From Negativicutes bacterium (GTDB lineage: Bacteria; Bacillota; JAAYKD01): a DNA stretch of 64,000 bases. Shown here piece after piece: positions 1-64,000 of the stretch (position 1 is its first letter; every line of letters begins with the position of its first letter). The DNA lies in assembly GCA_021372785.1 (NCBI GenBank), contig JAJFTT010000071.1, forward strand, positions 1-64,000, written 5' to 3'. The notes beneath the pieces are model-generated. The model saw nothing but the letters and a program-made list of their open reading frames with translations, did not search any database and was not told the DNA's origin. Position numbers and translations under genes: made by a program.

Positions 1-133
1 CATCTCCTCTTCGGTCACTCGTTTTTTGAATTGACCGGTTCTTCTTTTCTTCGTCTTTTTTCTTTCGCTGTTTAGTTCTCAAGGATCTGTGTCCTCACGT
101 TCCGGTTTGCTCTTGTTCCGTGAGTGCTTTGTT
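1..133 (-). other. Probable rRNA operon leader (pre-16S)
   Basis: Non-coding stretch downstream (minus strand) of a strong promoter. Read on the minus strand it contains CCTTGAGAACTAAACAGCG, a motif of the kind seen in Firmicute pre-16S leaders, followed by purine-rich sequence up to the window edge. No open frame of note. The inference is that a 16S rRNA gene begins just left of base 1; the rRNA itself is not in the window. Confidence 0.5.
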
Positions 134-162
134 ATAATAGCATAGCGAAATTCCTTTGTCAA
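134..162 (-). promoter_or_regulatory. Sigma-A promoter, probably of an rRNA operon
   Basis: Minus strand: -35 TTGACA (157-162), 17-base spacer, -10 TATTAT (134-139). It points out of the window to the left into a leader with rRNA-operon character. The perfect -35 and ideal spacing fit a very strong stable-RNA promoter. Confidence 0.7.
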
Positions 163-214
163 CTCAAAAACCCTTGAGAATTTGATGTTTCACAAAGAAT
201 TTAATTCTACTCCC

Positions 215-250
215 GAAAAATAAAACAGGCCTCCGCCAAGAGGTCTGTCT
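215..250 (-). terminator. Rho-independent terminator after greA
   Basis: Minus strand: hairpin ACAG(A)CCTC-TTGGCG-GAGG-CCTGT (225-248) followed by a U-rich run. It begins about 20 bases after the greA stop codon, so it most likely ends the greA transcript. Confidence 0.75.
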
Positions 251-268
251 TTTGAAGTAAAAGCCCGA

Positions 269-745
269 TTAGCGGCTGATATTCAGAATTTTATACTTTG
301 AACTGCCAACCGGCAGGGGAACTTCCACAATTTCGCTGACTTTTCTGTTCAGCAAGGCTTTGCCCAAAGGAGATTCGTTGGAGATTTTATTCACAAAGGG
401 ATCGGCCTCGGCTGTGCCCACAATGGTATAGGTAAATTCGTCGCCGTACTCTTCATCGTGCACGGTCACGGTGGCGCCGACGTTAATAATGTCCTGGCCA
501 ATGCCGTCATCTTTGATTACGACAGCATTGCGCAGCATTCTCTCCAGATTCTGAATTTCCCCTTCCACGAAAGCCTGTTCGTTTTTGGCGTCATCATATT
601 CCGAGTTTTCACTCAAGTCACCATATTCTTTCGCTTGCTTAATCCGCTCAGCGATTTCACTGCGTTTTACCGCCTTTAAATACTCTAAACGTTCTTCATT
701 CTTCTTTAAGCCGTCCGCTGTCAAATATACCGGTTGATCGATCAT
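269..745 (-). CDS. greA: Transcription elongation factor GreA
   Basis: GreA binds in the secondary channel of RNA polymerase and stimulates cleavage of backtracked RNA so that stalled complexes can resume. The 158-residue protein has the family layout. An N-terminal coiled coil (about residues 10-75) carries the conserved tip [13 protein letters not shown] with its acidic residues, and a C-terminal FKBP-like domain ends in [18 protein letters not shown]. The open frame also has a GTG at 754, but GAGGTG lies just before the ATG at 745, so that ATG is the likely start. The gene has its own promoter inside the end of dusB and its own terminator. Confidence 0.95.
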
Positions 746-793
746 TCCTGTCACCTCATAAATTATGTCGTCTGTTCAGCCTAGAATGCACCT

Positions 794-822
794 AGTATAT
801 GCTATTTTGCGAAAACTGTCAA
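794..822 (-). promoter_or_regulatory. greA promoter
   Basis: Minus strand: -35 TTGACA (817-822), 17-base spacer, -10 TATACT (794-799), about 50 bases upstream of the greA start. The -35 box overlaps the last codons of dusB, so greA can be transcribed independently of dusB. Confidence 0.8.
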
Positions 823-1814
823 CAGGATTCCAGGATCTGATCCTCCGGCAGGCCTGCCAGCTCTCTCTGATAGGTCAGCAAAATCCGTTCCATTTCCCCG
901 ACTGATTTGGCGCTGTTCAGCAAAATCCGGATACCGGAAGCACCGCGCAGGCTTTTTAAATACCATGCCCCGTGTTTACGCATTTCACGCACGCCAATAT
1001 GTTCCCCCTTATAGGCAACCAATTCATGCAGATGCCGAATCGCCATTTGAATTCGCTCGCGGTAATTGGGTAAACTTAAGGTCTGACCGTTTGTCAGCAA
1101 GGCTACCGTATTGCGTATCAACCAGGGATTGCCTAAAACAGCGCGCCCAATCATCACGCCGTCGGCACCGGTTTCTTTCTGCATCCGCGCCGCATCTTCC
1201 GGCTGCCAGATATCCCCGTTGCCGATGACAGGAATCGATACCGTCTCCTTCATCTGCTTGATGTAATCCCAGTCTGCTTTACCGCCATAAAATTGATCCC
1301 TGGTTCTGGCATGCAGTGTGATGGCTGCGATGCCGGCGGCTTCGGCTCGTTTGGCCATCTCCAGGCAGTTGATGTTCTGCGCATCCCAGCCCAGCCGCAT
1401 TTTCACCGTAACGGGTACCGCGGCGTGCAAAACGACTGCGGTCATAATCCGAGACGCCAGTTCCGGTTTCAGCATCAAGGCGGAGCCTTCTCCATTTCTG
1501 ACGATTTTTGGCGCCGGACAGCCCATATTCAGATCGATGAGATGCGGCTGCATCCGGTTGATGATTTCCACAGCCTGAAGCATCGGCTCCACTTCGGAGC
1601 CGAATAATTGCACCGCAACAAAGCCCGGCTCGCTGATTTCAGCGATCTTCAGGGTGGCTCTTTGCGAATAGATCAGACCTTTATCGCTGATCATTTCAGT
1701 TACACTCAAAGCGCAGCCCATTTCTTTGCAGATGCGCCGAAAGACAAGATCGGTCACACCGGCCATGGGAGCAAGGACCACAGGATTGGGAAAATGATAA
1801 TCTGCTATCTGCAT
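819..1814 (-). CDS. dusB: tRNA-dihydrouridine synthase (DusB type)
   Basis: A flavin-dependent enzyme that reduces specific uridines in the tRNA D-loop to dihydrouridine. The 331-residue protein is a TIM barrel opening with PVVLAPMAGVTD, the FMN-binding start of the family. It has the active-site segment DLNMGCPAPKIVRNGEGSAL with the catalytic cysteine, then KMRLGWD, TLHARTRDQFYGGKADWD and GNGDIW for substrate and phosphate binding. Length and motifs match DusB of Firmicutes. It lies just upstream of greA on the same strand. Confidence 0.93.
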   Translation of the reverse strand: MQIADYHFPNPVVLAPMAGVTDLVFRRICKEMGCALSVTEMISDKGLIYSQRATLKIAEISEPGFVAVQLFGSEVEPMLQAVEIINRMQPHLIDLNMGCPAPKIVRNGEGSALMLKPELASRIMTAVVLHAAVPVTVKMRLGWDAQNINCLEMAKRAEAAGIAAITLHARTRDQFYGGKADWDYIKQMKETVSIPVIGNGDIWQPEDAARMQKETGADGVMIGRAVLGNPWLIRNTVALLTNGQTLSLPNYRERIQMAIRHLHELVAYKGEHIGVREMRKHGAWYLKSLRGASGIRILLNSAKSVGEMERILLTYQRELAGLPEDQILESC

Positions 1815-1923
1815 TGTTTCACCCGCTTAGAAAAGCTGCCTCAACGGATGAGACAGCCTGTATATTTTTATCTGCCGACTTTTTGTTTATCATATCATAT
1901 CTGTGTGAAAAAAGAAAGGCAGG

Positions 1924-1952
1924 TTGATTTTTTCCGTTGAAATGGTTATACT
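1924..1952 (+). promoter_or_regulatory. Promoter of the M20 amidohydrolase gene
   Basis: -35 TTGATT (1924-1929), 17-base spacer, -10 TATACT (1947-1952), 43 bases before the ATG at 1995. A GGAGGAGG ribosome binding site follows at 1981-1988. Confidence 0.7.
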
Positions 1953-1994
1953 GAAGAGAGTCAAGAAGAGAGTTTTTTATGGAGGAGGAATCGT

Positions 1995-3413
1995 ATGAGT
2001 TACCGTGAAGATCTGGCGCAGTTAATCGACGCCAAAAAGGACGCATTCTGCCATATCAGTGATGAAATTTGGGGGTTTGCCGAATCCAGATTCCAGGAAG
2101 TAAAGTCATCGCAGCTGCAAGCGCAGTATCTGACGGAGCAGGGATTTCGCGTTACGCAGGGTTTAGCCGGTGAGGCTACGGCAATTTTAGCTGAATTCGG
2201 CAGCGGCATACCGGTCATTGCCTTGCTTGGAGAATTTGATGCTCTTTCCGGTCTTTCTCAGGAAGCGGACAATACGGTGCACACACCAATTGTGCCGGGT
2301 AAGGATGGTCATGGCTGCGGGCATAATCTCTTGGGTACTGCTTCTTTGGCTGCTGCGGTTGCCTTAAAGGAATATATGGAGCAGCAGAAATTAGCCGGTA
2401 CCATTCGTTATTATGGCTGCCCTGCCGAAGAAAATGCCGGAGGCAAGGCCTTTTTGGTCCGTGACGGCTACTTCAAAGACTGCGATATTGCAATCACCTG
2501 GCATCCTGGCAGCATCAATGGCGTGACACCCACCGGTTCTCTGGCCAATTTCCGCGCCTTTTTTACCTTCCATGGCAAATCCGCTCATGCCGCCGGAGCG
2601 CCTCATCTCGGCCGCAGCGCTTTGGACGCCGTGGAAATTATGGACGTCGGCGTCAATTATATGCGTGAACATATGATCGATGAAGCGCGCATCCATTATG
2701 CCATCATCAATACCGGCGGCACAGCGCCCAATGTTGTGCAGTCGGAAGCCCAGGTGCTGTATGCCATCCGCGCTCCCAAAGTCACCCAGGTGATGGAGCT
2801 GTATGAACGCGTCTGCAATGTGGCACGCGGGGCCGCTTTGATTACGGAAACAACGGTCGACATCCGGCAGGTAGCCGCTTACTCCGATTACATTGCCAAC
2901 GACGTGATCAACAGCCGTCTCTCAGAGCATATGGACGCTTTCTTGCCGGTTGGCTATACAGAAGAAGAATTGGCTTATGCCAAAGCCTTCCAGGCGGTGA
3001 TTACCGACCTCGACCGCAACAATTTGAAAGTGGAAGCAAAGCGGATCGCCGGTCACGATGCCGGCAAATTGCTGGAAAAACCGCTTTTTGATTTCAAAAT
3101 AGAACAGAAAGGCGCCAGCAAAGGTTCGACCGACGTTGGTGATGTCTCCTGGGTTGTACCAACCGGTCAATTCAGCGTTGTCACCTTAGCTGCCGGAACG
3201 CCGGGCCATGCCTGGCAAACCGTTGCGCAGGGTAAGAGTTCCATCGCGCATAAGGGAATGCTGCTGGCAGCTAAAATCATGGCGGCCGCCGCCTATGATT
3301 TCCTGACCAATCCAAAGCTGATCCAAGAGGCGAAAGCCGCCTGGCTCGCCGATCTCGACGGGGAAACCTATCCCAATGCTTTGCCGCGTGATGCCAAACC
3401 GGAAATTTGGTAA
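1995..3413 (+). CDS. M20-family amidohydrolase, AbgB-like
   Basis: A zinc-dependent amidohydrolase of peptidase family M20, closest in look to AbgB, the subunit that cleaves p-aminobenzoyl-glutamate. Visible features in 472 residues are GKDGHGCGHNLLG (metal ligands), CPAEENAGGK with the catalytic glutamate pair, TWHPGS, and the lid-domain segment FRAFFTFHGKSAHAAGAPHLGRSALDA. It stands alone on the plus strand between its own promoter and terminator. No abgA or abgT partner is beside it, so the substrate is uncertain; a general role in hydrolysing acylated or glutamyl amides is the safest reading. Confidence 0.85.
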   Translation: MSYREDLAQLIDAKKDAFCHISDEIWGFAESRFQEVKSSQLQAQYLTEQGFRVTQGLAGEATAILAEFGSGIPVIALLGEFDALSGLSQEADNTVHTPIVPGKDGHGCGHNLLGTASLAAAVALKEYMEQQKLAGTIRYYGCPAEENAGGKAFLVRDGYFKDCDIAITWHPGSINGVTPTGSLANFRAFFTFHGKSAHAAGAPHLGRSALDAVEIMDVGVNYMREHMIDEARIHYAIINTGGTAPNVVQSEAQVLYAIRAPKVTQVMELYERVCNVARGAALITETTVDIRQVAAYSDYIANDVINSRLSEHMDAFLPVGYTEEELAYAKAFQAVITDLDRNNLKVEAKRIAGHDAGKLLEKPLFDFKIEQKGASKGSTDVGDVSWVVPTGQFSVVTLAAGTPGHAWQTVAQGKSSIAHKGMLLAAKIMAAAAYDFLTNPKLIQEAKAAWLADLDGETYPNALPRDAKPEIW

Positions 3414-3500
3414 ATTGGTTTGATTGCAATCTCAAATACTGGCTTGGTGTATTAACAGGCAATCCTTGAGCAACCGCGCGGACCAGCTGCCTGCCAGTTA

Positions 3501-3551
3501 AAAAACTGCTTTTCTTGATGGTTCGCCTGTATCAAGAAAAGCAGTTTTTTT
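3501..3551 (+). terminator. Rho-independent terminator after the M20 gene
   Basis: Long perfect stem: AAAAACTGCTTTTCTTGAT, an 11-base loop, then its complement, ending in seven T. It lies about 90 bases after the M20 stop and probably works in both directions. Confidence 0.85.
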
Positions 3552-3730
3552 ATCGCATTTCTCCCATTATTTAGGTCGATTTGGTAAGCAGTCATTTCTC
3601 AAGATAGAAATATCACTGTTTCTCTTGCGGCTTTGAGGAGTTTATTTTCTGTAACATTCATGCTTTTATAAATTCCGATCTGAATCCTCTAAGCAATCGC
3701 AGTTGCGCAGAAAATAGGAGAAAAAACAAA
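3552..3730. other. Intergenic region before the ABC exporter operon
   Basis: No open frame or RNA gene seen. It should hold the promoter of the following operon (a TATAAA occurs near 3667), but I could not find a convincing -35 partner. AATAGGAG at about 3714-3721 is the ribosome binding site of the ATPase gene. Confidence 0.4.
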
Positions 3731-4726
3731 ATGAGCTTAATCGTCTCGAATTTAACCAAGAAATATGAAGACAAGACCGTGCTGGATCACTTAAGTTTTC
3801 AAATGATAAAACCGGGTGTCTATGCGCTGCTCGGTACAAACGGCGCCGGTAAAACAACCGCGATCCGGATGATGCTGGGTATGCTTTCCCGTGACAACGG
3901 CGAGGTGCTTTGGAACAATCGGCCCCTGGATACCGCTACCTGCAATGTCGGTTATCTGGCGGAAGAACGTGGCCTTTATCCCAAATATGCTTTGATGGAC
4001 CAACTCATCTACTTTGCCAGGCTGCGCAATGTGCCGACAGCGGAAGCGAAAAAGCGCATCAGCGATTGGGCGGAACGGTTGGAAGTGACGGAGTACTTAT
4101 ACCCAGGCTATGCCAATGGCAGCCTGGCCGACACCACCGGCAAGAGAGCCGGCTTTGGTTTTGGCAGCAAACGCAGAAAAGCAGCTCCGCCAAAATTGGC
4201 AGATCAGCTTTCCAAAGGCAATCAGCAGAAAATTCAATTTATGACAGCCTTGATTTCCGATCCGGAGCTGATCATCCTGGACGAACCTTTATCCGGCCTC
4301 GATCCGATCAATACCGATTTGTTCCGCAATATCATCCGCGATGAAATAGACAAGGGCAAATACCTGATCATGTCCAGCCATCAGATGGCTACGGTGGAGG
4401 AATTCTGCAGCGACCTGACCATCCTTGACCGCGGCAAAGTCATCTTACAGGGACATCTGAATGAAATTAAAAAAAGTTACGGCAGAGTCAATCTCAAGCT
4501 GAAAGTGGAGCAGGATATTTCGCAGCTGCTTGACGCGGCGGCAGTGCAGCTGATTGCAGAAAAGGAATATGAATATCAATTGAAGGTGAGCGGGCAGGAA
4601 CAGGCCAATCTGTTGCTTTCAATGCTGATCGCCCGGCAGATCAGCATTATCACCTTTGATCTGCGTGAACCTTCGCTGCATGAGATTTTCGTGAAAGTAG
4701 TAGGTGAATCCAATGAAACTGAATAA
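3731..4726 (+). CDS. ABC transporter ATP-binding protein (NatA-like) with an insertion before the signature motif
   Basis: ATPase of an ABC-2 type exporter. Of 331 residues, Walker A is GTNGAGKT (about 35-42), the signature is LSKGNQQK (about 160-167), Walker B is LIILDEPLSGLDP, and the switch histidine lies in IMSSHQM. The C-terminal extension (from about 230) is typical of NatA-type exporters. A basic, glycine-rich stretch of about 30 residues (about 127-157, around KRAGFGFGSKRRK) sits directly before the signature motif, where relatives have only a short linker. The gene overlaps the first permease, so the three genes form one operon. The exported substrate is unknown; sodium/drug export by NatAB is the nearest analogy. 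Confidence 0.85.
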   Translation: MSLIVSNLTKKYEDKTVLDHLSFQMIKPGVYALLGTNGAGKTTAIRMMLGMLSRDNGEVLWNNRPLDTATCNVGYLAEERGLYPKYALMDQLIYFARLRNVPTAEAKKRISDWAERLEVTEYLYPGYANGSLADTTGKRAGFGFGSKRRKAAPPKLADQLSKGNQQKIQFMTALISDPELIILDEPLSGLDPINTDLFRNIIRDEIDKGKYLIMSSHQMATVEEFCSDLTILDRGKVILQGHLNEIKKSYGRVNLKLKVEQDISQLLDAAAVQLIAEKEYEYQLKVSGQEQANLLLSMLIARQISIITFDLREPSLHEIFVKVVGESNETE

Positions 4727-6044
4727 GAATGACTTTACCGGTATCGGCAAAGTTTATTCTTTCACCTTAACGCAATATGCCAAAAGCAAAGCCAATCTCA
4801 TTGCGTTGGCGATCATGCTGCTGCTGGTTCTGGTCAGTGTCCCGCTGGTAGTATTATTCAAAGGCAATCCAACGGAAGGGATACCAACGACAAATCTGAG
4901 CAAAGTTTATCTTCTCAATGAAACCGGTTTTGCCTTGCAATTGGAAAAGGCGGCCCAGCATAATCCACAGCTTGCTGATGTTACCTTTCTTGAAGTTGAA
5001 TCTGTTCCTGAGAACGCTGCGGGTCAGCTCACAGCAGAAGAACTATTCCTCCATCTCTATCCTGCCAACCATACCTACGCCATTGATGTTTTTTCGTCGA
5101 GCGCGAGTGCGCTGAGTAATGCTGAGATTTCGCAGCTGACATCCCTGATTTCCTATTTGTTTAGCCAAGCGCGCTTGTCAGGTCTGGGTGTCACGGCAGA
5201 GCAGTTTGGCGTGGTGATGTCGGGTTACAGCAGCAGTATCAGCAGTATTGAGGAGTATCTTCATCCACGCCAATCGCTTGGTATGGATGCGAAATTCCTG
5301 ATTCAATATATTTATGCAATTCTTGTGATGATTCTCTGCCTCACCTCTTCAATTTATATTATCCGCACCATCATCGAAGAAAAATCCTCCAAACTGGTTG
5401 AGCTGCTGATGATCAGCATCAAACCGCTGGCTATGATCGCGGGTAAAATTCTGGCAGTCATGACCTATGTTTTCGGCATGATTCTTGGGCTTGGTGCCGC
5501 TTTTCTGCTTTCTTATTGGCTAACCGGTTATTTTGCCGATGTTTCCATCATCACGACGATGTTAACCGGTCTTGGCTTTTCCTCCGCTTTGCTCAACATC
5601 GGCTGGTTTACGATCGTCATCGTTTTGGTCTCTTTGCTGCTTGGTTACTTAACCTTCTCGTTGATCGCCGGCATCGCCGGTACCAGCTGTTCTTCCATGG
5701 AAGATGTGAATTCCGCCAGTCAGCTAACGACGATGATTGTCATGGCAGGTTATCTGATATCGCTTTTTGCTGTGAATTTTGAAAACAGCGCGGTCAGTAT
5801 CATCACCTCCCTCTCTCCCATCGTCGCTGTTTTCTGCGCTCCGGTTGCTTTTGTCAGCGGCAATATTTCTTTCACCATTCTGCTGCTCTCCTGGTTTTTA
5901 CAAGCCTTGACCGTGGCGTTTCTGGCTTGGTTCTGCGCAAGGATTTACCAGGATTTGCTGCTGCACAAAGGCAGCCGGGTAGAATTCAAGGAAATGCTGG
6001 TCATGGCCAAAAACAATAAAGTATCTGTAAAGGTAGGTAAATGA
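4713..6044 (+). CDS. ABC-2 type permease (first of two)
   Basis: Membrane subunit of the exporter. It has an N-terminal transmembrane helix (AIMLLLVLVSVPLVVLF), a large extracellular domain of about 150 residues, then about five more helices, including SSIYIIRTIIEEKSSKLVELLMISIKP, the intracellular coupling-helix motif of NatB-like ABC-2 permeases. I use the ATG at 4713, with AGGTG six bases upstream, rather than the GTG at 4704 that forms part of that site. The start overlaps the end of the ATPase gene, and the stop overlaps the next permease region, so translation is probably coupled. Confidence 0.82.
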   Translation: MKLNKNDFTGIGKVYSFTLTQYAKSKANLIALAIMLLLVLVSVPLVVLFKGNPTEGIPTTNLSKVYLLNETGFALQLEKAAQHNPQLADVTFLEVESVPENAAGQLTAEELFLHLYPANHTYAIDVFSSSASALSNAEISQLTSLISYLFSQARLSGLGVTAEQFGVVMSGYSSSISSIEEYLHPRQSLGMDAKFLIQYIYAILVMILCLTSSIYIIRTIIEEKSSKLVELLMISIKPLAMIAGKILAVMTYVFGMILGLGAAFLLSYWLTGYFADVSIITTMLTGLGFSSALLNIGWFTIVIVLVSLLLGYLTFSLIAGIAGTSCSSMEDVNSASQLTTMIVMAGYLISLFAVNFENSAVSIITSLSPIVAVFCAPVAFVSGNISFTILLLSWFLQALTVAFLAWFCARIYQDLLLHKGSRVEFKEMLVMAKNNKVSVKVGK

Positions 6045-6045
6045 A

Positions 6046-7392
6046 ATGAAAAATATCTTGAAAGGTTTACCTGCCATTTTCTCCTTTACTTTCAACCAAC
6101 AGATCAGAAGCAAAACCTACAAACTCCTGACCATTGGGCTGGCAGTTCTTTGCTTTCTGATTCCCGCCGTCAGCATGACCCTCGTCGCTTATTTGAATGG
6201 CAGCGAATCCGACCAACTGACTGTTTCTTTCGTCAGGCAGGTTTATGTGGTCGATACCAGCAATACCACTAAACTGGATTATACTTTCCTGAACAGCTTG
6301 GGCAATGCTGAATTTGCCAATCTTCTCTACGTCAATTACGACGATCTGAACACCGCCAATCAGGCCGCGCAGCGCTCTGATGGAAGTGTTTTAATTCTGC
6401 TGATGGAAAAGAGTGCGGCGGGATTCGCTCTGCATCTGCTTTTACCGGATCAAACCAAGCTGACAGAACAAGACGCCCGCGGTTTTGAACGGTTTTTCAG
6501 CGCCAACTTTCAATCTGTCTTGATTCAAAAATCCAGTCTCAATCTGCCGCAGATTCTTGAATTAACCACACCCATTGCGGTTCAAATCAAAACCGAAAGC
6601 CAAACGCCCGCGATTGAACCTGTTGCCACTGCCAAAACAGTCCTATCTTACGTTCTACCTTATCTCAATATGATGCTGCTCTATTTTCTGATTCTGGCGT
6701 ACGGGCAGGGGGTTGCCAACAGCGTGATTATGGAAAAAACTTCAAGGTTGATGGATACTTTTTTGGTCGCTGTGCAGCCGTCGGCTATGGTTTTCGGTAA
6801 GGTTTTTGCCATCGCGCTCTCCGGTTTGCTGCAGCTAGGCATCTGGCTGCTCTCCGTGATTGGTGGCTTTGCCTGCGGGACCTTCTTCGTTCAGGCAATG
6901 CATCCAAAAGCCAGCCTGGGAATCATGCAATTGTTCGATTCTTTCGGCGCTTTCTCCGGTATGTTTACAGTCTCCGGTCTTGTGGTTGCTCTGCTTGTTC
7001 TGATCAGCGGTTTCCTGCTTTACTGCGCTTTGGCTGCAATCGGCGGCGCCGTCGCCAGCAAACCGGAGGATTTGTCCTCAACCAATCAACTATTTATCTT
7101 GACGTTGGTCATCAGTTTTTTTAGTGTTTTTGCTTTCAGCGGAGGTTTCTCTTCCGGAGGTTTCACGAATACCGCCTGGCTGAACTGGATTCCTTTCACT
7201 GCTATCATGATTGTACCCAGCCGCGTTCTGCTGGGGCAAATGAGCCTGTTGGCCGCCATGGGGTCCCTTGCGGTGATCCTGCTGACGACTGGCTTGGTGA
7301 TGCTGCTGGCCGGCAAACTCTACACGATGATGTCGCTCTATAAAGGCAACCCGCCAAGTATTAAGAAGATTTTGCTCATTTTATACCGATAA
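6046..7392 (+). CDS. ABC-2 type permease (second of two)
   Basis: A paralogue of the preceding permease with the same topology: one helix near the N terminus, an extracellular domain (about residues 45-205), then a bundle of about five helices. The coupling motif is VANSVIMEKTSRLMDTFLVAVQPSAMVFGK. Two different permeases with a single ATPase suggest a heterodimeric membrane channel. The start lies one base after the previous stop codon. No accessory gene follows that would reveal the substrate; a repeat-rich region begins about 70 bases downstream. Confidence 0.82.
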   Translation: MKNILKGLPAIFSFTFNQQIRSKTYKLLTIGLAVLCFLIPAVSMTLVAYLNGSESDQLTVSFVRQVYVVDTSNTTKLDYTFLNSLGNAEFANLLYVNYDDLNTANQAAQRSDGSVLILLMEKSAAGFALHLLLPDQTKLTEQDARGFERFFSANFQSVLIQKSSLNLPQILELTTPIAVQIKTESQTPAIEPVATAKTVLSYVLPYLNMMLLYFLILAYGQGVANSVIMEKTSRLMDTFLVAVQPSAMVFGKVFAIALSGLLQLGIWLLSVIGGFACGTFFVQAMHPKASLGIMQLFDSFGAFSGMFTVSGLVVALLVLISGFLLYCALAAIGGAVASKPEDLSSTNQLFILTLVISFFSVFAFSGGFSSGGFTNTAWLNWIPFTAIMIVPSRVLLGQMSLLAAMGSLAVILLTTGLVMLLAGKLYTMMSLYKGNPPSIKKILLILYR

Positions 7393-7461
7393 GGCAGAAT
7401 GTAAAAGATGTTTCTTGCTGCTCAGAAATCATCAGAAAAACTGCTCAGACACACATAAAAA

Positions 7462-7603
7462 GAGGCTGCAGCAAAACAGCCAAAAAAACAGAGCCAAGTG
7501 GCTGCGAAATGATATGCTCCCCATAGAGTAGACACTCGAAATAACAAAAGTTCGAGACTACACAATGGGGAGCAGATGATTTTTCCGTTTTGCTACAGCT
7601 CCT
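7462..7603. repeat. MITE-like element bounded by inverted repeats
   Basis: About 140 bases bounded by inverted repeats: GAGGCTGCAGCAAAAC at the left and the complement of AGGAGCTGTAGCAAAAC at the right. Inside is an imperfect palindrome (7515-7573) whose arms begin GCTCCCCAT and meet at CTCGAA/TTCGAG. It contains no gene. The same terminal motif recurs at 9634-9676, just past a transposase remnant, and at 50629-50655. A small non-autonomous element related to the IS1182-type remnant nearby is the best reading; it could also act as a terminator for the ABC operon. Confidence 0.55.
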
Positions 7604-7668
7604 CGTATTAGGTTGATAACCGAAAGAGATGCGGCAGATAAGACAACACCCCCGTCGCACCGGAACAC

Positions 7669-8526
7669 TCACTTAAAACTGCCGGCGAACTGATCCAGAT
7701 TTGTCCAACCGTGGACTCTAACCCTGGGGATCAAGAATTGGTTGTCTTCGGGGGTGGCTAAGCCATAGGTAACGATAACCGCCGAAGTATAGCCGGCCTC
7801 TTTCACCAACTGCGGTGTAATTTCACTGTAAGAACCGCTGGGATAACAGAAGGATTTTACCGATATATTCAATTTCTCTTCCAGCATTTTTTTGGAATTA
7901 CTGATTTCCAGTTTCTGATCATCGTTACTGATCGCCTTTAAATCCAGGTGATGTTGTGTATGGCTGCCGATCTCAATGCCTGCGTTTGTCAGCGTTTTCG
8001 TTTCCTCCCAAGTGAGGTAATTGGCTCGGTCCAGTAATTCGGTCACCAGATAAACGGTACCTGTAAAGTCAAACTCCTTCATAATGGGCCATGCCTGCTT
8101 ATAAAAGGAAGCATAGCCATCATCAAATGTCAAAACTACCGTTTTGGCGGGGATTTTTTTGCTGGCCAGCATTTCCTGAGCAGCGGACATTGTAGCCGTA
8201 TGATACCCGTTATCGGATAAATATTCCATCTGGGCTCTGAAATTCTCCGCCGATACATAAAGACTGTTGGAGCCGGTTCCAATTTCATGATACATGAAGA
8301 TCGGAATTGAAGTTCCGGTGTATTCAATGGGCGGCATAGCATTCTGACGGTTATTGGTGAATTTCATTTTACAGATACAACAAATAGAGGCTGACAGAAT
8401 TGCCAAAATTGTAAGAGAGAAAAGAAACCTCAGGAGACGCTTGCTCTTTCGCTTGTTCTTTCGCTTGTTCTTCTTCTTGTCCGTAGATCCCAATACTTGT
8501 CTCTTAACCATTGCCACATCTCGCAT
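7669..8526 (-). CDS. Membrane-anchored polysaccharide deacetylase (NodB domain)
   Basis: A metal-dependent deacetylase of carbohydrate esterase family 4, likely acting on cell-wall or exopolysaccharide sugars outside the membrane. The N terminus is strongly basic (about residues 15-30) and is followed by one transmembrane helix (LLRFLFSLTILAILSASICCI). The NodB domain has PIFMYHEIG, VLTFDDGYASFY with the catalytic and metal aspartates, and EIGSHTQHHLDL with metal-binding histidines. The lysine-rich leader is encoded by 12-base tandem repeats. The start at 8526 is not fixed by a good ribosome binding site; an ATG at 8511 is an alternative. Confidence 0.85.
   Translation of the reverse strand: MRDVAMVKRQVLGSTDKKKNKRKNKRKSKRLLRFLFSLTILAILSASICCICKMKFTNNRQNAMPPIEYTGTSIPIFMYHEIGTGSNSLYVSAENFRAQMEYLSDNGYHTATMSAAQEMLASKKIPAKTVVLTFDDGYASFYKQAWPIMKEFDFTGTVYLVTELLDRANYLTWEETKTLTNAGIEIGSHTQHHLDLKAISNDDQKLEISNSKKMLEEKLNISVKSFCYPSGSYSEITPQLVKEAGYTSAVIVTYGLATPEDNQFLIPRVRVHGWTNLDQFAGSFK
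8440..8482 (-). repeat. 12-base tandem repeat coding a lysine/arginine-rich segment
   Basis: The unit TCGCTTGTTCTT (plus strand) occurs in about three near-identical copies. It encodes the K-N-K-R repeats at the cytoplasmic N terminus of the deacetylase. Slippage here would change the length of the basic leader by four residues per unit. Confidence 0.7.
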
Positions 8527-8834
8527 TCTTGATTAAAATTGCTTATGCATACTCTCTATTATCCAATGCAACAGAGAGTAACCGGATACGCAAGCATTAT
8601 ACCCCTAATGAGCACCGAACGCAATCGGAGTCTCGGTTTAGATGTGCCCGTGTGAATCTGTTGTTTTTACTGTGTTCCCCAGTCTTCCGCGGTTCGGATC
8701 CCGGGTGTTAATGCCCATCTTCCCCACCCCTGACATTCATCCTACCATTTCGGCGCAGCCCAGAGCTTCATTACTAAAGTCAGGGACCCCGAGAAGAGGT
8801 CAACCATAGGCGGCAGCAAGACTCCGGCGCAAAT
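8527..8834. other. Gene-free region between deacetylase and transposase remnant
   Basis: No convincing gene on either strand. The part from about 8620 is richer in G+C than its surroundings and shows no homology I recognise; it may be debris of the mobile element whose 3' end follows. Confidence 0.4.
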
Positions 8835-9494
8835 TTGTTGGCCGCCTCCCCGGATGCTTCATGTTCATGGATTCCTTTTGGCGATATTGTGTTGCAGCGA
8901 GATGACACAGCGGATGCGGGTTATGAGAGCGAGGGAAATTACACCTTTTTTGAAAATAAAACCACACAGTGTTACATTAAGCCTCAAAATGATAAGCGCT
9001 CTAAAACGAAGAAATACAAGAGCAACCTGACGCTGAGAGAAAACATGGCCTATGACAGGACACTGGATGAATACACCTGTCAGGCTGAAAAGAAGCTCAG
9101 AGCAGTTCATATAGGCAAACGTAAGAGCAAGTCTGGTTTTGAAAGTGAAATCACCTACTACGCCTGCGAAGATTGCGGATCGTGTCCCTTCAAAAAGCAA
9201 TGCACCCAGTCGAAGGGGAACAGGACACTGCAGGTCTCCAAGAAATTCATTGCGCAGCGTCAGCAATCGCAGCAGCGGATCACCGGTGCCAAGGGGATCT
9301 TGCTGCGGATGAACCGTTCCATTCAGTCGGAAGGAGCCATCGGCGTGATCAAGCAGGATTACGGCTTCCGTCAGTTCCTGCTCCGCGGCTATAAAAAGGT
9401 TTTGGTCGAGATTCTTTTGGTGGCAATGGGCTATAACATCAACAAGCTACAGAACAAGATTCAACAAAAATCGCACCGGCAGACAATTGTTTAA
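8835..9494 (+). pseudogene. IS1182-family transposase, 3' remnant
   Basis: Only the C-terminal part of a transposase is present. From about residue 26 the sequence follows the IS1182 pattern: DAGYESEGNYTFFE, YIKPQN, RENMAYD, a zinc-like cysteine cluster YACEDCGSCPFKKQCT, MNRSIQSEGAIGVIKQDYGFRQF, and the ending MGYNINKLQNKIQ. The N-terminal DNA-binding half and the first catalytic aspartate are missing, and the first 25 codons look unrelated. No proper start is present, so this is a decayed insertion sequence. A repeat-end hairpin lies 140 bases downstream and may mark its right end. Confidence 0.85.
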
Positions 9495-9633
9495 AAAACC
9501 AACGGCTTAATAATGGTTAAAACCAGAATATCTCCTGTATTTGGATGAGATTTTGTCTGACCTTTCTGTTTTTTATCTGCTGTTTTTCTTATTAGCTTGC
9601 TTTTCGTTTGCGAAAAACGATACTGGAGCAGCA

Positions 9634-9676
9634 AAAAGGAACTGCAGCAATTTTTCGATTTGCTACAGTTCCTTTT
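9634..9676. repeat. Palindromic repeat, possible right end of the IS remnant
   Basis: Arms AAAAGGAACTGCAGCAA and TTGCTACAGTTCCTTTT flank a 9-base spacer. It shares the core CTGCAGCAA / CTGTAGCAA with the elements at 7462-7603 and 50629-50655. It could terminate transcription in either direction. Confidence 0.6.
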
Positions 9677-9744
9677 ATACATTACGCACTTTCAACAGAT
9701 TTAATTCACTGAATCTGCTCTTTTCTTTGCCTAAAAAATCAATT

Positions 9745-9841
9745 TGGCGGGAGTATGTGGGAATCGAACCCACCTTGGAACGTATCAGGCCCCAAACTCG
9801 GTTTTGAAGACCGGTAGGCACACCAGAACCTAGCTACTCCC
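9745..9841 (-). tRNA. selC: tRNA-Sec (anticodon TCA)
   Basis: A 97-base tRNA including an encoded CCA. The acceptor arms GGGAGTA/TACTCCC pair, the T-arm is GTGGG-TTCGAAT-CCCAC, and the anticodon stem-loop GGT-CTTCAAA-ACC gives anticodon TCA (9805-9807), which reads UGA. The very long variable arm and extended D-arm are the hallmarks of selenocysteine tRNA. It lies directly downstream of selA-selB on the same strand, which fits its role as the adaptor that SelA charges and SelB delivers. Confidence 0.96.
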
Positions 9842-9936
9842 AAGCAAAGATTATAGCAAATAGCAGCCGGGGATGCAAGTCGTATTTTAAATTTTACGCT
9901 ATGTTTTGCCTACAGAGAAAGATTCGCTTCAATTTT

Positions 9937-11847
9937 TCAGCTCTTTTTTCTTAAAATCCTTTTCTCTCCCTGACGCTGTGTGATTTTGGCGGTATCAAAA
10001 TACTCCAGCAAAGCCAAGGCATACTTCCTGCTGGTTGCCAGCAGATCACGGTATTCCGCCAAGCTGATTTCCGTATGTTCCCGAAAGAAGTCAAACAGCA
10101 GCTGCTCCGCCTGATCGAAATGATCTTTGTTGTAAAAAATCTCCTCCGTCAGACGCAGCAGCGAACCTTCTTCCTGCATCAGTTCCAGGATCGCGGGTAA
10201 ATCTTTGCGTTTGGCATATTGCGTCAGCAGATCGCTTTTGGCAGGCGGCTCAAATCCGGCAGTCCGGAATTTCTCACTGATCTCCCGGTAGAGGGATGTC
10301 TGTTCCGCCGTTAGTTGGACTTTAAAATCATAAGCGGCTACCGTATTGCCGGTGATTTTGATCCGCTCATCGCTCAGCCAAATCAGCAGCAAAGCGGCGA
10401 ATATTTTATTGCTGGTTTGCTTCAGCAGGCGGCTGTGCAGTTCTTCTTTTGCCATACCCAGGCGCAGCGGATTTTTGCGGTGAAAACGCTGCAAAATTTC
10501 TTCCGCTTGAATTTCCAGAGCCTGCAGATAGGAGGAAGCAAGCAGAATCTCTTTTTTATCAACCGTTAAGGAAACCGCCTGTTCGCTCTGCAGCAATTGT
10601 TCGATCAGCTCTTCGATCTCACTGATTTCCGGGTGCGCTTTGATAAAATCTTCCCGCAGCGGATAGGAGTCGCTGACCGCTGCCAGCATTTGCAGCAGGC
10701 GGTGCTGCGGCGATCCTTTTTCCATCCGGCGCAGCGCCTCAATCTGCTCTGTCTTAAAGCGTGTTTTCTTGCGCGGATTGGTCTGCAATACCGTGCCGCC
10801 GCCGATGGTAACCATCGGTGAATAAGAGCGCAGCACAAACAAATCGCCTTCGGCGGCGGCAACCGGCTCTTCCAACCGCAGTTGAATCAAAGCGCTTTCT
10901 CCGGGTTCGACGCTTTCCTGTTCCAGAGGAACCACCCGTCCCATCACTTCACTGGCGCCGATGTATAAACGGATTCTGGTTCTGTGCTGCAGGGGACGGG
11001 GAGCGGTGACCAGGATGCGCACCCTGGCGTCCAGCATTAAGGTCGTCTTTAGGGTGTTGACTGCCGCCAGCACATCACCGCGCCGTACGTCTGTCACATC
11101 CACGCCCGCCAAATTAACCGCCACACGCTGGCCGGCAAAGGCCTTCTCTACTTTTTCGCCATGCACCTGCAGGGCACGCACACGGACTTCGGTTTTACCC
11201 GGCATGATCTCCAATTTATCGCTGAGCGCTAAAACTCCGGTCAGCAGGGTTCCTGTCACCACCGTGCCAAAACCGGGAATGGTGAAGACGCGGTCAATGG
11301 GCAGCCGCGCCGCGGCATGGCTGTCTTTTGCTTCCACTTCTTCGGTCAGGCGATCAATCTCGGCTGTCAGTGCCGGCAATCCTTGCCCGGTCAGACTGGA
11401 AACCGCAATAATCGGCGCATCCGCCAGAAACGTATCGGCCAGTTCTTCCCTGACCTGCTCGGTGACCAGCTCCAGCCAATCTTGCTCCACCAGGTCCGCT
11501 TTGGTTAGAGCCACGATGCCACGCTTGACTTGTAGGAGCGACACGATATTTAAATGTTCTCTGGTCTGCGGCATGACTCCCTCATCCGCCGCGATGACCA
11601 GGATGACAATATCGATCCCGCCGACCCCGGCCAGCATATTTTTAATAAAGCGTTCATGACAGGGTACGTCGATCAGACCCGACCGTCTGCCGCTCGGCAA
11701 ATCAAAGTAAGCAAAACCGTTCTCAATGGAAATACCGCGCTGCTTTTCTTCTTTTAAACGATCGGTATCGATCTGCGTCAACGCCCGGATCAAAGCGGTC
11801 TTGCCATGGTCGACATGACCAGCCGTACCAATAATAATATGTTTCAT
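9937..11847 (-). CDS. selB: Selenocysteine-specific elongation factor SelB
   Basis: A GTPase that brings Sec-tRNA to the ribosome at UGA codons followed by a SECIS hairpin. In 636 residues, the G domain has [14 protein letters not shown] (P-loop), [12 protein letters not shown] (the G3 region, where EF-Tu has DCPGH) and TKADL. EF-Tu-like domains II and III follow ([16 protein letters not shown]). From about residue 370 the rest is a string of winged-helix domains that bind SECIS RNA, ending near residue 636. The ATG at 11847 has AGGAG upstream and lies eight bases after selA, so selA-selB are co-transcribed, with selC next. Confidence 0.97.
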
Positions 11848-11855
11848 CGTTTCTC

Positions 11856-13280
11856 CTAAAGGATTGTTTGATCGATCATCTGCACCACGCCGTCCGCCAC
11901 CCGCGTCAGTTCATCGTCCTGGATGGTGCGCAGATCCAGCAAATACTGGTCTTTGGCAATCCGCCCAAAGATCGGCGTCTCAAAACCGCGCAGTGCCGCT
12001 TCCAATTGCACCACACTGCAATCGCGCGGTACAATCGCCAGCACATAAGTTGGTAATTGTACCAAAGGCATGGACCCGCCGCCCACCTCAGAAACATCTT
12101 CCTGCACACGGACAAACGCTTTGCCGCCTACCCGCATGGTGATATCCAGCCAGAGCCGATCTGCTTTCTTATGCAATTCCTCTTTACGAATCGTCAGCAT
12201 GCGCAGGACCGGAATTTCGCTCAGCGCCTTTTTTTCGTCCAAATACAATTTTAAAGTGGCTTCCAATCCCGCCAGGGTCATTTTGTCAATGCGCAGCGCC
12301 CGATTGAGCGGATGCTTTTTCATCAGCGCAATATATTCTTTCTTACCCAAAATAATACCAGCCTGCGGACCGCCCAGCAGTTTATCGCCGCTGATCGTCA
12401 CCACATCAATCCCCGCCTGCAGAGAACTCTGTACCGTTGGTTCCGTTAAGCCATAGGCGGACAGGTCGAGCAAAATACCGCTGCCCAGATCTTCCACAAT
12501 CGGTAAAGCGTGCGCGTGCCCCAATTGCACCAGATCGGCGTTGCTCACTTCCCCGGTAAAGCCAACAATCCGGTAATTGGAGGTATGCGCTTTCAGCAAA
12601 AGAGCGGTTTGGGGGCCAATGGCTTTTTCGTAATCCTGCAGATGCGTTTTGTTGGTAGCGCCAACTTCAACCAGACGGCAGCCGCTTTGCTGCATCACTT
12701 CGGGGATACGGAAAGAACCGCCGATTTCAATCAATTGTCCGCGGGAAACGACAACTTCCTTGCCGCAGCCCATCGCAGCCAGAACCAGCAGTACGGCGGC
12801 GGCATTGTTATTGACAACCATCGCATCTTCGGCGCCGCTGATTTGACAGAGTAATTGATTGACATGATCATACCGCGAGCCGCGCATGCCTGTTTTTTCA
12901 TCGATCTCCAGGTTGGAATAACGGCTGGCTACCTCCAAGACTTGTTTGCAGGCGTTTTTTGGTAAAAGAGCCCGGCCCAGATTGGTGTGCAGAATGATTC
13001 CGGTGGCATTGATCACACCATGCAGACTGGGCTGCATTTTTTGTTTTGTCATGATTTTTACCCGCTGCAGGATTTCCTGTCGGTCCGGCATCTCTTCCGG
13101 GAACCAATCGGTTGGCTGCGATAAAATTTCACGGCGAAATAAAGCTAAGACCTGACGAATGGAATCCGTCACCGCCTGATGAGAATATTCTTCTATTAAA
13201 GCTTGTATGGACGGTGTTCTTAACAACAATTCCACTTGCGGAATTTGAGACAATACTTCCTGTTTCGATTTTAAACCCAT
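11856..13280 (-). CDS. selA: L-seryl-tRNA(Sec) selenium transferase SelA
   Basis: A PLP enzyme that converts seryl-tRNA(Sec) to selenocysteinyl-tRNA(Sec) using selenophosphate from SelD. The open frame extends up to 13436, but the family starts near LKSKQEVLSQIPQVE. The ATG at 13280 is preceded by AAGGATG at good distance and gives 474 residues, the usual SelA length; another ATG at 13289 is less well placed. The N-terminal tRNA-binding domain is followed by the aspartate aminotransferase fold with HTNLGRALL, VNNNAAAVLL and the PLP lysine in SGDKLLGGPQAG. It forms a selA-selB-selC unit directly downstream of the glycine reductase operon. Confidence 0.95.
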   Translation of the reverse strand: MGLKSKQEVLSQIPQVELLLRTPSIQALIEEYSHQAVTDSIRQVLALFRREILSQPTDWFPEEMPDRQEILQRVKIMTKQKMQPSLHGVINATGIILHTNLGRALLPKNACKQVLEVASRYSNLEIDEKTGMRGSRYDHVNQLLCQISGAEDAMVVNNNAAAVLLVLAAMGCGKEVVVSRGQLIEIGGSFRIPEVMQQSGCRLVEVGATNKTHLQDYEKAIGPQTALLLKAHTSNYRIVGFTGEVSNADLVQLGHAHALPIVEDLGSGILLDLSAYGLTEPTVQSSLQAGIDVVTISGDKLLGGPQAGIILGKKEYIALMKKHPLNRALRIDKMTLAGLEATLKLYLDEKKALSEIPVLRMLTIRKEELHKKADRLWLDITMRVGGKAFVRVQEDVSEVGGGSMPLVQLPTYVLAIVPRDCSVVQLEAALRGFETPIFGRIAKDQYLLDLRTIQDDELTRVADGVVQMIDQTIL

Positions 13281-13444
13281 TGCACTCATCCTTACTGTTC
13301 TATTCTCTAGCAAAATGGTTTGACTCTGTTTGATCAATTTCTCTGTCCGGCGGCGGTTTCCCTGCTGTTTTTCTGAAATCAGCGCAAGGAAGCCGATTTT
13401 GGCGGTCAGAAATCCGTAAGCAGGTATTTTTTTCATGATAACGA

Positions 13445-13509
13445 GAAAATTCCCCCCTGGTCTGACCTGAATCTCCCTGTTTCAAGCCGGCCCAGGAGGG
13501 AATTTTTTA
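13445..13509 (-). terminator. Hairpin between grdD and selA
   Basis: Minus strand: AAAAATTCCCTCCTGG pairs with CCAGGGGGGAATTTT across a loop of about 33 bases. It lies about 25 bases after the grdD stop and may end or attenuate the grd transcript before selA. The U-run is short, so read-through into selA is possible. Confidence 0.55.
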
Positions 13510-13532
13510 TCTTTTCGGATCAGAACTACCTT

Positions 13533-14693
13533 TTAGCAATAACCTGCTCTTTTCAGTTCCTCCATGGCTTTTTCCTGATCCTCTTCTGCCACCAGAATCA
13601 CAGGGCCAACGCAGCCCATCCCGGTTTCGGCGTAAAACCCAGTCTTCCAGAGCACATGCGTGGCATCCTCCAATTCCATCACGTCAATACCGGTGATCTC
13701 TTCGGTAACCACCTTCCTGGCAGGTGCTTTCACTTTTTCTACTACTGCTTCCGCAGCCGCCGCTTTTTTTGTTTCTTCAAACAAGCCGGCTAGACCAGCC
13801 TTATTGACAGCATCAAATTCCGCTTTGGCAACCTGCCAGATCTTGCCGCCGGCCAATTGACCGGCATATTTGATCGCATTCGCCACCACCGGAGAACCTG
13901 AGGCACGCGAGAGGATTAAAACGGTACGTTTATAATTTTCTCCGATGCCGGGCCCGTAACCATAACCTGCCGCTTCATAATCGCCGCCGGTTTGGAAGGA
14001 TGAGAACATCTTCATCAGCAGGTTGCCGGTCAGCGTATCGGTAATCATCACATCCGGAGTCGCCATCAGCAAATCATTGCCGCGCATGATGACACCGCCG
14101 TCGGCTCTGGCTGATTCGACCCATTGGAAAGAATAACCTTGCTCTGCCAGCTTATTGAGGGCGCGCTCCACCTGACGGGAACCGTCCACATTCAGGATAC
14201 CGAGGGTTGGCTGAGCGATCCCCATGGTTTTAGCGGCAATGATACCATAGATCGCATTGCGAACCATCGCTTCCACCCGCTCGGTAGCGGAAGTGCCGGT
14301 CGTGGTGGCAAGAAACATTTCTTTGCCGCGTCCCGGTGTCACTACCTTGCCGACCGTAGAGACACCGATCGGGAAACTGTAATGCATGGTAACACAGGCA
14401 TCGATGCTGCCGGCATCCAGCAGTTCTTCCATTTTTTTGTGCTGCGCCTGGAAATCCGCAGCGGGGAAAGTCGGAAGACCGCTGTTGTTCTGCGGTCCGA
14501 TCAGACAGACCTCTAAATCCGGATTTTGTTTTTGCGCTAAGACTGCGCCGCGGATAATCTCTTCCGGACCATGCTCGCTACCCGAAACAGTAACGGCAAC
14601 TTTTGCTTTATGCCCAAATTGACCGGTTTCCAGGGCCTCGGCTAAATCCAAGAAAACCTCTCCGATCATGGCTTTGATGTTTTGTTCAGCCAA
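13533..14693 (-). CDS. grdD: Glycine reductase complex protein C, beta subunit GrdD
   Basis: With GrdC, it converts the acetyl (carboxymethyl-seleno derived) thioester on protein C to acetyl phosphate. GrdD is related to PlsX phosphate acyltransferases. The C-terminal stretch around ETGMGCVGPVILV carries the conserved cysteine thought to hold the acetyl group. I choose the TTG at 14693: GGAGG lies eight bases upstream and the protein is then 386 residues, the family length. An upstream ATG at 14708 would place that ribosome binding site inside the gene. A lysine/alanine-rich linker (about residues 290-315) precedes the C-terminal cysteine region. It is the last gene of the grd operon. Confidence 0.93.
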   Translation of the reverse strand: MAEQNIKAMIGEVFLDLAEALETGQFGHKAKVAVTVSGSEHGPEEIIRGAVLAQKQNPDLEVCLIGPQNNSGLPTFPAADFQAQHKKMEELLDAGSIDACVTMHYSFPIGVSTVGKVVTPGRGKEMFLATTTGTSATERVEAMVRNAIYGIIAAKTMGIAQPTLGILNVDGSRQVERALNKLAEQGYSFQWVESARADGGVIMRGNDLLMATPDVMITDTLTGNLLMKMFSSFQTGGDYEAAGYGYGPGIGENYKRTVLILSRASGSPVVANAIKYAGQLAGGKIWQVAKAEFDAVNKAGLAGLFEETKKAAAAEAVVEKVKAPARKVVTEEITGIDVMELEDATHVLWKTGFYAETGMGCVGPVILVAEEDQEKAMEELKRAGYC

Positions 14694-14724
14694 AATTTCC
14701 ACCTCCATAATCAAAGCATTGGGG

Positions 14725-16266
14725 TTATTTTGTCAAACTTTTGGCAAAATCACGCATTGCTTCGGCGATCATACCGCGAACTTCCTCTTTATTGATCCCT
14801 TTTTCCGATTCTACTTTACCATCGTTCACTTCAATTACAAAGGAAACACCATCGAACAGATTGGTCAGGCGCGCCAGGAACAGAGAGCCTTTGCCAATGA
14901 TCATCGTATTCTTCAATTCCCCGGCTAACATGGCGTCACGGGCATGACCGATATAAGGTACACCGGAAGGAATATGACCTTGCGTGGGTGCAAAACCAGG
15001 CATTCCATGCGTCTCGCCAAAAGTAGCGACTTCTGTTCTATCCAGCATTTTTTTCATGACAGCCAGGGCGGCAATCATTTTATAATTGGCTGTCGGAACA
15101 TCTCCGGCTCCGGCCGGAACGGTAATTTCCGGATTTTGCAGTTCCGCAGCATAACGTTCGATATCAGTAATCGTCATTCCGGCACGCAGCAAAGGATCCA
15201 GAACCAAAGCCTGCATGACAGCCTGAGGAGCAGAACCGGAACCGATCAGATGGCGGCCGACAATATCGGTCCGGATCACCGGGTTGATACCATCATTTTC
15301 ACCAATATGGAAAGCAAAAGCACCTAAGCAGTCTTCCAATAATGGCATATCTTTTTTGACATGATCGCGGCCGTTCATACCGAGTTTAGCGGTGCAGCCG
15401 CCGGCTACGACCACAACATTTTTATAGATACCCGCTTTGACCAGAGCGGAAGCGGTGATCAGAGAATGTGCCGGTCCGGCGCAGAAACCGCGCATATCGA
15501 CTCCTGTTGCGTTGACGGCCCCCACCATTTCACCGATGGATTTGGCAAAATTACCGCCGCCGCGCTGATTCATATCGCCGCAGGCTTCTTCGGAACACTC
15601 GATAATATAATCGACTTCTTCAGCCTTCAGAGCGGATTTCGCCAACAGGTCTTTAAAAACCAAAGTCGCGGAAGCTTTGGCAATATAGTTCTCCGCCATA
15701 ACATGAGCCGTTAAGGAAGCGTCGTATTCATGAGCCCGTTTGACACAACCGACCAGGCGGCTGCCCAGACAGAGGGGTTCGGCATGCATCGTATTGATTT
15801 GTTCTTCCACTTCTGCCATGCTGTAGCTTTTACCCAGCCGTTTCAAATCGTTGGCGTTTATTAAGGGATGCTCCGCCAGTTTTTCACTGACTTCGGCCAT
15901 AAAACTGGTTTCCAACATGACCAGGTCAAAGGAGTCTACGATTTTTATCATACCGAGGAATTCGGCTTCCGGCATGATTCCGCCGTATTTACCGTCGCGG
16001 CTGGCGTTCGCCAGCAAATTTTCTTTTTGCCACATCGGTTTGGCAACCGTATTCAAAAATTCCGGATGCAGGTTGCCGATGTAAACCTGGTTGGGAGCGT
16101 AAGCCACGCATTCTTCATAAGAACGCAGATGCTGCGGAATTTGCTGTAAATACTCAGAATTCGGATTGGCACGGCGTTCACTGGTCTGCGTAGTACCCAT
16201 ACCGAACAGCAGGGACGGCGTGTGGATCAAGGAATAAGCATTCCCTTTCATCACTGGAAAAGACAT
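14725..16266 (-). CDS. grdC: Glycine reductase complex protein C, alpha subunit GrdC
   Basis: Partner of GrdD in protein C; the fold resembles beta-ketoacyl-ACP synthase III. The 513-residue protein starts MSFPVMKGNAYSLIHTP and has VDYIIECSEEACGDMNQRGGGN, VNATGVDMRGFCAGPAHSLITAS and a GKGSLFLARLTNLFDGVSFVIE ending, all characteristic of GrdC. The frame is open up to 16383, but the ATG at 16266 follows GGAGGTG, which fits the family length. A 130-base structured gap separates it from grdB upstream, unlike the tighter spacing elsewhere in the operon. Confidence 0.95.
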   Translation of the reverse strand: MSFPVMKGNAYSLIHTPSLLFGMGTTQTSERRANPNSEYLQQIPQHLRSYEECVAYAPNQVYIGNLHPEFLNTVAKPMWQKENLLANASRDGKYGGIMPEAEFLGMIKIVDSFDLVMLETSFMAEVSEKLAEHPLINANDLKRLGKSYSMAEVEEQINTMHAEPLCLGSRLVGCVKRAHEYDASLTAHVMAENYIAKASATLVFKDLLAKSALKAEEVDYIIECSEEACGDMNQRGGGNFAKSIGEMVGAVNATGVDMRGFCAGPAHSLITASALVKAGIYKNVVVVAGGCTAKLGMNGRDHVKKDMPLLEDCLGAFAFHIGENDGINPVIRTDIVGRHLIGSGSAPQAVMQALVLDPLLRAGMTITDIERYAAELQNPEITVPAGAGDVPTANYKMIAALAVMKKMLDRTEVATFGETHGMPGFAPTQGHIPSGVPYIGHARDAMLAGELKNTMIIGKGSLFLARLTNLFDGVSFVIEVNDGKVESEKGINKEEVRGMIAEAMRDFAKSLTK

Positions 16267-16396
16267 TTTGAAGACACCTCCAACAATTAATCTTAAGGTA
16301 CGATACGAAAGCCCCAAGCCTTCCGCATACTCAATGAGGGTAACGACAGGAGCCGTGAAACTCCTTGCCAGGCTTGGGACCATCGCTTAGCAGCTA
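16267..16396 (-). other. Structured gap between grdB and grdC
   Basis: Minus strand: GTCCCAAGCC pairs with GGCTTGGGGC about 60 bases later, and inside the loop GGAG pairs with CTCC. No U-run follows, so it is not a clear terminator. It may stabilise or process the mRNA between the protein B and protein C genes. The grdC frame stays open through it, but no start signal is seen there. Confidence 0.45.
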
Positions 16397-17707
16397 CTAT
16401 TTCTCAAATACGGTCTGTTCGTGAACTTCAGTTTGCAGAGCTTGCAACGCTCTTTCTACCAGACCGCGGCGGAGATGTTTCTCATCTTCCGGGGTCAGAT
16501 TCGGATTGCCCAGCGGATGAGGAATAGCTACTGTAGGAACAATACGGTTTGCACCGACTGTTAAGGAGATCGGAACCACTGTGCACATATGAACCACCGG
16601 AATACCGGTACGTTCGATTTCTTTTACCATCGTTGCGCCGCAACGTGTGCAGGTGCCTCAGGTACTGGTGAGGATGACGGCATTGACACCGGCCGCAATC
16701 AACTCTTCTCCGATCGCATGGGCATATTTTTTGGCATTGGCCACCGATGTGCCGTTGCCGACTGTGGCGTAATAGTAACGATAGAGCTTACCGATTTTGC
16801 CTTCGGCTTCCAGGTCGCGCAGTACGTCCACAGGAAGGACGCGATCCGGGTCCTGGTTGGCATAGACGGGATCGTAGCCGCCGTGCGCAGTCTGATAGGT
16901 TGCGTCTGTCAGACCATTCACGCCCTCCAGATCGTATTTGCCATACTTGGAAGCGGAAGAAGATTCGATATGATCCGGATTGCCTTTGGGAACGATGCCG
17001 CCGGAGGTGACAAGAGCAATCGTTGCTTTCGACATATCCAGGATTTGAGGACTGGGTTCTACCCGATCGAATACGGGCATCGGATACTCGGTTGTATAGG
17101 CTTGTCCGCTGATCTTTTTAACCAGCATATCAACAGCGCGTTTGGAACCGCGTTCAGCGGCAAAATAATTGCGGCGAACACCACGGGCGATATAACCTTC
17201 TTCTTTGGGATCGCCCAGTTCAACGCCATCAATCAGCTTATAGGCAAAATTCACCATTGCCGGCAATGCTTTACGCATACCGACAGCGGAATTGGCAGTT
17301 TCCACGATATAGGTATATTTCCGGTAGCTGTCAACACCGGGGCTTTCAATATACATACCGGTCACGGTAGGAATATTGAATTTCTCGCTCACGGCTTTGC
17401 AAATTGCACCGCAGGCCATACCGTACCGTCCGGCATTGAAAGCAGGACCGGCAATTAAGATGTCAGGATTGAATTTTTCGATCATTCCCAGGATGACAGC
17501 CGTAGCCTCATCCATGTTCTCGTTGAAATAGTTATCGCCACAGATGACTGTTGCGACAATCTCACCACGCTCTTGCATCAGGTTTTGGATCTGCATGCCG
17601 GGTCCTACAAAACCTTCTTGCAAAATCGGTGCAATATCAGCCTTGTCCTCACCGCCGATTTGGCCGTAGAACTGGTTAATATAGTGGACCACACGGATCT
17701 TCTTCAT
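16397..17707 (-). CDS. grdB: Glycine reductase complex protein B, selenoprotein subunit GrdB
   Basis: Substrate-binding selenoprotein of glycine reductase: with GrdE it activates glycine and passes a carboxymethyl group to GrdA. The gene is read through an in-frame UGA at 16658-16660. Joining the two open frames gives 436 residues with selenocysteine at position 350, the known length and position for GrdB, in the motif STUGTCTRC (UxxCxxC). The start is the ATG at 17707 behind GGAGGG. A SECIS-like hairpin follows the UGA. Gene finders will split or truncate this gene. Confidence 0.96.
16631..16645 (-). promoter_or_regulatory. SECIS-like hairpin in grdB
   Basis: Minus strand: CGTTGC-GGC-GCAACG, a perfect six-pair stem with a three-base loop holding guanines. 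It starts 12 bases after the UGA, placing the loop about 19 bases downstream, which is within the range expected for bacterial SECIS elements bound by SelB. Confidence 0.7.
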
Positions 17708-17747
17708 AGTGTTCCCTCCTACAATTGGAAGTTTCATCGCCTAAGAC

Positions 17748-18212
17748 TTAGTATTTTGAATATTGTTTGCGAATGGTGCTTACTTCGTTCTTAATTGCTT
17801 CCACATCCAACACCATTTCCATCATGCCAATTTGTTCTTCGTAAACAGCGGCATCACATTCTGATTTGATTTCATCTTCGATTACATGATAAACAGCGAG
17901 TCCCAACGGGACCCCCGCCAAAGGACCTGCAAAGGTCGGATCTCCAGCAGAAACGGTTTCAGCAGCCAAGCCAGCGGCTTCGGCTTCAGCACCGCCAAGA
18001 ATTACAATTAAATTCTCAGCACCGAGTTCTTCTGCAGCTTTTTTAATCCGAGCTTGATTTTCCAGATCCATGGCACCGGCAGCCGTTCAGACGAAGCATT
18101 CCGTGGTCGAAAAAACCACTTCCGCGCCGGCCGTAGCTAAAACTGCTTCAATAGCACCACCGGGAATCCCATCACGATCACCAAGGATCGCAACTTTTTT
18201 ACCCTTTAACAC
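17748..18212 (-). CDS. grdA: Glycine reductase complex selenoprotein A, GrdA
   Basis: Small redox selenoprotein that accepts the carboxymethyl group from protein B as a selenoether and hands an acetyl group to protein C; it is then re-reduced by thioredoxin. An in-frame UGA at 18087-18089 lies in [15 protein letters not shown], giving a CxxU redox motif with selenocysteine at residue 42. The frame extends to 18299, but GGAAGGAG at 18222-18229 points to the GTG at 18212, so the protein begins (M)[17 protein letters not shown] and is 154 residues, matching the family. The C-terminal half has [22 protein letters not shown], which is diagnostic for GrdA. Confidence 0.95.
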
Positions 18213-18313
18213 GAGCGCCAACTCCTTCCATCCTGATTTCATTTTTAAAACCTGTAAATTTCTCCTGACACGGTAATTAACGGGATCGATTGCTTTCAAA
18301 TCAGGCTGACTTG

Positions 18314-19600
18314 CTAGATTTGTTTTGCAGTTAACGTGAAATATCCCACTTCGTTGGTCGCACCGGTAATTACCTGGATCTCAGCTTCGATGGAACCGTC
18401 TTTTCTCAAAGAACCGTTCCAGCCGCCGGCAATCATATCGGCAACTTCCACATGTCCAATCACTTTGGCCATCGGCGGCAATAAAATGACTTCATTCGCA
18501 TTGCCGGCAGTGACGCAGGCATTGGCCAGGACGTTCGCATCCGCTAAAGACTGAGAAGCACCATCGCGTCCGGCATATTCGTCGGTAACGAGAACGGTTT
18601 TCACACCTTTTTTCTCCAATTTGACGCAATTCATCATCAAGTCGGCATCGGGGTTGCCAAAGCCTTCTTCTGAGATGATGGCAGCATCGGCACCCAGCAT
18701 CTCCACCAGTTTGGCCGTGAAATTAGAGGAACGTTCTTTGTCAGCCAAAGTTACATTTTCATTGGTAATGACAACGCCAATGAAGTTGTAGTCTTTGCCA
18801 TGACGTTCCAATAAATCGGTGATGACCGGGCTGTTTTCATGTACAATGGTAGGATTCTTGTCGCAGGCAGACACGCAGTTGCCGCTGACAATCGCACCAT
18901 CAAACACTTCGGTGGGAGAGATTAAGGTGGGGAGAATCCGTTTCGCATCGACGCCGTAAACATAGGTATCATGGAGCAAACCTTGGGTTTGCAGCATGTA
19001 GACATAGACAACCTTCGGCAAATCGGCGTATTTTTCAGCGGATTGGAAGATCGGCAGATGCTCGTAGACTTTTTCTTCGTCGACTTTGGCAGTGCGGCCG
19101 GCTTCCGCCAAATAAGCGGCAGCTTTGAATCCGATCAAACGGACGGAAGCTTCATGATCGTGCTGTAATACGCCAGGTTTCGGTTCGGCAATGACAACCA
19201 CATTATGCAATTTGGAGAACGGTGTATAGTCAGAGCCGGGACCGGTCATATCGATAATACCTTCCTGGAAACCAACGATTTTACCGGTGGTGACAACGGC
19301 CATACCCTGCAATACATGAGTGCGGCCCTCGCCAACCATATCAACCTTACCAAGCATACCCGGGAAAACATTACCGGGACCTTTTACTTTTACGCGGGGT
19401 TCAATGACGTCTTTCACCGGAATAATACGGACAGACTCGCCCGGATGGACGATATCAACATCAACTGAAGCAATGCGTTCATCGCCTGCCACAGCTTCCA
19501 GTAATGCCGCTTTATTGATTGTAAGCGTGCCATTGCTGATCTTCGTTTCTTCACCGAATTTTACGTCTGTAATATGAATATAACCCAGTTCCAACCGCAT
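18314..19600 (-). CDS. grdE: Glycine reductase complex protein B, proprotein GrdE
   Basis: Proprotein that self-cleaves into two subunits of protein B, leaving a pyruvoyl group that binds the amino group of glycine. The ATG at 19600 follows AGGAGGTG and gives 428 residues; with this start the Asn-Cys cleavage site in [13 protein letters not shown] puts the cysteine at position 242, the position known from Eubacterium acidaminophilum. The N-terminal domain ([17 protein letters not shown]) and the C-terminal half ([27 protein letters not shown]) both match GrdE. It is the first complex gene after the thioredoxin pair. Confidence 0.95.
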
Positions 19601-19652
19601 TAGGTTCACCTCCTGATATCCTTCGCCTTTTCTGGCGAGGGTATAACAACCA

Positions 19653-19967
19653 TTAGAATTTTGCTAATTCCGCTTTGATATTCTCTTCCGTTGCATCGTC
19701 TTTGGTCAGTTCGTTCAATTTTTCGCCATTTTTATAAAATTGAATGGTGGGCAGCCCCAGAACCTTCTCTTTGATGCAAAGGCGGCGGTTTTCTAAAGCA
19801 TTGACTTTACAGAACTTTACTTTGCCTTCCCATTCTTCTGCCAATTGTTCTACAGAAGGAAGAAGCGCCATGCAGGGATCACATTTGGGAGACCAAAAAT
19901 CCACCAAAACAGCTCCCGGAAATTCGCGGACTTCCGCATCAAAAGTCTCTTTTGTTAGTGCAACCAT
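19653..19967 (-). CDS. trxA: Thioredoxin of the glycine reductase system
   Basis: A 104-residue thioredoxin that likely passes electrons from the reductase encoded next door to selenoprotein A. The fold is complete (VDFWSPKCDPC, LPTIQFYKNGEKL). The active site is CDPC (C29, C32), preceded by lysine, instead of the standard WCGPC; atypical sites are known in thioredoxins of glycine reductase operons. The start has AAAGGAGGTG at ideal distance. It sits between trxB and grdE. Confidence 0.92.
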   Translation of the reverse strand: MVALTKETFDAEVREFPGAVLVDFWSPKCDPCMALLPSVEQLAEEWEGKVKFCKVNALENRRLCIKEKVLGLPTIQFYKNGEKLNELTKDDATEENIKAELAKF

Positions 19968-20048
19968 CTATTTCACCTCCTTTACAGTGATCGGAAACCC
20001 TCTATAAGCGACCATCGAATCCAAGCATTCGACGAACACTCGCAGCAT

Positions 20049-21272
20049 TTAGAGCGCCAATTCGGCGATTTTTACCGCCAGCGCCGCTTCATCAATCGTT
20101 TCGTCAAAACGCGCTACGATTTTAGCTTCTTTATATAACAGGATCACCGGAATATCCTTTATCTCACATTTGCGGGAAATGCGGATATTGCGGTAAGTAT
20201 CAATCTTCACCAATTTGAGCTTGCCTTTGTAAGGCGCCATCATGGCTTCCAGGCGGGTATTCAGATCAATGGTAGAAGGTTTGGTAGGATTCCAGAAAGA
20301 CACCACCACGGGGATCTTCTCGTCGAGAACCGTTTCCCGGAAGCCTTCTTCTTCATGGATGAATTTCTCAGCGGCAGTGGCGGCAATGGCGCCGTCAGCG
20401 GCAGCCGTAACCACTTGGCGCAGGAATTTTTGTCTGGCATCGCCAACGGCATAAATCCCGTCGACATTGGTTTCACACATTTCATTGGCAATAATGTAGC
20501 CGCGTTTGTCCATAGCCACAATATCTTTCAGCCAATCGGTTTGCGGTATCATACCGACAAAGAAGAAAACGCCATTGGTTGCTAATTCCGAGATCGCGCC
20601 GGTCTTGATATTCTTCAATTCTACGGTATCGACTAAGCCGTCACCTTTGATGGCGTTGACGGTAGAGTTCCAGACCCATTTCATTTTGGGATTATGGAAA
20701 GCACGTTCTTTTAAGACGGGAGTGCAGTCCAGCGTCCCTTCGTCATGCAGGACAATGACGGTGACGCTCTCGGCAAACTTCGTTAAGTACATCCCCTCTT
20801 CGATCGCCTGATCACCGGAACCGACCACCACAACATCCAATTCCGTAAAGAAATCGGCATCGCAGGTAGCGCAGTAGGAAACGCCTTTGCCTCTGAATTC
20901 CCGTTCGCCCGGGACGCCCAGTTCACGCGGCACAGCGCCAACCGAGAGGATCACGACTTTGGCTTCAAAGGTATTTTCTTTGCCTTTCACGATCTTATAA
21001 TCACCGGCGTCGACAATATCAATGACCTCATCTTTGACAAATTCAGCTTCGAATTTCTTGGCGTGCTCGACCCAAACCTTCATTCCTTCCTGACCGCTTA
21101 TATGAGGTACACCGGGATAATTCTCCCAGTCTTCAGTCGTCGCAATCTGACCGCCCGGCCGACTCTTTTCAATCACTACCGTAGAAATTTTGGAACGGGC
21201 ACCATAGATTGCAGCGGCTAAACCACCGGGGCCACCGCCGACGATCGCGAGATCAAACTTATAATGAGCCAT
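20049..21272 (-). CDS. trxB: Thioredoxin reductase fused to a cysteine-less thioredoxin-like domain
   Basis: Residues 1-305 are an NADPH-linked thioredoxin reductase: GGGPGGLAAAIYG (FAD), CATC active site (C134, C137), GSGDQAIEEG (NADPH) and GIYAVGDAR. Residues about 318-407 add a thioredoxin fold (IPVVVSFWNP...KLVKIDTYRN...IPVILLYKEAK). Where thioredoxin has WCGPC this domain has NPTKPS, so it cannot do dithiol chemistry. It may dock the partner thioredoxin or protein A. The usual family length is near 310, so the extra domain is real. It is the second gene of the riboswitch-controlled operon. Confidence 0.93.
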   Translation of the reverse strand: MAHYKFDLAIVGGGPGGLAAAIYGARSKISTVVIEKSRPGGQIATTEDWENYPGVPHISGQEGMKVWVEHAKKFEAEFVKDEVIDIVDAGDYKIVKGKENTFEAKVVILSVGAVPRELGVPGEREFRGKGVSYCATCDADFFTELDVVVVGSGDQAIEEGMYLTKFAESVTVIVLHDEGTLDCTPVLKERAFHNPKMKWVWNSTVNAIKGDGLVDTVELKNIKTGAISELATNGVFFFVGMIPQTDWLKDIVAMDKRGYIIANEMCETNVDGIYAVGDARQKFLRQVVTAAADGAIAATAAEKFIHEEEGFRETVLDEKIPVVVSFWNPTKPSTIDLNTRLEAMMAPYKGKLKLVKIDTYRNIRISRKCEIKDIPVILLYKEAKIVARFDETIDEAALAVKIAELAL

Positions 21273-21306
21273 GATAAACTCCTCCTTTGAACCTTCTCAG
21301 TAAAAT

Positions 21307-21684
21307 CTAAAAATGTGACAAACTTTGCAGCCCGCTCATCAGCAAAGAATGATCAATCATTGCATAATCTGCTTTGATTGCTTCACTGCGCGGCCGCAAA
21401 GGTCTATCCATGAGTAATTTGGCTGCCGTAGCCATGCTGCTTTCAATAATCTGTAAAGAAAATTCGTCTACCTGCGCCAGGGGTTTCGGTTCTAAAATCA
21501 CCGATTTATAGGGTGTCTGATTCGGTTTCACACTGCCGGTCAGCGGATGTGAAATTAGGACATAGCCGGCATGGACCAAATCACGTACCCGCGTCAGGAT
21601 TTCCAATAAAGTCTCGTCATAATAAACAGCTCCCTCAATCGGGGCAACCTGAGGATTGTTGGTAATGATCAGTACTTTTTTCAT
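21307..21684 (-). CDS. grdX: GrdX family protein
   Basis: First gene of the glycine reductase operon. GrdX is a small protein of unknown function found almost only with grd genes. The frame runs to 21774, into the riboswitch, but the ATG at 21684 follows TTAGGAG and gives 125 residues starting MKKVLIITNNPQV, the GrdX signature. It has no transmembrane segment or cysteine pair. Its place immediately after the riboswitch terminator makes it the first gene to respond to glycine. Confidence 0.88.
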   Translation of the reverse strand: MKKVLIITNNPQVAPIEGAVYYDETLLEILTRVRDLVHAGYVLISHPLTGSVKPNQTPYKSVILEPKPLAQVDEFSLQIIESSMATAAKLLMDRPLRPRSEAIKADYAMIDHSLLMSGLQSLSHF

Positions 21685-21695
21685 ATTGTCTCCTA

Positions 21696-21743
21696 AGCAA
21701 AAAAAAACAGAGAATAAAGGGAATAAACGCCCTATTTCTCTGT
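21696..21743 (-). terminator. Riboswitch-controlled terminator
   Basis: Minus strand: ACAGAGAAATAGGG pairs with CCCTTTATTCTCTGT and is followed by a run of nine or more U, immediately upstream of the grdX ribosome binding site. Its 5' arm overlaps the 3' strand of the second glycine aptamer's closing stem (CAGAG, 21738-21742), so the two structures exclude each other. Confidence 0.88.
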
Positions 21744-21920
21744 CCTTGTAACCTGAGAGATTTATTCTGTCCAAAAAGGACAGAGTTTACTCCATCGGTG
21801 TTCTGGGAACTTTCCAGAGTGCTGTCAATCATCGGTCCTTTTACCTGAAAGTTTTCGTCGTTTTAGCAAAACGGACGTTGCTCCTTCGGTGGCATTGCGA
21901 TCTGCTCTCTCCCGATTATC
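21737..21920 (-). ncRNA. Tandem glycine riboswitch
   Basis: Two glycine aptamers in a row on the minus strand. Aptamer 1 (about 21830-21920) has GGGAGAGAGC, ACCGAAGGAGCAA and TTTCAGGTAAAAGGACCGATG. Aptamer 2 (about 21737-21826) has CTCTGGAAAG, ACACCGATGGAGTAA and TCTCTCAGGTTACAAGGACAGAG. The closing stem of aptamer 2 (CTCTG with CAGAG) uses bases needed for the terminator, so glycine binding should favour read-through: an ON switch for grdX-trxB-trxA-grdEABCD. Confidence 0.95.
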
Positions 21921-22075
21921 TCATTCAGCCATATTAATTTTTACTATTGAAAAAAAAAGAGAATTCCTCCGTGCTTCTATTTATATTCTTGATACGAAAA
22001 GGAAGCACCTCCCTTGCATTCTGTCTGTTTTCGATTTTTTAACAATACTTATAGTAAGAGCTTCGTTTGCAGCAG

Positions 22076-22795
22076 TTACAGCGCGGCGCGGTCGACCAAA
22101 CTCACCTCATTTTCAGCCGGCAGCTTAATCGCACCGAAATGCAACGCCGGATTTCCGTCTGTAGAATGATCCAGATAGCTGGTCCGCGGCGTCAGATGAA
22201 TTTGAGCAGAACCGCTTTGTCGGATGAATTCCTCAACATTAGACAGGTTTAAGCCACCGCCGGGCAGAATTTCAATGCGTCCCGCCGCCTTCTGTTCTAA
22301 GCGGCGAATCAGCTCGACGGCCTCAACAACGCAAGGTTTTTGACCGCTGGTCAGAATTCGGCTGAAACCAAGCTGAATTAACTGTTCCAGTGCCTGCAGC
22401 GGCTGCGGGGTGAAATCAAAGGCCCGGTGAAACACCGCCTGCTTCGAACCGATCAGGTCCAGTATTGTGCGGCAGCGTTGGCTGTCGATTTCACCGTTCG
22501 CCTGCAAGACAGCAAAAACCAAACCATCGGCACCGGCCTGCAGCAAAGCTTTGGCATCCCAACACATCGTTTCGAATTCGTTTTCGGAATAACACATTCC
22601 GCCGCCGCGCGGACGCAGCATAGCCATGACGGATAACGAGGTCGCGGATTTGATTTGCCGGAGAGAGCCGATACTGGGCGTTAAACCACCCAAGGCCAGA
22701 GCGCTGTTCAATTCGATGCGTTTAATACCGGCAGCAGCCGAAGCAAACGCATCCTCGGCAGTGGCGCAGCAGGTTTCAATCAGGATTTGTTTCAT
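22076..22795 (-). CDS. cutC: CutC family protein
   Basis: A 239-residue TIM-barrel protein of the CutC family, linked in the literature to copper homeostasis, although the biochemical role is unsettled. Recognisable stretches are IETCCATAEDAFASAAAGIKRIELNSAL near the start, MLRPRGGGMCYSENEFETM, AVFHRAFDF and ILTSGQKP, then LPGGGLNLSNVEEF. The ATG at 22795 follows GGAAAGGATGCAGGAG. It is downstream of selD on the same strand (32-base gap) and is probably co-transcribed with it. Confidence 0.92.
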   Translation of the reverse strand: MKQILIETCCATAEDAFASAAAGIKRIELNSALALGGLTPSIGSLRQIKSATSLSVMAMLRPRGGGMCYSENEFETMCWDAKALLQAGADGLVFAVLQANGEIDSQRCRTILDLIGSKQAVFHRAFDFTPQPLQALEQLIQLGFSRILTSGQKPCVVEAVELIRRLEQKAAGRIEILPGGGLNLSNVEEFIRQSGSAQIHLTPRTSYLDHSTDGNPALHFGAIKLPAENEVSLVDRAAL

Positions 22796-22827
22796 GCTCC
22801 TGCATCCTTTCCGGTTCCTTGCTGCCG

Positions 22828-23922
22828 TTAGACAATGTGGATTTTGCCGCCATTGCCCAGCACCCGGCCGACATTCGCGTAAAATACGCCGGCAGCCTGA
22901 TACCGTTTCTGCAATTCAGCGGCAGCCTGTTTTGGCAAAGACAACAGCAATCCGCCGGAAGTCTGCGGATCAACTAAAATATCCTGCAGCCACAGCGGAA
23001 CGCTCGGCTCCATATCGACCCGCCCGGCGACATGCTCCCGGTTGCGGTAGGCGCCGGCCGGAATCATCCCCATCTCCGCCATTCCCCGGGCGCCGCTCAT
23101 GACGGGAATTTTTGAACTGTCGATCAGCAGGTTTTTACCGCTGCCCTGCGCCATCTCGCCAAGGTGACCTAAAAATCCAAAGCCGGTGATATCCGTCGCC
23201 GCCGAAAGCGGCAAATCGTAAGCCAATTCCGCCGCCTGCCGGTTGAGCAGCCGCATCCAGTCAATTGTCACTCTTAAAACTTCAGGAGTCAGCAAATCGA
23301 CTTTAGCAGCCGTATTTAAGATACCGCTGCCCAAAGGTTTGGTCAGCAATAAAACATCACCTTCCTGCGCACCTTGATTGGTCCAGATTTTTTTAGGGTG
23401 AACCAACCCGGTCACAGAGAGTCCGTATTTCGGTTCGTTGTCCTGCACAGAGTGGCCGCCAACCGTTGAGGCGCCGGCTTCCGTCACCTTATCGGCACCG
23501 CCGCGCAAAATTTCCCCTAGGATCTCCGCGGGAAGCTGATTGGGGAAACAAACAATATTCAGCGCTAAAATCGGTTTGCCACCCATGGCATAAATGTCGG
23601 ACAGGGCATTGGCTGCCGCAATCTGGCCAAACAGATAGGGATCATCCACGACCGGAGTAAAAAAGTCGAGGGTTTGGATAACAGCCAACTCATCGGTCAA
23701 ACGATAGACGGCGGCATCATCCGAGGTTTTTATGCCAACCAGTAAATTCGGATCGGTAGGTGTGGGTAAACAGCGCAAAACTTGCGCCAGGATCGTCGGA
23801 TCCAATTTTGCCGCTCAGCCGGCGGCATTGGTCATTGCAGTCAGCCGAACCGGTCTTTCCGGTTGGATCGCCTGATCGATCGGGCCAAGAAATTTGATCG
23901 GTGTTGTAAATTCCTGTTTCAT
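22828..23922 (-). CDS. selD: Selenide, water dikinase SelD (itself a selenoprotein)
   Basis: Makes selenophosphate from selenide and ATP, the selenium donor for SelA. The longest open frame begins at MDPTILAQVLR, but this lacks the N-terminal active-site segment. Reading upstream through a UGA at 23815-23817 gives MKQEFTTPIKFLGP...MTNAAGUAAKLDPT, with start ATG at 23922 behind AAGGTGG; the protein is then 364 residues with selenocysteine at position 36, where other SelDs have Cys or Sec before the catalytic lysine. Further motifs are TSDDAAVYRL, NALSDIYAMGGKP and TDITGFGFLGHL. A promoter and a SECIS-like hairpin are present. Confidence 0.96.
23790..23803 (-). promoter_or_regulatory. SECIS-like hairpin in selD
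   Basis: Minus strand: GGATC-CGAC-GATCC, five pairs with a four-base loop that has a guanine in second place. The loop begins about 17 bases after the UGA, in the expected range for SelB binding. Confidence 0.65.
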
Positions 23923-23956
23923 GAGAAAACCACCTTCTGTTTTGATCCTTCGCTAG

Positions 23957-23985
23957 ATTATACCCGTATTGTTGCTTATTGTAAA
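23957..23985 (-). promoter_or_regulatory. selD promoter
   Basis: Minus strand: -35 TTTACA (23980-23985), 17-base spacer, -10 TATAAT (23957-23962), about 35 bases before the selD ATG. It abuts the terminator of the upstream amidohydrolase gene. Confidence 0.8.
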
Positions 23986-24024
23986 TAGAAAACAGGAGTT
24001 GTTCCACGATGAGAACAACTCCTG
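23986..24024 (-). terminator. Terminator after the amidohydrolase gene
   Basis: Minus strand: AGGAGTTGTTC-TCATCGTG-GAACAACTCCT (23994-24023) followed by GTTTTC. It starts about 20 bases after the amidohydrolase stop codon and separates this gene from selD. Confidence 0.8.
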
Positions 24025-24045
24025 CGCACAGTGACATGATAAGTA

Positions 24046-25209
24046 CTATTTGCGTGCAAAAACGACTTCTCCGTCGATGAAGACCATATCGCAATGCGTG
24101 AGGTTGCAGAACGGATAGCCATCAAAAATCGCGATGTCAGCATCTTTACCAACTTCCAGAGAACCCAATCTGTCTTCCAGACCGAGAATCTCGGCAGCAA
24201 CGATGGTCACGCCGCGGAAAGCGTCTTCTTCGCTTAACCCTTCGCGCAGGCAGATACCAATATTGACCGGCAAATATCTTGTATCGGCGGCGGTATCGGC
24301 CTGTAAACCAACTTTCACACCGGCTTTGGCTAAAATGGCGGGGTTTTGCAGAGAGACATTCCAGAGCTCCTGTTTGCTGTGGCCCATCAGCAGGGGACCG
24401 ACGGTGGCGCGCACATGTTTGGCGGCCAGGATATCGGCGATCTTATAGCCTTCCGTGCAGTGTTCAATGACATAATCAAGATTGAATTCTTCGGAGATAC
24501 GAATGGCGGTCAGAATATCGTCGGCGCGGTGTGCATGGATCCGCGCCTTGATCTCGCGTTTTAAAACGCGGCCAACGGCTTCCAGTTTCAGATCACGGTC
24601 CGGCAAAGGCTTGCCTTCTTTTTCGGCTTGCGCAATCTTATTCAGATAATTTTGCGCGGCAACCAAAGACAAGCGCAGAGCGGCGGCATTGCCCATCCGG
24701 GTGGCCGGGAACACTTTTTTCATCTCGCCATAACAGCGTTTGGGATTTTCACCCAGGGCCATCTTCATGGCTTCAGTTCCTGGAATGATCATTTCCTCGG
24801 CAGTGCGGCCACGCAGTTTCATGGCAAAGCCGGTACCGCCGATAATATTGGCAGAGCCGGGGCCTGTATAAACCGTCGTGACACCGGCGGCGCGAACAAC
24901 GGGAATCGCAGGATCCTCCGGGTTAAGGGAATCCATACCTCTTAATTCGGCCGTGTTGTAATTCGTGATTTCATTGCCGTCGGATGTGGCAGGCAAACTG
25001 GGATCGCCAAACAGGGAGAGATGAGAATGGGAATCAATCAAACCGGGCATCACTGTTTTTCCGGCTGCTTCGACGATGGTTGCGCCTTCCGGAATGGCAA
25101 GCTCACTGCCGACAGCCATAATTTTACCATTTTCAATTAATACTGTGCCGTTCTCCAGAGTACCGTTGGTAATGGTGTAGACCTTACCGCCACGAATCGC
25201 TGTAATCAA
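24046..25209 (-). CDS. Metal-dependent amidohydrolase (imidazolonepropionase-like)
   Basis: Member of the amidohydrolase superfamily; 387 residues. It has a composite beta-domain (VLIENGKIMAVG, TVMPGLIDSHSHLSLFG with the HxH metal site), a TIM barrel with KARIHAHRADDI, DYVIEHCTEG and GLQADTAADTRYLP, and a C-terminal return to the beta-domain (LGSLEVGKDADIAIFDGYPF). The starting codon is a TTG at 25209 behind AAGGAGGAG. The substrate cannot be told from sequence; relatives hydrolyse cyclic amides or dipeptides. It is a single gene with its own terminator, divergent from the alaX-like gene. Confidence 0.82.
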   Translation of the reverse strand: MITAIRGGKVYTITNGTLENGTVLIENGKIMAVGSELAIPEGATIVEAAGKTVMPGLIDSHSHLSLFGDPSLPATSDGNEITNYNTAELRGMDSLNPEDPAIPVVRAAGVTTVYTGPGSANIIGGTGFAMKLRGRTAEEMIIPGTEAMKMALGENPKRCYGEMKKVFPATRMGNAAALRLSLVAAQNYLNKIAQAEKEGKPLPDRDLKLEAVGRVLKREIKARIHAHRADDILTAIRISEEFNLDYVIEHCTEGYKIADILAAKHVRATVGPLLMGHSKQELWNVSLQNPAILAKAGVKVGLQADTAADTRYLPVNIGICLREGLSEEDAFRGVTIVAAEILGLEDRLGSLEVGKDADIAIFDGYPFCNLTHCDMVFIDGEVVFARK

Positions 25210-25334
25210 TGCAATCTCCTCCTTAAAAAATTGAATGAATCCTCCTCGGACCTAAAATCAGGCCGATGATTATTTTTATTCTCTAAAGAAATCTCAGACT
25301 CCTTCCGAATCGGCGGGGATTTTTTCCGGCGCTC

Positions 25335-25363
25335 TTTCTTTTTGGTGTGACAGTCGTTATAAT
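25335..25363 (+). promoter_or_regulatory. Possible promoter of the alanyl-tRNA editing gene
   Basis: A good -10, TATAAT (25358-25363), lies 28 bases before the ATG at 25391. The -35 at 17-base spacing (TTTCTT) is weak; TTGGTG at 25342 would give a short spacer. Confidence 0.45.
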
Positions 25364-25390
25364 AGAAGAAAAAAGAATTAGGTGAAAAAA

Positions 25391-26599
25391 ATGATTCAGG
25401 GAAAACTCTATTACGATCAGCCTTACCTAAAAGAATTCACAGCGGAAATTCTCTCCTGCCGGCAGAATGAGCAGGGTTTATGGGAAACCGAACTGACGCA
25501 GACAGCTTTTTATCCTACTTCCGGCGGACAGCCGCACGATACCGGCAGCATCAACCAGGCGAAGGTGATTGATGTCGTGGAACGGGGACACCGCGTGATT
25601 CATCTCTCGCAAGCCAATCCGGGCGGTCCGGTGGCGCACTGTCAAATCGACTGGCCGCGCCGTTTCGATTTCATGCAGCAGCATGCCGGTCAGCATATCT
25701 TATCCGAGGCTTTTTTAGCGCTCTGCCATGCCCGGACCATCGGTTTTCATTTGACCGAAACCAATTTGACCATCGATTTGGATGTTCAACAGCTCACACC
25801 ACAGGAAATCGATTCAGTCGAAGCCACAGCCAATCGCATTGTTTGGGAAAACCATCGCATCCTGCGACATTGGGTAACGCCGGAAGAATTGGCCGAGCTG
25901 CCTTTGCGGAAAATGCCCAAGGTCAGTGAAGATATTCGCATCATCGATATCGAAGGTTATGATCTGGTTCCCTGCGGCGGCACCCATCCGGAGTCTACCG
26001 GCGAGATCGGTATGATCAAGATTCGCCGCTGGGAACGATCCAAAGCAGTCACCCGCGTCGAATTTTTTTGTGGTGGCCGCGCCTTAGCGGACTATGCCTG
26101 GAAAAATACACTCGTGCTGCAGCTGGCGAATGAGCTTTCGGTCAAAGACAGCGAACTGCAGCAAGCCCTGCCGCGCTTTTTGCAGCAAAACAAAGACACC
26201 CTCAGACGCTTAGCGGAAACGGAAGAGCAGCTGCTGCGGTTGGAAGCGGAAGGTTACTATCAGCAAAGCGGACAGCAAAATGGGGTGACCCTGGTGAAAG
26301 CCATCTTACCGGCCGCACGGACTTTGGCCGATTTAAAGAAACTGGCGCTGTATTTGGCCGAGCATCCGCACACTCTTTGCTTGCTGGCAGTTGCAGGCAC
26401 GCCGCCGCAGATCACGCTGGCCCGCTCCGCTGACTTGCCGCAGAATATAAACCTGATTCTGAAAGAACTGAATCAAAGCTTCGGCGGCAAAGGCGGCGGC
26501 TCGCCTGTTTTGGTGCAAGGCAGCCTGCCCGCTGACGCCGACCTCTCTGCCTTCTTCAGACAGGCAATTCAGCTGTTCCAAAGTTATGCTGCCGTATAA
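25391..26599 (+). CDS. Alanyl-tRNA editing protein (AlaX-L type, with DHHA1 domain)
   Basis: A stand-alone version of the AlaRS editing module that removes serine or glycine wrongly joined to tRNA(Ala). Near the N terminus is TAFYPTSGGQPHDTG, then the zinc site: HAGQH (about residues 98-102) and, about 100 residues later, CGGTHPESTGEIG. The C-terminal part is a DHHA1-like domain ending with the glycine-rich FGGKGGGSPVLVQG. There is no aminoacylation domain. The ATG at 25391 has AGGTG six bases upstream. The next gene overlaps its end by 14 bases. Confidence 0.9.
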   Translation: MIQGKLYYDQPYLKEFTAEILSCRQNEQGLWETELTQTAFYPTSGGQPHDTGSINQAKVIDVVERGHRVIHLSQANPGGPVAHCQIDWPRRFDFMQQHAGQHILSEAFLALCHARTIGFHLTETNLTIDLDVQQLTPQEIDSVEATANRIVWENHRILRHWVTPEELAELPLRKMPKVSEDIRIIDIEGYDLVPCGGTHPESTGEIGMIKIRRWERSKAVTRVEFFCGGRALADYAWKNTLVLQLANELSVKDSELQQALPRFLQQNKDTLRRLAETEEQLLRLEAEGYYQQSGQQNGVTLVKAILPAARTLADLKKLALYLAEHPHTLCLLAVAGTPPQITLARSADLPQNINLILKELNQSFGGKGGGSPVLVQGSLPADADLSAFFRQAIQLFQSYAAV

Positions 26600-26987
26600 A
26601 CTGCGCCGCGGTGATTTGGTTCTGGTGATGCTCCTGGTTGTCATTTTTCTTCTCTCTCTCATCTACCCCGTTTGGCATTGGCTGCAGAGCGAAGCGCCGC
26701 TGACTGCGGTGATCAGTCAAAGCGGTGTCGTGATCGAGAGCATTGACCTTAGTTTGGTCAAGCAAACCTACGAATTTACAATCTGGGACGCGGCAGGGAA
26801 AGCTTATAATGTTATCGAGGTAGAGCACGGCAGAATTCGTGTCAAAGCGGCTAACTGCGCCGAGCAGATTGATGTCAAAGCAGGTTGGCTGCAGGATTAT
26901 GGAGATATGGCGGTCTGCCTGCCGCATCAGCTTGTGATTGAATTAAAAAGCACTGCCGATCCGGCAGTGGATTCCATCGTCAGATAA
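26586..26987 (+). CDS. Small membrane-anchored NusG domain II protein
   Basis: A 133-residue protein with one N-terminal transmembrane helix (LVLVMLLVVIFLLSLIYPVW) and an outside beta-rich domain of the NusG-II type (VVIESIDLSL...YNVIEVEHGRIRVKAANCAEQIDVKAGWL...MAVCLPHQLVIELK). This family is common in Firmicutes and has no assigned function. Its start overlaps the end of the alanyl-tRNA editing gene, so the two are translated together, but a functional link is unproven. Confidence 0.8.
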   Translation: MLPYKLRRGDLVLVMLLVVIFLLSLIYPVWHWLQSEAPLTAVISQSGVVIESIDLSLVKQTYEFTIWDAAGKAYNVIEVEHGRIRVKAANCAEQIDVKAGWLQDYGDMAVCLPHQLVIELKSTADPAVDSIVR

Positions 26988-27011
26988 GGCGGCAGGCATG
27001 AGCCGCGCAAA

Positions 27012-27072
27012 ACAAGAAAGCAGGCAGATCGTTGGAACGGAATCCTTTTCCAACGGTCTGCCTCTTGCTTTG
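27012..27072. terminator. Bidirectional terminator between convergent genes
   Basis: Stem GGCAGATCGTTGGAA / TTCCAACGGTCTGCC with flanking AACAAGAAAGCA and TCTTGCTTTGG that also pair. It lies between the plus-strand NusG-II gene and the minus-strand LCP gene and can serve both. Confidence 0.75.
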
Positions 27073-27085
27073 GTGTTTTTGCTGC

Positions 27086-28303
27086 TTATGGTGTGATAAC
27101 AGTAACGGGGGGTTCGGTCGGAGGTGTCGGCTCAATCGGCGCCGCGGTGACGGGGTCCTCTGTGACCGGGACGCCGGGATCGATCCTATGATGGCCGGCC
27201 AACCATTCCGCATACTGCGCTTCCGAGAGCGACATACCCGTTTCTGCCCAGATTTGCTGCGCGATCTGCAGCTTCGCATCATGCAAAGCGATATATTCAC
27301 TCGTCCAGTTTTGCTCGAGGAGCTGGAGATAATCCGCTTCCTGATCCGTCGGGATCAGTAAATCGGCTAACATCTCATACATTTCATCCAGGCGCAGCAT
27401 ATAGAGAGCCATCTCGCCGTAATAGAGTCCGTCTCCCGGCAGCGTCGCCGTATCAAAATCGCTGATCCCTTTGCTGATCACCGTGTTGGCTAACGTCAGC
27501 AGCTGCTTTAAGCTGAGGTTCGTTTCCACCATGGAAAAACCTTGTCTGATCAAACTCGGCAGTTTGCTGATTTTACCGGCGCTGAAAGCCTGTGATACTG
27601 CGGCCTTGATAAATTTCTGTTGTCTGGCAATTCTGCCGATATCACCGGTGCCGTCGGCACGGAAGCGCACATATTCCATTGCCGTCTGACCATCCATCAG
27701 CATTTCACCGGGCTGCAGATGAATATGAAGGTCTTGGTAGGGATCATCATAATCCATGGCTTCGTCCACCGTTATGGTGACACCGCCTAAAATGTTGACC
27801 AATTCCACAAAGCCTTCGATGTTGATTTTGATATAGCCGTCGATCGGTACGCCTAAAAGATTCTGCACCGTGCTGACCGTTGCCTCCATGCCATGCTCTG
27901 GATAAACATTGTTGATGCGGTCATAATCCTCCGCCTCAGCATCCCAGATCATCGTATCGCGGGGAACAGAGAGCATTAAAGGCGAATCTCCGTCCGCCGG
28001 CAGAGAAAAGAAAAGCATCGTGTCCGATCTGCCCAAGTCGTCGTTTCGTTCATCCACACCGACAGCCAATAAATTAAAACCGCCTGACAGAGTGGGCAAG
28101 TCCTCTCCTTCCGCCGATTGCTTTACTTTTGAGCCGAACCAGCCGAATAAATTACTTTCCGGATGGCGCAGCGCATAAATACCAATCGTAGCCCCCACCG
28201 ATAAAGTAAAGACCGCCAGGGCAGCCAATACAATGATCAGTATTTTTTTTCTTTTTTTCGCTGCACTCAGCTTGGACCTTCTACTTCCCTCAGCAGTTTG
28301 CAT
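27086..28303 (-). CDS. LCP (LytR-CpsA-Psr) family cell-wall polymer ligase
   Basis: LCP enzymes transfer teichoic acid-like or capsular polymers from lipid carriers to peptidoglycan. The ATG at 28303 has GGAG seven bases upstream (the frame runs to 28363); the protein is 405 residues. A basic cytoplasmic tail is followed by one transmembrane helix (about 20-42). The extracellular LCP domain shows LLAVGVDERNDDLGRSDTMLF, LSVPRDTMIWD, RINNVYPEHG and AMEYVRFRADGTGDIGRIARQQKF with the key arginines and aspartates. The C-terminal end is a proline/threonine-rich tail of about 35 residues. A strong promoter precedes it. Confidence 0.92.
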   Translation of the reverse strand: MQTAEGSRRSKLSAAKKRKKILIIVLAALAVFTLSVGATIGIYALRHPESNLFGWFGSKVKQSAEGEDLPTLSGGFNLLAVGVDERNDDLGRSDTMLFFSLPADGDSPLMLSVPRDTMIWDAEAEDYDRINNVYPEHGMEATVSTVQNLLGVPIDGYIKINIEGFVELVNILGGVTITVDEAMDYDDPYQDLHIHLQPGEMLMDGQTAMEYVRFRADGTGDIGRIARQQKFIKAAVSQAFSAGKISKLPSLIRQGFSMVETNLSLKQLLTLANTVISKGISDFDTATLPGDGLYYGEMALYMLRLDEMYEMLADLLIPTDQEADYLQLLEQNWTSEYIALHDAKLQIAQQIWAETGMSLSEAQYAEWLAGHHRIDPGVPVTEDPVTAAPIEPTPPTEPPVTVITP

Positions 28304-28345
28304 TGTATCACTCCGGCTTCTCATTTCGCGTTTGACGTTACTTTT

Positions 28346-28374
28346 ATTATAGAAAGATTCCATTCACTTGGCAA
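28346..28374 (-). promoter_or_regulatory. Promoter of the LCP gene
   Basis: Minus strand: -35 TTGCCA (28369-28374), 17-base spacer, -10 TATAAT (28346-28351), about 45 bases before the chosen ATG. Confidence 0.75.
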
Positions 28375-28433
28375 GAGTGAATCATGACATCTTTATGAAA
28401 TAGACGTTAATTTCAGCAATTTGTTCCGAATTC

Positions 28434-28467
28434 TAAAAAAATACCCTGCTGTTTTAGCAGAGTACTT
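28434..28467 (-). terminator. Terminator after the DEAD-box helicase gene
   Basis: Minus strand: GTACTCTGCT-AAAAC-AGCAGGGTAT followed by seven T, about 20 bases after the helicase stop codon. Confidence 0.8.
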
Positions 28468-28485
28468 TTTAAAACCAGGCCTGAT

Positions 28486-30165
28486 CTAGATCACCTTCAC
28501 GGTTTTGCCTTTGATTTTGGTGTTGTTCAGTTTATCGACAATGGTTTTCCTTAACTCCTGGGGGACATCCACCAGACTGTAAGTTTGTTGAATTGTGATC
28601 GCGCCGATCAGTTTACCGGACATACCGGTGCCGCCTGCAACCGCACTTAAAATATGGCTGGCGGAAACATGATCGTTGTGGCCGATGGAAATTTTTATCA
28701 CCGCCGTAGCCGGATCGCGCACAACGCGGCGGTCTCTATCATGAATGGGCTTGCCGTCTTTACCGATTTTAAAATCCGGCCGCCGTTTTGCGGCTTGTCT
28801 GCCTTCTTCTGTCAGATCGGCAATTTCGGAGACGACCACCAGGTCGTTCAACCCTTCCATCGTTTGCTCCTGTTTGAACGTCATGGCGAAAATCGCCGCC
28901 GCAATCTCGGCGGCTCCGTGTTCTGCGTCCGACATCTGTTCAATGATGGGGATAAATCTTTGATATTCTTGCGTCTTTATAAAAGCAAGCACATCGTCGA
29001 CCCGCTGCTGCAGCTTATGATCTTTAATTTCGGCAAGAGACGGCAAGGCACGCTGTTTGATGTTGCTTTTGGTATAGTGCATGATATCTCTCAGCTGATT
29101 AAACTGGCCGCGGCCCTGAATCAGCGTAAAGGATTTGCCGGTTTTGCCTGCCCGCGCCGTTCTGCCGATGCGGTGGACGTAGTATTCTTCATCCAAGGGC
29201 AGATCGTAATTTAAAACAATTTCAATATCATCCACATCGATGCCGCGGGCGGCGACATCGGTGGCAACCAGGATTTCGAATTTGCCGGCTTTGTACTGAT
29301 TCATGACCTGGGTCCGCTTGCTCTGCTGCATATCGCCGTGCAAACCTTGGGAAGGATAGCCTCTGCTGCCCAATTCCTCCACCAATTCATCCACCATTTT
29401 TTTCGTGTTGCAGAAGATAATGGCGCGCTTCGGTTGGAAATAAGCCAGTAAGCTGCACAGAGCATCGGTCTTGCGACCGCGCGGCGTTTCAAAATAAAAC
29501 TGTTCCAGAGTAGGAACTGTCATCTGTTTATTTTCAATTCGGACAAATTCCGGATCGCGCTGGAAATTACGGGTCAATTCCAGAATCGCCTGCGGCATGG
29601 TGGCGGAAAACAAAATCGTCTGACGTTCTGCCGGCGCATCCAGCAGGATCGTCTCAATGTCTTCCCGGAAGCCCATGTTAAGCATTTCATCCGCTTCATC
29701 CAAAATCAGCATCTGAATCCGGGAAATATTCAGCGTCTTGCGCCGCATGTGATCCATGATCCGACCCGGCGTACCGACCACAATCTGGCAGCCATGTCTC
29801 AGCTGCGTAAATTGGCGTTCATAGGAATCACCGCCAAAAATGGTGACAATTTGGATGCCGTTTTTATATTTGGCGAATTTGCGCAGCTCATCCGCCCCCT
29901 GCAAAGCCAATTCTCTGGTTGGACAAAGGATCAGTACCTGAACAAAAGAAGGGCTGAGGCTCAAATCAATCCGATCGAGCGCCGGTAATCCGAATGCGGC
30001 TGTCTTGCCGCTGCCGGTCTGACTTTGACCGGTCACGTCGCGTCCCTGCAAAATGAGAGGGATGCTTTGTTGCTGAATGGGCGTTGGCTCTTCGTAACCC
30101 ATATCCGCAACTGCCTTTTTCAACTCTTCTGAGAGAGTGAAATCTTGAAATCTCATATTTTCCAT
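28486..30165 (-). CDS. DEAD-box ATP-dependent RNA helicase (CshA/DbpA type)
   Basis: Unwinds RNA in ribosome assembly, mRNA decay or cold adaptation. It has a full set of motifs in order: Q motif (FQDFTLSEEL...PTPIQQQSIP), GQSQTGSGKTAA (I), PTRELALQ (Ia), TPGRIMD (Ib), DEAD (II), SAT (III), TDVAARGIDV (V) and HRIGRTARAGKTG (VI). The C-terminal region ends in a DbpA-like RNA-binding domain (VKISIGHNDHVSASHILSAVAGG...). The frame is open to 30213; I use the ATG at 30165 (560 residues), preceded by GGAAAGAG. It is a single gene with its own terminator. Confidence 0.92.
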   Translation of the reverse strand: MENMRFQDFTLSEELKKAVADMGYEEPTPIQQQSIPLILQGRDVTGQSQTGSGKTAAFGLPALDRIDLSLSPSFVQVLILCPTRELALQGADELRKFAKYKNGIQIVTIFGGDSYERQFTQLRHGCQIVVGTPGRIMDHMRRKTLNISRIQMLILDEADEMLNMGFREDIETILLDAPAERQTILFSATMPQAILELTRNFQRDPEFVRIENKQMTVPTLEQFYFETPRGRKTDALCSLLAYFQPKRAIIFCNTKKMVDELVEELGSRGYPSQGLHGDMQQSKRTQVMNQYKAGKFEILVATDVAARGIDVDDIEIVLNYDLPLDEEYYVHRIGRTARAGKTGKSFTLIQGRGQFNQLRDIMHYTKSNIKQRALPSLAEIKDHKLQQRVDDVLAFIKTQEYQRFIPIIEQMSDAEHGAAEIAAAIFAMTFKQEQTMEGLNDLVVVSEIADLTEEGRQAAKRRPDFKIGKDGKPIHDRDRRVVRDPATAVIKISIGHNDHVSASHILSAVAGGTGMSGKLIGAITIQQTYSLVDVPQELRKTIVDKLNNTKIKGKTVKVI

Positions 30166-30284
30166 TACTAACTCTTTCCGTCGTCGTAAAATTGCCCCAT
30201 GAAACCCGCCCAACGACCATTTCGGATCACCGTGTATGATACGGACATGCTATCTTATCTGTATCGACAATACTTCAGGCAAAA

Positions 30285-30316
30285 AACAAAGCCATACGCG
30301 CTTGTATGGCTTTTTA
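30285..30316 (-). terminator. Terminator after mutS2
   Basis: Minus strand: AAAAAGCCATAC-AAGCGC-GTATGGCTTTGTTTTTT. It ends the mutS2 transcript and, in part, separates it from the helicase gene. Confidence 0.8.
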
Positions 30317-30374
30317 ATTATACTATATCCCGGAAGTTTTGTAAAGTGTTTCTTTCCGGGATTTTTCCAATCTC

Positions 30375-32744
30375 TCACTTTAATTCCGCCACCGTCACCC
30401 CATCGCCGCCTTCCTGGAGCGGCGCAAAGGCATAACTCTTGATGCGGGGATGCTGGCGCAGGAATTCTCTGACGCCGCTGCGTAAAACGCCGGTGCCTTT
30501 GCCATGGATGATCCAAACTTTACTCAGTTGTCCCAGGTAAGCGTCATCCAGGAATTTATCCACATTCTGGATCGCTTCATCCAGCGTCTGGCCGCGCAGA
30601 TCAAGCTGAGTTTTCAGAGAGTCCGCTTTATTGACCATCGCCTCGCTGGCAAGCCTGCTGACGCCGGCAGCAGGCTTGGCTTTTTTCTTTTTGGCTGTGT
30701 TCAGCTGCGTGATCGGGACCGTCAGTTTCATGGCTCCGGCCTGAATCGCCACATCACCGTTGACGGCCATTTCGCCGATGATCTCGGCTTCAATATTATA
30801 TTTGGTCCAAACGACTCTGTCGCCGATCTTTACGTCGCTCACCTGTTTGCCGCCGCTGATATCGTCAACATTCTCATCCAGGGCTGCCATGCTGCCTGCC
30901 ATGCGGCGCAGCGCTTTGCGTGAGCGCTGCGCCGCGTCGGTCAATTCGCGTTCCGTTACATCCTGCCGCAGACTGCGCAAATTTGCCAGAAGTTCTTCTG
31001 CTTCCAACCGGGCTGCTTTGACGACGCCGGCTGCTTCCGATTGCGCCCGCTGAACGCGTTCACGCAGCCGCTGATTGGTTTCTTCCTTTTCCCTGGCAAT
31101 CTCTTTGATTCTTTGCTCCAATTCATTGCGCAGCAGATTGGCTTCTTCCCGATCCTGCTTGGCCTGCCGCATATTTTCTTCCAGGGTGGAAAGCATATCT
31201 TCGACCTTAAGCTGATCGGACCCGACCAGACTGCGGGCATAATCAATAATCTCTTTGCTCAAACCCAAACGCTGTGAGACTTCAAAAGCATTGCTGCGGC
31301 CGGGTACGCCAATCAGTAAGCGATAAGTGGGGCGCAGTGTCTCAATATCAAATTCTACGCTGGCGTTCTCCACCCCATCATGATGATAAGCGAAAATTTT
31401 TAATTCACTGTAATGTGTCGTGGCGATCACTCTGGTTTTTCTCAGCAAAAGATTCTCCAGAATGGACATCGCCAATGCCGCCCCTTCGGTTGGATCGGTG
31501 CCGGCGCCCAATTCATCAAACAAGGCCAGGGTATGCTCTGTCGCCTGCTCCAGAATATGCACAATATTGGTCATATGCGACGAGAAGGTGGAAAGACTTT
31601 GCTCGATACTTTGCTCATCGCCGATATCCGCCAAAATCCGGTCAAACAAACCGATCCGGCTGCCGGCTTGGGCCGGAATTTGTAAACCGCACTGCCCCAT
31701 CAGGTTTAATAGGCCAACCGTTTTCAGCGTCACTGTTTTGCCGCCGGTATTGGGACCGGTGATCAATAATTCCGTAAAACGATCCCCCAGGCGAATGTCG
31801 ATGGGAACGACCTTACCTTTCAAAAGGGGATGCCGCGCCTGCCAAAAAACGAGAGAATGATCGGTGGAAATTTCCGGTTCGCTGGCATGCATGGCAAAGG
31901 CTAACCTGGCACGGGCAAAGATAAAATCGAATTCCGCCAGGGCGCTGACGGAATGCTGAATAAAGGGATAGTCAGCCCCGATTTTCGCGGAAAGTTCGGA
32001 GAGAATGCGCAGGACTTCGTCGCGTTCCTTCATCAGCAATTCTCGCAGTTCATTGTTCAGATCAACGATGGCCATCGGCTCTATGAATAAGGTCGCGCCG
32101 CTGTTGGAAGAATCATGCACAATTCCGGGTACGGCATTCCGGTTCTCCTGCTTGACCGGTATGACATAGCGGTCGTTGCGCATCGTCACCAGCGAATCCT
32201 GCAGGTATTTCTGCAAATTCGGATTGCGGATCATCGACTCCAATTTCGCTTTCATATTCGCCTGTTCGCGGCGGATACCAATGCGCAGACGCCGCAGCTC
32301 AGGGCTTGCATTGTCGGAGACTTCGCCTTTTTCGTTGATTGCGGCAAGAATTTCATCTTCCAGTTTTTTATGATTGCTTAAGTGGACGGCTGCTTCCGCT
32401 AAAAAGGGATATTGCTCTGCCGCTTCCTGCAGCAGGCGCCGGACTCTTCTGGCAGCGCCCAGCGTGGAAGCGATGTGAATCAATTCTTCCGCTTCCAGAA
32501 CGCCGCCTAATTCGGCTCGCTTAATCGAGGCCCGGATATCGTGCAGACCGCCCAACGGATTGCCGCCGGACTCCAGCAGACGGCACGCTTCGGCTGTTTC
32601 TTTCTGACGGCGGTAAACCGTTTCGTAATCGGCAGACGGCAGCATTTCTTCCGCTTTTGATTTTCCCATTCCTGATGAGGTATACTCAATCAGCATCTGT
32701 TGAATTTTCGGAAATTCCAGGGTAATGAGTGATTTTGCTTGCAT
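30375..32744 (-). CDS. mutS2: MutS2 endonuclease / ribosome-rescue ATPase
   Basis: A 789-residue MutS2. The N-terminal clamp and core regions lack the mismatch-reading domain of MutS. The ATPase has ITGPNTGGKTVTLKT (Walker A), LALFDELGAGTDPTEG (Walker B) and TTHYSELK. Next is a long coiled coil (about residues 520-620), a KOW-like segment (KIGDRVVWTKYNIEAEIIG) and a C-terminal Smr domain with LDLRGQTLDEA and the nuclease-like HGKGTGVLRSGV. MutS2 acts against homologous recombination and, in Bacillus subtilis, splits collided ribosomes. The ATG at 32744 follows AAGGAGGGG. It lies downstream of the U32 peptidase and pheST. Confidence 0.95.
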   Translation of the reverse strand: MQAKSLITLEFPKIQQMLIEYTSSGMGKSKAEEMLPSADYETVYRRQKETAEACRLLESGGNPLGGLHDIRASIKRAELGGVLEAEELIHIASTLGAARRVRRLLQEAAEQYPFLAEAAVHLSNHKKLEDEILAAINEKGEVSDNASPELRRLRIGIRREQANMKAKLESMIRNPNLQKYLQDSLVTMRNDRYVIPVKQENRNAVPGIVHDSSNSGATLFIEPMAIVDLNNELRELLMKERDEVLRILSELSAKIGADYPFIQHSVSALAEFDFIFARARLAFAMHASEPEISTDHSLVFWQARHPLLKGKVVPIDIRLGDRFTELLITGPNTGGKTVTLKTVGLLNLMGQCGLQIPAQAGSRIGLFDRILADIGDEQSIEQSLSTFSSHMTNIVHILEQATEHTLALFDELGAGTDPTEGAALAMSILENLLLRKTRVIATTHYSELKIFAYHHDGVENASVEFDIETLRPTYRLLIGVPGRSNAFEVSQRLGLSKEIIDYARSLVGSDQLKVEDMLSTLEENMRQAKQDREEANLLRNELEQRIKEIAREKEETNQRLRERVQRAQSEAAGVVKAARLEAEELLANLRSLRQDVTERELTDAAQRSRKALRRMAGSMAALDENVDDISGGKQVSDVKIGDRVVWTKYNIEAEIIGEMAVNGDVAIQAGAMKLTVPITQLNTAKKKKAKPAAGVSRLASEAMVNKADSLKTQLDLRGQTLDEAIQNVDKFLDDAYLGQLSKVWIIHGKGTGVLRSGVREFLRQHPRIKSYAFAPLQEGGDGVTVAELK

Positions 32745-32766
32745 GTCACCCCTCCTTCTGCCATGA

Positions 32767-35238
32767 TTATTCCACAGCGTGAAAGCTATGTCCTTTTGTG
32801 ATACTGCATTGTAACAATGTTGCCAACTGATTACGGTAAAGTTTTCCTTGCTCTTTCCAATTGCGGTTATCCTGATTATAATCCCGCACCGAGCGGCACC
32901 AGATCTCCCCCGCTTTCTGCAGCACTTCCCCCGTCAGATGGCGCAAATCGACGACCAGCTGATGGAATCCTGTTTGCTCCAGTTGATAATAATGTTCCGT
33001 CAGGCACAACTCGTCACTGTTGAGCAGATGGGTCCGGCAAAAATTGCTTTGATAAACCGGAAACGCTTTCCCTGTTCTGTCCGCCAGCTGCCAGACAGGC
33101 GGCGGCTGGTGGACGGCACCCTTGTAGCAGCCAAGACAGCTGCCGTGACGGTTCCTGGTCAGGCAGTGTTTGCTGGTCATCAAATTCTGGCGCCCGCCTA
33201 CGGGATAGCGCCAGTTCACCTGAGGAAATTGACTGCATAAATCGCCTGCCTGCCGTAAAGACAATTCCGGATAAACGGTTAATTCCTGACAAGGGACCTG
33301 CCGCAGCAGCATTTCCACCGCGCTGGTATTCATCAGCTGCAGCGGCCAGTCTCCGTTGACGACGGCATCGGCTTCGATCTTGCCGATCACCTCGGCCTGC
33401 GCGTTTTGAGCAATCTGAACCGGCAGCTTCAGTGCGAGCGCCTCCGTCAGCAACGGCAGCCAATACGGCCACTCCTCATCCGGCAGGATACACGGCAATG
33501 CGAACTCCAATGCAATTCCTGCCCGGCGGCAGCGCTCGGCCGTTTGCTGCAGCTGCTCTGCTGTCAAACTGCCAAAAAAGCTGTCGCCGCCCAGCGTGAT
33601 GGCGTCGGGACGGCAGGTTGCCAGCGCCTGCGCCTGCGCAGCGTTTGCAACCTGAAAGCGCAGGCGGAGCTGCCGCTCCGTTTGCTTTGGCTGCGGGAAG
33701 TTCTCCCGGGGTACCGCGGGCAATACAACCGCAGTCTCTTCTCTGACCCGGCCATACCATAATAAATCAACAATCTGACGCCGCATGGCATTCAAAGCGC
33801 TGGTGGGCAGCCAAACAGCGGCCGCCAGCTCTGCCGTGCAGCTTTTTAAGACATAGGTCGTATCGTTCAGTTTTGCCATCGCTTCCTGGATCTTCAACAA
33901 ATCCAGCGCATTTTTCTCTGCCGGTTGTGGCAGCCGGTCGGCAAAAGTGTACTTAATTTGTCTGTCACGACAATCAATCGTTACCCTGACCGGTTGCTGC
34001 GGCAAGATAGAAAAATGCAGCGCCACTTGCAGCGGTCTGAGACGATCCGGCTGTTCCAGCTGCCGAAAATATGCCTCTGCCTTGGCTTGCAGCGCGGCCG
34101 AATCAATCATCGCTAAGATCAATGGCTGCCCGGCCGGCAGGGCAGCCAGCTTCGGCAGAGGCAGTATCTCCTCAACGTTATAGCGGCGCCTGCTTTCAAA
34201 CGTCTGCTGCTGATCCCCGCAGCGCAGCAGGAATTTGTCCCCGTTTGCCAGAGGCCGCTGACAGCGCCAATGTTCCGGTTGCCCCCGGCCCAACTGTTTC
34301 GCGCTCCAGCGGGCCAATTCCAGACCCCGATTGGCCGGGTAATCCGCATTGATCAGCAGAGGGTTTGCAGCTTCGTAAGTAAAACCGTGACTGAACCCCC
34401 GGTTAAAAGCCAGCAGCAGCTCCTCTTGCCCGTCGGGATCCGCTGTGACTGCATTTTGCTCATAGATCTGATCCAAAGCACGGCGATACTGTTCCACCAC
34501 CGTCGCCACATAAGCCGGGCGTTTCATCCGCCCTTCCAGTTTGACGGCAGTGATGCCGGCGTCCACCAGTGGTTTCAGCCGATCCAGCAGGCATAAATCT
34601 TTGGTCGACAAGGGGTAGGAAGAGTGACCTTCACAGCTGTAGGCCAGGCGGCAGGGTTGGGCGCAGCGGCCGCGGTTGCCGCTGCGTCCGCCCAAAAAAC
34701 TGCTCATATAGCATTGACCGGAGTAAGCAAAGCAGAGGGCGCCGTGAGCAAACACTTCCAGACCGACCGGACTCTCCTCTTGCAGCCGGCTGATTTCGCT
34801 GATCTCCAGTTCTCTGGCCAGGATCACGCGGCTGAAGCCATGACCGGCGGCCCAGGCAATGCCGCTTTGATTATGGATGGTCATCTGAGTGCTGGCGTGC
34901 AGGGCAAGATCCGGCAGCTGACGGCGCAGTAAAGCGGCCAGACCGGTATCCTGAATGATCAGCGCGTCGATCCCCTGTAAATAAACCTGTTCGGCATAGC
35001 GCAGAGCTGCCGCCAGTTCCTCCTGCCGCAGCAGCGTATTCAAAGTCAGATAGAGACGAACACCGTGATGATGCGCCAAACGGATCGCTTTCTCCAACTC
35101 TTTTTCATCAAAATTGCAGGCATAAGCGCGCGCGCTGAATTGTTTGCCGCCCAGATAGACAGCGTCCGCGCCGGCGGCAACCGCAACCTGCAAGGCAGCC
35201 AAACTGCCGGCCGGCGCCAATAATTCCACACGTTTCAT
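32767..35238 (-). CDS. U32 family peptidase with DUF3656-like extension
   Basis: An 823-residue protein of peptidase family U32. The N-terminal barrel begins VELLAPAGSLAALQVAVAAGADAVYLG, and the signature EVFAHGALCFAYSGQCYMS with GGRSGNRGRCAQPCR carries four conserved cysteines expected to bind an iron-sulfur cluster. Relatives include collagenase-like proteases and the RlhA/UbiU tRNA- or rRNA-hydroxylation and ubiquinone proteins, so an RNA- or cofactor-hydroxylating role is as likely as proteolysis. The middle part (about 380-500) looks like DUF3656, and the C-terminal region has a further cysteine-rich stretch (KHCLTRNRHGSCLGCYKG). It is tightly packed between pheT and mutS2. Confidence 0.85.
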   Translation of the reverse strand: MKRVELLAPAGSLAALQVAVAAGADAVYLGGKQFSARAYACNFDEKELEKAIRLAHHHGVRLYLTLNTLLRQEELAAALRYAEQVYLQGIDALIIQDTGLAALLRRQLPDLALHASTQMTIHNQSGIAWAAGHGFSRVILARELEISEISRLQEESPVGLEVFAHGALCFAYSGQCYMSSFLGGRSGNRGRCAQPCRLAYSCEGHSSYPLSTKDLCLLDRLKPLVDAGITAVKLEGRMKRPAYVATVVEQYRRALDQIYEQNAVTADPDGQEELLLAFNRGFSHGFTYEAANPLLINADYPANRGLELARWSAKQLGRGQPEHWRCQRPLANGDKFLLRCGDQQQTFESRRRYNVEEILPLPKLAALPAGQPLILAMIDSAALQAKAEAYFRQLEQPDRLRPLQVALHFSILPQQPVRVTIDCRDRQIKYTFADRLPQPAEKNALDLLKIQEAMAKLNDTTYVLKSCTAELAAAVWLPTSALNAMRRQIVDLLWYGRVREETAVVLPAVPRENFPQPKQTERQLRLRFQVANAAQAQALATCRPDAITLGGDSFFGSLTAEQLQQTAERCRRAGIALEFALPCILPDEEWPYWLPLLTEALALKLPVQIAQNAQAEVIGKIEADAVVNGDWPLQLMNTSAVEMLLRQVPCQELTVYPELSLRQAGDLCSQFPQVNWRYPVGGRQNLMTSKHCLTRNRHGSCLGCYKGAVHQPPPVWQLADRTGKAFPVYQSNFCRTHLLNSDELCLTEHYYQLEQTGFHQLVVDLRHLTGEVLQKAGEIWCRSVRDYNQDNRNWKEQGKLYRNQLATLLQCSITKGHSFHAVE

Positions 35239-35246
35239 CGGATCAC

Positions 35247-37316
35247 CTACATCCGTAAGGAAGAAGCAAAGCGGCGGGCCGCTTCTTTCAGAATTCCCTG
35301 ATGCCGTTCCAGCACTTCCGGTTCGGTCAGGCTATGATCTTTTGCCCGGTATGTCAGGGCAAAAGCCAGGCTCTTAAAGCCGGGTTTGACCTGGGCGCCG
35401 GTATAAACATCAAACAAAACAACGGATTCCAGAATGTCACCGCCGTTATCCGCGATTAATTTCTGCACATCGGCGGCTGAAACCTCGTCCGGTACCAGCA
35501 AAGCCAGATCACGGTTGACCGCTTGATAGCGGGAGAGGGACTGATAGACGATGCGGGGTTGGGCGAATTGCAGAAGAGCATCCGCATTGAGCTCGGCCAG
35601 GATCACTTCTTTTTGGATATCAAAGCGTTTGAGCAGATCGGGATGCAAAACACCAAAACTGCCGATTATTTTTCCGTGCAGCCGCACCGACGCGCTGCGG
35701 AAAGGGTGAAACAGTTCCGGCTCCTGCACTGCTTCAAAAAGGAGCGGCACCCGCAGCGTATGGGCCAATTGTTCCAGCATCCCTTTCAGATGATAGAAAT
35801 TCGCAGCGGCTTCCTGTTTCATCCAGCCGCTGCCAAACGGCGTTCCCACCAGCGCACAAACGAGATGCGTTTCTTCCAGCGGCAATTCCTGCAGCGGTTG
35901 GCGCTTGGCCAAATAGACCTTGCCCAGTTCATATAAGCCGAGATTGAGATTTTGCCGATTGAGATTATAGGAAATCGCCTGCAGCATGCCGGGCAGCAAA
36001 CTGGTGCGCATCACCCCCTGCATTTCGCTCATCGGATTGAGAATGCGGATTACATTCCGCAGGGGATGCCGCTCATCCGGATAGACTTTCAGCAAATCCT
36101 GTTCGTTGATAAAAGAATAATTCACCATTTCATGCAGGCCGAACCGGACCATCGCCTGATGGATCAAATCGATGTTTTTTTGGGCGGAACTCAAACCGCC
36201 CTGCGTGGTCATGCCAACCGGCAGTTCGGCAGGCAAACGATCGAAGCCGACCAAACGGGCGACTTCTTCCACCAAATCCACTTCCAGTTCAATATCCTGC
36301 CGGCGGGTCGGCACCTGCACCTGCCAGCCTTCTGCCATTTGTTCGACCTGAAAGCCTAATCTGCGCAGCGAATCATAAACTTTGAGATCTTCAATTGCCA
36401 TTCCCAAGCGTGAGTTCAGGTAGGCGCGGCGCAAAAAGATGGAATGCTGCGTGACCGGTGCATAGTGACTGCCGGAAAGGATGATCGGATCCGGTATTCC
36501 TGCCTGCAATTGCCCGGTTAACTGAACTACCCGCTGCAGCGCTTTCTTCAATCCGTCCGGATCGACTCCTTTTTCAAAGCGAATGGCTGCCTCTGAGCGC
36601 AGGCTCATCCGATTGGCGGCACGGCGGATGAAGCGGCGCTCGAAATAGGCTGCTTCAAAGAGAATCCGTTTCGTTTGCGGTGTCACTTCACTCTGCAGCC
36701 CGCCCATCACTCCGGCGATGCCGATCGCTTTTTCAGGATCACAGATCAGGATGGTATCTGTGGTTAAGCTGCGTTCCTGACCGTCCAGCGTTTGGATCGT
36801 TTCATCCGGTCTGGCGGTTCGGACGACCACTTGATGTGCTTTTAAACAGTCAAAGTCGAAGGCATGCAGCGGCTGACCGGTTTCCAGCATAACATAATTG
36901 GTGATATCCACAATATTATTGATCCCGCGCATACCCAAGGCAGCCAGACGAGCCGACAGCCAGGCCGGCGACGGTCCGATTTTTACATCATTCAATAACA
37001 AAGCGAGATACCAGGGACACAATTCTTCATTCTGCAGCTGAATCCGCTGCCTGTCTTCCCGAATGCTGATTTCCGGCAATTGCGGTATCACCGCTTCCAT
37101 GCCAAGCACAGCGGCAACTTCGAAAGCTGCTCCCCACATGCTCAGGCAATCGGAGCGATTGGGCGTCAGATCGAAATCCAGGATCGCGTCTCCGCCCGGC
37201 AGATAGTCCAGCGCGGCAATTTCGATACCGGCCGTGACCAGATGTTCCGCTATTTCCTGCGGCGCCGTCTGCAGACCGGGGATCAGCTCCTGTAACCAAC
37301 TGTATAATACTTTCAT
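35247..37316 (-). CDS. pheT: Phenylalanyl-tRNA synthetase beta subunit, short form without the inserted OB domain
   Basis: Beta subunit of the PheRS tetramer, holding the editing site. It is 689 residues, where bacterial PheT is usually near 800. The N-terminal piece (MKVLYSWLQELIPGL...LVTAGIEIAALDYL) runs directly into GGDAILDFDLTPNRSDCLS; the EMAP-type tRNA-binding OB domain of about 110 residues that normally lies between them is absent, with the frame intact. The B3/B4 editing domain (GINNIVDITNYVMLETGQPLHAFD), the B5 domain, the catalytic-like fold and the C-terminal anticodon-binding domain (SLSRYQAVNRDLALLVP...) are all present. Start with GGGGAGG upstream; 14 bases after pheS. Confidence 0.93.
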   Translation of the reverse strand: MKVLYSWLQELIPGLQTAPQEIAEHLVTAGIEIAALDYLPGGDAILDFDLTPNRSDCLSMWGAAFEVAAVLGMEAVIPQLPEISIREDRQRIQLQNEELCPWYLALLLNDVKIGPSPAWLSARLAALGMRGINNIVDITNYVMLETGQPLHAFDFDCLKAHQVVVRTARPDETIQTLDGQERSLTTDTILICDPEKAIGIAGVMGGLQSEVTPQTKRILFEAAYFERRFIRRAANRMSLRSEAAIRFEKGVDPDGLKKALQRVVQLTGQLQAGIPDPIILSGSHYAPVTQHSIFLRRAYLNSRLGMAIEDLKVYDSLRRLGFQVEQMAEGWQVQVPTRRQDIELEVDLVEEVARLVGFDRLPAELPVGMTTQGGLSSAQKNIDLIHQAMVRFGLHEMVNYSFINEQDLLKVYPDERHPLRNVIRILNPMSEMQGVMRTSLLPGMLQAISYNLNRQNLNLGLYELGKVYLAKRQPLQELPLEETHLVCALVGTPFGSGWMKQEAAANFYHLKGMLEQLAHTLRVPLLFEAVQEPELFHPFRSASVRLHGKIIGSFGVLHPDLLKRFDIQKEVILAELNADALLQFAQPRIVYQSLSRYQAVNRDLALLVPDEVSAADVQKLIADNGGDILESVVLFDVYTGAQVKPGFKSLAFALTYRAKDHSLTEPEVLERHQGILKEAARRFASSLRM

Positions 37317-37330
37317 TTTGCCTGCCTCCC

Positions 37331-38359
37331 CTAAACGCGGAATTGATTCAAAAAACGCAGATCATTTTGATACATCTGGCGCATGTCATCGATACCGAAC
37401 TTCAGCATCGCGATTCGTTCCACACCCATGCCGAAAGCAAGTCCGCTGACTGCTTCCGGATCGTAGCCGTTCATCCGCAGGACGTTGGGGTGAACCAAAC
37501 CGGCGCCCAGGATCTCGATCCAACCGGACTGCTTGCAGAGATGACAGCCTTTACCGCCGCAATTAAAACAGGAAATATCCACTTCCACGCTGGGCTCTGT
37601 GAAAGGGAAAAAGCTGGGGCGCAAACGAATCTCCCGCTCAACCCCGAACATCAGCCGGGCAAAGGAAAGTAAAATGCCTTTCAGTGTCGCCAGAGAAACG
37701 TTTTGATCCACATAAAGGCCTTCCACCTGATGGAACATCGGCGTATGCGTTGCATCCTCATCGCGGCGATAAACTTTGCCGGGAACAATGATCTTGATCG
37801 GCAGATTCGGCGCCATGGCTTCCATGCTACGTGCCTGCATCGGTGAAGTTTGCGTCCGCAGCAGCAGATCTTCGGTAATATAAAAGGTATCCTGCATTTC
37901 GCGGGCGGGATGATCGAGCGGGATATTCAAAGCCTGAAAATCATAATAGTCCGTTTCAATCTCCGGTCCTTCGGCAATCGTAAAACCAAGTCCGATAAAA
38001 ATCTCTTTAATTTCTTTTAAGATCAAGCTGATGGGATGCATGCTGCCGGCAAGAAAAGGGTAGCCGGGCAATGTGATGTCGATCCGCTCCGACTGCAGTT
38101 TGACCGCCTGTTCTTTTTGGCGGAAGATTTCCAGCCTTTCTGTCAAATTCTCTTCTAAGGTTTGCCGTATTTCATTGGCAATCTGCCCGAATTGCGGTCT
38201 GTCCTCCTCCGGCAGCTTACCCATTTGCCGTAAAATCGTGGTAAGCTTGCCTTTCTTTCCCAAATACGCTACTTTAAAATCATTCAATTCCTGAGAATTC
38301 TGCAATTGCTTTAATTGTTCCAGCGCTTCCTCGCGCAATTCCATCAGGCTCTTTAACAC
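37331..38359 (-). CDS. pheS: Phenylalanyl-tRNA synthetase alpha subunit
   Basis: Catalytic subunit of PheRS, class II. N-terminal coiled coil (about residues 5-85), then the catalytic core with [19 protein letters not shown] (motif 1), [23 protein letters not shown] (motif 2) and [11 protein letters not shown]...[23 protein letters not shown] (motif 3). The frame is open to 38383, but AAGGAGG lies seven bases before a GTG at 38359, giving 342 residues, the usual size. A phenylalanine T-box riboswitch lies directly upstream. Confidence 0.95.
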
Positions 38360-38383
38360 GGCTTTCTCCTCCTTCAATTTCAA

Positions 38384-38668
38384 ATAAAAAAGAGACCTCC
38401 ACCCCCAAAGGGGCGAAATCTCTTCGCGGTACCACCCTTGAATCCATCCGCTGAAAACTTTGCCTGCAAAATGATCAGCCGAATAGCCTCATAGCTTGTG
38501 ATAACGGCACAACCGACTGCATCTACTCCGGAGTTCTTTTGAAAAACTCTTTGTTCAACGCGGCAGCTCCCAAAGTGAACTTCCCTTTTGCACTGCGCCG
38601 ACGGTTCTCAATCCACGACCGCCGCTCCCTGTAACGTGTCGACAAAAGCTACTCTCTTTGATCTTTGC
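38384..38668 (-). ncRNA. T-box riboswitch upstream of pheST
   Basis: The leader contains the T-box sequence AGGGTGGTACCGCG (38425-38438) that pairs with the uncharged tRNA end. It is followed by a terminator hairpin GAGATTTCGCCCC...GGAGGTCTC and a U-run (38384-38422). In the stem I region AAGTTCACTTTGGGAGC carries a TTC that is the likely Phe specifier codon (38577-38579). Uncharged tRNA(Phe) should favour the antiterminator and raise pheST expression. Confidence 0.92.
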
Positions 38669-38720
38669 TTTTCGCTTATACTGCTTAAAATAGCATAAAA
38701 CCGCTGCAATTGCAAGTGGT

Positions 38721-39515
38721 TCAGGGCTGATTCGGCATCATTTTAAAGAGAAGAATTCCGGTTGCCACCGCAACATTCAGCGATTCCGCCGGCCCGATCA
38801 TCGGAATGGTCAGCCGATAATCGGCAGCCTGTAAAAGCGAGTCGGAAATTCCCTGACCTTCATTGCCGACGGCCAGGGCGAGCGGTTGCTTCAGCCAGGG
38901 CTGATCGGCCAATGCAATGCCGCCGGTCAGTGCCGTTGCAACTAAGGGCAAATGCAATTCCTGCAGCCGGCGGATGATTGCCGCTTCACTCTCGGCTTCC
39001 ATCACCAGCAGCTGGAAGATTGAACCGGCGGAAGCCCGGATTACTTTATCACTCCAAGGGTCGACACTGCCGGGCAGAAAGACGACAGCAGCAAAACCAA
39101 ACGCCGCCGCACTGCGCAAAGCCGTACCGGCGTTACCGGGATCCTGCACGCGGTCGAGCAGCAGAATCCGCATCGCTGCCTGCAGCTCCTGCAGAGGATG
39201 CCTGGCAGGTGCGATGGCTGCAACGATTCCCTGGCTGGTTTCGGTCTGGCTCAGCGCTTCGATGATGCGCTGACTGACCCGATAAACAGGCACACCCGCG
39301 CCGCTCAGCTGCCGGCAGAACCCGGCAATGCGCGCTTTCTCCAGCGCAGCTGCTGTGACAAACAGCGTGTCGAACTGCGCCGCGGCAGAGTAAGCCGCCT
39401 CCAGACTGCGAATGCCTTCACATAAGAAAAGATTGCTTTGCCGGCGCGCTTTTTTTTGCCGCAGTTTGCGCATTTCCTGGATCAGGGGATTCTGCATGGA
39501 TAGAAGGTCCTGCAT
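38721..39515 (-). CDS. TrmH/SpoU-family RNA 2'-O-methyltransferase
   Basis: A 264-residue SPOUT methyltransferase, of the sort often named YsgA or TsnR-like in Firmicutes. The N-terminal substrate-binding domain (NPLIQEMRKLRQKKARRQSNLFLCEGIRSLEAA) is followed by the knotted AdoMet domain with LLLDRVQDPGNAGTALRSAAAFG (motif 1), VGNEGQGIS (motif 2) and IPMIGPAESLNVAVATGILLF (motif 3). The precise RNA target is unknown, but 23S rRNA is usual. AAAGGCGG precedes the ATG. It follows the rplT terminator, so it may have weak read-through expression. Confidence 0.88.
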   Translation of the reverse strand: MQDLLSMQNPLIQEMRKLRQKKARRQSNLFLCEGIRSLEAAYSAAAQFDTLFVTAAALEKARIAGFCRQLSGAGVPVYRVSQRIIEALSQTETSQGIVAAIAPARHPLQELQAAMRILLLDRVQDPGNAGTALRSAAAFGFAAVVFLPGSVDPWSDKVIRASAGSIFQLLVMEAESEAAIIRRLQELHLPLVATALTGGIALADQPWLKQPLALAVGNEGQGISDSLLQAADYRLTIPMIGPAESLNVAVATGILLFKMMPNQP

Positions 39516-39532
39516 GCGAATGCCGCCTTTCT

Positions 39533-39581
39533 GAGAAAAAAACCGCGGTTCGTCAAACGATTGTTCAACAATAACGCGGTT
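39533..39581 (-). terminator. Terminator after rplT
   Basis: Minus strand: AACCGCG pairs with CGCGGTT across about 27 bases with further internal pairing (TTGTTGAACAA), followed by TTTTTTTC. It begins a few bases after the rplT stop. Confidence 0.7.
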
Positions 39582-39587
39582 AATTGA

Positions 39588-39944
39588 CTATTTCGCTAAT
39601 TCAACTTTGGCTACTTCCACGAACTGCACAAAACCGTTCATATCACTGATTGCCAAATCAGCCAGCATTTTGCGGTTTACTTCGACATTGGCTTTTTTCA
39701 GGCCATTGATCATGCGGCTGTAGGAAAGGCCGTTCATACGGGCGGCAGCGTTGATGCGGGCGATCCATAACTTACGAAAATCGCGTTTACGCACACGACG
39801 GTCACGGCGCGCATAAAAACCCGCCTTCATGACGGCTTGGTTTGCTACTCTGAATTGCTTGCTTTTAGAACCCCTGTAGCCACGGGCCAGCTTTAAGATT
39901 TTCCCATGTTTGCGATGGGAAATCATACCGCGTTTTATTCTCAT
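39588..39944 (-). CDS. rplT: 50S ribosomal protein L20
   Basis: 118 residues with the L20 pattern: a basic, extended N terminus ([42 protein letters not shown]), then [40 protein letters not shown]20 is essential early in 50S assembly and, in Firmicutes, represses its own operon through the leader upstream of infC. It is the last gene of infC-rpmI-rplT. Confidence 0.98.
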
Positions 39945-39978
39945 TGTTGTTCTTCCTCCTTATAACATACTTATCTCT

Positions 39979-40176
39979 TTAAAGATAAGGAATCAAACGG
40001 CTCATCGTGCGTTGATCGGTTTTATCGACAACGGTTGAAAAACGCAATTGGCGTTTTTGCTTGGCAGACTTGCACAACGCTTTATGGCGGTGATAAGCAT
40101 GTTTACGGGTCACTAAACCGGTGCCGGTTTTACGGAGGCGCTTTGCGGCTCCTCTGTGTGTCTTAATCTTAGGCAT
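39979..40176 (-). CDS. rpmI: 50S ribosomal protein L35
   Basis: 65 residues, strongly basic, with the L35 signature [20 protein letters not shown] and the ending [14 protein letters not shown]. It lies between infC and rplT in the standard bacterial order, with an AAGGAG site upstream. Confidence 0.98.
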
Positions 40177-40209
40177 AATAAAAAACTCCTTCCTTAGTAA
40201 AGAACTTTC

Positions 40210-40719
40210 CTATTTCGGTGCGATAATCATGATCATATTGCGGCCTTCCATGCGGGCCGGTTTTTCAATCACACCCACTTCGGCGACGCCTTCAGCCAAT
40301 TTATCCAGGGCAATCTTGCCCAAACCGGCATGAGCGATTTCACGGCCGCGAAAACGAACCGTTGCTTTCACTTTGTCACCGTCCTGCAAAAAACGGACAC
40401 AGGCTTTCATCTTGACTTCCAAATCATGATCCTCGATGGTTGGGGTGACCCGAACCTCCTTAATGTTGATCACTTTTTGTTTTTTCTTGGCTTCCCGGTC
40501 CTGTTTGCTCTGTTCATATCTGAACTTGCCGTAATCCATGATGCGGCATACCGGCGGAACGGCCGCTGCGGCCACACGAACGAGGTCTAAACTACGCTCT
40601 TGCGCTAAGCGTATCGCGTCTCTGATGCTCAAAATACCCAATTGTTCGCCGTTTTCATCAATGACACGAACTTCTCTGGCCTTAATGTCCTCGTTAATCT
40701 GGTGTCCCTTATTATTGAT
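40210..40719 (-). CDS. infC: Translation initiation factor IF-3, AUC start
   Basis: IF-3 keeps the ribosomal subunits apart and checks the start codon. The first ordinary start in this frame (TTG at 40641) would cut off the N-terminal domain. Reading upstream gives INEDIKAREVRVIDENGEQLG, conserved in IF-3, back to an ATC at 40719 that has AGGAGGTG (40726-40733) at ideal distance. The protein is then 169 residues. Rare AUU/AUC/AUA starts are typical of infC and let IF-3 repress its own translation. Further motifs are PPVCRIMDYGKFRYEQ and HDLEVKMKACVRFLQDGDKVK. Confidence 0.95.
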   Translation of the reverse strand: MNNKGHQINEDIKAREVRVIDENGEQLGILSIRDAIRLAQERSLDLVRVAAAAVPPVCRIMDYGKFRYEQSKQDREAKKKQKVINIKEVRVTPTIEDHDLEVKMKACVRFLQDGDKVKATVRFRGREIAHAGLGKIALDKLAEGVAEVGVIEKPARMEGRNMIMIIAPK

Positions 40720-40739
40720 ACCTCACACCTCCTGTGAAT

Positions 40740-40872
40740 TCTTCTGCCATCCATACATAGAAAAAGCGCGGGTAAATCACCCGCGCAGAAAATCCCCTCA
40801 TAATGATGAGAAATCCATATTTACCCGGTCTGGTTAACCGCCGGGTGAGAAGCGGATGGCCTCTTCTTGATG
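40740..40872 (-). ncRNA. L20-type leader of infC-rpmI-rplT
   Basis: Minus strand: CACCCGGCGGTTAACCAGACCGGGT is followed about 45 bases later by GCGCGGGTGATTTACCCGCGC and a run of T (terminator, about 40760-40782). This arrangement resembles the Firmicute L20 leader, where L20 binding promotes termination. Assignment rests on position and general layout, not on a covariance search. Confidence 0.75.
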
Positions 40873-40879
40873 CTTATAA

Positions 40880-40908
40880 AGTATAACAGATGACAGACAG
40901 GCTGTCAA
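40880..40908 (-). promoter_or_regulatory. Promoter of infC-rpmI-rplT
   Basis: Minus strand: -35 TTGACA (40903-40908), 17-base spacer, -10 TATACT (40880-40885). It begins about 40 bases after the glyS stop codon. Confidence 0.85.
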
Positions 40909-40949
40909 GCGCTTATTTTTTTAAATGCCGCAGTACTAAAATTGCAGGT

Positions 40950-42350
40950 TCAGAAGGCCAGATGTTCTGCCAGCCAAGCTTTCAACTGATCCGTTGGAAT
41001 GCGGATCTGTTCCATTGAATCCCGCATCCGCACCGTCACACAGTGATCTTCTTCGGTTTGGAAATCCAGAGTGACACAAAAAGGCGTACCGGCTTCATCC
41101 CAGCGGCGATAACGTTTGCCGATGCTGCCGGCTTCATCGTATTCTACCTGCCATTCCTTGCGCAGCTGACGGAACAGAGCCTCGGCGGGTGCGGCTAACT
41201 TCTTGGAGAGCGGCAGAATCGCCACCTTGACCGGTGCCAAAGCCGGATGCAGATGCAAGATCTGACGGACATCACCGTCGGGCAGTCGTTCCTCATCATA
41301 GGCATTGGCTAGAAACATCAGCGTCAGACGTTCCACACTGACAGAAGGTTCGATGCAATAAGGCAGATACTTTTCATTGGTTTTTGGATCCAGAACCCGC
41401 AGATCCTTACCGGAGTGCTGCTGATGTACACGCAGATCATAATCGCTGCGATGGGCAATCCCCCATAATTCACCCCAGCCAAACGGGAACAGATACTCAA
41501 TATCCGTGGTCGCTTTGGCATAATGCGCCAATTCTTTGCTGTCATGATCCCGCATACGCAGCTGTTCCGGCTTTGCTCCCAGGCTGATCAGAAAGTCATA
41601 GCAGAATTGCCGCCAATAGGCGAACCACTGCCTATCCTCGCTGTCTTCGCCAATTCCCGGTTTGCAGAAGAATTCCAATTCCATTTGTTCAATTTCTCTG
41701 ACCCGAAAGATAAAGTTACCGGGTGTGATTTCATTACGGAAAGCTTTACCGATCTGCCCGATGCCGAAGGGGGGTTTGCGCCGGCTGGAAATCAGGACAT
41801 TTTTAAAGTTGACAAAAATCCCCTGCGCCGTCTCCGGCCGCAAATAGACCAAAGAATTGCTGTCGTCGGTCACCCCCTGATGCGTTTGGAACATTAAGTT
41901 GAACTGACGGATATCGGTATAATCTACGGCGCCGCACTGCGGACAGGCAATCTGATGCTCTTCGATATAGCGCTGCATTTCTTCATTGCTCCAGCCATCG
42001 GCGGAAAAATACTCGCCGTTTCCGGCAGCGTAATCTTCAATTAGCTTATCCGCCCGATAGCGGCTTTTGCATTTGCGACAATCCATCAGGGGATCGGAAA
42101 AACCGCCGACATGGCCGGAAGCCACCCAGGTTTCCGGATTCATCAGGATGCCCGCATCCAAACCGACATTGCTGTCTGTTTCCTGAATGAATTTCTTCCA
42201 CCAGATTTTCTTGATGTTATTCTTTAGTTCCACACCCAAAGGACCATAGTCCCAGGTGTTGGCCAGCCCGCCGTAGATATCCGAACCGGGATAGACGTAA
42301 CCTCTGATCTTACAGAGCGCCACCAGTTTATCCATTGTCACTTCTGTCAT
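40950..42350 (-). CDS. glyS: Glycyl-tRNA synthetase, dimeric alpha2 type
   Basis: A class II enzyme of the single-chain type (466 residues), not the alpha2-beta2 form. It has the N-terminal [36 protein letters not shown], the zinc-like cysteine pairs (CRKCKSRY and CPQCGAVDY), the catalytic [40 protein letters not shown], and [13 protein letters not shown] (motif 3). The C-terminal anticodon domain starts near [14 protein letters not shown]. It lies among other synthetase genes (trpS, alaS, pheST). Confidence 0.96.
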
Positions 42351-42370
42351 TTTTGCTGCTCCGTTCCTTC

Positions 42371-43366
42371 TTATTTAAAATAAGAAATCCGCATGGCATC
42401 GCGGACTTCCCGCATTGTCTCTTTGGCAACTTCCTCGGCGCGCCGCGTGCCGGCCATCAGGATCTCATCCAACAATTGCGGTTGATTCTGATAAGGAATC
42501 CGCCGCTCCCGCATCGGCTCCAGCAATTCGTTAAGTTTGGCGGTCAGGCGTTTTTTGCAGGCTACGCAGCCCATCCTGCCGGCTTTGCAATCCTCACAGA
42601 TTTCCGCTGATTCTTCCGCGTTAAAGGTTTGATGATATAAGTAAACGGTACAAACAGCAGGGTGCCCCGGATCGGTTGCCCGGATGCGTTCCGGATCCGT
42701 CACGGCCTTATTGATCTGCGCGGCGACTTCTTTGGCGCTGTCGGATAAGTAGATGCAATTATCCAGGCTTTTGGACATCTTGGCTTTGCCGTCCAGACCA
42801 GGCAAGCGGCCGACTTTGCCAACCAGCCCCTCCGGTACAACCAGAACCGGCGCATACAGTTCATTGAAGCGGCGGGCGATTTTCCGCGTCAGCTCGATAT
42901 GAGGCATTTGGTCCTGACCGACCGGCACCAGGTCTGCTTTACAGAACGTAATATCCGCTGCCTGTGAAACGGGATAACCGAGAAAGCCGTAATTCAGGTC
43001 ATGATAACCGTACTGTTCCGCTTCCGTTTTGATGGTAGGGTTATGGCGCAGCACATTGACGGAAACAAAATTGCCGTAAAACATGGTCAGTTCGGCCAGC
43101 TGCGGAATCATGGATTGGATAAAAATCGTGGCGATCGCGGGATCAATTCCGATTGCCATATAATCTTCGGTGACTTGACGGATGGAAGCCGCCAGGCGCT
43201 CCGGCTGATCCCAATTGGTCGTCAGCGCCTGCGTGTCGGCGATAATCAGAAATGTATCATATTCATGCTGCAATGCCACACGATTGGCCAGCGAGCCGAC
43301 ATAATGGCCTAAGTGCAATTTTCCGGTTGGCCGATCACCGGTGAGAATTCTTTTTTGCTGTTTCAT
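42371..43366 (-). CDS. trpS: Tryptophanyl-tRNA synthetase
   Basis: 331-residue class I synthetase. HIGH motif as [11 protein letters not shown] near the N terminus, KMSKS motif as [10 protein letters not shown] at about residue 195. Also [24 protein letters not shown] cysteine set ([16 protein letters not shown]) lies near residue 280, as in the Trp synthetases of many Clostridia. AAAGGAATCAAG precedes the ATG. It is 20 bases upstream of glyS and likely co-transcribed. Confidence 0.96.
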
Positions 43367-43396
43367 CTTGATTCCTTTCTTTTGCTGTAATCGGGA

Positions 43397-43882
43397 TCAG
43401 ATTTCTCCGTCGCAGAGCTGATCAAACCCGGTTTGACGCAAGGCTTCGAAGAGGATTATCGCTACCGCATTGGATAAGTTGAGTGATCGCGTTTCGGCTA
43501 AAATCGGGATACGGATATTATGATCCGGCTTGAGACTCAAAACCTCCGGCGGCAATCCTCTGGTTTCCGGTCCGAAAACCAGAAAATCTTCATCCCGATA
43601 TGCCATATGATGATAGGCGGTATGCCCTTTGGTGGTAGCAAAGAACATGCGTTTGCCGGTGTAGGTTTGCAGGAAAGCCTGCCAGTCCTGATGGATTTCC
43701 AGGCGCAGATACTGCCAATAGTCCAGACCTGCACGCTTCAGGTATTTGTCTTCTAAGGAAAACCCCAACGGTTTGACCAAATGCAGCACCGAGTCGGTTG
43801 CCGCACAGAGTCTGGCAATGTTGCCGGTATTGGGTGGAATTTCCGGCTGATAGAGCACAATATGGATTGACATTTTGCTCAC
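43397..43882 (-). CDS. trmL: tRNA (cytidine/uridine-34 2'-O)-methyltransferase TrmL
   Basis: A small SPOUT methyltransferase (161 residues) acting on the wobble base of tRNA(Leu). Motifs: IVLYQPEIPPNTGNIARLCAAT at the N terminus, LVFGPETRGLPPEVL, and IRIPILAETRSLNLSNAVAIILFEALRQTGF at the AdoMet knot. The start is either the GTG at 43882 or the ATG at 43873; GGGGAAG lies just upstream and does not decide. It lies between alaS and trpS. Confidence 0.92.
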   Translation of the reverse strand: MSKMSIHIVLYQPEIPPNTGNIARLCAATDSVLHLVKPLGFSLEDKYLKRAGLDYWQYLRLEIHQDWQAFLQTYTGKRMFFATTKGHTAYHHMAYRDEDFLVFGPETRGLPPEVLSLKPDHNIRIPILAETRSLNLSNAVAIILFEALRQTGFDQLCDGEI

Positions 43883-43950
43883 ATTCTTCCCCTGGTATTT
43901 CCGGGCGGCGCAGGCTTACTGCACCAAAGCCTGCGCCGCCGCAGACAGAA

Positions 43951-46566
43951 CTATTTCTGCAGTTGTTTGGCTACGATCGCCGCAACCTGCTGCAGGGCTT
44001 CCGGCAATTTCTCCGGATTTTTTCCGCCCGCCTGCGCCAGGTCCGGCCGGCCGCCGCCGCCGCCTCCGACCAATTTGGCAATTTCCCTGATCAGGTTGCC
44101 GGCATGGAATTTACCGTTCAGGTCTTTGGTCGCCGCCGCCAGCAAGCTGGCATTGCCATCGATCTCGCTGCCCAGCATGACGATTCCGCTGCCCATTTTA
44201 TCGCGCAGCACATCGGCCATTTGGCGCAGATCGTCTGTTTTTTCCGCTTTGACTTGGGCGACCAACAAAGTGACCCCCGCCACCTGTACTGCTTTTTTCA
44301 GCAGCACCGACACGGCCTCCGCATTGCGTTCCGCCTGCAGCGCTTCCAGCTTTTTCCCCAATTCTTTATTCTGCTGCAGCAACTGCTGCAGCCGGACAGG
44401 CAGATCCTCTTCTTTGCTTTTTAATATACCGCTGATTTCGCCCAGCAATTGTTCTTTTTTGGCAAAATATTCGCTGCTTTTCCAACCGGCAACGGCTTCG
44501 ATCCGCCGCAAACCGGAACCAATGCCGGCTTCCGAAAGAATTTTGAAGCTGCCGATTTGACCGGTGCGCTGCACATGCGTGCCGCCGCACAACTCCAAAG
44601 AAGAACCCATCCCGACCACACGCACGATTTTGCCGTACTTCTCGCCGAACAGCGCCATGGCGCCCCTGTTTTTGGCTGCATCGACCGGCATTTCTTCCGT
44701 CACAACCGCAACATCCTCTAAAACAGCGGCATTGACCAGATGTTCAATTTGTTGCAGCTGCGCCGGCTCCACCGCGGAAAAATGGCTGAAATCGAAGCGA
44801 ATCCGCTCGGAACTGACCTCGGATCCGGCCTGATGCAGATGTTCTCCCAGCACCTGCCGCAGCGCCTGCTGCAGCAGGTGGGTGGCGGAATGATGACGGG
44901 CAATCGCCAGGCGACGCTCGTGATCCACAACGGCAAGCACCTGATCCCCTACGCCAAGGCGCTGATTGACTTTTACCTTGAGCAGCGTGACGCCGCTTTC
45001 TTTCAGCGTATTCCGGACCGTGTGGCGCAGTTCTCCGCTCTCAAGATAACCGGTATCTCCCACCTGACCGCCGCTTTCTGCATAAAAAGGGGTTCGATCT
45101 AAAATCAGATCGACCTCTTCGCCGTCACCGGCCATTTCCATGGCGTTGCCTTCCTGATAAAGGCCAACGATGACAGCCTGATTCTGCTCTGTTTGATACC
45201 CGGTAAACCGACTGCTGACCCGGGAAAGATCCGCTTTGCCGGCTCCCATGGCATCGACATCCTGACGAGCCGCTCTCGCCCTGTTGCGCTGTTGGGTCAT
45301 TTCTTGCTGAAAACCTGCGATATCTGCGCTCATCCCCTGTTCTGCCAGCAATTCCTCGGTCAATTCCAACGGAAAACCGAAGGTATCATGCAGTTTGAAA
45401 GCAATGCTGCCATTGAGACAGGTTTCCTTTTTTTCTTTCATCTGTTCCACGTATTGTTGCAGCAAGGCAAGACCCGATTCCAGGGTCTCCCCGAAGCGTT
45501 TTTCTTCCAATTCCACAACTTTCAGAATAAATGCGCGCTTTTCTGCCAAATCCGGATAACCGACTTTCATACAGTCGATTACCTGACCGGCAACTTCCGC
45601 CATAAATGCATCCTTTAGGCCAACCAAACGGCCGTAGCGAACCGCGCGGCGCAGTAGGCGGCGCAAAACATAACCTCGTCCTTCGTTGCCGGGTAAAATC
45701 CCATCGCCGATCATAAAGGTAACGCCGCGCACATGATCCACAATGATTTTCAAAGCCAGGCTCGCCGCACTCTTGCCGTCATACCAAACGCCGCTGCGCC
45801 GGATAAGAAGATCCAGCACCGGCCGGTTGAGATCAATTTCAAATACAGAAGGCACGCTCTGCAGCACAGCCGCCAGACGATCGAGTCCTAAGCCGGTATC
45901 GATACATTTTCTCTCCAAAGGATGATAATTGCCGTCTTCGTCACGATCAAACTGGGTGAAAACCAGATTCCAGATCTCCAGATAGCGATCGCAGCTGCAG
46001 CCCATGCCGCAATCCGGTTTCCCGCAGCTGAATTCCGGACCCTGATCATAGAAAATTTCCGAATCGGGTCCACAGGGACCGATACCGACTTCCCAAAAAT
46101 TATCCTGATCGCCTAAGAATATATGATCTGCCGCGACGCCGATTTCCTGACGCCAGATAGCGTAAGCCTCCTGATCATCGCGATGCACGGTAATATAGAG
46201 CCGATTGGCATCCAACTCGATCGTTTGCGTTAAAAATTCCCAGGCCCACCGGATGGCTTCTTTCTTAAAATAATCACCGAAAGAAAAATTGCCCAGCATT
46301 TCAAAACAGGTTGCGTGTCTGCCTGTTTTGCCAACATTTTCGATATCCGGGGTGCGAATACACTTCTGCACCGAACAGACTCTGACTGCCGGCGGTTTGG
46401 CAATACCGGTGAAATAAGGTTTGAAGGGAGCCATACCCGCTCCGATCATGAGTAAGCTGGGGTCGTCGACCGGAACCAGGGATGCGCTTGGCAGCACCAA
46501 ATGCCCTCTTTCCGCAAAGAAATCGAGGAAAGTTTTTCTGATCTGATCACCTGTCAATTTTTTCAC
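43951..46566 (-). CDS. alaS: Alanyl-tRNA synthetase
   Basis: A class II synthetase with editing, 871 residues. The catalytic part begins KKLTGDQIRKTFLDFFAERGH; motif 2 is RVCSVQKCIRTPDIENVG, and GLGLDRLAAVLQ is motif 3. The editing domain has HHSATHLLQQAL and CGGTHVQRTGQIGSFKI (zinc site). The C-terminal DHHA1 domain ends with GGGGGGRPDLAQAGG. GGAGG precedes a GTG at 46566, which I take as the start; a TTG at 46575 overlaps that site. It is controlled by a T-box. Confidence 0.96.
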   Translation of the reverse strand: MKKLTGDQIRKTFLDFFAERGHLVLPSASLVPVDDPSLLMIGAGMAPFKPYFTGIAKPPAVRVCSVQKCIRTPDIENVGKTGRHATCFEMLGNFSFGDYFKKEAIRWAWEFLTQTIELDANRLYITVHRDDQEAYAIWRQEIGVAADHIFLGDQDNFWEVGIGPCGPDSEIFYDQGPEFSCGKPDCGMGCSCDRYLEIWNLVFTQFDRDEDGNYHPLERKCIDTGLGLDRLAAVLQSVPSVFEIDLNRPVLDLLIRRSGVWYDGKSAASLALKIIVDHVRGVTFMIGDGILPGNEGRGYVLRRLLRRAVRYGRLVGLKDAFMAEVAGQVIDCMKVGYPDLAEKRAFILKVVELEEKRFGETLESGLALLQQYVEQMKEKKETCLNGSIAFKLHDTFGFPLELTEELLAEQGMSADIAGFQQEMTQQRNRARAARQDVDAMGAGKADLSRVSSRFTGYQTEQNQAVIVGLYQEGNAMEMAGDGEEVDLILDRTPFYAESGGQVGDTGYLESGELRHTVRNTLKESGVTLLKVKVNQRLGVGDQVLAVVDHERRLAIARHHSATHLLQQALRQVLGEHLHQAGSEVSSERIRFDFSHFSAVEPAQLQQIEHLVNAAVLEDVAVVTEEMPVDAAKNRGAMALFGEKYGKIVRVVGMGSSLELCGGTHVQRTGQIGSFKILSEAGIGSGLRRIEAVAGWKSSEYFAKKEQLLGEISGILKSKEEDLPVRLQQLLQQNKELGKKLEALQAERNAEAVSVLLKKAVQVAGVTLLVAQVKAEKTDDLRQMADVLRDKMGSGIVMLGSEIDGNASLLAAATKDLNGKFHAGNLIREIAKLVGGGGGGRPDLAQAGGKNPEKLPEALQQVAAIVAKQLQK

Positions 46567-46589
46567 TTTCAACACCTCCGTAAAAATTA

Positions 46590-46800
46590 AAAGTCCCTGA
46601 GCTGATTACAGCTCAGGGACGACTTTCTTCGTGGTACCACCCTGGTTTATTACTATGCTGCGCATAGCAACCTCTCATCGCAGATAACGGCGCGTACCGT
46701 TTGTGTTGACACAAACACTCCGAAGCGGCCTGCAATAAAGTTGAATTCAGATCCCTCTCACCATCGGATCCTCGCTGGGGAACGCCACAGTATTGTCTCT
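46590..46800 (-). ncRNA. T-box riboswitch upstream of alaS
   Basis: The leader contains CCAGGGTGGTACCACG, the T-box sequence (about 46630-46645), and a terminator AGTCCCTGAGCTGTAATCAGCTCAGGGACTTTT (46588-46620). GATGGTGAGAG in stem I is also typical. I could not fix the specifier codon by eye; from the gene it should be an alanine codon. Confidence 0.88.
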
Positions 46801-46819
46801 TCCTCATAGTATAAGTTTA

Positions 46820-46849
46820 ATTATAATTGAAACAACAGTCAGCTGTCAA
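46820..46849 (-). promoter_or_regulatory. Promoter of the alaS T-box and gene
   Basis: Minus strand: -35 TTGACA (46844-46849), 18-base spacer, -10 TATAAT (46820-46825), just upstream of the T-box leader. Confidence 0.85.
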
Positions 46850-46909
46850 GGTTAATGTTCTGTCGTTATCTTGTATTTTCCAAATTTTTAAAGTCTTATT
46901 TTCTGCAAC

Positions 46910-47932
46910 TCACCATTTTTTCAGCGCTAAATCGGAATTCTCCGGTTTCGCCATGCGATTCATCAACTGTTCCACCTGCAGGCGCGCTGACGCGCCTTCA
47001 TAGAGAATTCCATAAACAGCTCTTGTGATCGGTAAATCCAGATCCAGCTGCTCTGCCAATTGGTAGACGGCTGTCGTGGTGCGCACACCTTCCACCACTG
47101 ACTTGGTGCCGGCCATGATATCATCTAAACTGCGTCCCAAACCCAGCTGTTCACCGCACCAGCGATTGCGGCTGTGCGGACTGGCGCAGGTGGCGACCAG
47201 ATCGCCCATGCCGGAAAGGCCGGCAAAGGTTTCCTGATCGGCGCCGAGCCGGCAGCCAAGACGGCTGATCTCAGCCAAACCCCTGGCAATCAGAGCCGCT
47301 TTGGCATTATCACCCAGCTTGAGCCCATCACAAATACCCGCCGCCAGAGCGATGATGTTCTTCAACGCACCGCCCAGTTCCACTCCGATCGGATCGGGAC
47401 TGATATAAATTCTAAAATAGGGACGCATCAGCAATTCCTGAAAGTAGAGCGCAGTCTCTTTGCTGACGGCACCGATCACACTGGAAGCGGGAGAAGCAGC
47501 GGCAATTTCTACTGCCAAATTCGGACCGGACAGGACTGCCAGTTGATTTTCTTTGGCTTTGCCCATCCCGATGATGATCTGTGACATACGCAAAGCGGTA
47601 TCCGGCTCCAGGCCTTTGGTTGCGCTGAGCCAGGGCAGCCGCTGCACGTCCGGCGGCATTTGCTGCAGAAGCGCGCGCAACCCTTTGGCAATCACCACAT
47701 TGACAACTGCTTTTGCCTCTGCGAGTACAGCGCAGAGATCAACGCCGGCGATAATCGTGTCCGGCAAGCTCACCCCCGGCAAAAAGGACTGATTCTGATG
47801 TTCTTCGTTAATCTGTTGGGCAACCTCTCTGTCGTAACTCCAGAGATCGACCCGATGACCGTTCTCTGCCAGCATTTTGGCGATCACCGTACCCCAGGCG
47901 CCGGCTCCTAAAACCGCTATCTTCTTATCCAT
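46910..47932 (-). CDS. gpsA: NAD(P)-dependent glycerol-3-phosphate dehydrogenase
   Basis: Makes sn-glycerol-3-phosphate for phospholipid synthesis. Rossmann start KKIAVLGAGAWGTVIAKMLAENGH, then SATKGLEPDTALRMSQII, VLSGPNLAVEIA, ELGGALKNIIALAAGICDGLKLGDNAKAALIARGL (catalytic lysine) and TFAGLSGMGDLVATC, SRNRWCGEQLG. The frame is open to 48088; the ATG at 47932 follows GAGG and gives 340 residues, the normal length. It starts right after der and leads the lipid-related part of the run together with plsC further up. Confidence 0.96.
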   Translation of the reverse strand: MDKKIAVLGAGAWGTVIAKMLAENGHRVDLWSYDREVAQQINEEHQNQSFLPGVSLPDTIIAGVDLCAVLAEAKAVVNVVIAKGLRALLQQMPPDVQRLPWLSATKGLEPDTALRMSQIIIGMGKAKENQLAVLSGPNLAVEIAAASPASSVIGAVSKETALYFQELLMRPYFRIYISPDPIGVELGGALKNIIALAAGICDGLKLGDNAKAALIARGLAEISRLGCRLGADQETFAGLSGMGDLVATCASPHSRNRWCGEQLGLGRSLDDIMAGTKSVVEGVRTTTAVYQLAEQLDLDLPITRAVYGILYEGASARLQVEQLMNRMAKPENSDLALKKW

Positions 47933-47933
47933 C

Positions 47934-49250
47934 TTACTGCCTCTCGCGCTGACGGAAGGACAGCCGAATCGGCGTTCCTTCAAAGCCATAGGTAGTGCGT
48001 ATCTTGTTTTCCAGATAGCGAACATAAGAAAAATGAGCCAATTCCGGGTCGTTGACAAAGAAAACAAACAGCGGCGGCTTGGTCGCAACCTGATTGACGT
48101 AGTAAATCTTCAAGCGGCGGCTGCCCATGCTCGGCGGCGGAGTCAGACGCATGGCTTCCTGCAGCAAATCGTTGAGACCGCTGGTCTGCAGGCGCAAAGA
48201 ATGCTGATCCGCCACATAATCCACCATATCCAGCAAACGGGACATTCTCTGCCCGGTGAGGGCGGAAACGAAGATCACCGGCGCATAGGTGCAGAAAATC
48301 AGTTCATTGCGGATTTTTCTGGTTTCCTGTTCGGCGGTGTTGGTGTCTTTCGCTACCAAATCCCATTTGTTCATGACGATGATCATCGCTCTGCCCTGTT
48401 CGTGCGCATAGCCGGCAATGCGTTTATCCTGTTCGGTGACTCCCGCCGTCGCATCGATCACCATCATCACAACATCGGAGCGTTCGACCGCTCTCAGCGC
48501 CCTTAAAACACTGTAATGTTCCACATTTTCATAAATTTTACTTTTCCGCCGCATACCAGCCGTGTCGATCAGGATATATTTCTTGCCGTCACGTTCGAAC
48601 GGCGTATCAATAGCATCGCGGGTTGTACCCGGGACATCACTGACAATGACACGCTGTTCGCCTAAAATCGCATTGATCAAAGAAGATTTGCCCACATTGG
48701 GGCGTCCGATAAAACTGATTCTGATGATATCATCGTCTTCTTCTTTCTCTTCCAGACGCGGCAGGGTAGCCACGATTTTATCCAGCAGATCGCCGATATT
48801 TAAGCCGCTGTCGGCGGATATTTCAATCGGATCACCCAAAGCCAATTCATAAAAATCATAAATAGCATTGACCATTTCCAGATTGTCGATTTTATTGACG
48901 ACCAGAAGCACGGGCTTTTTGGAGCGGCGCAGGTATTCGGCAATTTCCTTATCGTCCCCCTGCAGGCCTTGCTTGCCGTCCGTCATAAAGACGATCGTGT
49001 CTGCTTCGGCAATGGCTATTTCCGCCTGCTTTCTGATCTGGACGGAAATATCATTGCTGCCTTCTACCTCAATCCCACCGGTATCAATCAAGTTGAAATG
49101 ATAACCGGTCCACTCGGCCTCGCCATACAGGCGGTCTCTGGTAATCCCCGGAATATCTTCCACAATGGCGACACGCTGACCGACTAAGCGGTTAAACAGG
49201 GTGGATTTCCCCACATTCGGGCGGCCAACAATCGCTACAATCGCTCTCAT
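47934..49250 (-). CDS. der: Ribosome-assembly GTPase Der (EngA)
   Basis: A 438-residue protein with two GTPase domains in tandem and a KH-like C-terminal domain, needed for 50S maturation. G1 is GRPNVGKSTLFNRL in domain 1 and GRPNVGKSSLINAIL in domain 2; G3 is DTGGI and DTAGM; G4 is NKID and NKWD. AAGGAG precedes the ATG. Its stop and the gpsA start are adjacent, and the DUF512 gene ends two bases upstream. Confidence 0.97.
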   Translation of the reverse strand: MRAIVAIVGRPNVGKSTLFNRLVGQRVAIVEDIPGITRDRLYGEAEWTGYHFNLIDTGGIEVEGSNDISVQIRKQAEIAIAEADTIVFMTDGKQGLQGDDKEIAEYLRRSKKPVLLVVNKIDNLEMVNAIYDFYELALGDPIEISADSGLNIGDLLDKIVATLPRLEEKEEDDDIIRISFIGRPNVGKSSLINAILGEQRVIVSDVPGTTRDAIDTPFERDGKKYILIDTAGMRRKSKIYENVEHYSVLRALRAVERSDVVMMVIDATAGVTEQDKRIAGYAHEQGRAMIIVMNKWDLVAKDTNTAEQETRKIRNELIFCTYAPVIFVSALTGQRMSRLLDMVDYVADQHSLRLQTSGLNDLLQEAMRLTPPPSMGSRRLKIYYVNQVATKPPLFVFFVNDPELAHFSYVRYLENKIRTTYGFEGTPIRLSFRQRERQ

Positions 49251-49252
49251 TT

Positions 49253-50596
49253 TTAAAATCTCCTTTTTAGCGAAGCCGGTTTACTACGTCGACTGCGTTT
49301 TTTGAATAATGCATGATACAAGGCGCTGGCGGTTGGTTCAATGATCCGAATCTCGGCTTCGGCAAATTTTCTGACGATTTCCTGCGGCCTGATGTCATCC
49401 AAAAACAGATCGCCGGCATCGCGCAGCATGACGGAAGGAATCAGCACCAGCTCGCCCGCTTCGGCGCTCAGCTGGCTGAGAATGTCCCTGCCGGTAATCA
49501 AACCGGCCACCGTTACTGTTTCACCAAAAAAATGATTACTGATCGGTTGGACGGTGACTTGCAGTTCCGGTGTTTGATTCAGCAGATCGGCAACTTGCTG
49601 CAGCATGGCGGCCGCGCTGATTCCGGTCACCAGCCGTACCCGGCGCGGAGCAATCAAATCATGCTGGTTTGCCCAGAGCTGCTGCCAGTCTGCCAGGAAA
49701 GAACGAAGCATTCCCACGCCGTCTTCCAGGACCGGATAATCTTCATAGTATGCGGCGTCCGGTATTTGCCGCTCTGCTTGCAGGAAGATCTCATCCGCAG
49801 GCCAAAGTAAACGTGTCTGATAGCGCTCAAGACAGTCTGCCTGCAGTTCCTCCGCCAAAGCTAAGATGGCAAGGGCCTCTGCTTTGTTTTGCAGTCTTAA
49901 AGAAGGCAGTTGCTGACGGTGACCCGTCAACCCGACCGGTACCAAAGCAATACTGGCCACGCCCGGGTAAAGATCCAGCAAGGCTGTACAGGTGTCACGC
50001 AAAATCGCACCGTCATTCAGGCCGGGACAAATCACAATCTGGCAATGAAGCCGAATACCCTGATTGACCAAATAGAGGAATTTCTGCCGGAATTCGTGAT
50101 CCTGATTGCAGAGCAAAGCCTGCCGCTGCTGCAGATCCCAGGCATGTACGGAGATAAATAGCGGTGATAATTTTAAACTGCTGATCCGCTGCAGATCAGC
50201 CCAGGAAGTATTGCATAAGGTAATATAGCTGCCGCTGAGGAAAGACAAACGATAATCATCGTCTTTGTAATAGAGACTGCCGCGCATGCCGCGGGGCAGT
50301 TGATCCACAAAACAAAACTGACAATGATTCAGGCAAACCTTGGGTTTATCCAGGGTCAAAGTCGTAAATTCGATACCCAGGTCTTTATCAATCGGCTTCT
50401 CAAATGTGTGGGTAACACGAGCTCCCGTCAGATCCAGCCATTCCGTGACCAGAGAAGCGTCGGCAATTGCAATTTGATAATCCAGGATATCACCGATCTC
50501 CTTTTGATTGATCCGCAGCAGCTGCCAACCCGGCTGCAGCGGGCTGCCGGCCGCAGGCGATGGCGACAGAATCTTTTTTATCGTAGGGTGTGCCAT
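49253..50596 (-). CDS. DUF512 family radical-SAM-like FeS protein
   Basis: A 447-residue protein of the DUF512 family, conserved next to der in Clostridia and without a proven function. An N-terminal PDZ-like segment (AAGSPLQPGWQLLRINQKEIGDILDYQI) is followed by a radical-SAM-type cysteine motif, CLNHCQFCFVDQLPRGMRGSLYYKDDDYRLSFLSG. The C-terminal DUF512 part has LVTGISAAAMLQQVADLLNQ and GLITGRDILSQL. AAAGGAG precedes the ATG. Confidence 0.88.
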   Translation of the reverse strand: MAHPTIKKILSPSPAAGSPLQPGWQLLRINQKEIGDILDYQIAIADASLVTEWLDLTGARVTHTFEKPIDKDLGIEFTTLTLDKPKVCLNHCQFCFVDQLPRGMRGSLYYKDDDYRLSFLSGSYITLCNTSWADLQRISSLKLSPLFISVHAWDLQQRQALLCNQDHEFRQKFLYLVNQGIRLHCQIVICPGLNDGAILRDTCTALLDLYPGVASIALVPVGLTGHRQQLPSLRLQNKAEALAILALAEELQADCLERYQTRLLWPADEIFLQAERQIPDAAYYEDYPVLEDGVGMLRSFLADWQQLWANQHDLIAPRRVRLVTGISAAAMLQQVADLLNQTPELQVTVQPISNHFFGETVTVAGLITGRDILSQLSAEAGELVLIPSVMLRDAGDLFLDDIRPQEIVRKFAEAEIRIIEPTASALYHALFKKRSRRSKPASLKRRF

Positions 50597-50628
50597 GAGC
50601 TCGCTCCTTTTCCAGACTATTCAAATTA

Positions 50629-50655
50629 GGGGCTGCAGCAAATTGCTACAGCCCC
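50629..50655. repeat. Palindromic repeat, third copy of the CTGCAGCAA hairpin
   Basis: GGGGCTGCAGCAA meets ATTGCTACAGCCCC with almost no loop. It shares the core and the single C/T mismatch of the arms with the elements at 7462-7603 and 9634-9676. It lies downstream of ispH-S1 and may serve as its terminator, though the U-run is poor. Confidence 0.6.
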
Positions 50656-50704
50656 ATCTTACTCATTCTAACGCTGTGATCATTCAGGCCAAAGTAAGCG
50701 TTGA

Positions 50705-52795
50705 TTATCTCTCGGAGTTGCTGTTTCCTTCGTTTACTTCTTCCTTCATCTCTTCCACGGCCGCTTCATCCATGCCTTCTTCTGTCTGCAGTGCTTTCAA
50801 AGAAAGGCTCAGGCGTTTCCGATTCAAATCGATATCAAGAATCTTCGCTTCCACCTGCTGTCCGACGGCAACAACATCTTCCACTTTTTCAACCCTGTGG
50901 TTTTCCAATTCGGAAATGTGGATCAAGCCGTCGATCCCCGGGCGCACATTGACAAAAGCGCCCCAGGGAGTAATGCGTACGACAGTGCCCTGCACGACAT
51001 CACCGGCTGCGTATTCCTGGGCAAATGCTTCCCAGGGTTCCATTTTCATCTGTTTCAAGCCAAGTGAAATGCGGCCGGCTTCCGCATCCAGTTTCAAAAC
51101 TTTCAGCTCCAACTCGTCATTGATTTTGACCACATCGGAAGGATCTTTGACGCGATAGTAATCCAAATCGGAAATATGCAGCAAACCGTCAATGCCGCCC
51201 AGATCAACAAAAGCACCGAATTTCGTGATGCGGCGAACAATACCCTTGACCACATCGCCTTCATGAGTATTCTGCCAGAAGGCTTCTTTGGCGACGGCCG
51301 CTTCTTCTTCGAGCACGATTTTGCGGTTGACAATCGCCCTGCGCTTTTCAGGGTCAACTTCAACCAAACGAACTCTCACCGTTTCGCCGATCAGATGTTT
51401 TAAATCACTGGTAAAACGCCGTTCCGCCAAAGAAGCAGGCATGAAAGCGCGGATACCGATATCGACAATCAATCCGCCCTTGACTTGTTCCAGGACTTTA
51501 CCTTCCATCACTTCATTTTTATTCAGAGATTCGGTAAATTTAACCCAATACTGACGTTGGTCGGCTCTTTTTTTAGAGAAAGTAAGACGGCCTTCCTGAT
51601 CTTCATTGCGAACGACCATCACGGTGATTTCGTCGCCGACTTTCAGAACATCGGTCGGCAGAATGGAAGGATCGGCAGAAAACTCTTTGCGAGGAATGAT
51701 ACCCTCGGACTTTTGACCCACATCCACCAAAATTTCATCATTGCCCACTTGTACCACGGTCGCTTGAATGATATCACCGGGGGTATAGCGTGGCAAATGG
51801 AAAGAATCCATATCGAATTCTTCGGTTTCTGCTGCGGGTACTTCCGGGGTCACAACCGATTCAGCTGCTTTCTCTGCGGTATCGCTGACGGGTTCCGCTT
51901 CGGCGGCTGTCTTTTCCTCTACTTCAGGGACCTTCGTTTCTTCTCCCTCAATCACTTTGTTTTCGTTTTCCAACACTGTACATTCTACCTCCTTAATTAT
52001 CCAATCCGGAACGGATGCCCCGGCTGTGATTCCTACAACACGAGTTCCGGTAAACCAACACGAACACAAATCCGCCGCACCCGTAATCAAATGCGTTCTT
52101 GTATTGACTGCAAAACACAAATCATAAAGATGCCTGGAATTTGCGCTCTGTGAACTGCCGACCACCAGCATCAGATCGGCTTCCTGTGCCAATTTTACCG
52201 CAGCTTCCTGTCTGTTTTTTGTTGCGGAACATATAGTATTGATTACGACATCTATGTCAAAAATCCTTCTTATTTCTAAAACAAATTGTTTAAAAACATC
52301 CTCTGCCAAAGTTGACTGACTGACGACGGCAATTTTCCTGTTTTTAGCCACGCAATTCAGATCAGCCAGGGATTCGATGATGATGCCATTGCCCTGCGTC
52401 CATTCCAGGATTGCTTCCACTTCCGGATGACCTTTTTCACCTAAGATCAAAACCAAATCGCCTTGCTCGGCATATTTTTTGGCATAATTGAAAATAAGCT
52501 GCACGCTGGGGCAGGTTGCATCCAGGACGGTCATTTGTTTTTCCTGCAGACGCTGCCGCAAACCGGGACCAACTCCGTGCGCCCGCAGGATCACCGCCGC
52601 GTGGTCCGGCAAGGCATCCGGCTCATCCACCGTCTGCATGCCTTTCTCCGCCAACCCGGCAATCAGGCGCGGATTGTGCACCAACGCTCCCAGTGCATAC
52701 AACTGCCCGTTCTGCGCCAGGTGCTTTTCCGCCAGATCGACTGCCTGCCGGACCCCGCTGCAAAACCCCAGATATTCCGCTCTCCTAATCTCCAT
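50705..52795 (-). CDS. ispH: IspH fused to four S1 RNA-binding domains
   Basis: Residues 1-280 are 4-hydroxy-3-methylbut-2-enyl diphosphate reductase, the last step of the MEP isoprenoid pathway. The FeS cysteines are C12 (GFCSGV), C95 (DATCPS) and C189 (TICSAT); RAHGVG and GITAGASVPDWII are also present. A glutamate-rich linker (about 280-345) leads to four S1 domains, as in ribosomal protein S1, for example GDVVKGIVRRITKFGAFVDLGGIDGLLHISDL. The fusion is known from Clostridia and may supply both IspH and an S1-like function. It overlaps the end of plsC by 11 bases. Confidence 0.96.
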   Translation of the reverse strand: MEIRRAEYLGFCSGVRQAVDLAEKHLAQNGQLYALGALVHNPRLIAGLAEKGMQTVDEPDALPDHAAVILRAHGVGPGLRQRLQEKQMTVLDATCPSVQLIFNYAKKYAEQGDLVLILGEKGHPEVEAILEWTQGNGIIIESLADLNCVAKNRKIAVVSQSTLAEDVFKQFVLEIRRIFDIDVVINTICSATKNRQEAAVKLAQEADLMLVVGSSQSANSRHLYDLCFAVNTRTHLITGAADLCSCWFTGTRVVGITAGASVPDWIIKEVECTVLENENKVIEGEETKVPEVEEKTAAEAEPVSDTAEKAAESVVTPEVPAAETEEFDMDSFHLPRYTPGDIIQATVVQVGNDEILVDVGQKSEGIIPRKEFSADPSILPTDVLKVGDEITVMVVRNEDQEGRLTFSKKRADQRQYWVKFTESLNKNEVMEGKVLEQVKGGLIVDIGIRAFMPASLAERRFTSDLKHLIGETVRVRLVEVDPEKRRAIVNRKIVLEEEAAVAKEAFWQNTHEGDVVKGIVRRITKFGAFVDLGGIDGLLHISDLDYYRVKDPSDVVKINDELELKVLKLDAEAGRISLGLKQMKMEPWEAFAQEYAAGDVVQGTVVRITPWGAFVNVRPGIDGLIHISELENHRVEKVEDVVAVGQQVEAKILDIDLNRKRLSLSLKALQTEEGMDEAAVEEMKEEVNEGNSNSER

Positions 52796-53375
52796 AACTG
52801 CCCCTCTTCAGGACTGCAATTTCTTCCGCTAAGCGTCCGGTCAGGCGGCGCATGATTTCACGGTCCGGCGTCTCTGCTTTTTCCACAGCGATCGCTTCGC
52901 CATAGACAACTTGCATGGCTGTAAACCAGCGATATCGACCGATAATTGCGGCAGGAATCAATGGAGCGCCTGTTTTCATGGCAAAATAGACCGCTCCGTC
53001 ATAGAATTCCAATAGCTCAGCGGTCTTGGAACGGGTTCCTTCCGGGAAAACACCTAAGATTTCACCTTGATTCAGATATTTCAAGCTGATGCGCATGGCC
53101 TGCCGGTCATTCAGGCCGCGTTTGACCGGAATCATATTGGTTCGCTGCAAAATAAAACGCAGCAGCGGGTTTTGATATAATTCTTCCTTGGCCAAAAAAT
53201 GAACCGGTCGGTGAATACTGAGCGCAATCAGTATAGGGTCCAGAGCGAAAGTATGATTGGCGCAAATGACCGCGGCTCCGACGGCCGGAACCGCAACGGT
53301 ATTGCGATAACGCGGCCGCCAGATCAAGCGAATGATACTGTTGGCCAAGCCAAATAAAAAACGGTAGTAAGTCAT
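52785..53375 (-). CDS. plsC: 1-acylglycerol-3-phosphate acyltransferase (PlsC)
   Basis: Adds the second acyl chain to make phosphatidic acid. The 196-residue protein has a membrane-associating N terminus (MTYYRFLFGLANSIIRL), the catalytic NHTFALD (HxxxxD), KEELYQNPLLRFIL, FPEGTRSK (substrate binding) and PAAIIGRYRW. The frame runs to 53561, but the ATG at 53375 follows GGAGGTG and overlaps the cmk stop as ATGA, so the two genes are translationally coupled. Confidence 0.93.
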   Translation of the reverse strand: MTYYRFLFGLANSIIRLIWRPRYRNTVAVPAVGAAVICANHTFALDPILIALSIHRPVHFLAKEELYQNPLLRFILQRTNMIPVKRGLNDRQAMRISLKYLNQGEILGVFPEGTRSKTAELLEFYDGAVYFAMKTGAPLIPAAIIGRYRWFTAMQVVYGEAIAVEKAETPDREIMRRLTGRLAEEIAVLKRGSYGD

Positions 53376-54082
53376 CCCGACACCTCCGCTAAAAGTCCTC
53401 GCTGTCTGCATAGTTCTTCGATTATTTCCACAACCTGTATTTGATTCAAAACTGTGGAGTCCAGATAGACTGCATCTTTCGCCTGCAGCAAAGGCGCATG
53501 CTGCCGCGAAGAATCGCGCAGATCCCGTGCCGCAATCTCCTGCATTAAATCGGTAAAACACATCTGAATTCCCTGATCGGCATAATCTTTTAAACGCCTT
53601 CTGGTCCGCTCTTGCAAGGAAGCAGTCAGATAAATCTTTAAAGGCGCATCCGGCAGGATTACCGTACCGATATCGCGTCCGTCCAAAACAATTTCTCCTT
53701 CGGCTGCCATCTTGCGTTGTTTTTCCACCATGATTTTCCGAATCTCACCATGAGCGGAGAGGGGTGAAACGAGTTCGCTGACTTGCGGTAAACGCAAGTA
53801 AGGTGTCGCATCGACTCCGTCCAGCAGAATTCGCTGTCCCTGCTCTGCCAGAATCACTTTCATATCAAGACGGCGAAACAGCGCAGCCAACCCGGCTTCA
53901 TCATCAATCGCGATCTGATCCTGCAAGGCGCGCCAAGTCAGCGCGCGGTACATGGCGCCTGTATCCAGGTAGCGGATCTTCAGGCGTTCCGCCAGGAGTT
54001 TGGCGATTGTGCTTTTACCGGCTCCCGCCGGACCATCAATGGCAATGACTAATTTCTTCTTATCGGAGGATTGTCGATTCAT
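53372..54082 (-). CDS. cmk: Cytidylate kinase
   Basis: Phosphorylates CMP and dCMP. P-loop IDGPAGAGKSTIAKLLAERL, then YLDTGAMYRALTWRAL, LDGRDIGTVILPDAPLKIYLTAS and RDSSRQHAPLLQAKDAVYLDST. The frame extends to 54175, but AAGGGG before the ATG at 54082 gives 236 residues, near the usual size. It is followed at once by plsC and ispH-S1, the classic cmk-plsC-ispH order. Confidence 0.95.
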   Translation of the reverse strand: MNRQSSDKKKLVIAIDGPAGAGKSTIAKLLAERLKIRYLDTGAMYRALTWRALQDQIAIDDEAGLAALFRRLDMKVILAEQGQRILLDGVDATPYLRLPQVSELVSPLSAHGEIRKIMVEKQRKMAAEGEIVLDGRDIGTVILPDAPLKIYLTASLQERTRRRLKDYADQGIQMCFTDLMQEIAARDLRDSSRQHAPLLQAKDAVYLDSTVLNQIQVVEIIEELCRQRGLLAEVSG

Positions 54083-54101
54083 ACCTGTAACCCCTTTGCA
54101 A

Positions 54102-55370
54102 TCAGTGGAGAGATGCGGCAGATGCCTGAAATTCAGTGCGGGCAGCCCAGAAACCTGCCGTGTAGCCGCTGGCAAAGGCAGACTGCAAATTAAAGCCGCC
54201 GGTTAAGCCATCGACATCCAGCAATTCTCCGGCAAAATAAAGTCCGGCCAGCTTTTTCGATTCCATCGTCCCGGGAGTGACCTCTTTGAGATTCACACCG
54301 CCGGCGGTGACAATGGCTTCGGTCAGGGGACGCGTGCCACTGATTGTCATACGAAAATCCATCAGTAAGCCAGCCAGTTGCCGGCGCTCCGTTTTGGTGA
54401 TAAAATGCATTTGCTTTTCCGGTTCAATGCCGCTTAAAGCCACTATGACCGGAATCAGACTCTGCGGCAGCAGATCATCCAAACCATTCTTAAATTGTTT
54501 ATTTTGATAGTTCAAAAAATCTCTCTGCAGCCGCAAATCGAGCTGTTCCGGTTTTAATGCCGGTTTCAGGTTGATGGCAAGCTGCACTTCCGGTTCGGAT
54601 TTGCTGTCTAAAAGCGCTCTGCTTAACGATAAAACCACCGGTCCGCTGACGCCGAAATGGGTAAAGAGCATTTCGCCGAATTCAGAGGCGAGCTTCTTCT
54701 CTGCCTGCCAGAGCGATACCTCTACATTGCGCAGGGAAAGACCCTGCAGCTGCCTGACCCATTCCTCCCGGACCAAGAGCGGCACCAGAGAAGGCCGCAG
54801 AGCGACAATGGTATGACCGGCTTGTTTCGCCAGCAGATAGCCGTCTCCCGTCGACCCTGTCATGGGATAGGAATTTCCTCCGGTTGCCAAGATCACCGCA
54901 TCGGCAGCAAGTGATTGATTGCCAACGACGACACCTTTGAGCAGGCCATTTTCCAGCCAAAGCCGCGTTACCCGCGCCAGATAACGAATTTCGACCCGCA
55001 AAGTCAGCAGCCTTTTCTGCAGAGCCTGCACGACGGTCGCCGCCTGATCGCTGACCGGAAAAACCCGTTTGCCGCGCTCGATTTTCAATTCCACGCCCAG
55101 GTCCGTAAAAAACGCCTGACATTTTTGACTGTCGAATTCATGAAAAGCGCTGTACAGGAATTTACCGTTGCCGGGGATATTGGCGACCAGTTCTTTGGCG
55201 GTGCAGTCGTTGGTCAGATTGCAGCGGCCTTTACCGGTAATACTCAGCTTTTTGCCTAGTTTCTCATTGCGTTCCAACAGAATGACCTGAGCCCCGCATT
55301 CTGCTGCCCGGATCGCTGCCAGCATCCCGGCCGCTCCGCCGCCAACGACAATTACTCTTCTTTTTTCCAC
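54102..55370 (-). CDS. BaiN/HI0933-family flavoprotein
   Basis: A 422-residue FAD-binding oxidoreductase of the HI0933 (YhiN/BaiN) family. It begins EKRRVIVVGGGAAGMLAAIRAAECGAQVILLERNEKLGKKLSITGKGRCNLTND, with the family signature KLSITGKGRCN. Later are ATGGNSYPMTGSTGDGY and the C-terminal FAD segment FAGELLDVDGLTGGFNLQSAFASGYTAG. BaiN-type members are reported in bile-acid metabolism, but most homologues have no known substrate. The frame is open to 55751, overlapping rluB; the GTG at 55370 with GAGGAG is the likely start and overlaps rluB by 19 bases. Confidence 0.88.
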   Translation of the reverse strand: MEKRRVIVVGGGAAGMLAAIRAAECGAQVILLERNEKLGKKLSITGKGRCNLTNDCTAKELVANIPGNGKFLYSAFHEFDSQKCQAFFTDLGVELKIERGKRVFPVSDQAATVVQALQKRLLTLRVEIRYLARVTRLWLENGLLKGVVVGNQSLAADAVILATGGNSYPMTGSTGDGYLLAKQAGHTIVALRPSLVPLLVREEWVRQLQGLSLRNVEVSLWQAEKKLASEFGEMLFTHFGVSGPVVLSLSRALLDSKSEPEVQLAINLKPALKPEQLDLRLQRDFLNYQNKQFKNGLDDLLPQSLIPVIVALSGIEPEKQMHFITKTERRQLAGLLMDFRMTISGTRPLTEAIVTAGGVNLKEVTPGTMESKKLAGLYFAGELLDVDGLTGGFNLQSAFASGYTAGFWAARTEFQASAASLH

Positions 55371-56149
55371 AAAATCTCCTCGCCTGTTTTCTGATGTTTC
55401 GCTGTAATCTGTGCTTTGCGCACGGGTTCCCCGGCTTCTTTTTTTAACATTTCCACTTCCTGCTCTGTCAGCTTGCGTGATTTGCCCACGGCTAAGGCGC
55501 CTAACGATAACCCGCCTTCGCGAACGCGCATCAGGCGCAGTATCCGGTAATCGAACAAGGCAAACATTCTGCGAATCTGCCGGTTGCGTCCCTCCCGCAA
55601 GGTAACTTTCCAGACACAGCCCGGCCGCTCGGGACTCTCGATGGGCTGTAAACCGATTGTCTGTGTCCTGACACCATCCAGGAGAACACCGGCCATCAGT
55701 TTGAGGCGATCTGCCTCCTGCAGCGGATGATCCAGCCAAACGTGATAGCATTTTTCCACCTGATACTTGGGGTGCGTCAGGCGGTAAGCCAAATCGCCAT
55801 CATTGGTCAGCAGCAATAAACCTTCGCTCTGAAAGTCCAGCCGTCCAACCGGATAGAGCCTGGTGTTATAAAAGCTGACCAGGTCTGTCACAGCGCTGCG
55901 TCCCTCCGGATCTCCCACTGAAGCAATCGTTCCTCTGGGCTTATGCAGCATTACGGTTAAAAATTGCGTCTGCACCTGCACCGGCTTACCGGCCAGGGTG
56001 ATTTCGTCCTTTTCCGGATCTGCTTTGCGACCCAATTCTTTTACGACAATTCCATTGACGCGCACCAAACCGGTAGTAATAAATACTTCCGCTTCCCTGC
56101 GGGAAGCCAAACCGGCAGCGGCGATGATTTTTTGTAAACGCTCTTCCAT
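55352..56149 (-). CDS. rluB: 23S rRNA pseudouridine synthase (RluB/RsuA family)
   Basis: A 265-residue protein with an N-terminal S4 domain (EERLQKIIAAAGLASRREAEVFITTGLVRVNG) and the RsuA/RluB catalytic core: YPVGRLDFQSEGLLLLTNDGDLAYRLTHP with the catalytic aspartate and EGRNRQIRRMF. It is conserved upstream of cmk in Firmicutes. The specific U in 23S rRNA is inferred from the family. Confidence 0.93.
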   Translation of the reverse strand: MEERLQKIIAAAGLASRREAEVFITTGLVRVNGIVVKELGRKADPEKDEITLAGKPVQVQTQFLTVMLHKPRGTIASVGDPEGRSAVTDLVSFYNTRLYPVGRLDFQSEGLLLLTNDGDLAYRLTHPKYQVEKCYHVWLDHPLQEADRLKLMAGVLLDGVRTQTIGLQPIESPERPGCVWKVTLREGRNRQIRRMFALFDYRILRLMRVREGGLSLGALAVGKSRKLTEQEVEMLKKEAGEPVRKAQITAKHQKTGEEILWKKEE

Positions 56150-56303
56150 CTCGATAAATACCTTTCAGACTGTCTTCTCAGGGTTTAAACTCTCCTACCT
56201 TATTCTATTCACCGTAAAGCCGCCGCATTCCTTTCCCTTCCCGGGAGAATTCCGGGAATTGCGGCCTGCTATTCTCGTGTTTACCCTCCGGAGCTGTTCT
56301 CAT

Positions 56304-56340
56304 GGAAAAAACCGGATTGATAGCATCAATCCGGTTTTTT
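56304..56340 (-). terminator. Terminator of the Gln-Ala-Glu-Tyr tRNA operon
   Basis: Minus strand: ACCGGATTGAT-GCT-ATCAATCCGGTTTTTT directly after the CCA of tRNA-Tyr. A perfect stem with six T. Confidence 0.9.
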
Positions 56341-56425
56341 GGTGGTGGGAGATGGATTCGAACCATCGAAAGCGAAGCTAGCAGATTTACAGTCTGCCCC
56401 CTTTGGCCAACTCGGGAATCCCACC
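56340..56425 (-). tRNA. tRNA-Tyr (GTA)
   Basis: 86 bases with CCA encoded. Acceptor GGTGGGA/TCCCACC, anticodon loop CTGTAAA, and a long variable arm as expected of a class II tRNA(Tyr). Last of four tRNAs in the cluster. Confidence 0.95.
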
Positions 56426-56430
56426 ATGTA

Positions 56431-56506
56431 TGGTGACCCCATCGGGATTCGAACCCGAGTCGTCAGCGTGAAAGGCTGATGTGTTAGACCGCTTCACTAT
56501 GGGGCC
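56431..56506 (-). tRNA. tRNA-Glu (TTC), copy 1
   Basis: 76 bases with CCA. Anticodon loop CTTTCAC. The sequence is identical to the second copy near 58247. Confidence 0.95.
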
Positions 56507-56583
56507 GTATTTGGTTGAAAAGAGGGAAATTCCCGCGCAGAAAACCTTTGTGTTCAGCAAGACAAGAAAACGGGTCCGAACAA

Positions 56584-56659
<76 letters not shown>

Positions 56660-56717
56660 ATGTTTGCGATTCCGCTCCGGGAATCCTGCCAGGAAAAAAA
56701 ACGACCGAAAAAGAAAG

Positions 56718-56793
56718 TGGTTGGGGCAGCAGGATTCGAACCTACGGTGCGGGAGTCAAAGTCCCGTGCCTTAACCAGCTTGGCGATGCCCCA
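56718..56793 (-). tRNA. tRNA-Gln (TTG)
   Basis: 76 bases with CCA. Acceptor TGGGGCA/TGCCCCA and anticodon loop CTTTGAC. First gene of the cluster, right behind a strong promoter. Confidence 0.95.
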
Positions 56794-56806
56794 ATCAACG
56801 AGAGTT

Positions 56807-56835
56807 ATTATAACAAGTAGAATATGGCTTGTCAA
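56807..56835 (-). promoter_or_regulatory. Promoter of the Gln-Ala-Glu-Tyr tRNA operon
   Basis: Minus strand: -35 TTGACA (56830-56835), 17-base spacer, -10 TATAAT (56807-56812). A consensus promoter about 14 bases before tRNA-Gln. Confidence 0.92.
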
Positions 56836-56942
56836 ATAGTTTTCTGGGGTTATTGAATGCCGCAAGACATCTATTTCGCCATGTCCGGCATTTTTTGCAG
56901 TCTGTTTTACGAAAATTCAGGCTGCTGCTACAAAAACTTCAA

Positions 56943-57320
56943 ACCGGCTGGGTCTGTAAGCCGAGTTCTGTCCTATGCCGTAAGGCACGAAATGATCATT
57001 TATCTTGGATACCGGTTACCCGATACCTCCAGCGACCAACCCGGAAGATCAGCGAGCAGCTTCATTTGCTTCCCTATTTGGTCTTGCTTCGAATGGGGTT
57101 TACCGAGCCAGCCGGTCACCCGACTGCTGGTGCGCTCTTACCGCACCTTTGCACCCTTACCGGAAAATCCGGCGGTATCTTTCTGTGGCACTGGCCTTAA
57201 GGTTACCCTCACTGGACGTTATCCAGCATCCTGCTCTGTGAAGCTCGGACTTTCCTCAAAAAGCACCTTGCGGTCTTCTTTTTGCGATCATTCAACCAAC
57301 CCGGTCTGAAGTTTGTAACA
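56943..57320 (-). ncRNA. rnpB: RNase P RNA
   Basis: Ribozyme part of RNase P, which trims tRNA 5' ends. Conserved pieces on the minus strand: GAGGAAAGTCCGAGC near the 5' end, CAGTGAGGGTAAC, AAGGGTGCAAAGGTGCGGTAAGAGCGCACC, CGGTAAACCCC, GAAGCAAGACCAAATAGG, and AGGACAGAACTCGGCTTACAGACC at the 3' end. It is flanked by trmK and a tRNA operon and has its own promoter. Confidence 0.95.
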
Positions 57321-57327
57321 GCAATTG

Positions 57328-57356
57328 AGTATAGCTGAAAACACTGCAAAAGTCAA
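57328..57356 (-). promoter_or_regulatory. rnpB promoter
   Basis: Minus strand: -35 TTGACT (57351-57356), 17-base spacer, -10 TATACT (57328-57333). The -35 lies at the very end of trmK. Confidence 0.85.
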
Positions 57357-58060
57357 ATGGATTCTCCGAGAATTTGTCTGATGAGCTGCAGCTGCTCCTC
57401 GGCGCTCCTGCTTGCCGGACTGACATCACGCCGGGCCTGCCGCATACCGGCAAGCGCTTTTGTTAAAAGAGCCGTCTCACGCCGCAGCAAAGACAGCACG
57501 ACCGCATCCCGGCGCTGCAGATTGAAACGTCCATACTGCAATTCCAGATCGGTCCACGCTTCGCAGCGCGCGGTATAGACTGCGGCAAAGGCCTGGTAAT
57601 AAAACTCTCTTTCCTGCACAATGGTTTCCGCCTCAATGGTAAAGCCGGAATTTCCCAGCCATTGCCGGACTTCTTTGCTGTGATTATTGGCCTGGATCAC
57701 GAGCCGGTCTGCTTTTTTGGCTTTTTCGGGTGCTGCCGCCAAGATCGTCCGGATCGTCAGACCGCCCATGCCGGCAATAACCACCTGACCGGTTTCAGCT
57801 TCGTCCAGAGGGGTAAAACCGGCTCCTTGCCGGCAGGCAATACGCCCGGACAGACCATGCATCCTAATGTTCTTTTCTGCTGCTCTCAAAGGCGGCAGAT
57901 GAAGATCACAGGCATAGGCATAACCGGCCAGTTCCTGCTGAATGGCAGCAATGGGGAGATAGGCGTGATCCGTACCGATATCGCACAGAATTGCGCAGGG
58001 CTGCAATAAATCAAAAACAGCCTGCAGTCTCGGTTTTAATAAAAGCTTGTTTCCGACCAT
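57353..58060 (-). CDS. trmK: tRNA (adenine-22-N1)-methyltransferase TrmK
   Basis: Methylates A22 of tRNA. 235 residues: Rossmann AdoMet site CDIGTDHAYLPIAA, then VVIAGMGGLTIRTIL, LVIQANNHSKEVRQWL and REFYYQAF (family pattern). AAGAAGGG precedes the ATG. In Firmicutes trmK typically lies after rpoD; here two tRNA-rich segments separate them. Confidence 0.92.
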   Translation of the reverse strand: MVGNKLLLKPRLQAVFDLLQPCAILCDIGTDHAYLPIAAIQQELAGYAYACDLHLPPLRAAEKNIRMHGLSGRIACRQGAGFTPLDEAETGQVVIAGMGGLTIRTILAAAPEKAKKADRLVIQANNHSKEVRQWLGNSGFTIEAETIVQEREFYYQAFAAVYTARCEAWTDLELQYGRFNLQRRDAVVLSLLRRETALLTKALAGMRQARRDVSPASRSAEEQLQLIRQILGESI

Positions 58061-58165
58061 TCAGCGCCCTTCTTTCCGATCAAATGCGGCCGGCGTCGAG
58101 CCCTCGCAGCTGCGCCAAGCAATAGCAAAAAGCAGAGAAAAATTCTCTGCTTTTGTGTTTTCTGT

Positions 58166-58240
58166 GGTGGGCGGGATAGGATTTGAACCTACGACCCCCT
58201 AGATGTGAACCAGGTGCTCTACCCCTGAGCCACCCGCCCG
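58166..58240 (-). tRNA. tRNA-Val (CAC)
   Basis: 75 bases with CCA. Acceptor GGGCGGG/CCCGCCC, anticodon stem CCTGG/CTAGG around loop TTCACAT, so anticodon CAC (codon GUG). Last of the second cluster. Confidence 0.92.
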
Positions 58241-58246
58241 AAAAAA

Positions 58247-58322
58247 TGGTGACCCCATCGGGATTCGAACCCGAGTCGTCAGCGTGAAAGGCTGATGTGT
58301 TAGACCGCTTCACTATGGGGCC
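58247..58322 (-). tRNA. tRNA-Glu (TTC), copy 2
   Basis: Same sequence as the copy at 56431-56506, with anticodon loop CTTTCAC and CCA encoded. The 3' edge may be off by one base. Confidence 0.93.
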
Positions 58323-58355
58323 AGCTGCTGCCTGGACAGGCTTCGCAAAAACTCT

Positions 58356-58432
58356 TGGTGGGCCCACTAGGACTCGAACCTAGGACCAACCGGTTATGAG
58401 CCGGTAGCTCTGACCAACTGAGCTATGGGCCC
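58356..58432 (-). tRNA. tRNA with CAT anticodon (Met or Ile2)
   Basis: 77 bases with CCA. Acceptor GGGCCCA/TGGGCCC, anticodon loop CTCATAA. It has a normal Watson-Crick first pair, so it is not the initiator. A CAT anticodon may be read as elongator Met, or as Ile (AUA) if the C is modified to lysidine; sequence alone does not settle it. Confidence 0.92.
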
Positions 58433-58466
58433 GTCCATATATCAACGGAATACTCCGATGATTTCC

Positions 58467-58541
58467 TGGCTCCACAAGTAGGATTCGAACCTACAACCTA
58501 TCGGTTAACAGCCGATTGCTCTACCGTTGAGCTATTGTGGA
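58467..58541 (-). tRNA. tRNA-Asn (GTT)
   Basis: 75 bases with CCA. Acceptor TCCACAA/TTGTGGA, anticodon loop CTGTTAA. First gene behind the cluster promoter. Confidence 0.95.
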
Positions 58542-58566
58542 ATCTTTTGGCGTAAACGCAAGTCGA

Positions 58567-58595
58567 ATTATAACAGAGCGGTCTGGATTCGTCAA
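58567..58595 (-). promoter_or_regulatory. Promoter of the Asn-CAT-Glu-Val tRNA operon
   Basis: Minus strand: -35 TTGACG (58590-58595), 17-base spacer, -10 TATAAT (58567-58572), about 25 bases before tRNA-Asn. Confidence 0.88.
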
Positions 58596-58644
58596 CCATC
58601 TAAAAGCGCTGGAATTTAAAGAATTAACACGCATCCATTCTAAA

Positions 58645-59925
58645 TTATTCCAGATAATCCTTTAAACGTTTGCTGCGGCTGGGATGGCGAAGCTTACGCA
58701 GCGCTTTCGCTTCAATTTGCCGGATTCTCTCCCGGGTGACGCCAAAAATCTGTCCGACTTCCTCCAGCGTGCGGTTGCGGCCGTCATCCAAACCAAAACG
58801 CAACCGCAAAACATTCTCTTCCCGTTCGGTTAAGGTAGAAAGCACATCTTCCAATTGTTCACGCAGCAGCGTGGAAGCCGCCACATCCCCGGGCGCCATC
58901 ACTTCCTGATCTTCGATGAAGTCACCCAAATGACTGTCTTCTTCCTCACCGATCGGAGTTTCCAGGGAAACCGGTTCCTGCGCGATCTTCATGATTTCCC
59001 GGACTCTTTCCACCGTGCAATCCATTGCCTTGGCAGTCTCGGCAGGAGTCGGATCCCGCCCCAGTTCCTGCAGCAACTGACGATTGATTCGGATCAATTT
59101 ATTGATGGTCTCCACCATATGCACCGGAATACGAATCGTTCTGGCCTGATCCGCAATGGCGCGGGTAATCGCCTGCCGAATCCACCAGGTAGCGTAGGTG
59201 GAAAACTTATAGCCTTTATGATAGTCAAACTTTTCAACCGCTTTCAAGAGGCCAAGATTGCCCTCCTGAATCAGGTCCAGCAGTTGCATCCCCCGGCCGA
59301 CATAGCGTTTGGCAATGCTCACAACCAGCCGTAAATTCGCTTCCGCCAGCCGTTCTCTGGCTGCTTCATCTCCCTGCTCCATCCGCTGCGCCAAATCGAT
59401 TTCTTCGTCCGCGGTGAGCAAGTCTACCCGACCGATTTCCTTGAGATACATTCTGACCGGATCTTCCAGGGAAATTCCGTCGGGAACCGTTAAATCCAAT
59501 TCAATGACCGGCTCTTCCAGTTTTTCAAAATCCTCATCCGGCACTTCGAGCGCTTCCAATTCTTTCCCCTGCACGGGCAGTGTCGCGTCGACCTTGAGAA
59601 TTTTGCCCAATTCCGTATAAAAACGTTCAATCTGCTCCGGCGTCATTTCAATATCCTGCAATTGATTGGCAATTTCTTCGTATGGAATTTCACCCGTTGA
59701 TTTTACCAGATTGATAATGTTCCTGATCACCGGCTGGTAAATCGCCATGGGATCATCCACTTTTTCGGAAGGTTTCGGACCGTTGGTTTTCATTTGAGTT
59801 GATGTCAGATTTGTACTGTTTTCGGACTGTTCTGCAGCGTCAGTCTGCTCCGTATTCGCTCGTTTTGCTTCCGATAACTTCTCGCCTGTTTCTGCTGCCG
59901 GTTCCATAGCATGCGTTTTCACCAT
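58645..59925 (-). CDS. rpoD: Primary sigma factor RpoD (sigma-A)
   Basis: Directs RNA polymerase to housekeeping promoters. After a hydrophilic N-terminal part (to about residue 60) come region 1.1-like sequence, region 1.2 ([21 protein letters not shown]), 2.1-2.4 ([50 protein letters not shown]), 3 and 4.2 ([28 protein letters not shown]). A TTG at 59976 overlapping dnaG is possible, but the ATG at 59925 follows GGAGGGCGAGG and gives 426 residues. The dnaG-rpoD order is standard. The many TTGACA/TATAAT promoters in the window match its expected specificity. Confidence 0.96.
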
Positions 59926-59972
59926 TGCGACCTCGCCCTCCTTTCCTTCAGGATGATTGATTTTATTTTTAT

Positions 59973-61784
59973 TCAACGTTGACGCCCCAGCTTCCTTTGT
60001 AATCCCTGAATCTGTTGTAAAACAACCGCCATCGCTTCCATATCGCCTTCCGGCTGCATCGCTTCAAACTGCTGCGTCAGCTCACTCAAGCGTCTGCGAT
60101 TACGCTGAGTGATCAGGTAGGCCGCGCAGTCGTCAAATGCTTTCTCGCTGTTCGTAACCGGAACTTCTCCGCTGATTTCCAGCTTTGCCGCCAGACTGCT
60201 GGTGTTTTCTTCGGTCATCTCAGCCAGATCAGTGACCGTCACCCGTTTGCCTTGCTGCCACAAGGGCCAAAGTGCCGCAACTAACGGTTGATACAGCGGG
60301 CTGAAATCATCGATTTCAATTTTGTCGGTAAGTAATTTGCCGAATCTTGCCTCTTTGAAAGCCAATCTGAGCAGAGTTTCTTCGGCGGAACGATTACCGG
60401 CTAAGCCTTTTTCAACGTCCGACGGTTTTATTTCGCCGATCGGGTGAGGAGTTCCTTCTTTTCTGTCACTATTTGCTAAATCGTTTCGACTGCCGATTTT
60501 CATTTCCCGGTAAATCGCTTGCTCGGTAATCTGCAGCTGCCGCGCCAACTCTCTGACATACCCGTCAATTTCCACCGGTGAGTCGCTTTCCGAAAGCACG
60601 GAGGCAAATTCGCGCACATAGGCACCTTTTCCTTCTACCGTCTGCAAATCAAATTTCTTTTTTAACTGCTGCATAAAATATTGATACATCGGTAACGCCG
60701 CCTGCAATACCTGCTGAAAAGCCTCTCCTCCGTTGTGGCGCACATAATCATCCGGGTCTTTATCTCCCGGCACTTGCGCGATCAGTACCTGCAGCCCCGC
60801 TTTGCGCAATAAAAGCATGCCGCGCTGCGTTGCCCGCTCACCGGCACTGTCGGCATCATAACAAAGGATTACCTGGTTTGTATAGCGTTTCAGCAAACGG
60901 CACTGATCCATAGTCAAAGCGGTACCCAAACTGGCGACCCCTGGCTGAATGCCGCCCTGCCAAGTGGTGATAAAATCCATATACCCTTCGTACACGATGA
61001 TTTGCGCCAGATTATGCTGATTTTTCAGCATCTGAATTCCATAAAGATTTTTACCCTTATCAAAGATGGCTGTTTGCGGTGAATTCAAATATTTCGGTTG
61101 TTCGTCATGGAGTACCCTGCCGCCAAACCCAATGCAGCGATTGCGGTAATCGAATATCGGATAAATGATCCGGTCTCGGAAACGGTCATAAAAGCCTTCT
61201 CCCGAGGGCTGACGAATGATCAGGCCGGCTTGTTCCAGAATGTCGGCGGAAAACCCTTTTTGCATTAAGTGGTCTGCCAGCAAACGCCACTCCGGCGGCG
61301 CATAACCCAGACGGAATGCGGCAATCGTATCCGGTTCCAATGCCCGTTTGATCAGATATTGTCTTGCTGCTTTGGCTTCCGGATGAAAATGATACTGATG
61401 CTGATAGAAGACGAGAGCCGCCTCACAGGCATCATAAAGCTGCTGACGCAACTGCAGGCGGCCGGCATCCGCCGCATCCGCCGCATCCTCCGCAAGGGGG
61501 ATACCCGCCCGCTCCGCTAAAACACGTGCCGCTTCGACAAAGCTTAGGTGGTCGCGCTTCTGAAGATAGCCAAAGAGATTACCACCGGTCTGACAGCCAA
61601 AGCAATAAAATAATTGTTTCTCCGGATCGACCGTGAAAGAAGGTGTCTTTTCATGATGAAAAGGACAAAGGCCCAGATAACGATTGCCAACCCGTTTGAG
61701 CTGAACCGTCTCGCCGATCAGATCGGTAATACTGACTTTACGGTTAATCTCTTCAATTACTTGTTCCGGTATCCTGCCTGCCAT
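59973..61784 (-). CDS. dnaG: DNA primase DnaG
   Basis: Makes RNA primers for replication. Zinc-binding domain [30 protein letters not shown] (about residues 37-66), then the core with GFGGRVL, YLNSPQT, the TOPRIM motifs [15 protein letters not shown] and [16 protein letters not shown], and DKDPDDYVR. The C-terminal helicase-binding part (from about 440) is variable as expected. 603 residues; AAAGGAGG precedes the ATG. It overlaps the region of the rpoD start. Confidence 0.96.
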
Positions 61785-61894
61785 CGCCGCAGCCTCCTTT
61801 CTCTATTCTTTTTGATTGTTGGCTGTATTGTGCCGAACCTGCCTGCAGTGCCCGGCAGAATCCCGTGAAATCCGGCCTGACGCCAGGCATCCGC

Positions 61895-62722
61895 CTAGAT
61901 TTCTTTTTTCTGTGCTTCTATCCATTCGATCACTCTGGTTGCTGTTTCTTCGATTGCTCTGTGTGTCACATCAATTGTATGGCAATCGAGCTCCCGGTAG
62001 AGCTGATTGGCATAGGCCAGTTCCTGCTCGATACGCTCGGGTAGGGCATAGTGGGCCTGCCCCATCAATCCCAACGTTCTCAGACGTTCCTTGCGTACTT
62101 CAACCAGTTTCTCCGGCGAAATGGTTAAACCAATGATCTTCCCTTTGCTGATCAATTTCAATTCTTTGGGTGGGCGCACTTCCGGCACAATCGGCAGATT
62201 GGCCACGCAGTATCTTTTATTGGCCAGATACATCGATAAAGGCGTCTTTGAGGTACGGGAAACGCCAAGCAAAACAATATCCGCCCGCAAAAAGCCTCTG
62301 GGATCCTTGCCGTCATCGTATTTCACCGCAAATTCCACTGCTTCCATTTTTTTAAAGTAATCCTCATCCAAACGATGCATCAGACCGGGCTGATAACGGG
62401 GACGTTCCCCGGTTAATTTTTCAATCGACTGTAAAACGGGTCCCATAATATCGATGGCTGTCACCTCGAGCAGCCTGGCACGCTCCACCACATAGCTGCG
62501 CAGATCCTCCAGGACAATAGTATAAACCACAAACGAACCGGCTTGTTTGGCTTCCAGGAGCACGCGGTCGATAGTTTCGCGGTCCGTTAAATTGTTGACA
62601 AGCCGTATATCCAAGTTATTGGTTTGCGGGAACTGAGCCAAACAGGCCAGGACAACTCTCTCTGCTGTTTCACCAAAAGAATCGGATAAAACGAAAATTA
62701 TTTTATTGACGGTTCGCGCCAT
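61895..62722 (-). CDS. Pyruvate, phosphate dikinase regulatory protein (PpsR/DUF299)
   Basis: Bifunctional kinase/pyrophosphorylase that switches PPDK or PEP synthase off (ADP-dependent) and on (Pi-dependent). 275 residues: KIIFVLSDSFGETAERVVLACLAQF near the start and the P-loop-like GVSRTSKTPLSMYLAN. The frame runs to 62797; the ATG at 62722 follows GGAGGAGG. Next to a CcpN-like regulator, as in other Firmicutes, where both control gluconeogenic flow at pyruvate/PEP. The PPDK gene itself is not in the window. Confidence 0.93.
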   Translation of the reverse strand: MARTVNKIIFVLSDSFGETAERVVLACLAQFPQTNNLDIRLVNNLTDRETIDRVLLEAKQAGSFVVYTIVLEDLRSYVVERARLLEVTAIDIMGPVLQSIEKLTGERPRYQPGLMHRLDEDYFKKMEAVEFAVKYDDGKDPRGFLRADIVLLGVSRTSKTPLSMYLANKRYCVANLPIVPEVRPPKELKLISKGKIIGLTISPEKLVEVRKERLRTLGLMGQAHYALPERIEQELAYANQLYRELDCHTIDVTHRAIEETATRVIEWIEAQKKEI

Positions 62723-62723
62723 A

Positions 62724-63389
62724 TTATGCTTCCTCCTCCGCTTTACGATAATGACCCTGTTCCGTTTCCATAGAATCTGCGAGCAAACGGGTAGCAATCG
62801 TTTTTGAAATCATACCGACTACTTTCCAGGAGCGTTTCAAATCTTTATCGGCAGCTCTGACCACAGGCAGAGCATCGGTTTCATATTCAATCAGTTTTTT
62901 CACGGCCAGGAAAACCGTATCTTCTTCAAAAACAGCAATCAGTTGATTGAGGCGTGTCATCACCATACCAATTGGCAGTTTATTTAAATCACCGCCGCCC
63001 ATGGTCGATTTCAGCAGATCATTGCGTGAAATTGCTCCCACTAAGAGATCCTTTTCATCGACGACAAACAGCATATCCGCGTTTTCCAAAAAAATAGTAA
63101 CGACGGCATCATAAACACAGCTATTCTCGCGCACGACGACGGCAGGACCCAGGATGTCGCGCACACGCAAAGCACTGACATTACGTTGATTAGCGGGATA
63201 ACTCAGACCTGTAAAATAGTAACCGACCTTCGGTTTCGCACTTAAAATACCGGACCGCACCAGAAATGTTAAGTCGGGCCGCAGTGTTGTTTTTTTCATT
63301 TCCATCCGTCGGGCGATTTCCTCGGCGGTTAAGGGGCCATCGTTGCGCAACATGGAGACCAAACGATCCTGCCTCTCTGTCAGTTGCAT
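62724..63389 (-). CDS. CcpN-like transcriptional regulator with HTH and two CBS domains
   Basis: 221 residues. An N-terminal winged-helix (LTERQDRLVSMLRNDGPLTAEEIARRMEMKKTTLRPDLTFLVRSGIL) is followed by two CBS domains (SALRVRDILGPAVVVRENSCVYDAVVTIF...DMLFVVDEKDLLVGAISRNDLLK and a second, DTVFLAVKKLIEYETDALPVV). CcpN in Bacillus represses gluconeogenic genes; the neighbouring PpsR gene, one base downstream, supports a shared role. AAAGGAGAGGTG precedes the ATG. Confidence 0.88.
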   Translation of the reverse strand: MQLTERQDRLVSMLRNDGPLTAEEIARRMEMKKTTLRPDLTFLVRSGILSAKPKVGYYFTGLSYPANQRNVSALRVRDILGPAVVVRENSCVYDAVVTIFLENADMLFVVDEKDLLVGAISRNDLLKSTMGGGDLNKLPIGMVMTRLNQLIAVFEEDTVFLAVKKLIEYETDALPVVRAADKDLKRSWKVVGMISKTIATRLLADSMETEQGHYRKAEEEA

Positions 63390-63522
63390 AGCACACCTCT
63401 CCTTTATCCTGCACGTTATATCTTTCTATTTAACATCACATTGCAAAAATCCTTCTTCATTGTGCTATTTCATTGAGAGTATAATCGTTTTAAGCCCTTA
63501 GAATATCTTTCCAGTACATCAC

Positions 63523-63549
63523 AAAAGGCAGACGGTGCGTCTGCCTTTT
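63523..63549. terminator. Terminator after the DUF4342 gene
   Basis: AAAAGGCAGAC-GGTGC-GTCTGCCTTTT, a perfect stem usable in both directions. It starts about 14 bases after the DUF4342 stop (minus strand). Confidence 0.85.
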
Positions 63550-63562
63550 GTGCATGCAATAA

Positions 63563-64000
63563 CTATTCAGGCTTCTTCGCTTCGGGAGAAACCGCTTCTT
63601 CTTTGCAGTCACTTGTGCAGGACTCTTCCTCCGGCACGCCGTTCATTTTCGCTTCCGTCACCTTTTCCGCACATTTTTGATCGGCGCAGGGTTCGGCATT
63701 TTTCTTTGGACGTTCCACTTCAATGGTCACCTGCGCAAAGAGCGCGGCAATTGCGCCGATGGCAGCCAACTGCGGCAATAAGATCACGCCGGCGCTGCCT
63801 AAAGTAACCGGAATTTCCAGAATGACTTTGTCACCCTGTCTGATGCGAATCTTGCTCGCATTGCCTTCGGCCAACAATGCTTTGATTTTATCAATCACGT
63901 CACTGCCGCGGGCGACAATTTCTTCTTTCCATTGATCGGCTGCTGCGGTTTGTTTTTCCACCCGGTGTGTTCTTTTCCCTTTTTTCTTTTCTTCCAGATG
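63563..64000 (-). CDS. DUF4342 domain protein, 5' end outside the window
   Basis: The visible 132-residue frame from a GTG at 63961 has no convincing ribosome binding site, and the frame stays open to the window edge (reading ...LEEKKKGKRTHR before the GTG). DUF4342 proteins usually start with a UBA-like helical segment, so the true start is probably beyond base 64000. The visible part has WKEEIVARGSDVIDKIKALLAEGN, RIRQGDKVILEIPVTLGSAGVILLPQLAAIGAIAALFAQVTIEVE (one membrane-like stretch), then a charged tail with four cysteines. Function unknown. Confidence 0.72.
   Translation of the reverse strand, partial: HLEEKKKGKRTHRVEKQTAAADQWKEEIVARGSDVIDKIKALLAEGNASKIRIRQGDKVILEIPVTLGSAGVILLPQLAAIGAIAALFAQVTIEVERPKKNAEPCADQKCAEKVTEAKMNGVPEEESCTSDCKEEAVSPEAKKPE

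Follow-up and report, generated by a model that had tools for sequence, protein, structure and literature searches.

A tandem glycine riboswitch, assigned on family homology that also predicts glycine binding, precedes grdX at the head of a glycine reductase operon in the window (the whole 64-kb stretch of DNA that was analyzed). Very probably it is an ON switch that acts on transcription of the grdX-trxBA-grdEABCD operon by glycine-dependent antitermination, a direction of control that we infer. The strand CAGAG closes the second aptamer and also forms the 5′ arm of the terminator in front of grdX, and the P1 stem and the terminator are mutually exclusive through it. The fermentation substrate would in this way turn on its own selenium-dependent reductase.

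Tandem aptamers upstream of grdX

The riboswitch and the genes around it are encoded on the minus strand. An earlier note on this DNA, made from the letters alone, had claimed a tandem glycine riboswitch at this place, and a search with the family model RF00504 bore this out. As the search showed, two adjacent aptamers exceed the gathering cut-off of 32 bits: aptamer 1 at 21823 to 21924 (62.4 bits, E 1.2e-12) and aptamer 2, whose model match covers 21730 to 21827 (44 bits, E 8.4e-8) and which runs from P1 to P1 over 21738-21819. Aptamer 1 was also recovered in a scan of the whole 64-kb window, and no further RF00504 match (E <= 0.001) was found in the 2.1-Mb assembly beyond these two aptamers of the grdX leader. 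Weak matches to the U12, MIR8008, and Clostridiales-2 models in the model scan were dismissed as chance-level.

The RF03166 model (glycine-GGAnGA), which describes the whole tandem, aligned end to end at about 21736-21928 (−) with 76 bits, but this is below its gathering threshold of 110 bits, which the grdX-linked relatives L040 and L044 pass. In the MFE fold, a leader strand GCUG (21926 to 21929) pairs with a linker strand CAGC (21821 to 21824), and pairing of leader and linker is also present in the RF03166 alignment. We read this as a P0/kink-turn-type helix characteristic of tandem glycine riboswitches, with a predicted kink-turn geometry. Since the leader strand of this helix (21929-21926) belongs to the element, the riboswitch starts about 9 nt upstream of the span proposed before (21696-21920); the riboswitch is indeed present there, and only the 5′ limit was set too short.

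One strand shared by P1 and the terminator

The switching strand CAGAG (21742-21738) has two alternative partners, namely, CUCUG at 21819-21815, the 5′ strand of aptamer 2 P1, and CUCUG at 21712-21708 in the terminator. Both pairings are exact, and the second is followed by a tract of nine U residues (21699 to 21707), so the proposal in the earlier note that this strand is common to the closing stem and the terminator holds. The intrinsic terminator hairpin (21707 to 21743 [−], −13.8 kcal/mol) consists of an extended outer stem, in which ACAGAGAA (21743-21736) pairs with UUCUCUGU (21714-21707), and an inner AGGG/CCCU stem. Downstream of the U tract lies the grdX Shine-Dalgarno sequence AGGAG (21690 to 21694), with the grdX start at 21684.

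To express how often such an overlap arises by chance, dinucleotide shuffles were used as the null in place of permuting the six P1 nucleotides, which carries no information, since the U-rich arm will pair with any strand rich in purines. Among 100,000 shuffles of the 52-nt leader tail, 105 (about 0.1%) gave an exact CUCUG with U4 or more behind it, and 3,331 (3.3%) qualified when G-U pairs were allowed. Moreover, the pattern CAGAG-N(5-35)-CUCUG-U4 is unique to the grdX leader when both strands of the 64-kb window are scanned. A consensus terminator scan missed the real grdX terminator and flagged a segment of aptamer 2 instead (21796-21779), and the best match in a consensus promoter search reached only 7 of 12 positions, none being convincing.

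The arrangement was then compared among the best 30 GrdX loci from a set of 399 genomes in the phylum; a glycine riboswitch that reaches the gathering threshold lies upstream in 25 of the 30. In 18 of 36 grdX-linked leaders, all five P1 nucleotides can pair with the arm before the U tract, versus 3.2 expected from shuffles, and with Watson-Crick pairs only this holds for 9 of the 36 versus 0.10 expected, where the leaders are phylogenetically non-independent and one of those labeled as grdX linked (L096) sits 1.9 kb from grdX. Other glycine riboswitches behaved similarly (8 of 19 versus 1.5 expected). Among the leaders listed with a CAGGG strand, the terminator arm co-varies in several, reading CCCUG in L021 and L064; in L026, the arm is UCCUG and the P1 5′ strand is CCCUG. 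In Carboxydothermus islandicus (L074), the full arrangement stands before grdX, and nearly every grdX-linked leader has a hairpin with a U tract behind it. Not all relatives share the exact overlap: L034, from the same order, has a terminator without the CAGAG overlap, and L034, L039, L041 to L043, and L054 share a few bases or none, so that exclusion in these leaders must be shallower or reached by another route.

Other layouts were seen in this sample. In L039, L041, L042, L043, and L056, a gene for a ComFB-domain protein (Pfam PF10719, 73.6 bits for the L039 copy) lies between the riboswitch and grdX as the first gene after the riboswitch; our literature search did not find ComFB mentioned together with glycine reductase. 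Upstream of grdX in L048, aptamer 1 is followed by CUCUG...CAGAG without a second aptamer body and then by a strong terminator using that CAGAG. It seems to be a singlet in which a remnant P1 persists, resembling the published "ghost aptamer" singlets.

Computed folding of the growing leader gave the terminator as the ligand-free default. The probability of P1 was about 0.5 while the 3′ end of the transcript lay at 21738-21730, before the inner terminator stem, and it dropped as soon as the inner terminator segment formed; the pairing probability of the terminator exceeded 0.99 from 21708 on and 0.999 once the U tract was made. When the ACAGAG strand was taken away from the isolated terminator, a weak hairpin of −4.0 kcal/mol was left. 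With the transcript extended to the U tract, folds in which P1 was forced lay about 11 kcal/mol above the terminator fold, in energies that exclude tertiary and ligand contributions, and read-through must therefore be kinetic. Since the computed energies omit glycine and tertiary contacts, they describe nothing beyond the default state, and its reversal by glycine is an expectation drawn from the riboswitch family.

The events in the leader can be proposed as follows. By homology, RNA polymerase makes the two aptamers with the kink-turn linker between them, and bound glycine would stabilize the aptamer 2 P1, which would then keep CAGAG. Deprived of its outer stem, the terminator would be reduced to the weak hairpin that the energies predict, and transcription would probably proceed into grdX. 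Without glycine, the 3′ arm of the terminator would displace P1, as in the computed default fold, and transcription would end in the U tract, short of the ribosome binding site.

A further complement to the switching strand is present in this leader. The 5′ arm of P3b, CUCUGUCCUU (21776 to 21785), is exactly complementary to AAGGACAGAG (21747-21738), and the resulting 10-nt helix has a predicted occupancy of 0.2 to 0.35 before the terminator forms. Among the 55 leaders compared, this is the only one with more than 5 nt of such a complement, which rules out the helix as a conserved antiterminator. It is unlikely that the P3b arm acts as a species-specific third competitor for AAGGACAGAG that tunes basal read-through or response kinetics; if it does, three partners, not two, compete for the switching strand. 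Because the P3b helix also hides the terminator arm, its effect would at most be a higher basal read-through or a slower response.

Known systems and the direction of control

The closest likeness is the grd operon of Clostridioides difficile (grdX-trxB-trxA-grd), for which an upstream glycine riboswitch has been catalogued and an ON switch suggested (PMC11477304, PMC10880999). Organism and sequence differ, and the two are likened by operon and riboswitch, not by the terminator base by base. The gcvT riboswitch of Bacillus subtilis, a proven ON switch (PMC5666159), likewise has two aptamers, a leader-linker kink-turn, and a downstream transcription terminator, but the genes under its control are those of the oxidative glycine cleavage system, whereas the pathway here is reductive. 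Since the C. difficile riboswitch and the gcvT mechanism are already published, the arrangement described here is not new, and the grdX leader is a clear but ordinary example of a known one. It is a legible case of substrate-induced Stickland-type fermentation, and the recurrence of the P1/terminator overlap, with variation, in many grdX leaders speaks for an ON switch in grd operons generally.

The opposite direction, with glycine promoting termination as in riboswitches before glycine transporters, has a precedent in the OFF switches that precede AGCS transporters (review PMC11477304). We regard it as extremely improbable here: a ligand-stabilized P1 itself takes away the 5′ arm of the terminator, the downstream genes consume glycine, and the C. 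difficile operon is glycine induced (PMC11477304, PMC10880999). The pairing of P3b with AAGGACAGAG, the sole alternative that resembles an antiterminator, hides CAGAG as well and for that reason could not give glycine-dependent termination unless P1 fails to form. A mainly translational control, in which the ribosome binding site is sequestered by pairing and the terminator is incidental, is likewise very improbable. In the full-length fold, the AGGAG region pairs weakly with CUCUCAGG, a segment of aptamer 2, which would fit such control, but the stem that has P1 as its 5′ arm and the nine-U tract both come before the Shine-Dalgarno sequence is transcribed, and the hairpin with its U tract is nearly constant among grdX-linked leaders.

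Another reading is that the riboswitch is partly degenerate, with an aptamer 2 that no longer binds glycine and a leader that is a one-site switch or partly constitutive. Aptamer 2 reads CCGAUGG where most others read CCGAAGG, and this change could alter its affinity; CCGAAGG was present in 49 of 50 first-aptamer matches (some loci counted twice), while second aptamers were more variable. The lower score of aptamer 2 and the P3b helix unique to this species point the same way. However, the leader of a sister genus (L033) has the same CCGAUGG, so the variant has persisted, and many tandem pairs have one lower-scoring aptamer, which makes degeneration improbable. The reading preferred here remains an ON switch working through the terminator.

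The glycine reductase operon and its genome context

The genes under this leader are identified as a glycine reductase set by their matches to protein family models, namely, GrdX, GrdA, GrdB (glycine equivalog), GrdC, and GrdD. The first gene, grdX (21307 to 21684 [−]), matches NCBIfam GrdX (NF038093) with 114.6 bits against a cut-off of 40, and trxB, trxA, grdE, grdA, grdB, grdC, and grdD follow at 13533 to 21272 (−). Both grdA and grdB contain an in-frame UGA, and grdB contains a SECIS, with a SECIS_4 element at 16620-16657. When the UGA was read as a residue, GrdB scored 728 bits versus 602 for the glycine-reductase equivalog cut-off, and GrdA scored 259 bits versus 130. For grdE, the closest model was GrdG (597 bits, under its cut-off of 780), and the name grdE is taken from operon position.

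The genome also encodes gcvT, on another contig (G000:C21:6985-8061), yet the sole glycine riboswitch detected, that of the grd leader, guards the reductive, energy-yielding operon. Genes of the selenium machinery are clustered around the grd operon (9749-23840 [−] of the window), with selD upstream and selA, selB, and tRNA-Sec downstream. SelD is seemingly a selenoprotein itself, having an in-frame UGA in NAAG*AAK. A ribosomal protein L20 leader at 40754-40874 (−) is barely over its cut-off (58.9 versus 58.7 bits). Finally, TrxB (407 amino acids, 20049-21272 [−]) carries a C-terminal thioredoxin-like domain at about residues 308 to 403, beside the separate trxA.
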